Part shown: positions 1 through 21,039 of the stretch, in pieces
Position numbering within the stretch: position 1 is the first letter of the stretch
Layout: every line of letters starts with the position of its first letter
DNA from: a virus
Virus record (IMG/VR): IMGVR_UViG_3300035698_015730
Span: 1-21,039 of that record
DNA length: 21,039 nucleotides
Reading direction: 5' to 3' (one strand)
Notes under the pieces: generated by a model
Databases searched by the model: none
What the model saw: the letters and a program-made list of their open reading frames with translations, nothing else
Told to the model about the DNA's origin: nothing
Translations under genes and position numbers: made by a program

Positions 1-871
1 CAATTGATGTATTAAGGGCAAAGTTATGTAAATTACCTTGCCAGCTATCATTGGTCTGTCCGTTTGTTACGCTTGCCCATGTAGCGGTTTCAAAGATGTA
101 ATTACCATTAACATCGTTGTAATCGCCATTCGTGGCTGCATATCCTACCGTGTCAATACAGGTTGTCATTGTGCTGAAATGATTTCCCATGACAAGGGAA
201 CGTCTTAAGGGCATATAAATACCCTTGGTTACTTTATCGCTAAAGTAATTATTGACGATTTCCCAACCGGTAGCAGATGTATTAGGGGCTGAAGTAGCTG
301 AAATACACTCATCCAACCATGTGAAATGGTTATCATGTACCTTGATGTACCCAGGACAACCATTAGCCTTTATACCATATTTGGCTGTAGTGCCGGTTGA
401 CTTGAACACATTATACGCTATTTCTATATCATCCGAATCGTCTGATACGGTTTCGGAAATATCAATAGCTATACCAGAGGTTGCCCCGTCTGGCCTAAAC
501 AAAAATCCTAAGACCTTTGAACCTTTAGATCCGGACAATGTTAAACAAGCCGAATCTGCATCTGCATTCCAACCACCGCTCTCAACACCAAAGCCATGCC
601 CAATAAACGTAACTCTATCGACAGTACAAACAACTGCTTCATCATAATCTGTTGAAGTACCACGGACATGAATAGTGCAGTCAGTTGTTGCTTGGGCAAC
701 GGCAGCAGTAATGGTAGAAAATATTGCACTATTTTCCTTTCCGGGATAATTAGGCCCCTTATCAGAACCGTTATCTACGAAAAGGTGCTCCCCGAATGGA
801 TTGCCAAACGCTGGCAATGGTACACCATAGCTTGAAACACCATTGGGGTAATTTGTTAATTCACCTCTCAT
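1..871 (-). CDS. Beta-helix-type virion or tail protein, C-terminus cut by the window edge
   Basis: The frame is open from ATG 871 to the window edge, giving 290 codons with no stop. A good ribosome binding site (GGAAGG) lies 9 bases upstream. The protein is rich in Gly, Asn, Thr and Asp, with recurring short segments such as IVNNYF, VHDNHF, VMGNHF and VNGNYI. These N-x-(F/Y/I) turns at roughly regular spacing are typical of right-handed parallel beta-helix proteins (pectate-lyase-like folds) used by phages as tail spikes or receptor-binding proteins. It follows the capsid gene in the late operon, which suits a structural role. No catalytic motif or transmembrane segment was seen. The fold assignment is from composition and repeat pattern only, and the rest of the protein is missing. 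Confidence 0.75.
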   Translation of the reverse strand, partial: MRGELTNYPNGVSSYGVPLPAFGNPFGEHLFVDNGSDKGPNYPGKENSAIFSTITAAVAQATTDCTIHVRGTSTDYDEAVVCTVDRVTFIGHGFGVESGGWNADADSACLTLSGSKGSKVLGFLFRPDGATSGIAIDISETVSDDSDDIEIAYNVFKSTGTTAKYGIKANGCPGYIKVHDNHFTWLDECISATSAPNTSATGWEIVNNYFSDKVTKGIYMPLRRSLVMGNHFSTMTTCIDTVGYAATNGDYNDVNGNYIFETATWASVTNGQTNDSWQGNLHNFALNTSI

Positions 872-934
872 TTTATAGCCCTTCCAAGAAACTGACGGGT
901 AGTATAAATCAGAGAGCTACCCGTCAGCACCCCA

Positions 935-1846
935 TTAAACTCCGGGAGACCCGAAGATGCCACGCTCATCAGAACAGCCGACAGCATATCGAGCGGAAGC
1001 TTTGTATTTGCCATTTTCGGTATCGAAATCATTGTCATGCTTGAAGTTATCAGCACGTCTTTCCTGATAAGTCAAGCCCTGAGGACAATTTGTAGTAACG
1101 AACCATGCTTTTTCATCAGTGAGATAATGATTAACTTCTGCACCCTTAGGAATCTTATTTGTCGCCTTAATCACGTTGATCGCGTTATTAGCGCTACCGG
1201 GTGTGAGGGTTGACATAAGAATCCTACTTGCATCAAACTCAAGGTCCGTAGGAATAACTAGAGCTTCTGGCCGGATAGCGATTTTTAAGCCCCTATCGTT
1301 TGTAAACTTACCGATATCTATACAAGCTTGTTCAAGGGAAGCCTCGCTAAGATCAGCAGCAGTTGCTAGTTCATTTGCCCATGTACCACCGGTGATCTTA
1401 ACATGCACCGCAGAGCAAAGTTCCACTCCGTCAGGCTGGGTGTAATCGCTGTTAAAAGCTCGGTTTAATACATTGGCGGCAACTGTTTCTTTGGTTTGTC
1501 TCATTGAGAAAGCAAGCGCAGTTGCTCTTGTTAGGGAGAACTGTGCGTATTGATTATCATCGTACATCTCTTCGGTTATAATAAAACCTAATGAATACGT
1601 CACATTAGTAAATCGTTTCGTATAACCTTGGATTGCGGAGTCGTAAGACACCGATCCGCCCTGGGTTTTAATTGGTGCAAGCCCAAAGCCGGTAGTACCC
1701 TGGACCTCTTCAAATGCTTTGTCAGAGGTCGTGAACTTGAATACTTTGCTGTATTCAGGTGTATGTTCCTTATATGCCATGCCATAAATGGCTTTTATGC
1801 CAGGCCACAGCAACTTAGGAAAACTGCCAGTAGTTATAACGCCCAT
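935..1846 (-). CDS. Major capsid protein, probable HK97 fold
   Basis: A 303-residue protein with start ATG 1846 and a close AAAGGAT binding site. The N-terminus (ITTGSFPKLLWPGIKAIYG) resembles that of phage major head proteins of the Mu gpT-like class, which share the HK97 fold. The internal SLGFIITEEMYDDNQY segment and a C-terminal half rich in beta-type residues fit as well. Size and position, immediately downstream of a decoration-like protein and a scaffold-like protein in a portal-terminase operon, support the call. It would form the icosahedral shell. The assignment comes from recalled family resemblance plus gene order, not a search. Confidence 0.82.
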   Translation of the reverse strand: MGVITTGSFPKLLWPGIKAIYGMAYKEHTPEYSKVFKFTTSDKAFEEVQGTTGFGLAPIKTQGGSVSYDSAIQGYTKRFTNVTYSLGFIITEEMYDDNQYAQFSLTRATALAFSMRQTKETVAANVLNRAFNSDYTQPDGVELCSAVHVKITGGTWANELATAADLSEASLEQACIDIGKFTNDRGLKIAIRPEALVIPTDLEFDASRILMSTLTPGSANNAINVIKATNKIPKGAEVNHYLTDEKAWFVTTNCPQGLTYQERRADNFKHDNDFDTENGKYKASARYAVGCSDERGIFGSPGV

Positions 1847-1863
1847 CAGTCTATCCTTTCGGT

Positions 1864-2433
1864 TTAGGTCGCAGCCGCGCCGGTTTCAAGCCTAAGTGCA
1901 TGTACATTGAATTTACATTCACATTCAGCATTTGCCCCAATGGCATTGTCCTCTATATTATAGAGACGAAGAATCTTGAGCATCAAGGTATTCGTTGTTC
2001 CTGCCTCCGAATAATCGAGTTCTTCAGTCGATATTCCGGTTGTGGTGTCGCAGCCGGTTACTGTTGGTTTCGTGTTCAAACCAATATCGGCAGCAGTAAG
2101 AGTACCATCTTCCTGAGCAATCATAATAATATCAGGATCATCACAAACCATAACATATCCACCGGTGGAAGCCGGTACATACGTTTTTGACAGGTCCGTA
2201 GCAAGAGGTGTTCTGCCGATTACCACGCCAAGCGGTAAATCGGTTGCACCTGCTTTTGCAATTGTTGGGATGCCTCTTGAGTCAGCGGATCCGGCTAACT
2301 TGACAATATCACCAACACCTATGGCAGTACCATAATCGCTGGCAATATTATATATATTAGCTAGTCCGTTATAAGGCGCTCCCGTGATATGTTTCAAGGG
2401 TGTGAACCCATGAGTTCTATCTGTGTTCGCCAT
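1864..2433 (-). CDS. Head decoration-like structural protein
   Basis: A 189-residue protein starting at ATG 2433 with AAGGGAG upstream. The opening MANTDRTHGFTPLKHITGAP followed by an AxxYNIASDYGTAIGVGDIVKL stretch resembles small structural proteins found next to the capsid gene in many podovirus-like phages. In those, a conserved G-D-x-V segment begins a beta-barrel. It is small, beta-rich and lacks charged coiled coil, so it is more likely a decoration or cement protein than a scaffold. It sits 17 bases upstream of the capsid gene in the same transcript. The function is inferred from context. Confidence 0.65.
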   Translation of the reverse strand: MANTDRTHGFTPLKHITGAPYNGLANIYNIASDYGTAIGVGDIVKLAGSADSRGIPTIAKAGATDLPLGVVIGRTPLATDLSKTYVPASTGGYVMVCDDPDIIMIAQEDGTLTAADIGLNTKPTVTGCDTTTGISTEELDYSEAGTTNTLMLKILRLYNIEDNAIGANAECECKFNVHALRLETGAAAT

Positions 2434-2462
2434 TTTAAACTCCCTTACGAGTAATTAATTAT

Positions 2463-3020
2463 CTAAGTGAGTTGGACCCCTTTTCCATATGATCCATCTC
2501 CTGTAACCGCAAGGCCGTTTTTAACTCCCCGTTGAGTTGTTCCGTCTCTCTTTATATCATCTTCGCCCCTGTCAACTTCTTCTTGTTTTTTTCTCTGATC
2601 TTCAGCATATAACTCCTCAGGAATCTCCATCAATACACCATCAATTCCACCACCAACGGCCTTTATCACTGGCGACCCTTGTTGCGAGTCAGCACCAGCG
2701 CTTTTGTCACCACCTTCTGTTTTTTCTAGTACAACTCTCCATCCGCCTTTTTCCGCTTGCCTAATAGCATCATCAACATCATTGAAGATCCTACGCGCGA
2801 AACCAGGCCTGTTCTCAAACTGTAATCGGTTTCTGTTGGCAATAGGTATTCTGTTGTCTCTTTTTGGTTTGTCAGTCCTAAACCTTCCAGCTACTAAAAG
2901 TTCTTTGCCTGATCGCCTTGTTCGTTTCTCTGGTACTTTTTCTTCTTGCTGTGTTTCTTCTGATTTTTCTTCAATATTTTGTGCCATTTCTTCGAAGTCG
3001 TTTGTTTTTTTATCAGTCAT
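2463..3020 (-). CDS. Virion-associated protein of unknown function
   Basis: A 185-residue protein whose ATG overlaps the stop codon of the upstream gene (TAATG) and has GGGGAG as binding site. The first 40 residues are highly charged and look disordered. Residues about 60-100 (RNRLQFENRPGFARRIFND, then a DDAIRQAEKGGWRVV segment) look like a conserved block known from small proteins near phage capsid genes, where it recurs without assigned function. The C-terminus is low-complexity and rich in Gly, Asp and Lys. A role in head assembly is plausible from position only. Confidence 0.6.
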   Translation of the reverse strand: MTDKKTNDFEEMAQNIEEKSEETQQEEKVPEKRTRRSGKELLVAGRFRTDKPKRDNRIPIANRNRLQFENRPGFARRIFNDVDDAIRQAEKGGWRVVLEKTEGGDKSAGADSQQGSPVIKAVGGGIDGVLMEIPEELYAEDQRKKQEEVDRGEDDIKRDGTTQRGVKNGLAVTGDGSYGKGVQLT

Positions 3021-3919
3021 TATCCATTCTCCCCAATCTCTTCAAGTTCTCTGATGTAGTCATCAACATTAAAATTAGGTACGGTTTTTTTAAAGTTGTC
3101 AACTACGTTCTTTTGTTCATGTGTCAAATCATTATATGTAGCATGTACTTTTTCATTTGAACCACCGTCATCAACCCTTGATAACTTTTGGCCCGGAAGT
3201 TTAATAACTTCAGTCTTTTTCGAATTTACAAAACGTGTCATTTTTGCATCAACAACATCAAGCACATCTTCTATGGGTATAGTGTCGCCTAGCTTATTGG
3301 CGATGCCCTGTGCCATTACTCTTAACTCAGGATCATCATTGAACCAAGGATTTTTTACTTCCCAAGCAGCTAATGTTTTTTTTTCGTCAGAAACGTTTTT
3401 TGGCTTTGTTTCCGGTGGTATTTCATCGGTCAAGTCTGTCATTTCTTTCTCGACCTTTTCAACACCTGCAATATCACCATCGGTAATAGCCCTTTCCTTA
3501 TCAGCCTTGAGTTCCTCGAGTCTTCTTTCAACCCTTGCCTTTACCAGTTTATCCCTATGTATGTTTTGATCTACAACTATTGATTCCAGATTATCGATTT
3601 TTTTCTCGAGAATATCAATTGTATCGCCCTTTGTCCGCGTTACTTCCTGGGCATTTTTTATATATGTTAAAGGATCAAGGAATGTCCTGCCTTTCGCCTT
3701 ATCACCCATCTCCTCTTTTGTTTGATACCCCATTGACTTCGCAATTGCCAAGGTATGAGCATTTTCTATTTCCTGCCTTGCCCCAGGTGTAATAGTTTCA
3801 ACCGCTAGTTTTCCCGGCTCTTTTTCCGGTTCAGGAGTATTTTGATCATTTACACCTTTATAATCGCCGTTCATTACTATTTCACTTGTGTTGCCTTCAA
3901 CTGGTTTTTCATCAGCCAT
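3020..3919 (-). CDS. Scaffold-like head assembly protein
   Basis: A 299-residue, strongly charged protein with long predicted helices. Residues about 95-165 form a Lys/Glu-rich coiled-coil stretch. The N-terminal 40 residues are acidic and probably disordered, and the C-terminal 40 contain the DDYIRELEEIG helix. High charge, helicity, lack of cysteine and the place between portal and capsid genes match phage scaffolding proteins, which guide capsid assembly and are then lost. The ATG at 3919 overlaps the GroES-like stop by 8 bases and follows GAGGG, so the two are probably translationally coupled. There is no sequence-family proof. Confidence 0.6.
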   Translation of the reverse strand: MADEKPVEGNTSEIVMNGDYKGVNDQNTPEPEKEPGKLAVETITPGARQEIENAHTLAIAKSMGYQTKEEMGDKAKGRTFLDPLTYIKNAQEVTRTKGDTIDILEKKIDNLESIVVDQNIHRDKLVKARVERRLEELKADKERAITDGDIAGVEKVEKEMTDLTDEIPPETKPKNVSDEKKTLAAWEVKNPWFNDDPELRVMAQGIANKLGDTIPIEDVLDVVDAKMTRFVNSKKTEVIKLPGQKLSRVDDGGSNEKVHATYNDLTHEQKNVVDNFKKTVPNFNVDDYIRELEEIGENG

Positions 3920-4229
3920 TCTTTTTCCCTCTTTCTATAATTAATACATCTTCATCATTAATAATTCTGAGTTCTTCTTTGTCTACTTCCTCCAGTTTAA
4001 GTGTTGATCCGGAATACCTTGCGAAATGAATTGTGTCGCCTTTTTTCAATGCTACCTCATCATGGTCAGTCCCGAAAGCCGTTGGGCCAACATCCAGCAC
4101 CAAACCCTTTGTTGTTGCCATCTGATCGGTGTCTCGTGTTTCATCGGGAAGGTATATTCCTCCGTCCGAATATTCTTTTACCTTTTCTGGTTTTACTAGA
4201 ATTCTCCAACCCATTACTTCTGGCTTCAT
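3912..4229 (-). CDS. GroES-like co-chaperonin
   Basis: A 105-residue protein close to the normal length of GroES (about 95-100). It shows the family layout: RILVKPEKV at the start (first beta strand), GGIYLPDETRDT (the mobile loop region that docks to GroEL), then GLVLDVGPTAFG, LKKGDTIHFARYSGS and a final EELRIINDEDVLIIE strand. Family knowledge: phage GroES-like proteins such as T4 gp31 work with host GroEL to fold the capsid protein. Its place just before the scaffold and capsid genes fits this. The start ATG 4229 has an AAAGG site. It directly follows an intrinsic terminator, so its expression may depend on read-through. Confidence 0.9.
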   Translation of the reverse strand: MKPEVMGWRILVKPEKVKEYSDGGIYLPDETRDTDQMATTKGLVLDVGPTAFGTDHDEVALKKGDTIHFARYSGSTLKLEEVDKEELRIINDEDVLIIERGKKNG

Positions 4230-4251
4230 CTGTTTTTACCTTTCTGTTAAT

Positions 4252-4292
4252 AAAAAAAGCCCGTATCTGCAAAACATTTGCAAAATACGAGC
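4252..4292 (-). terminator. Intrinsic terminator or attenuator upstream of GroES
   Basis: On the minus strand, GCTCGTAT (4292-4285) pairs with ATACGGGC (4266-4259) through 8 pairs including one G-T. An inner stem TGCAAA/TTTGCA closes the loop, and seven T follow (4258-4252). It lies between the 57-aa gene and the GroES-like gene within the late operon. There is no clear promoter in the short gap, so it may attenuate rather than end transcription. Confidence 0.75.
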
Positions 4293-4336
4293 TTAGAATT
4301 AGTTTTCTTTTCTGTAGAAAGTATTCCGAAGTATCG

Positions 4337-4510
4337 TTATTTTATTTTGTGTTTAATGTTCTCGTTCACATCAACGAATCTTATGCCTCCCTCGAACATG
4401 CTTATTTCAATAAAGATACCACCAGTTTTTTTGGCAGATTCCCATTCTTCAAAAAATTTAGTCACCTGCTCTTCAATTTGTAATATATATCTTTTTTTTG
4501 ATTTGTCCAT
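4337..4510 (-). CDS. Small charged protein, unknown
   Basis: A 57-residue protein (MDKSKKRYILQIEEQ...). The start chosen is ATG 4510, just after the stop of the preceding gene, with AAGGAAG about 15 bases upstream. An alternative ATG at 4540 would overlap that gene, add ten mostly Lys/Arg/Asn residues, and have its AAGG too close. The middle (KFFEEWESAKKTGGIFIEI) suggests a helix followed by two strands. No family recognised. It is the last gene before the internal terminator. Confidence 0.55.
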   Translation of the reverse strand: MDKSKKRYILQIEEQVTKFFEEWESAKKTGGIFIEISMFEGGIRFVDVNENIKHKIK

Positions 4511-4517
4511 CTTTTTT

Positions 4518-4766
4518 TTATTTTTCTTCCTTATCTTCATCCTTCACATCGGTTGCCCAGGTCATCATTTCCTGTATCCCATCAGCTTTTGAAACGGAAG
4601 AACTATAACGAAATGCTGTCCCGGTTAGGTCATCTTTATCAAGACAATCCCCTTCTCCGACACCAGTTCTTATCTTCTTTATCATTTCATTTGCTTCAAG
4701 CAGGAATATTTGTGTTATCGGGTGCTGTAGCCATGCTCTCTGATCCTCCGGCTCCACGTTTCTCAC
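4518..4766 (-). CDS. Small protein overlapping the portal 3' end
   Basis: An 82-residue protein starting at GTG 4766, inside the last 71 bases of the portal gene. The sequence AAGGAG lies 6 bases before the GTG, a strong site that decides this start. The segment RAWLQHPITQIFLLEANEMI resembles small proteins that follow portal genes in T7- or P22-like phages, where a WLQHP-type motif recurs. Mostly helical and acidic at the C-terminus. A head or portal accessory role is inferred only from position. Confidence 0.72.
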   Translation of the reverse strand: MRNVEPEDQRAWLQHPITQIFLLEANEMIKKIRTGVGEGDCLDKDDLTGTAFRYSSSVSKADGIQEMMTWATDVKDEDKEEK

Positions 4767-6783
4767 TATCTTCTCCTTCTATGTATTTTGTCTGTTCATC
4801 TATAACGCTTTCGTATTCTTTCATTTCTCCCTCTAAGCCCTTGATAGTCTCTTCGTATTCTTTCATCTGCGGTCCGGCTTCATTAGCTTCTGCATCAGAT
4901 ACAGCTTTAAGTGCATCTGCTTTGGCTTTTATTGTATCAGCCTCGAGTTTCAAATTTTCGTATTTGCTTTTATTGGCCTCTAATGCAAGTTTCTTTTCCT
5001 CGATATCAACTTTCCGGTTCTCGAGCGCGTTTTTCTCGGCCTCTGCAGCTGCCGCGGGATCTTCCGGTTCCTGCATGTTATCAATACCCAATTCGCCTAT
5101 ATCCTGCACGTTAAGAGCCTCGAGATATCTTCTTGTTATTTCCTGATCATTCAATCCCTGGCCTTTGAGGTTCATAAGTTCTTGTGCTATCATAACTTTC
5201 TGAATATTTGTTATGTTATTGGGATCACTTACCGGAACAATATCGAGAGTTTCATCTTCATAATCAAATTTCTTTATTGCTTTCGGATCATCAAGAACAA
5301 TGTAATATGCTGTTTCATCAAGGAAAAGTTTGTTAAGTCTATATAATTTCTTATATTCTGACCTGAATCCCCGATATATTCTTTTATATATTGCATTGAA
5401 CATCTGTAATCCCTGCTCAATCAATGCCAGTGTTGTGGCCGCCGGTATATTCGACCCCGTTTGCTGTCCGCTTAATATTTCAATATTTGCACCCATCTTA
5501 TCGGCAGCATTTAATATCATTTCCAGTAACTTAATAAGCACAATTGAAGGTTTTGCGGTTACTCTAGGTACAATGTTTTTCCGAATATCATCACCCTTTG
5601 TTTTCACGTTATGATATTCATTGAACTTAAATTGTATGGGGCCGCCCTCTCTTCCTTTTCCAACCTCAATTCCTTGGCTAATGAACCCACCACCGGTTAT
5701 CTGATCGGTCCCGGCATCAAATAGTTGGTTAATGGCAGTATTTATAATTTCATTCATGTGGAATAACAGCTTATTGAAGCCCATCCCGTATACACCACCA
5801 TCAAGAGACTGCAGGAAGATAAACCTTGTAAAATAATGCACAGGTTTAATTTTTATTATCTGGCCAGTCTCTTCATTCCTGATAATTCCATCGGCATCAA
5901 ACCTAGCTACGATCCTGACTATCTTTCTTGTGGCATGGTGCATAGTAACAATATATGGCTCTTTGTAGTCATCACCATCCAAATCCCACCATCGATGCTG
6001 TTCAAGAAATGTTATCTGGTTATCACCGTCATTAGGATCTGTTTTTGTTTTATTTCCGCGTTCATCTGCCGTATAATCAAGATTTACATCTTCATCCGGC
6101 TCCTGGTGCATTGTTGCCCTATAATCGAATTTCGTAAACATCCCAGATCTTATGCGTTCTTCTATTTCATTTGGGAGTAATGTATAAACATGCGTTATCC
6201 GCGGTGCGGTTTCGACACTCTTTGCTTTATAATTAATAACAACCCTTATCGGATCTATTGCCTTTGATACATTAACCTTACTCTCAGAATTGAACCATGT
6301 TTTTTTAAAGTAGCATCCATCCATCGGCAAACAACTTAGCAGCTGGTCCGTATTATCCTCCCAATCTTCCATTTCATCAAACAACTGATAATTCATATGC
6401 TCCTGCACTCTTTCAGCCCTTGCTTTTTTAATGCCTTCTGGATCTTCGCCAATAACACGGCCCTTAATAACATTACGATCCTTTATTAAGTTCGGATATG
6501 CCCTTGAAGAAAAATTAAGAATCGCCTGTATCATTAACGGATACTTAACATTAGAAGCATTATCGAATGGGAAATTCTTTGGCTCCCCTGTCATTAAAGC
6601 AAGTTTTTTCCCCTCATAATATATTTTTTCCCAGTCTTCACGGCTTTGCTTATCAACCCTATACTCTTGCTCAACAATATTTGATATGTCATTGAGAAGT
6701 TTTTCGTCAAGGTATTTGCATATGTTATCAGAACTTAAAAATTTACTTACCAGTGTATTGTAGGCTTTCTCATGGACGTTCAT
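4696..6783 (-). CDS. Portal protein
   Basis: A 695-residue protein, the usual size for large podovirus-type portals. Its start ATG 6783 has AAAAAGGGG upstream. The N-terminal half contains NFPFDNASNVKYPLMIQA, then RAYPNLIKDRNVIKGRV, and a DWEDNTDQLLSCLPMDG helix. These are typical of portals that form the dodecameric DNA channel and bind terminase. Residues about 565-670 form a long Ala/Glu/Lys-rich coiled coil, as in the crown or barrel of P22-like portals. It lies downstream of the terminase and upstream of the scaffold and capsid genes, the classical order. The assignment rests on motif resemblance, length and synteny. Confidence 0.88.
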   Translation of the reverse strand: MNVHEKAYNTLVSKFLSSDNICKYLDEKLLNDISNIVEQEYRVDKQSREDWEKIYYEGKKLALMTGEPKNFPFDNASNVKYPLMIQAILNFSSRAYPNLIKDRNVIKGRVIGEDPEGIKKARAERVQEHMNYQLFDEMEDWEDNTDQLLSCLPMDGCYFKKTWFNSESKVNVSKAIDPIRVVINYKAKSVETAPRITHVYTLLPNEIEERIRSGMFTKFDYRATMHQEPDEDVNLDYTADERGNKTKTDPNDGDNQITFLEQHRWWDLDGDDYKEPYIVTMHHATRKIVRIVARFDADGIIRNEETGQIIKIKPVHYFTRFIFLQSLDGGVYGMGFNKLLFHMNEIINTAINQLFDAGTDQITGGGFISQGIEVGKGREGGPIQFKFNEYHNVKTKGDDIRKNIVPRVTAKPSIVLIKLLEMILNAADKMGANIEILSGQQTGSNIPAATTLALIEQGLQMFNAIYKRIYRGFRSEYKKLYRLNKLFLDETAYYIVLDDPKAIKKFDYEDETLDIVPVSDPNNITNIQKVMIAQELMNLKGQGLNDQEITRRYLEALNVQDIGELGIDNMQEPEDPAAAAEAEKNALENRKVDIEEKKLALEANKSKYENLKLEADTIKAKADALKAVSDAEANEAGPQMKEYEETIKGLEGEMKEYESVIDEQTKYIEGEDSEKRGAGGSESMATAPDNTNIPA

Positions 6784-6808
6784 TTGTATTCCCCTTTTTA
6801 ATAACCGG

Positions 6809-6904
6809 TTACACTTTCCTTAAACTTTTACCCGTATAATTCCAATCATGGCCTATTAGACAGAGTTTACCAAGATATTTATTTTTAGGTATATTTGTTT
6901 CCAT
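6809..6904 (-). CDS. 31-residue protein with CxxGHDW motif, possibly truncated zinc finger
   Basis: This short frame between terminase and portal begins at ATG 6904 with AGGAAA about 11 bases upstream. The segment LCLIGHDWNYTGKSLRKV matches the first half of a small zinc-binding module seen in phage proteins (C-x2-GH-x5-TG-x-SLR, normally followed by a C-x2-C pair). Here the frame stops before the second cysteine pair. It is either a shortened functional peptide or a remnant. It fills most of an otherwise empty 135-base gap. Confidence 0.5.
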   Translation of the reverse strand: METNIPKNKYLGKLCLIGHDWNYTGKSLRKV

Positions 6905-6918
6905 ATTATTATGATTTC

Positions 6919-9900
6919 CTAATAACCCGTAACACTACTCCTGCCAAGCTCTCTATATGGATAATCATCTTCATCGTCATAATCATCTACAGCAGTATTT
7001 ATGCTCTGGAATATCCTTACAATTGCGTATTGCAAGGCGTCATGGATATGTGAAAAGCGGTTCTTAGACGGCTTATCGGAATACCATTCTGTGTTACCGA
7101 TTTTCGGGTAACAGTATCCTCCAAGAAAACCATTGAGTAGTCTTGCGAGAGCTGGATCGATTGTTAACCCATTAATCCTGCCCAGCAATTGTTCAACGGC
7201 GTTTATTCTCATTGTTAGGTTCTGTTCAGACGGATATACTTCTACTCCGCATTCTTCGTACATAATCTTTGAATTACTGGTAAATCCACCACTACCGCGG
7301 CTATATTCATTGTCGCCTGCAGGATCCCCGAAATCTAAATACTTCGCCCCAGGGAATCTTTGATTACAAACCGTCACCACTCCTGTTGCAAAAGCAGCAA
7401 TATTTTCTCTGTCGGTTGTGAATTCAAGTAATGCCTGTACGCTTGTATCTGTTGGCATATCCAAAACAATCGCAGCTGGTATATTCCCCGAGTTATCCCA
7501 ACCCCTTATGATCTTACCACCTTTCCACTCTAACGGTGTTCGGGATTCGTGCATGTCTCTCCGGAAGTTATTATATATGATCTTACCCTTGATGATAATA
7601 CCAGGTTTCCCCTGTATATACATATCGGCCCAGTCAGGATCGTCTTTATAGTCATTCTTTAAATCTTCATAATATCCTTCTCTTAAATTCTCTTCATTCT
7701 CATATGGCGGTTGCCAAAACCCAGCATGTCCTGGGAGAGGCTCATCCTTTGGTTTCGGTCCTGGAGGCGGTACGTTCCAAGCAAACTGTGAATATGTGGG
7801 GTGTTCTACGTCTGGCGGGTTAGTTGTTTCAATTCCAAATCTTACAGGACATTTCTTCGGATATCTTCCTAATCTGTTTTTTAACATCTTTTTAACGTTT
7901 TCATCGACTTCAATACTTTCGTCTATCCAATATCCGGTTAATTCCAAGGATTTAAACTTCTTAACATCATCAGGGTTATCACAACTCCTGAATAATAACT
8001 CGGCTACAACATCAAACTGCGGATGCCTGATGTACATAATTTTATTGCCGAGTTTCGATTTTTCGAAGTATTCGGCCATGGGGAACCATTCGCGGACCGT
8101 CTTTAGGGTCGTGTCTATGAGTTCGGGATAAGTCTGGCCTGACCATACAGCCTTACCATTACGCCTAACATAAACGACATGAGAAGGAACTTCAACACAA
8201 TAAACGGTTCCATCGTATTCTTGCTTCGACCAATGTTTCTTTAGTATCATTGGGTAAGAACGTAGTTTTGTTCTTATTGTTATTGTATACCCACCTTTTA
8301 CACCATTTATAGCAGAACATTTACCGGATTTGAATATTATTTCTTGCAGATCATCGGCAAGTTGTTTTGAAGAAGTATAGAGAATATCAACTTTTTTAGG
8401 ATTCCCGTTTTTAAAACTACCATCACCTTCCTGGTATCCTTTGAGGAAAGCTCTTAAATGTGCTACCGGTGCGTTTTTTATCCATTGTGGTATAAACTTT
8501 GTCTTTGCTTTCCCATATTGAGATAATTCGGTTATTAACTGTTTAATAAATAAAGGAGCTACACTCAAAACATAATTATAGCATCTATTTAAAGAATTAT
8601 TACTATACTTCCCAAAATCTAACTTTTTAGAAATGCTATATTTTAATTTATTCTTTTCTAATAATTTTTCAACATACATATCCTCTCTTGGGTTTTGGGT
8701 TAAAATTAATCTATATTTATTATAAGCCCCACTTCTACTGTCTTTGTATATTCCAGCACATCCTTCGGCATACCAAAAACCTAAAAATTCATAAAACGCC
8801 TCTGACTCACTAGTTTCGCCACCATTCCATTCCCCGACAGAACTCATTCTGTTCAACATACCAATCCCATATATATCTTCGGCCTTCACTTGCTCATATT
8901 CATTCCACACTTTCTTACGTGTTTTTCTTTTTGATATCCAGAGATGATGATTGGGTGTAACTAGTAAATCCATATTATGTGATTTAATGCCTATCATTTC
9001 ACCTTTATATGGCGATAGATAATAACCCGTGGGGAATTCATAAACTAGTTTGCCGTTAACATTCGTAGCAACTTTATCTGTACATAACAAGTCTTTAAAC
9101 AGAACCCACCCACGCAACTCAGTTAAAATTTCCGCTTGATCATCGAAACAATTTCTTATTACAGCCCAACGAGTTACCTTAATTCCGTACTTCTGAAAAA
9201 GGAAGAGTGGCTTGTAAAAACCTACCTCCATGGAAGCCGCTGATGTCTTTCCGGAATTGCCGGAAACGAATATTCTTCCATTGCGCCTTAGGACCAACAT
9301 TCCGGTTGGCACGGTAAAGCAATATTTAAATCCATCTTCGGATGGTTTTTTACTTATCTCACAACTATCGTTCCGCATTATCACTTTGGACTTAATGGAT
9401 CCCTTTGGAGCGATATGCACAATATATACTGGGTTCCAACCCTTATCATCATAATGATCCGTTGATATTGTTGCCCTACCACCTGTTGCATGGACAGCGT
9501 ATTGCATAAAGTCAGCTTCATCTTTATGAGTAGTGCTAAATCTTGTATCGCTTCCTTCGTACAAACCATCCCAATTTGACATTTCATCTATTACAATCTC
9601 CAGTTGCCGCTGTGATAATCTCCACCCAAAATCAGTAAGTTTTTTGGTTTTTATTGGTGGCACAAATGCATACCCAACTTCTGTCGGCCTATTCTTGGCA
9701 GGATGAACAGTAAATGCTATTCCTGCAGCTATCAACAATTGCTGCAACCGTTCTTTTTTTCTTTCTTTTCTTAACACCACTCTTTGCTTTATGCCATTCT
9801 TATCAATACTTCCATCGGCACAAAACATCACCATTACTCTCAGTTCCGCAGCACTTATGGGACAATCTCTTTCGCATACCGTGAAATTAATAGGTATTTC

Positions 9901-10335
9901 GAACTTTCCTGGATTATCATATACCTCTTCGGCTAGTCTTATAAAAATATCTCCAGAATCATCATAGAACACCATCCGATGTTCCTTGCTAACAACCATT
10001 GACATAGAGTGCTTATTTTCAAACACCAAAAACTCTTTACATGGTTCTTTTATATACGCCCCAGGAAATGTCCATGATAGCCTACCGTCAGCTCCCCATT
10101 GCCCAACAACGTCACCTTCAGCATACTTGTCAAATCGTTTCCAGCCATGAGGCGTTAGGTACTCGGTACTCGCATCCAGACAGCCAACTGGGCCAACTAT
10201 GCATCGCATCTGCTCACCGCATTCGTGAAATTCTTTAATCGTTGGTATAAGATTATACGTTACTTTTTCAATCTTTTGTTGTTCCATTGAATTTTTTAAG
10301 ATCCTCTTCGAGTTTATCGATTTCGGCTCTAACAT
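6919..10335 (-). CDS. terL: Terminase large subunit containing two inteins
   Basis: The open frame encodes 1138 residues. Removing two inteins (residues 52-360 and 396-734) leaves a 490-residue terminase of normal length. The joined extein restores a perfect Walker A box, GPVG (48-51) plus SGKT (361-364). Then follow VIRN (392-395) joined to TYPEL (735-739), and the Walker B YWIDES (802-807). The C-terminal nuclease has an RNase H-like acidic set: GWD (947), DFGD (1001 and 1004) and HIHD (1099). This motor cuts and pumps DNA through the portal. Numbering is from ATG 10335. Met17 (10287) may be the true start, since it gives the shorter N-terminus usual in the family; neither has a strong binding site. 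Without splicing the P-loop is broken, so activity must depend on intein removal. Confidence 0.92.
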   Translation of the reverse strand: MLEPKSINSKRILKNSMEQQKIEKVTYNLIPTIKEFHECGEQMRCIVGPVGCLDASTEYLTPHGWKRFDKYAEGDVVGQWGADGRLSWTFPGAYIKEPCKEFLVFENKHSMSMVVSKEHRMVFYDDSGDIFIRLAEEVYDNPGKFEIPINFTVCERDCPISAAELRVMVMFCADGSIDKNGIKQRVVLRKERKKERLQQLLIAAGIAFTVHPAKNRPTEVGYAFVPPIKTKKLTDFGWRLSQRQLEIVIDEMSNWDGLYEGSDTRFSTTHKDEADFMQYAVHATGGRATISTDHYDDKGWNPVYIVHIAPKGSIKSKVIMRNDSCEISKKPSEDGFKYCFTVPTGMLVLRRNGRIFVSGNSGKTSAASMEVGFYKPLFLFQKYGIKVTRWAVIRNCFDDQAEILTELRGWVLFKDLLCTDKVATNVNGKLVYEFPTGYYLSPYKGEMIGIKSHNMDLLVTPNHHLWISKRKTRKKVWNEYEQVKAEDIYGIGMLNRMSSVGEWNGGETSESEAFYEFLGFWYAEGCAGIYKDSRSGAYNKYRLILTQNPREDMYVEKLLEKNKLKYSISKKLDFGKYSNNSLNRCYNYVLSVAPLFIKQLITELSQYGKAKTKFIPQWIKNAPVAHLRAFLKGYQEGDGSFKNGNPKKVDILYTSSKQLADDLQEIIFKSGKCSAINGVKGGYTITIRTKLRSYPMILKKHWSKQEYDGTVYCVEVPSHVVYVRRNGKAVWSGQTYPELIDTTLKTVREWFPMAEYFEKSKLGNKIMYIRHPQFDVVAELLFRSCDNPDDVKKFKSLELTGYWIDESIEVDENVKKMLKNRLGRYPKKCPVRFGIETTNPPDVEHPTYSQFAWNVPPPGPKPKDEPLPGHAGFWQPPYENEENLREGYYEDLKNDYKDDPDWADMYIQGKPGIIIKGKIIYNNFRRDMHESRTPLEWKGGKIIRGWDNSGNIPAAIVLDMPTDTSVQALLEFTTDRENIAAFATGVVTVCNQRFPGAKYLDFGDPAGDNEYSRGSGGFTSNSKIMYEECGVEVYPSEQNLTMRINAVEQLLGRINGLTIDPALARLLNGFLGGYCYPKIGNTEWYSDKPSKNRFSHIHDALQYAIVRIFQSINTAVDDYDDEDDYPYRELGRSSVTGY
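8134..9150 (-). other. Intein 2 of terminase, with LAGLIDADG endonuclease and terminal Gln
   Basis: Residues 396-734 (339 aa) begin with Cys396 (CFDDQAEILTELRGW). Block B is LLVTPNHHLW with the TxxH pair Thr460/His463. Two LAGLIDADG motifs are clear: EFLGFWYAEG (516-525) and LRAFLKGYQEGDGS (627-640), each with an acidic residue, so the homing endonuclease looks intact. Block F is VYCVEVPSHVVYVRRNG. The intein ends SGQ, followed by extein Thr735, so Gln replaces the usual terminal Asn. Gln-ended inteins are known but uncommon. It sits after the VIRN strand, another conserved terminase site, only 35 extein residues after intein 1. Confidence 0.9.
9256..10182 (-). other. Intein 1 of terminase, inserted inside the Walker A loop
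   Basis: Residues 52-360 (309 aa) begin with Cys52 (CLDASTEYLTPHGWKRF, intein block A) and end SGN, followed by extein Ser361. Block B is VVSKEH, with Ser where Thr is usual in TxxH; His is at 119. Near the C-terminus, YCFTVPTGMLVLRRNGRIFVSGN gives blocks F and G. The last residue is Asn, but the usual penultimate His is Gly. The middle holds a LAGLIDADG-type region: LRVMVMFCADGS (165-176) and LEIVIDEMSNWDG (245-257). The second motif is degenerate, so endonuclease activity is uncertain. The insertion splits the P-loop between Gly51 and Ser361, a known hot spot for inteins in ATPases. Confidence 0.9.
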
Positions 10336-10465
10336 CCAGCTTTTTCTTATCCAAATCGGCTATGAGTTTGTAATGATCTTTAATACATTTGTTGTAATCT
10401 CCGATTGTGCCGTCAAGAGTCTTTATTCTTTCTTTAATCGCTATTTCTGCTGGTCTTTGTGGCAT
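10268..10465 (-). CDS. Small coiled-coil protein, unknown
   Basis: A 65-residue protein with start ATG 10465 preceded by AAAAAGGAGAAGTAA. Residues 10-60 form an almost continuous Lys/Asp/Glu/Leu heptad-like helix ([19 protein letters not shown] and onward). It overlaps the upstream gene by 25 bases and the terminase start region by 20 to 68 bases. No family recognised. Its place next to terL suggests a packaging accessory, but that is a guess. Confidence 0.65.
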
Positions 10466-10629
10466 TTACTTCTCCTTTTTTCGAATCTAACTTCTTCAAA
10501 ATCATCATTATATGTTAATTCTATTTCATCTTGTTCACCAGGCAAGTCTAATATATATGGTGAATTACAGCAACCACACGCGCCAATATAGAGTTCATGT
10601 TTTCTGCATAAAGACTCATATTCACTCAA
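10441..10629 (-). CDS. Small Cys-rich protein, unknown
   Basis: A 62-residue frame beginning at TTG 10629; no in-frame ATG exists. The first 25 residues carry C8, H11, C18, C20 and C21, which could bind a metal. The C-terminal half is acidic then basic. No strong binding site is seen before the TTG, which lowers confidence, but the frame fits tightly between neighbours and overlaps the next gene's start. Confidence 0.5.
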
Positions 10630-10651
10630 AAATAATTTAATTCTCGCCGCT

Positions 10652-10804
10652 TCATCCCAAACGGCCTTTACCGCCGTAAGTTTTCCAGTATCCGTATGCG
10701 CGTCCGACTGCTTCCTTCTGCCCCAGCCCTTCTTTTTCCATAAAATATCTTATTGCACGCTTGATATAATCTTCTTTTGATTCGCGTGGATTCGGTTTCG
10801 GCAT
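10652..10804 (-). CDS. Small basic helical phage protein
   Basis: A 50-residue protein. Start ATG 10804 was chosen over the upstream in-frame codon at 10879 because AAGGAGAAGGTA lies directly before it. The sequence [20 protein letters not shown], then a [15 protein letters not shown] helix and a Gly/Lys tail, resembles small proteins near phage packaging genes that have no assigned function. Probably a two-helix nucleic-acid or protein binder. Confidence 0.65.
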
Positions 10805-10959
10805 TACCTTCTCCTTAAATATCGGGATAAAGGCGCTTTGTTCTCTCTGGATAAGTGCGCTGCTGCTTTTAATGCGCAATGGATTTTAAAGAAGCACTGC
10901 GCCCCACCCCTCTATTCAAAATACAGTCAATTCGTGATTCTGTCAATAACTATCTCTCA

Positions 10960-11190
10960 TTAATACTCCTCGAGCAGCTTCTTGAACTGACTTAATTTAA
11001 TGGGTCGCGGTTCATTCATGTGGCTGCCATCACTATTACCACGAGTCCACATAACATAATCCACTCTTTTCATCTGCGTTAATTTCTTGCCACAGAAAGG
11101 ACAGTAATCAATACACACCACAAGCCCCCTCTCTCTTTCAGTAGCACTTACTTTAGCGCCAATCCATTCACTACAGTTACACGTTTTCAT
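10960..11190 (-). CDS. Small zinc-ribbon protein
   Basis: A 76-residue protein with start ATG 11190 and GGAGG 7 bases upstream. Cysteines come as CNC (4 and 6) and CIDYCPFCGKKL (26, 30, 33), a treble-clef or ribbon-like metal site; the last C-P-F-C-G-K-K knuckle is typical. The C-terminal part is basic and lacks further motifs. No family recognised. It is part of the run of small genes between the terminase subunits. Confidence 0.65.
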   Translation of the reverse strand: MKTCNCSEWIGAKVSATERERGLVVCIDYCPFCGKKLTQMKRVDYVMWTRGNSDGSHMNEPRPIKLSQFKKLLEEY

Positions 11191-11237
11191 CTTTTCCTCC
11201 AGTTCTTTAATCTGCTTCTTCGCGGCTCATACCGCCG

Positions 11238-11423
11238 TCAAACTCCATCTTTATACATGACATCTGGTGTTGGATATCCATATTTGAGATTAAGATCAGT
11301 ACAAAACTTATAAGCTGTATCATAACCTACGCTGTTGCTTCTCCAGCACCGCTTATGCCATGCTTCATTCGAACTCTTTTCCTGCCACCAACGTAATTCT
11401 TCACCGCATCCTTCACATAACAT
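11238..11423 (-). CDS. Small zinc-finger protein
   Basis: A 61-residue protein. Start ATG 11423 was preferred to the upstream codon at 11513, which lies inside the radical SAM gene, because AAGGGGG is placed 5 bases before it. C3-x2-C6 and a later H-x2-C pair (AWHKRCW) form a possible zinc site. The rest (YDTAYKFCTDLNLKYGYPT) is likely helical. No family recognised. Confidence 0.6.
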   Translation of the reverse strand: MLCEGCGEELRWWQEKSSNEAWHKRCWRSNSVGYDTAYKFCTDLNLKYGYPTPDVMYKDGV

Positions 11424-11433
11424 AACTACCCCC

Positions 11434-12075
11434 TTATCGATAGTCTTTCCACTCAACACTCTTGAATATAGCTTTCCGGTTAACCCATCTTGCAAACCTA
11501 CTTTGGTATTCATCCTTCCGATCCCATGGCATTACAAACGGCTGAAACCCCAGGTCATGCAACTTCATCACGCGCCTATAATCCTCCGCGGGCGTTGACC
11601 AGTACCCGATCAGCACATACACCATGATATTCTTGGGATTAACCCACTTCGCTATCTGGCCCCAATCAATTAAGTCTTTCGGGTTATCCCATGCCATCTT
11701 ATGACACTTATCCCTTCTCAATCGTATATTATTCAACGCCACACCATGTTCCCAAGTAAAAATACGCGCATCGATGTTCTGTATTTCGGTCGGCTTATCC
11801 CAGGTAAGTAACCAATCAACCTTATCCATCCAGTTACCATAGAAAAAATTGTCATCCTGCACCTTGATATACTTGCCGTGTGGATTAAGATCTATTCTAT
11901 CAACTTCCGCGTAATTATTGTTGTTAATACAAAAAGGACAGTTCCGGAAACATCCTAAACTAAACCACACTATCGAAAAATCACATTCGGGATATATACT
12001 GTAATCCGGACAACATTTCGAAATACCTTGCGGAAGCTCAATAGGAGAACTAAACCCGGGACCTCCACAGATCAT
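11434..12075 (-). CDS. Phage radical SAM protein, lacking its normal N-terminus
   Basis: The 213-residue frame carries GCFRNCPFC, the C-x3-C-x2-C motif (Cys42, 46, 49) that binds the 4Fe-4S cluster of radical SAM enzymes. Before it is CCPDYSIYP, and after it VQDDNFFYGN, DARIF and YVLIGYWSTPAEDYRRV, all strands of the family barrel. These resemble a family of radical SAM proteins common in phage genomes with unknown substrate. The first ATG in frame is at 12075, but recognisable family sequence continues upstream in the same frame for 35 more codons (to 12180) with no usable start. The gene is thus N-terminally damaged. The protein from Met12075 keeps the cluster motif but may not be active. 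Confidence 0.8.
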   Translation of the reverse strand: MICGGPGFSSPIELPQGISKCCPDYSIYPECDFSIVWFSLGCFRNCPFCINNNNYAEVDRIDLNPHGKYIKVQDDNFFYGNWMDKVDWLLTWDKPTEIQNIDARIFTWEHGVALNNIRLRRDKCHKMAWDNPKDLIDWGQIAKWVNPKNIMVYVLIGYWSTPAEDYRRVMKLHDLGFQPFVMPWDRKDEYQSRFARWVNRKAIFKSVEWKDYR

Positions 12076-12194
12076 ATCAGGCGTTACATACTCTTTATTC
12101 GAATACTTAAAAACAGATGAACAATATACCCTGTCATACGTCTTATGCCATAATGGGTTGTACCATTCAACTTCATCATCCCTATTCGCATCAT
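12076..12194 (-). pseudogene. N-terminal remnant of the radical SAM gene, joined out of frame
   Basis: Codons 12180-12076 read DDEVEWYNPLWHKTYDRVY and on, the expected early part of the family, in the frame of the downstream gene. Directly before them, a start with a binding site (AAAAGGATG, then ATG 12194/12191) reads MRIG, the expected extreme N-terminus, but in another frame that stops at TAA near the middle of the remnant. About 25 codons usually found between MRIG and the EVEW segment are absent. The simplest reading is an internal deletion with frame loss near 12180-12183. Confidence 0.65.
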
Positions 12195-12481
12195 TACATC
12201 CTTTTCATATCTATATCTTAACTATATCACAGTTCCGTAATATTGTTTGAAAGTAAAAAAAAAATTTTAGAATGAAACCTCTCTGGAGAATAGATTAGTA
12301 CCGTTATTCTCATATCAAGTACCTAAAAAGTGTTGGTCGCCTTTCTGTGAGGAATCTTCTCTTTTGCAATTTAGTGTACATTCTTGCAACTGCCACATAA
12401 TAACCATTATGTAAACTATGTTGCCAGACAATAACTTACAGCGTTACAATTCATTAATATTGATATAAACTCCGATGAGCA
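12195..12481. other. Gene-free stretch between terS and radical SAM gene
   Basis: No credible gene. On the minus strand it holds two hairpins: ACATAAT with loop GGTT and ATTATGT (near 12395-12415), and GAGAATA with a 12-base loop and TATTCTC (near 12295-12325). A run of ten T (minus strand) lies near 12257-12270 but is not adjacent to either stem. A 16-base sequence repeated at 13409 starts at 12428. It may be an untranslated mRNA region or hold a lost small gene. Confidence 0.4.
12428..12443 (+). repeat. 16-base direct repeat, copy 1
   Basis: ACAATAACTTACAGCG here is identical to 13409-13424. The inner CTTACAG appears inverted at 13048-13054, within the spacer of the leftward promoter. The two copies flank terS and the control region. 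Confidence 0.6.
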
Positions 12482-12949
12482 CTATGTTTGTTCACTTGTT
12501 TGGTGTTTTTCAAGTGCATTTGTTTGTTCACTATTTCTCTGTTTTAGCTGTCTTTGTTCATTGCTTTTAACTTGTTTGTCTGGACTGAGCCCTGCATCCA
12601 TTGGTGTACGGACCAGACCCACTTGATACATCACTTGCATTGTGCCTTTAATGTCCATCTTATTAGATGGTGTATACATCTCCGCCATCTCAGCGATCAA
12701 CTGGTTAGCACGGTCAGAGCCGGATGCTGCGCTTTTACGCAAATTAACCAGAACTTCGGGCATAAGGCTCTGGGCGATCTTCCTTACTTCTTCTTTACTG
12801 GATAGAGTATATTCTTTCTGATACCTATAAAATTGGCTTTTAGATATTCCCATATCTTCCGCCAACTGTTCTTTTGTTTTGTTATCTGTATTATTTATAA
12901 GAGCTTGTATAAACTCTTCTTTTTTTACTGTTCTGTCTGAATGTTGCAA
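12482..12949 (-). CDS. terS: Terminase small subunit (probable)
   Basis: A 155-residue protein. Start TTG 12949 is used with AGAGG 7 bases upstream; there is no nearby ATG in frame. Residues about 10-45 form a helix-turn-helix (KEEFIQALI, then EQLAEDMGISKSQFYRYQKE). A helical part follows (KIAQSLMPEVLVNLRKSA, then RANQLIAEMAEMY) and a short MDIKGTMQV segment, ending in a Gln/Glu/Ser-rich tail. This is the layout of Bacillus-type phage small terminases, where the N-terminal fold recognises pac or cos DNA. It would be the first gene of the leftward operon. It could instead be a regulator with a similar fold. Confidence 0.7.
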   Translation of the reverse strand: MQHSDRTVKKEEFIQALINNTDNKTKEQLAEDMGISKSQFYRYQKEYTLSSKEEVRKIAQSLMPEVLVNLRKSAASGSDRANQLIAEMAEMYTPSNKMDIKGTMQVMYQVGLVRTPMDAGLSPDKQVKSNEQRQLKQRNSEQTNALEKHQTSEQT

Positions 12950-13009
12950 AATATAACCTCTAAGTATAGTGTTCTCTCCGCTTTAGACCTCATTTTTCCT
13001 ACGATCTAC

Positions 13010-13037
13010 AAAATAACCAAAAAACGATAAAAGTCAA
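13010..13037 (-). promoter_or_regulatory. Second, weaker leftward promoter candidate
   Basis: On the minus strand TTGACT (13037-13032), 16 bases, then TATTTT (13015-13010). It lies about 30 bases downstream of the stronger candidate and could add to it or be a chance match in AT-rich DNA. Confidence 0.35.
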
Positions 13038-13041
13038 GCAA

Positions 13042-13069
13042 AATATACTGTAAGCAACGATTAAGTCAA
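13042..13069 (-). promoter_or_regulatory. Leftward sigma-70-type promoter for the packaging-head operon
   Basis: On the minus strand TTGACT (13069-13064), a 16-base spacer, and TATATT (13047-13042). Transcription would begin near 13035, about 85 bases before terS. The spacer contains CTTACAG, shared with the 16-base direct repeats, a possible operator. Confidence 0.6.
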
Positions 13070-13150
13070 TAGACATAGCACTTTACGCCAATTTGCACAC
13101 ATTGCACACAACTTGCACACAACATTGCACACGGCTGAAACCCTGATTTT

Positions 13151-13293
13151 ATTGCTTCTATATATATATATCTATACTTGTAAGCAATATATATATATAA
13201 TAGACCTTAATGAGAGAGTTTTCAAAAATTAAAATAATAAATACATAAATAAAAAGGTAAAATAAATAATAAATACATATATATATATATAAG
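13151..13293. repeat. AT tracts and imperfect palindrome
   Basis: Runs of alternating TA lie near 13159-13172, 13187-13199 and 13275-13291. ATTGCTT (13151-13157) and AAGCAAT (13182-13188) form an inverted pair around the first tract. TGTAAGCAA occurs at 13049-13057 and 13179-13187. The DNA would melt easily, which fits an origin unwinding element. Confidence 0.5.
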
Positions 13294-13408
13294 GGTATAA
13301 AATTCTGCACACTTGCACACAAACCACTTAACATATTGTTATTATTATAACTTAAATGTATGCAAACTTTGCACACAGTATGCAGATTAATAGTTATACT
13401 GTTATCGC

Positions 13409-13424
13409 ACAATAACTTACAGCG
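13409..13424 (+). repeat. 16-base direct repeat, copy 2
   Basis: Identical to 12428-12443 (ACAATAACTTACAGCG), 981 bases apart. Confidence 0.6.
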
Positions 13425-13677
13425 ACAACAACATTATATCATTACTATGCTTTGCATAACAGTGTCTTATGGTAGATTGCACAATACATGTGTAATTAAT
13501 AATACCAAATCTTGTGTGCAAAATATGACATAAAACATGAAATACACCAATAATGCACCATAAATAATATTGTTATGTAAAGTTTTTTTGTAGTCGTAAA
13601 CAGTTGAATTATAACAAACGACAAAAGAACAAGTGTAAAGGTTTCAAAACTATTTTCACATCACATCACGAATTTGC
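13425..13677. other. AT-rich stretch without genes
   Basis: No coding frame with a start and binding site was found. Only scattered GCACA or TGCA words and a weak TTGTAG/TATAAC promoter-like pair near 13590-13615 were seen. It forms the right part of the control region. Confidence 0.4.
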
Positions 13678-13706
13678 TTGACAAGAATAATACTATCAAC
13701 TATTAT
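13678..13706 (+). promoter_or_regulatory. Rightward consensus promoter of the early operon
   Basis: TTGACA (13678-13683), a 17-base spacer and TATTAT (13701-13706), nearly ideal sigma-70 elements. The start site would lie near 13713. The transcript then has a leader of about 225 bases before the first gene, including a candidate ribozyme. Confidence 0.8.
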
Positions 13707-13865
13707 ATGTATAACAAACGCAAACAATAAACCAAAGGAGTTTAACGCTCGTATAGACTGGCAAACTAAATAAAACAACTCTTACACGGTTAGAAAACCC
13801 TACATGGAGATAAATAGACGGCACTACCAAGAGCCTGAGAAGAGCTAAAAAGGAAAAGACCGTCA

Positions 13866-13922
13866 AGATTGTTTACGAGTACATCTCGTACTGATGATAG
13901 CGTAGTAAGCTTGAAACATTCT
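13866..13922 (+). ncRNA. Hammerhead ribozyme candidate A, type III-like
   Basis: Stem I TACGAG/CTCGTA (13874-13879, 13885-13890) with a 5-base loop is followed by the exact core CTGATGA (13891-13897). Then come a weak stem II (AGC/GCT with a T-T pair next to the core) and GAAA (13913-13916). The open stem III pairs ACATTCT (13916-13922) with AGATTGT (13866-13872) with one T-T mismatch. The cut would follow T13873 (GTT triplet). Stem II is poor, so this copy may be weak or decayed. Confidence 0.5.
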
Positions 13923-13926
13923 AACA
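13912..13926 (+). repeat. 15-base direct repeat TGAAACATTCTAACA
   Basis: The same 15 bases occur at 14082-14096, each time just upstream of a start codon (13939 and 14110). The first copy supplies the GAAA and stem III strand of ribozyme candidate A. The second has no hammerhead core nearby. Confidence 0.55.
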
Positions 13927-13938
13927 AGTGAGGGCAGC

Positions 13939-14073
13939 ATGGACAGGAGAGAGATTTCAAGAGCATTAGCCAAAGCGATTGCATACAAGAATTGCGGAAA
14001 AGACAAAGAAGCGGAAGAGTGGGCAAGAAAACTTATTGAACTACTTGAACTCGAACAAATATTAAAGAGGTAG
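13939..14073 (+). CDS. 44-residue helical protein, first gene of early operon
   Basis: MDRREISRALAKAIAYKN and onward, strongly helical and charged, ending ELLELEQILKR. Start ATG 13939 is preceded by AACAAGTGAGGGCAGC. The length is short but the binding site, operon position and composition support it. No family recognised. It may be a small regulator. Confidence 0.6.
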   Translation: MDRREISRALAKAIAYKNCGKDKEAEEWARKLIELLELEQILKR

Positions 14074-14109
14074 TAGGAGGGTGAAACATTCTAACAGGGA
14101 GTTAAGAGC

Positions 14110-14370
14110 ATGAATGCAACAAGAGAAGAATTTGATACAATATCCAAGATTGCAAACAGAGCTATTAAACTCGGTATTAATAAAGAAAGCGATAAACTTT
14201 CAATGGTAATGGATATTGATTACACAAATAAAGTCATACCTCTTGACCTTGAAGGCTTATTACATTCTACTTTACAGGATTTCATACATGATATTATCGG
14301 TATTTATAATAATTTCAATCGTGAAACCTTGCAGATGGATAATTTCTTTGTGCCAAGATACGCTAAATAG
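14110..14370 (+). CDS. Small phage protein resembling DUF6874
   Basis: An 86-residue protein with GGGAG before ATG 14110. The order of motifs is EFDTISKIANRA, MVMDIDYTN, PLDLEGLL, DFIHDIIGIYNNFNRET and FFVPRYAK. This matches from memory a short protein widespread in phages (I recall DUF6874, not checked), in which LDL-x2-LL, F-x-HD-x2-GI and PR-x-A are the conserved landmarks. Its role is unknown. Its stop codon lies within stem I of the hammerhead that follows, so ribozyme folding and translation end would interact. Confidence 0.75.
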   Translation: MNATREEFDTISKIANRAIKLGINKESDKLSMVMDIDYTNKVIPLDLEGLLHSTLQDFIHDIIGIYNNFNRETLQMDNFFVPRYAK

Positions 14371-14423
14371 TGCTGATGAGGATTTATAATCCGAAACTGC
14401 TCCGAGAGGGGCAGTCCACTATT
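14366..14423 (+). ncRNA. Hammerhead ribozyme B, type I
   Basis: Stem I AATAGTG (14366-14372) pairs with CACTATT (14417-14423), 7 pairs. The core CTGATGA (14373-14379) is exact. Stem II GGATT/AATCC encloses TAT (14380-14392). GAAA follows at 14393-14396. Stem III ACTGCTCC/GGGGCAGT has a GAGA tetraloop (14396-14415). C14416 is the cleavage base (GTC), so the RNA would be cut between 14416 and 14417. Every conserved core base is present. It lies between two early genes and covers the stop codon of the first. Confidence 0.88.
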
Positions 14424-14448
14424 AATCAACACTAACAAGGAGGAAGTA

Positions 14449-14640
14449 ATGAAAATTACACTTAATCAAATCGAATGTTTGGCAATCAAAGTAGCATTAA
14501 TAGAGTATTATCAAACAATTTCTAAAGAGGTATTAAAGAAGGATATTTGTTCGCCAGCTAAGGATATGCACTTGGCTATCAAACATTTAAAAGATGACTT
14601 TAAAAATACATGTACTTTAGTCAGTAGAAAAGGTGCATAA
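14449..14640 (+). CDS. Small early protein, unknown
   Basis: A 63-residue protein starting at ATG 14449 with AAGGAGGAAGTA upstream, an excellent site. The sequence MKITLNQIECLAIKVALIEY reads as a helix, followed by KDMHLAIKHLKDDF. It has two cysteines apart from C10 but no metal motif. No family recognised. It is translated from the segment downstream of the ribozyme B cut. Confidence 0.7.
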   Translation: MKITLNQIECLAIKVALIEYYQTISKEVLKKDICSPAKDMHLAIKHLKDDFKNTCTLVSRKGA

Positions 14641-14677
14641 TTTAACCACTAATTAACTATTAACAGGAGGTTACCCT

Positions 14678-14809
14678 ATGTTCCAAGTCAGAATCAGGAA
14701 AAGCACGTTTTCCTGTATCACTGTACACAGTTTATTTATTGCCGGTATGATTGCTAAACGAATACAGGCACTTGGCTATAATGTAAAGATTTATTGCGTT
14801 ATTAAGTAG
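14678..14809 (+). CDS. 43-residue early protein, unknown
   Basis: MFQVRIRKSTFSCITVHSLF and onward, ending GYNVKIYCVIK. ATG 14678 follows AGGAGGTTACCCT, a strong site. The layout is strand, helix (LFIAGMIAKRIQALGY), strand. It could be a small alpha-beta protein like those seen in phage early regions. No family recognised. Confidence 0.65.
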   Translation: MFQVRIRKSTFSCITVHSLFIAGMIAKRIQALGYNVKIYCVIK

Positions 14810-14824
14810 CAAGGAGGTTAAACG

Positions 14825-15004
14825 ATGTGTCAAAGCTGTGAAGTATTAAATATTAATGGTATGAATTGCCATGAGCATGGTTGTCCTGGCGCATGGCAGG
14901 ATGAAGTAAGGCATTGTGCATGGTGCGGTCAGGAATTTAAACCAGAAACTAAACATCAAATATGTTGCGATGAAATTTGCATGGATAGTTATTGCGGTTA
15001 TTAA
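14825..15004 (+). CDS. 59-residue Cys/His-rich zinc-binding protein
   Basis: ATG 14825 follows AAGGAGGTTAAACG. The protein has 11 cysteines and four histidines: C2, C5, C15, C20, C31, C34, C47, C48, C52, C57 among them. HCAWCGQEFKP followed by HQICCDEIC is a plausible zinc finger similar in style to the next gene's C-x2-C...CC-x3-C. A nucleic-acid or protein-binding role is likely. Its stop codon is directly next to hammerhead C. Confidence 0.7.
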   Translation: MCQSCEVLNINGMNCHEHGCPGAWQDEVRHCAWCGQEFKPETKHQICCDEICMDSYCGY

Positions 15005-15058
15005 GTTATCCCGATGAGGCTTTATGAGCCGAAACTGCCCGAAAGGGCAGTCGATAAC
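15005..15058 (+). ncRNA. Hammerhead ribozyme C, type I, with core variant
   Basis: Stem I GTTATC (15005-15010) pairs with GATAAC (15053-15058). The core reads CCGATGA (15011-15017), so the usual U4 is C. Stem II GGCT/AGCC has a 5-base loop (15018-15030). GAAA is at 15031-15034. Stem III ACTGCCC/GGGCAGT has a GAAA loop (15034-15051). C15052 is the cleavage base. All helices are perfect; the U4 change is expected to slow cleavage. Confidence 0.8.
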
Positions 15059-15087
15059 AGGCAAACGAACATTAACAAGGAGTGAGT

Positions 15088-15267
15088 ATGGCAGACGATA
15101 GAGATCAATCGACATTGTTTAATCTGAGTGAGTATTATAAGCCAGTTGCAAAGGAAACTTATGCAATATGCGAGGGATGCGGAAACAGGTTTTTGCAGAA
15201 ATATGAGGAGCAGCTATGTTGCAGTAGGAAATGTGAGGAACGTGTTTTAGGACTTGAACTATTTTAA
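15088..15267 (+). CDS. 59-residue zinc-finger protein
   Basis: ATG 15088 was chosen because AAGGAG ends 5 bases before it; the GTG at 15082 overlaps that site. The pattern ICEGCGNRFLQKYEEQLCCSRKCEER gives C-x2-C and CC-x3-C, a zinc finger of the kind in the preceding gene, so the two may be paralogues. N-terminus DRDQSTLFNLSEYY. DNA or RNA binding is possible but unproved. Confidence 0.7.
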   Translation: MADDRDQSTLFNLSEYYKPVAKETYAICEGCGNRFLQKYEEQLCCSRKCEERVLGLELF

Positions 15268-15283
15268 CAAGGAGTATTGAGAC

Positions 15284-15844
15284 ATGAGTTATGACGTGGT
15301 TAAATCTGTTAAGATTGAAAATGGTAAAGTTTTTATTAACTGTGCTTGTAGCAATGTGTATCCGAGAACGTTTGAAGAATGGGAAAGCAAACAACTATCG
15401 GAACTGTTAAAGGAAAAAGGTGTTGAGGCGGTTGAACTGGAAATAATGAAAGCATATGAGGAAGGGAACTTTCAAGGAAGTAGCGGTAAATACATCAGAG
15501 CATTAAAAGTATTACAGCATATGCCGGAATACGCTGAGTTTGACTGGAGGCTCGGCGGTATAAGAAGCGAACAGTACGAAACAAACAGTAAAAACCGGAA
15601 AGAAAGAGTTTCAGAGTTTGAGGCAATGCTGACAAAAGCACTTGTTACACAGTTGCCAAAGGATAAGTTTGTTATCAAAAAATCTCACGGTGGAATACCT
15701 GTATATGTGATGAAAGTAACCAAGAGGTTTGTGCAATGGACAGGTGGAACTAACAGAAAGATATACAAGTATTATGACGATGCCAAGCAGTTGATTGATA
15801 GATGTTCGGGTAGCGACGAATGGGAAGTGATTAAGATTAATTGA
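15284..15844 (+). CDS. 186-residue early protein, unknown
   Basis: The longest early gene, with TTTAACAAGGAG shortly upstream of ATG 15284. The N-terminus is beta-like (VVKSVKIENGKVFINCACSN). A charged helical middle part follows (residues 35-110), then FVIKKSHGGIPVYVMKVTKRFV and a YKYYDDAKQLIDRC helix with a WEVIKI end. There are no clear catalytic motifs, signal peptide or membrane segment. I do not recognise the family. The phage early position suggests host takeover or DNA metabolism, without evidence. Confidence 0.7.
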   Translation: MSYDVVKSVKIENGKVFINCACSNVYPRTFEEWESKQLSELLKEKGVEAVELEIMKAYEEGNFQGSSGKYIRALKVLQHMPEYAEFDWRLGGIRSEQYETNSKNRKERVSEFEAMLTKALVTQLPKDKFVIKKSHGGIPVYVMKVTKRFVQWTGGTNRKIYKYYDDAKQLIDRCSGSDEWEVIKIN

Positions 15845-15930
15845 TAAATGTAGGAGGGAGGACGATATGCAGTCCTGCAAGTAATGGGGCTTGTTACTTA
15901 ATATACATATTCATTGCATAGACTGTAATA
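15845..15930 (+). other. Leader with five-codon ORF and hairpin
   Basis: After GGAGGGAGGACG there is ATG 15867 followed by four codons and TAA (15882-15884), encoding MQSCK. AAGTAA (15880-15885) can pair with TTACTT (15895-15900). A strong binding site before so short a frame could make a leader peptide, or it is the remnant of a gene start. It precedes ribozyme D. Confidence 0.3.
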
Positions 15931-15986
15931 GGTCGAAACTGCCTCGAAAGAGGCAGTCAATAGTTGATGACTATTCTGATGAGACC
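15931..15986 (+). ncRNA. Hammerhead ribozyme D, type II
   Basis: The order is permuted. Stem II strand GGTC (15931-15934) and GAAA (15935-15938) come first. Then stem III ACTGCCTC/GAGGCAGT with GAAA loop (15938-15957) and cleavage base C15958. Stem I AATAG/CTATT has a 7-base loop (15959-15975). The exact core CTGATGA follows (15976-15982), and the second stem II strand GACC (15983-15986) pairs with GGTC. All core bases are conserved. Stem II is only four pairs. The RNA ends therefore lie in stem II, making it type II. Confidence 0.82.
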
Positions 15987-16005
15987 GAAACATAAGGAGA
16001 ATACC

Positions 16006-16287
16006 ATGAATGATCAGATGAGCTTATTTGAAATTGAAACAAAGCAAAAGGAGGAAGGCATGGGAATGTTTGGCTATGCGAAAGAATTTGAGAAACCGGC
16101 ACTAACCGAAAAGGTTATTGAGCAAGCACTCGTTGATCTTGAGGACAAAGAAAAAGGACTCGTTCATAATCCGATCCCAACGGATACATTCAGTAAATTT
16201 GTAAAGAGCCTGGCTAAAGATGGGTATGTGAAGACCGAAAGAAAAATAGACGGACAGACCGTACAAACATTTAAAAAGGAGAAGTGA
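16006..16287 (+). CDS. 93-residue early protein, unknown
   Basis: ATG 16006 is set by AAGGAG 7 bases before it; a longer frame from TTG 15964 would run through ribozyme D and is rejected. MNDQMSLFEIETKQKEEGMG opens with a motif (QMSLFEI) like a sliding-clamp or partner-binding tail. A helical middle and TDTFSKFVKSLAKDGYVKT, then RKIDGQTVQTFKK, look like a small winged-helix C-terminus. No family recognised. Confidence 0.7.
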   Translation: MNDQMSLFEIETKQKEEGMGMFGYAKEFEKPALTEKVIEQALVDLEDKEKGLVHNPIPTDTFSKFVKSLAKDGYVKTERKIDGQTVQTFKKEK

Positions 16288-16526
16288 TGTTTATGCACAC
16301 AAAAGGAATAATTGCTTTAGCCGACTGGATTGCCAGTTGCGAAAAAGAACTCTCGGAAGCCTGTATGAATGGGAACACTATGAGACAGGTGAGGGCAAAC
16401 GAAAAAATACTTGATTATAAACACGCTTTTGCACTGGTAACAGGAACAGCAGTTTCGGGAATGCACTTCGAGTCTTTATTGAAAGATGCAGCCGATAGAA
16501 CTGGAGTATTTAATGATGGCAAATAA
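16287..16526 (+). CDS. 79-residue helical early protein
   Basis: ATG 16287 shares its A with the upstream stop (TGATG) and has AAGGAG 5 bases away. The protein is helical: IIALADWIASCEKELSEAC, RQVRANEKILDYKHAFALV and FESLLKDAADRTG. No metal or catalytic motif. It overlaps the next start by 14 bases. Unknown function. Confidence 0.65.
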   Translation: MFMHTKGIIALADWIASCEKELSEACMNGNTMRQVRANEKILDYKHAFALVTGTAVSGMHFESLLKDAADRTGVFNDGK

Positions 16527-16719
16527 AACAATCTATGTATCCCTGACATTCGCAACGGTGATGTTGTTCGTAAGCGATAAGGATATAATCAAAGGTGCGC
16601 CACCAGTATTCAAGTCATGGATTGGAAAGCATTACAGCACGTTTTACAGCTATTATTCCAAAAGAGGTATGATAGTTAAGACAGAGATCATGAAAAATGG
16701 TAGACTCGTAAGGGTGTAA
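16513..16719 (+). CDS. 68-residue early protein, unknown
   Basis: The start is ATG 16513 (or the adjacent ATG 16516), with GGAG at 16503-16506. A hydrophobic strand or short helix (IYVSLTFATVMLFV) near the start might be a membrane segment but is followed by a soluble basic part (SWIGKHYSTFYSYYSKRGM). No family recognised. Confidence 0.6.
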   Translation: MMANKTIYVSLTFATVMLFVSDKDIIKGAPPVFKSWIGKHYSTFYSYYSKRGMIVKTEIMKNGRLVRV

Positions 16720-16728
16720 GGAGGTTAC

Positions 16729-16881
16729 ATGGATATTATCAAGAACACATATTCGATAGAGGAATATGAGGAAAAGAAAAAGTTTCACAACATGGGTTTT
16801 CTGACCGACACAGCTTGGAAAGAATACAAGAATAACTACGAGAAGTTTCATAAACACTATGATAAGGAGGGCAGAGAATGA
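16729..16881 (+). CDS. 50-residue charged early protein
   Basis: AAGGAGGTTAC directly precedes ATG 16729. The sequence MDIIKNTYSIEEYEEKKKFH and the remainder is helical and rich in Lys, Glu and Tyr, with no cysteine. The stop overlaps the next ATG. No family recognised. Confidence 0.6.
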   Translation: MDIIKNTYSIEEYEEKKKFHNMGFLTDTAWKEYKNNYEKFHKHYDKEGRE

Positions 16882-16967
16882 ACTTGACCAACGCAAAACT
16901 AAAACTATGCAAGCGCGTAAAGCAAAGGAGGCAACACAATGAAACTAATCAAAATCACCAAAAATGA
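16878..16967 (+). CDS. Possible 29-residue peptide overlapping two genes
   Basis: ATG 16878 overlaps the previous stop (ATGA) with GGAGGG upstream. The peptide MNLTNAKLKLCKRVKQRRQH is basic and ends in Asn/Gln residues, and its last 29 bases overlap the next gene. It may only be a means of translational coupling. Low certainty. Confidence 0.35.
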   Translation: MNLTNAKLKLCKRVKQRRQHNETNQNHQK

Positions 16968-17154
16968 AAAATTCATCATGCATGGCACGGCAACTACCGA
17001 TGATACAAATTGCGAGCATGAAGTTCACGACAGCCAAGACATGAAAATCGGGGAAGCAATCGCCACCGAAGTCCGGAAACTGAAAAAGGGTGAGGAATAT
17101 CAGATCGAGATCAATGGCAAAATAGGCGGTAAAATACTGACAAGGAGGAAATAG
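16939..17154 (+). CDS. 71-residue early protein, unknown
   Basis: ATG 16939 follows AAAGGAGGCAACACA. The sequence contains a beta-type start (MKLIKITKNEKFIMHG), a DTNCEHEVHDSQD turn and a GEEYQIEINGKIGGK strand pair near the end. Small soluble protein. No family recognised. Confidence 0.65.
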   Translation: MKLIKITKNEKFIMHGTATTDDTNCEHEVHDSQDMKIGEAIATEVRKLKKGEEYQIEINGKIGGKILTRRK

Positions 17155-17156
17155 CC

Positions 17157-17381
17157 ATGCCAAAAGTTTATAGGATATGCGGTGAGTGTGGTAAAAAAGC
17201 TGAATGGGGAGACTTTGTGCTAATCAATATTGGCAGTAAATCTAAGCCTTTGCGCAAAGTATACTGCAAAGAATGTGCGTCCGGATTAATCCTAAGGAAA
17301 GATTTGCCCAGTCTTAGCTTGGAAAACAGACCACATATATGGCTAAAGGGTGATCCGGCAAACGCATACCAACATAAATAG
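17157..17381 (+). CDS. 74-residue zinc-ribbon protein
   Basis: ATG 17157 follows AAGGAGGAAATAGCC. CGECGKKAEWGDF and VYCKECASGL provide two C-x2-C knuckles (residues 8, 11 and 37, 40) about 25 residues apart, a classic zinc ribbon. The C-terminal tail is proline- and histidine-containing and probably flexible. It may bind nucleic acid or a host protein such as RNA polymerase. The role is not known. Confidence 0.7.
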   Translation: MPKVYRICGECGKKAEWGDFVLINIGSKSKPLRKVYCKECASGLILRKDLPSLSLENRPHIWLKGDPANAYQHK

Positions 17382-17392
17382 GGAGAGACGGG

Positions 17393-17497
17393 ATGTATCA
17401 CAAAAAAACTGACATAATATACTATTTAATCATAACCGGTGTTGCTCTTTATTTTCTTTACAGCATAGCAGGGGCAATCATGAGAGGAGCGATGTAA
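17393..17497 (+). CDS. 34-residue single-span membrane peptide
   Basis: ATG 17393 follows GGGAGAGACGGG. Residues 8-29 (IIYYLIITGVALYFLYSIAG) form one membrane helix after a Lys-rich start. Small phage membrane peptides of this kind are common but diverse. The stop shares a base with the next ATG. Confidence 0.55.
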   Translation: MYHKKTDIIYYLIITGVALYFLYSIAGAIMRGAM

Positions 17498-17796
17498 TGG
17501 GCAAAAATATTACACCTATGTCTGACAAAGCAAAATCAGCATTTAAGTCTCGGTTGGATGTCATGGTTACAAGATATTCGGACAATGTAGCCGACCTGGA
17601 GTATTCTTTTGGTCTGTTGAAGAAAGGAGGATACGCTTTTGGAGTATTAAGGAAGCCAGATGGGAGATTTTTTGTAGCGCGGAAAAGTGAGCCGGACGAC
17701 AAAGAATTTCCGGAGATAGTTATAAAGGACGATCACAGCAAAGAAGATTTGGTTTACTACTACCGGAAGAAATCGAGAACAATGTCAGCACATTAA
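17497..17796 (+). CDS. 99-residue last gene of early operon, unknown
   Basis: ATG 17497 overlaps the previous stop by one base; AGAGGAGC lies upstream. YSFGLLKKGGYAFGVLRKPDGRFFVARKSE and EDLVYYYRKKS suggest a beta-rich, basic protein. Its TAA is part of the 8-base duplication made by the IS insertion, so the coding sequence is intact but its natural terminator is now 2.3 kb away. Confidence 0.68.
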   Translation: MGKNITPMSDKAKSAFKSRLDVMVTRYSDNVADLEYSFGLLKKGGYAFGVLRKPDGRFFVARKSEPDDKEFPEIVIKDDHSKEDLVYYYRKKSRTMSAH

Positions 17797-17801
17797 ACAA
17801 T
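17794..17801 (+). repeat. Target-site duplication, left copy
   Basis: TAAACAAT, identical to 20130-20137 on the other side of the element. Eight bases is the length expected for IS1595-family insertion. The first three bases are the stop codon of the preceding gene. Confidence 0.92.
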
Positions 17802-17823
17802 GGGAATTATATACAACACGATC
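17802..17823 (+). repeat. Left terminal inverted repeat
   Basis: It begins GGGAATTATATA and ends CGATC. It matches the reverse complement of 20108-20129 at 19 of 22 positions. Its inner end is a GATC site. Confidence 0.92.
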
Positions 17824-17833
17824 CAAATAATGC

Positions 17834-17862
17834 TTGACTTTTGCTCTTTCATAACATATATT
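17834..17862 (+). promoter_or_regulatory. Promoter of the transposase operon
   Basis: TTGACT (17834-17839), a 17-base spacer and TATATT (17857-17862). The start site would be near 17869, leaving a short leader before AAAGGG and ATG 17894. The GATC of the left repeat lies 11 bases before the -35 box. Confidence 0.75.
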
Positions 17863-17893
17863 GTAGATACAAACAATAACGAAAGGGTGAAAG

Positions 17894-18805
17894 ATGGACA
17901 ACTTAATAGATTTTTTAAAACGATTTGATACAAAAGAAAAATGCCTAAAACATTTAGAAAGTGTTAGGTGGGGCGATGGAGAGTATTGCCCTTATTGTGG
18001 TGGAATTGAAAAGATATATCACTATAGCGATAATATGCGCCATAAATGTGGTGAGTGTGGTCGTGTTTTCCGTATTACTGTTGGAACAATCTTCTCAAAC
18101 AGTCCTATCAAAATACTCCCCAAGTGGTTTGCCGCTATCTGGCTAGATACTTGCCACTCTAAGGGAATTTCAAGCTTACAATTATCAAAAGACATTGGTG
18201 TAACGCAAAAAACAGCATGGTATATGTTACAACGTATACGCCACGCGGCAGGCAATAGTAAAAAAGAAATGCTTGGTGGAGATGTAGAAATAGATGAAAC
18301 ATATCTAGGTGGAAAAGAGAAAAATAAACATGCAAGCAAAAAAACAAAAGGCACTCAGGGGCGTAGCACAAAGACTAAAACGGTAGTCTTTGGAATGAGA
18401 GAACGCGGTGGAAAAACTAAAGCATTTGTAGTAAAATCTGCATCATCACAACACATAATACCTCCAGTTATAAAAAACATTGCTCTCGGTTCACAGATCC
18501 ACGCTGATGATAATAGAGGCTATTCGCTCCTAGAAGAGTATTACTCTGTCGGTCGGGTAGTACATAGTAATGGTGAATACGTGAGAGGCACAATACATAC
18601 AAACAGTATTGAAAGTTTATGGGCGTTGCTTAAAAGAATTTATATTGGCATACATCACCATTGGAGCGAGAAACACGCAAAGAGATATATTGATGCTTGC
18701 TTATTTAGATTAAATACAAGAGAAGATACTAGGCTTTCACGAGTTTTTTCCTTGCTTGATCAGGGCGTTAGTATTAGTTTACCATATAAGGAGCTTATAG
18801 CATGA
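17894..18805 (+). CDS. IS1595-family (ISXO2-like) transposase
   Basis: A 303-residue protein. An N-terminal zinc ribbon has C32-x2-C35 (CPYCGG) and C52-x2-C55 (CGECG). A helix-turn-helix follows (SSLQLSKDIGVTQKTAWYML, about 93-112). The catalytic core has VEIDETYLGGK (Asp134), QIHADDNRGY (Asp205) and HTNSIESLWALLKR (Asn237, Glu240). This zinc ribbon plus IDE-x-YxGGK core is the signature of ISXO2-like transposases, and the length is normal. The enzyme cuts at the terminal repeats and moves the element by a DDE-type reaction. The ATG has AAAGGG 6 bases before it. The stop overlaps the methylase ATG (ATGA), so they are translated together. It looks intact. Confidence 0.95.
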   Translation: MDNLIDFLKRFDTKEKCLKHLESVRWGDGEYCPYCGGIEKIYHYSDNMRHKCGECGRVFRITVGTIFSNSPIKILPKWFAAIWLDTCHSKGISSLQLSKDIGVTQKTAWYMLQRIRHAAGNSKKEMLGGDVEIDETYLGGKEKNKHASKKTKGTQGRSTKTKTVVFGMRERGGKTKAFVVKSASSQHIIPPVIKNIALGSQIHADDNRGYSLLEEYYSVGRVVHSNGEYVRGTIHTNSIESLWALLKRIYIGIHHHWSEKHAKRYIDACLFRLNTREDTRLSRVFSLLDQGVSISLPYKELIA

Positions 18806-19659
18806 ATAACAATATATTACAATTTGATTCTGTTTTAAAAATAACAGAAAAACCTCTATTGAATAAGCCGTTAGCATCGCCTTTTTTGAAATGGGCTGGT
18901 GGTAAACGCCAAATGATTCCAGAAATATCAAAATATATGCCCGGTAAGATAGATACATATTGGGAACCATTTGTAGGAGGTGGAGCAGTATTTTTTACAT
19001 TTGCAGATCGCATAAATAGAGCTATTTTATCAGATACAAACGAAGAACTTGTACTAGCATACCACGTCGTTAAAACAAACCCACACGAACTTATAAGCTT
19101 ACTAAAGGAACATCAAGACAACCACTCGAAAGAGTATTACTATCAGATTAGAAAAGAAGAACCAGAAACGGCAGTAAAAATCGCAGCAAGACTTATGTAC
19201 CTCAACAAAACATGCTTTAATGGGCTTTATCGTGTAAATAATAGTGGTAAGTTTAATGTCCCAATGGGGCGATATAAAAACCCAAGTATTTGTAACGTGG
19301 GCTCTATACTTGCAGCATCGAAAGTATTAGAAAAAGCAACTATAAAGGTCGGCAGTTTTGAAAAGATAGTAAAGCCCAATAATGGCGATTTTATTTACTG
19401 TGATCCGCCTTATGATGGATGTTTTACTGATTACCAAGCAGGAGGCTTTAGAGATACAGAGCAAAAAAAGCTCCAAGTAGCAGTTAATAAGTGGTCAAAC
19501 GATGGTGCAAATGTGATGATAAGTAATTCCGATACAAGTTTAATCAATAATCTTTATTCTCAGTACAATATACACGATGCCCCTGCATCACGAAACATAA
19601 ATAGTGATGGAAATGGGCGATCCAAAATAAATGAACTGGTGATAACAAGCTATGACTGA
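18802..19659 (+). CDS. D12-class DNA adenine-N6 methyltransferase (Dam-like)
   Basis: A 285-residue protein close to the length of Dam and M.DpnIIA-like enzymes (about 270-285). Motifs in order: PFLKWAGGKRQMI (27-39) and EPFVGGGAVFF (55-65), which bind S-adenosylmethionine. Then LNKTCFNGLYRVN (134-146), typical of the D12 class, and the catalytic DPPY (201-204). The enzyme transfers a methyl group to the N6 of adenine; GATC is the commonest target of this class but cannot be proved here. The ATG overlaps the transposase stop. Paired with the next gene, it would protect DNA from the nuclease. The N-terminal 20 residues are a family-variable extension. Confidence 0.92.
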   Translation: MNNNILQFDSVLKITEKPLLNKPLASPFLKWAGGKRQMIPEISKYMPGKIDTYWEPFVGGGAVFFTFADRINRAILSDTNEELVLAYHVVKTNPHELISLLKEHQDNHSKEYYYQIRKEEPETAVKIAARLMYLNKTCFNGLYRVNNSGKFNVPMGRYKNPSICNVGSILAASKVLEKATIKVGSFEKIVKPNNGDFIYCDPPYDGCFTDYQAGGFRDTEQKKLQVAVNKWSNDGANVMISNSDTSLINNLYSQYNIHDAPASRNINSDGNGRSKINELVITSYD

Positions 19660-20107
19660 CGGTAAAAAGGCAAACAAGCGCGGCACTTCATTAGAATCGT
19701 GGACTATGGACTTATTACTGGATACATATGAACAAGTATCTCCTAAACATTTTTTCGCATTAACCGAGTTAAAACAACCCATATTTGCACACCAATGTAC
19801 CGTAGGCAAAGACATATACAATAAAAATAGACGTGTTGACTTCATCCTCTATCATCCGTTTAAATGGCAAGACTGCTTAATTATACAATGTAAATGGCAA
19901 GCTTCGCGCGGTAGCGTAGAAGAGAAGTATCCTTTCGAGGTTTTGTCAATTCAAACAATATCCATTCCGGCAATAATAGTGCTTGATGGAGGTGGTTACT
20001 CAAAAGGGGCTCATGATTGGCTGAAAGGTCAATCTGGCAAAACCAAGTTGCTACACGTATTTTCGATTGGTGAGCTTCAAAGATTTGCAAGTAAAGGCAA
20101 TCTTTAG
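19652..20107 (+). CDS. Probable type II restriction endonuclease (PD-(D/E)XK-like)
   Basis: A 151-residue protein overlapping the methylase by 8 bases. RRVDFILYHP (Asp63) followed by LIIQCKWQ (Gln79, Lys81) gives the D...(E/Q)-x-K core of the PD-(D/E)XK fold, with Gln in place of the usual acidic residue. A helix with Glu15 lies before it (GTSLESWTMDLLLD). EEKYPFEVLSIQ and IPAIIVLDGGGYSKGAHDWL complete an alpha-beta fold of this group. The gene's stop is flush with the right terminal repeat, so the frame seems whole. It should cut unmethylated sites of the partner methylase. It may instead be a related nuclease with another use. Confidence 0.72.
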   Translation: MTDGKKANKRGTSLESWTMDLLLDTYEQVSPKHFFALTELKQPIFAHQCTVGKDIYNKNRRVDFILYHPFKWQDCLIIQCKWQASRGSVEEKYPFEVLSIQTISIPAIIVLDGGGYSKGAHDWLKGQSGKTKLLHVFSIGELQRFASKGNL

Positions 20108-20129
20108 GATCGTCTAATATATAATTCCC
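20108..20129 (-). repeat. Right terminal inverted repeat
   Basis: Read on the minus strand it begins GGGAATTATATA and ends CGATC, like the left end. It starts directly after the nuclease stop codon. GATC lies at 20108-20111. Confidence 0.92.
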
Positions 20130-20137
20130 TAAACAAT
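20130..20137 (+). repeat. Target-site duplication, right copy
   Basis: TAAACAAT, identical to 17794-17801. Confidence 0.92.
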
Positions 20138-20173
20138 AAGCCCCCACTTCAATTAAGGAGTGGGGGCTTTTTT
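20138..20173 (+). terminator. Intrinsic terminator of the early operon
   Basis: GCCCCCACTTC (20140-20150) pairs with GGAGTGGGGGC (20157-20167) around AATTAA, with six T following. It is very stable. Before the IS inserted, it lay five bases after the stop of the gene at 17497. It now also ends the IS operon. The minus-strand side has weaker T content but could stop leftward transcripts as well. Confidence 0.93.
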
Positions 20174-20217
20174 CTGCTAATATTCCATTCAGAATTTATC
20201 TTCTATGCAAACCGGTT

Positions 20218-20268
20218 TTAAATCCGTATATCCTTGTATAAAATGAAAAGTTTATTATTAAGTTTCAT
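20218..20268 (-). CDS. Possible 16-residue peptide with strong promoter and binding site
   Basis: ATG 20268 follows AAAGGAGGACTGGC, and a consensus promoter lies about 40 bases further upstream. The peptide MKLNNKLFILYKDIRI is basic and hydrophobic. The expression signals are better than those of many real genes here, so either this peptide or the short RNA is probably made. Confidence 0.45.
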   Translation of the reverse strand: MKLNNKLFILYKDIRI

Positions 20269-20307
20269 GCCAGTCCTCCTTTCGTAAAAAGTGAAACTAC
20301 CACATAT

Positions 20308-20337
20308 ATAATATAGTGGCTTATCCGTTATTGTCAA
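20308..20337 (-). promoter_or_regulatory. Leftward consensus promoter
   Basis: On the minus strand TTGACA (20337-20332), an 18-base spacer and TATTAT (20313-20308). It overlaps the 3' end of the HNH-like gene and drives a transcript of about 130 to 170 bases that reaches the bidirectional hairpin at 20140-20167. Confidence 0.7.
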
Positions 20338-21010
20338 GGTGTTTCTTCGCCTTCCTTATCCTGTACTCAAAGCCCTGTCTCGTTATTCCGTAGTGCCGCG
20401 CCCATGCGGATTTACTCATTACTATTCCGCCTATTTTAACAAATGCACTGCCTTTGCTATAAAACCCTTTGGACCACTCGTAATTATCTATACTCATGAT
20501 CCTGTTCTTATTCAGCGGTATAATATGGTTGCCGTCACTGTATCCGGCAAACGTATCTTCGTAGAAATCCAAAAAACTATTAGCCCATCGATCACAAAAT
20601 CTGTGTCTTGCCTTGTTATTAAGCCATACACGATAGTATTTCGTTCCTGACATACCATGCCTGCCGTATTTAAAAAGACAGGCATTACATTGCTTAGACA
20701 GGCCTTTAAGGATGTTTCCAACATAGACAGAATAAGTGGTATTGCATCGAGTACATTCACATCGATACTTGCCAGGGCTTTCGTATGACAATATTTTCCA
20801 GTAGCCTATCTTTTTGCCGACATGCTTGTTCTTATCCGATTCTATCTTGCAAGCCTTACACTGCGTGGACAAACCTTTTCTCAGGACAACACCGCTTATA
20901 TAGCGAATAGCTCCACATTCACATCGGCATTTCCACATGGAGTTACCGGCGTAGGACAGTACATACCATTTACCGAATCTTTTTCTTCTGAGATTTATAC
21001 GTTTTGGCAT
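20321..21010 (-). CDS. HNH-like protein with duplicated zinc ribbon
   Basis: A 229-residue protein with two tandem repeats. FGKWYVLSYAGNSMWKCRCECG with a C-x2-C partner (QCKAC) spans about 12-54. IGYWKILSYESPGKYRCECTRC with QCNAC spans about 68-110. Then comes HGMSGTKYYRVWLNNKARHRFC and FAGYSDGNHIIPLNKNR, aligned in my reading with the HNH-like part of phage proteins that usually reads TIDRIDN. The C-terminal IGGIVMSKSAWARHYGITRQGFEYRI is a DNA-binding helix-turn-helix common in this family. The catalytic residues look changed, so it may be a degenerate homing endonuclease or a DNA-binding protein. ATG 21010 is fixed by an in-frame stop two codons upstream; its binding site is weak. Confidence 0.65.
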   Translation of the reverse strand: MPKRINLRRKRFGKWYVLSYAGNSMWKCRCECGAIRYISGVVLRKGLSTQCKACKIESDKNKHVGKKIGYWKILSYESPGKYRCECTRCNTTYSVYVGNILKGLSKQCNACLFKYGRHGMSGTKYYRVWLNNKARHRFCDRWANSFLDFYEDTFAGYSDGNHIIPLNKNRIMSIDNYEWSKGFYSKGSAFVKIGGIVMSKSAWARHYGITRQGFEYRIRKAKKHLDNNG

Positions 21011-21039
21011 AAGTTATTCAGCTCTCACCTTCCACAGTC

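Follow-up and report, generated by a model that had tools for sequence, protein, structure and literature searches.

Hammerhead Ribozymes in Successive Gaps of an Early Phage Operon and a Possible Role in Forming Message 3′ Ends

A phage operon and its hammerhead motifs

The window considered here spans an IMG/VR record of 21,039 bases in full and is a phage fragment on which a portal-like protein and a gpT-like capsid protein (935-1846, minus strand) are encoded together with a series of small plus-strand genes. The small genes form one operon from 13,939 onwards, behind a strong promoter-like site; this predicted sigma-70-like promoter (TTGACA-17-TATTAT, 13678-13706, plus strand) has 11/12 consensus matches and could start the operon. 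A hairpin-like structure with a GACGGC/GCCGUC outer helix follows (13817-13864, plus strand; −12.0 kcal/mol, z −3.64) and comes to within 1-2 nt of element A (13866-13922, plus strand; predicted cut after 13873). Element A, part of the operon leader, is a degenerate hammerhead resembling type III. All of the remaining features lie on the plus strand. The first gene past A encodes 44 aa (13939-14073) and is followed by an 86-aa ORF assigned to phrog_12453 (unknown function; 14110-14370), whose TAG stop codon (14368-14370) falls within stem I of hammerhead B (14366-14423). Beyond B come a 63-aa ORF with a AACAAGGAGG leader in front (14449-14640) and a cysteine-rich, zinc-ribbon-like ORF of 59 aa with CxxC pairs (14825-15004), and the TAA stop codon of the latter (15002-15004) abuts hammerhead C (15005-15058). 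A further cysteine-rich ORF, of 59 aa when counted from the given ATG (15088-15267), precedes a 186-aa ORF without a family match (15284-15844), which is the last complete gene ahead of hammerhead D (15931-15986). The listed start of the ORF 3′ of D (15964-16287) is a TTG inside D itself; an AGGAG lies at about 15992, and the ATG near 16006, just past this Shine-Dalgarno sequence, is the more likely start.

Relatives of the operon were sought by an IMG/VR protein search with the 186-aa and 86-aa genes and by a nucleotide search of known phages with the operon, and neither returned any. Our own descriptor found no hammerhead within about 5 kb of the phrog_12453 homologues of six named phages, nor did any appear in the stretches examined of known-phage relatives of the portal protein and of a weak match to L256. 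A Yfr10 candidate at 20103-20182 (39.9 bits against a threshold of 43) was rejected and resembles a terminator hairpin.

A descriptor made of the hammerhead core and three stems was run on both strands of the window and matched exactly three times, at B, C, and D, whereas the chance level is 0.01 matches per window (200 dinucleotide-preserving shuffles, both strands). These matches reproduce every coordinate of the original prediction for the three elements, including predicted cuts after 14416 (B), 15052 (C), and 15958 (D), and agree with its assignment of B and C to type I and of D to type II. The stems measure 7, 5, and 8 bp in B, 6, 5, and 7 bp in C, and 7, 4, and 8 bp in D. The core (CUGANGA ... 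GAAA and a UH cut site) is exact in B and D; the core of C reads CCGATGA and thus carries U4C, a known natural variant that occurs in 2/214 type I motifs of the survey described below. U4C reduces in vitro activity yet sufficed for viroid infectivity, according to Perreault et al. (PMC3088659). The minimum-free-energy fold is the hammerhead pairing in all three elements (z −3.0, −4.4, and −4.65 for B, C, and D), and by descriptor and folds each consists of three helices joined at the core as a circular permutation of the hammerhead. A tertiary contact between stems I and II is conceivable in D, whose loop I (UGAUG) might pair with a CAUAA located 3′ of stem II. B, C, and D appear to be real cis-acting hammerhead ribozymes, which would be expected to cleave in this phage. 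The picture of several hammerheads that differ in topology and fill consecutive gaps of a single early operon on the plus strand is borne out, and this phage operon is strand-coherent.

The covariance-model check named in the original prediction came out below threshold for every element, and an Rfam search of the window gave no hammerhead match above the gathering threshold. The best RAGATH-1 (RF03152) matches score 28.4 and 24.4 bits where 56.3 is required, the best Hammerhead_3 match reaches 18.6 bits against 48.5, and the best Hammerhead_II match reaches 14.2 bits against 37; RF00163 is absent among matches at E up to 10. The window copies fall outside RAGATH-1 (RF03152) both by curated score and in the 5′ hairpin/pseudoknot region. 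We read the miss as reflecting poor sensitivity, or the cut-offs, of the models on short phage hammerheads, because a pattern search recovered the core and stem III of these copies from 40 viral contigs with type I and 12 with type II motifs, and in most of them all three stems pair. Taking the silence of Rfam as a refutation was rejected, since a gathering threshold is a curation cut-off and not a biochemical definition. The window copies resemble the Rfam families RF00163, RF02276, RF00008, and RF03152 (RAGATH-1) in core and three helices but score far under their curated thresholds.

Element A had been proposed as a weaker fourth hammerhead, and this proposal stands only in part. A fails the strict descriptor, and its minimum-free-energy fold is not a hammerhead (−8.4 kcal/mol for the hammerhead versus −12.6 kcal/mol). 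Stem I is intact (6 bp), stem II has 3 bp, and stem III has 5/6 bp; when membership is made to depend on a paired 10.1-11.1 and an intact stem III, A is excluded by a U.U at 10.1/11.1 and one stem III mismatch. A relaxed descriptor does fit, and although it was written around A after A had been seen, it gives 0.0007 matches per shuffled window, which makes a chance origin unlikely. A is probably a decayed type III hammerhead and is probably weak or inactive. With a structured element just 5′ of it, A approximates the type III arrangement set out below, but no gene lies in front, and the structure at 13817-13864 fails the simple-stem criterion of the survey.

Kinship of the copies and arrays elsewhere

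The original prediction had further explained the similarity of B, C, and D by copying followed by circular permutation, of which the copying is supported for B and C and the permutation is not. Similarity between B and C extends through the ribozyme into the leader and the Shine-Dalgarno sequence (repeats D1 and D2). Circular permutation of B into D was rejected, as it would place CACTATT after the cut site; D has AATAGT there, and the stem I strands are therefore swapped relative to a permuted B. Few unselected type I and II copies have the GAAAC-TGC stem III that B, C, and D share, in the sense that TGC is not among their listed stem III starts, and this rarity makes common descent of the B/C/D stem III segment plausible. 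Duplication of this kind suits a selfish or neutral account, in which hammerheads multiply by duplication in phage operons and do nothing for gene expression. The B and C copies are duplicated along with their leader, and across the survey type I stem I 6-mers are shared by 27% within a locus versus 1.6% between loci. We nonetheless hold this account to be very unlikely, given that drift would not preserve a topology-specific layout of stop codons and hairpins across hundreds of divergent loci.

An array of several permutations had been thought unusual. This novelty claim fails, and the window is one more array of an already known sort. Perreault et al. (2011; PMC3088659) describe how, in prophages, single genes or short gene blocks are often flanked by several hammerheads, with several types within prophage clusters, and already propose processing of the transcript to smaller mRNAs; cleavage is reported there in vitro for three tandem arrangements and, for the A. 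tumefaciens set, in E. coli. Those prophage clusters and the window array have in common multiple hammerheads in one phage transcript. Our IMG/VR set, which adds mixed-type arrays in contigs to the clusters of that paper, contains 148 loci with two or more hammerheads; 28 of them are of mixed topology, and three carry all three types. Arrays are strand-coherent at 145/148 loci and reach 12 hammerheads in an 11-kb stretch. One 39.8-kb record has 15 core matches on one strand, and the reversed pattern has none. In named bacterial genomes, the pattern search gave only two matches. In some arrays stem I is common to the copies, which would let ends re-pair, and adjacent hammerheads could then release circular or spliced RNAs. 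Such a cut-and-ligate scheme is scarcely credible here: in the window, B and C do not match in their stem I strands, and published attempts at detecting circles or splices from such arrays failed, as PMC3088659 reports.

Stop codons and hairpins at hammerheads across IMG/VR contigs

A survey of 410 loci with 518 hammerheads in IMG/VR contigs, de-duplicated by k-mers, measured the stop end of the preceding gene relative to the ribozyme start, with gene calls from a simple codon-based caller. The stop-end offset has a median of 0 for type I, with 94% within −12..+20 (n = 177), and a median of −1 for type II, with 86% in the same range (n = 115). The type I stop codon is often inside stem I or is the core's own UGA. 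For type III, the median is −32.5 and 6% fall within −12..+20 (n = 68). Type III differs from type I at p = 5e-31 and from type II at p = 1e-22, p-values that ignore phylogeny for copies that are not fully independent and that come from search patterns selecting sub-families. Type II behaves as predicted, and that prediction was recorded ahead of collecting the main type II set.

The interval ahead of type III hammerheads is commonly occupied by a hairpin. A hairpin lies directly 5′ of 77% of type III copies (62/81) versus 11% in shuffled sequence, and 87% of those with a stop codon 10-70 nt upstream have one; the corresponding values are 10% versus 7% for type I and 13% versus 11% for type II. 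For types I and II there is no downstream hairpin excess. The type III hairpin touches the ribozyme, with a gap of 0 nt, in 47/62 cases, and the tail from hairpin to cut has a median of 6 nt. The hairpin sequences are varied (46 distinct 5-mers in 72, with a single recurrent family accounting for only 13). For a second type III set, defined by a different stem III, the figure was 17/30, or 57%, versus about 19% in shuffled sequence, a result between the pass mark of 60% and the fail mark of 25%, both set in advance, and close to the pass. Several hairpins of this second set have the stop codon in the loop (for example, L450, L460, and L482), and some of its loci lack a flush hairpin or any hairpin at all. 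Gene ends without a hammerhead have a hairpin in about 40% of cases versus 24% in shuffled sequence. Only type III is informative in these comparisons because types I and II contain a hairpin by definition.

The flush contact of hairpin and ribozyme is what coaxial stacking would want. The hairpin might accordingly act as a folding insulator that stacks on stem III, which is short and open here, and blocks upstream mispairing, serving folding and not mRNA stability. We consider this unlikely, as the open stem of the other two types, stem I in type I and stem II in type II, would have the same need and yet is without a flanking hairpin. The stop codon distances invite another account, compaction with ribosome clearance, in which ribozymes sit where a short gap permits and type III needs a spacer so that the terminating ribosome spares the cut site. 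Stop-to-cut medians are broadly alike (45, 26, and 37.5 nt for types I, II, and III), as this account would have it, but a spacer need not be a hairpin, and 77-87% of type III copies have one. In addition, at loci with type III plus type I or II, the type III gaps are longer than the I/II gaps in the same contigs (p = 1.5e-7), a within-contig difference that argues against genome compaction as the cause and leaves compaction with clearance quite unlikely in our estimation. Ribosome gating as a common principle was rejected on the ground that a ribosome engaged in termination would reach into types I and II but leave type III clear.

Cleavage as a possible substitute for termination

The one thing that all three topologies share is how the upstream fragment is made up at its 3′ end, with a stop codon, a hairpin, and a short tail. 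Strong structure marks the 3′-terminal 40 nt of the upstream product in every type, while the downstream fragment has a structured 5′ end in types II and III, where the topology makes it so, but not in type I. Because type I has none, a constant hairpin at the 5′ end of downstream products was rejected as the common feature. These sequence patterns suggest a new rule, that the cuts leave an upstream message ending in a stop codon and then a hairpin. A stop codon position rule is not described in the open-licence literature searched, though it may be known elsewhere; the main text of PMC3088659 leaves stop codons unmentioned and gives no position rule or hairpin ahead of type III.

How the rule might operate can be set out for the window. 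We lean modestly toward a scheme in which B, C, and D cut one long early transcript at cistron boundaries, making 3′ ends while the polymerase continues unstopped. Each cut would fall past a gene's stop codon and ahead of the next Shine-Dalgarno sequence, so that the upstream mRNA would end in the stop codon, a stable hairpin, and a 1-8 nt tail with a 2′,3′-cyclic phosphate. For types I and II the terminal hairpin would be the ribozyme's own stem III, which in B is predicted to remain on the upstream fragment. Cleavage of type III would split its open stem III, and a separate hairpin is set directly in front. Such an end is like the one an intrinsic terminator makes and should withstand 3′ exonucleases, which require a single-stranded tail of greater length. 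A 5′-OH followed by a short A-rich leader would open the downstream mRNA. Hairpins with short tails stall bacterial 3′ exonucleases, and decay that depends on a 5′-monophosphate acts poorly on a 5′-OH. The common 3′ end, together with exonuclease stalling at hairpins, leads us to propose the ribozymes as catalytic substitutes for terminators. In its general form, the proposal is a self-cutting punctuation system that keeps the order of stop, hairpin, and cut, adds an extra hairpin for type III only, and gives each cistron a protected 3′ end; we put the probability of this reading at roughly 0.45. From motifs, positions, hairpins, and a topology dependence that are evident in the contigs, we infer cleavage in vivo, protection, and a benefit to the phage.

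B and C fit the rule, with a stop codon inside stem I in B and abutting stem I in C. D is an exception, lying 87 nt past the closest ORF that has at least 35 aa, although it keeps the 3′-end hairpin. An intrinsic (Rho-independent) terminator likewise leaves upstream RNA with a GC-rich hairpin and a short 3′ tail, but it has a U-tract, whereas phage hammerhead ends are without one and would arise by RNA cleavage while transcription continues. What follows the type III hairpin is the stem III strand, with a T fraction of 0.37 over the first 8 nt. Theta ribozymes of gut phages (PMC10879173) offer another likeness, in that a self-cleaving phage RNA sets the 3′ end of the preceding RNA, and differ in having an HDV-like fold and in lying beside tRNAs and not mRNAs.

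A 2023 paper (PMC10085705) calls the reason for the genomic associations of hammerheads unknown. If the punctuation reading is true, it would explain why phages retain hammerhead arrays, and some phages would shape their mRNA ends by RNA catalysis instead of terminators and RNases. The identifiable genes just upstream of hammerheads are mainly early/replication and anti-restriction genes.

Sequences flanking type III hammerheads

The hairpin GTGTCTTCAAAGACAC recurs 5′ of unrelated type III hammerheads in the comparison survey of other IMG/VR viral loci (13 of 72, with L181, L191, L199, L200, L210, and L230 among them), as if the hairpin and the type III ribozyme move together as a unit. Five further loci from this survey, L424, L450, L460, L472, and L482, carry a hairpin immediately 5′ of the type III hammerhead, with the stop codon of the upstream gene in or near the loop. 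The type III hammerheads of L443 have the upstream stop codon flush against the ribozyme and an ATG immediately 3′ of it, and there is no space for a Shine-Dalgarno sequence. This arrangement can be read either as a different grammar or as a sign of leaderless genes.

Repetition within and among hammerheads

A large array was found in L010 (contig IMGVR_UViG_3300042884_000166), where a 39.8-kb record holds 15 matches to the hammerhead core, all on the same strand, and provides a good test case. Repetition is also found inside a single ribozyme. The stem III region of the type I hammerhead at 192-264 of L025 (minus-strand coordinates) contains two consecutive units of GAAAC plus a stem III segment, a duplication ascribable to recombination between array copies or to an assembly error.

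Other features of the window

The end of the operon, at 17894-20107, carries consecutive genes for an IS1595-type transposase, a D12-class adenine methyltransferase, and a PD-(D/E)XK nuclease, which look like a restriction-modification pair adjoining an insertion element. A Yfr10 match at 20103-20182 scores below threshold (39.9 versus 43 bits); the site has two hairpins, with a T-run after the second, and is probably the real terminator of the operon. On the minus strand, an ORF of 1138 aa at 6919-10335 gives distinct family matches (PhoH-like, RNR, thymidylate synthase, endonuclease, and terminase) and probably encodes a terminase split by at least one intein. An AT-rich region at 13080-13560, which contains runs of TA and recurring TTGCACAC words, separates the two divergent gene blocks and could be an origin or a regulatory region.
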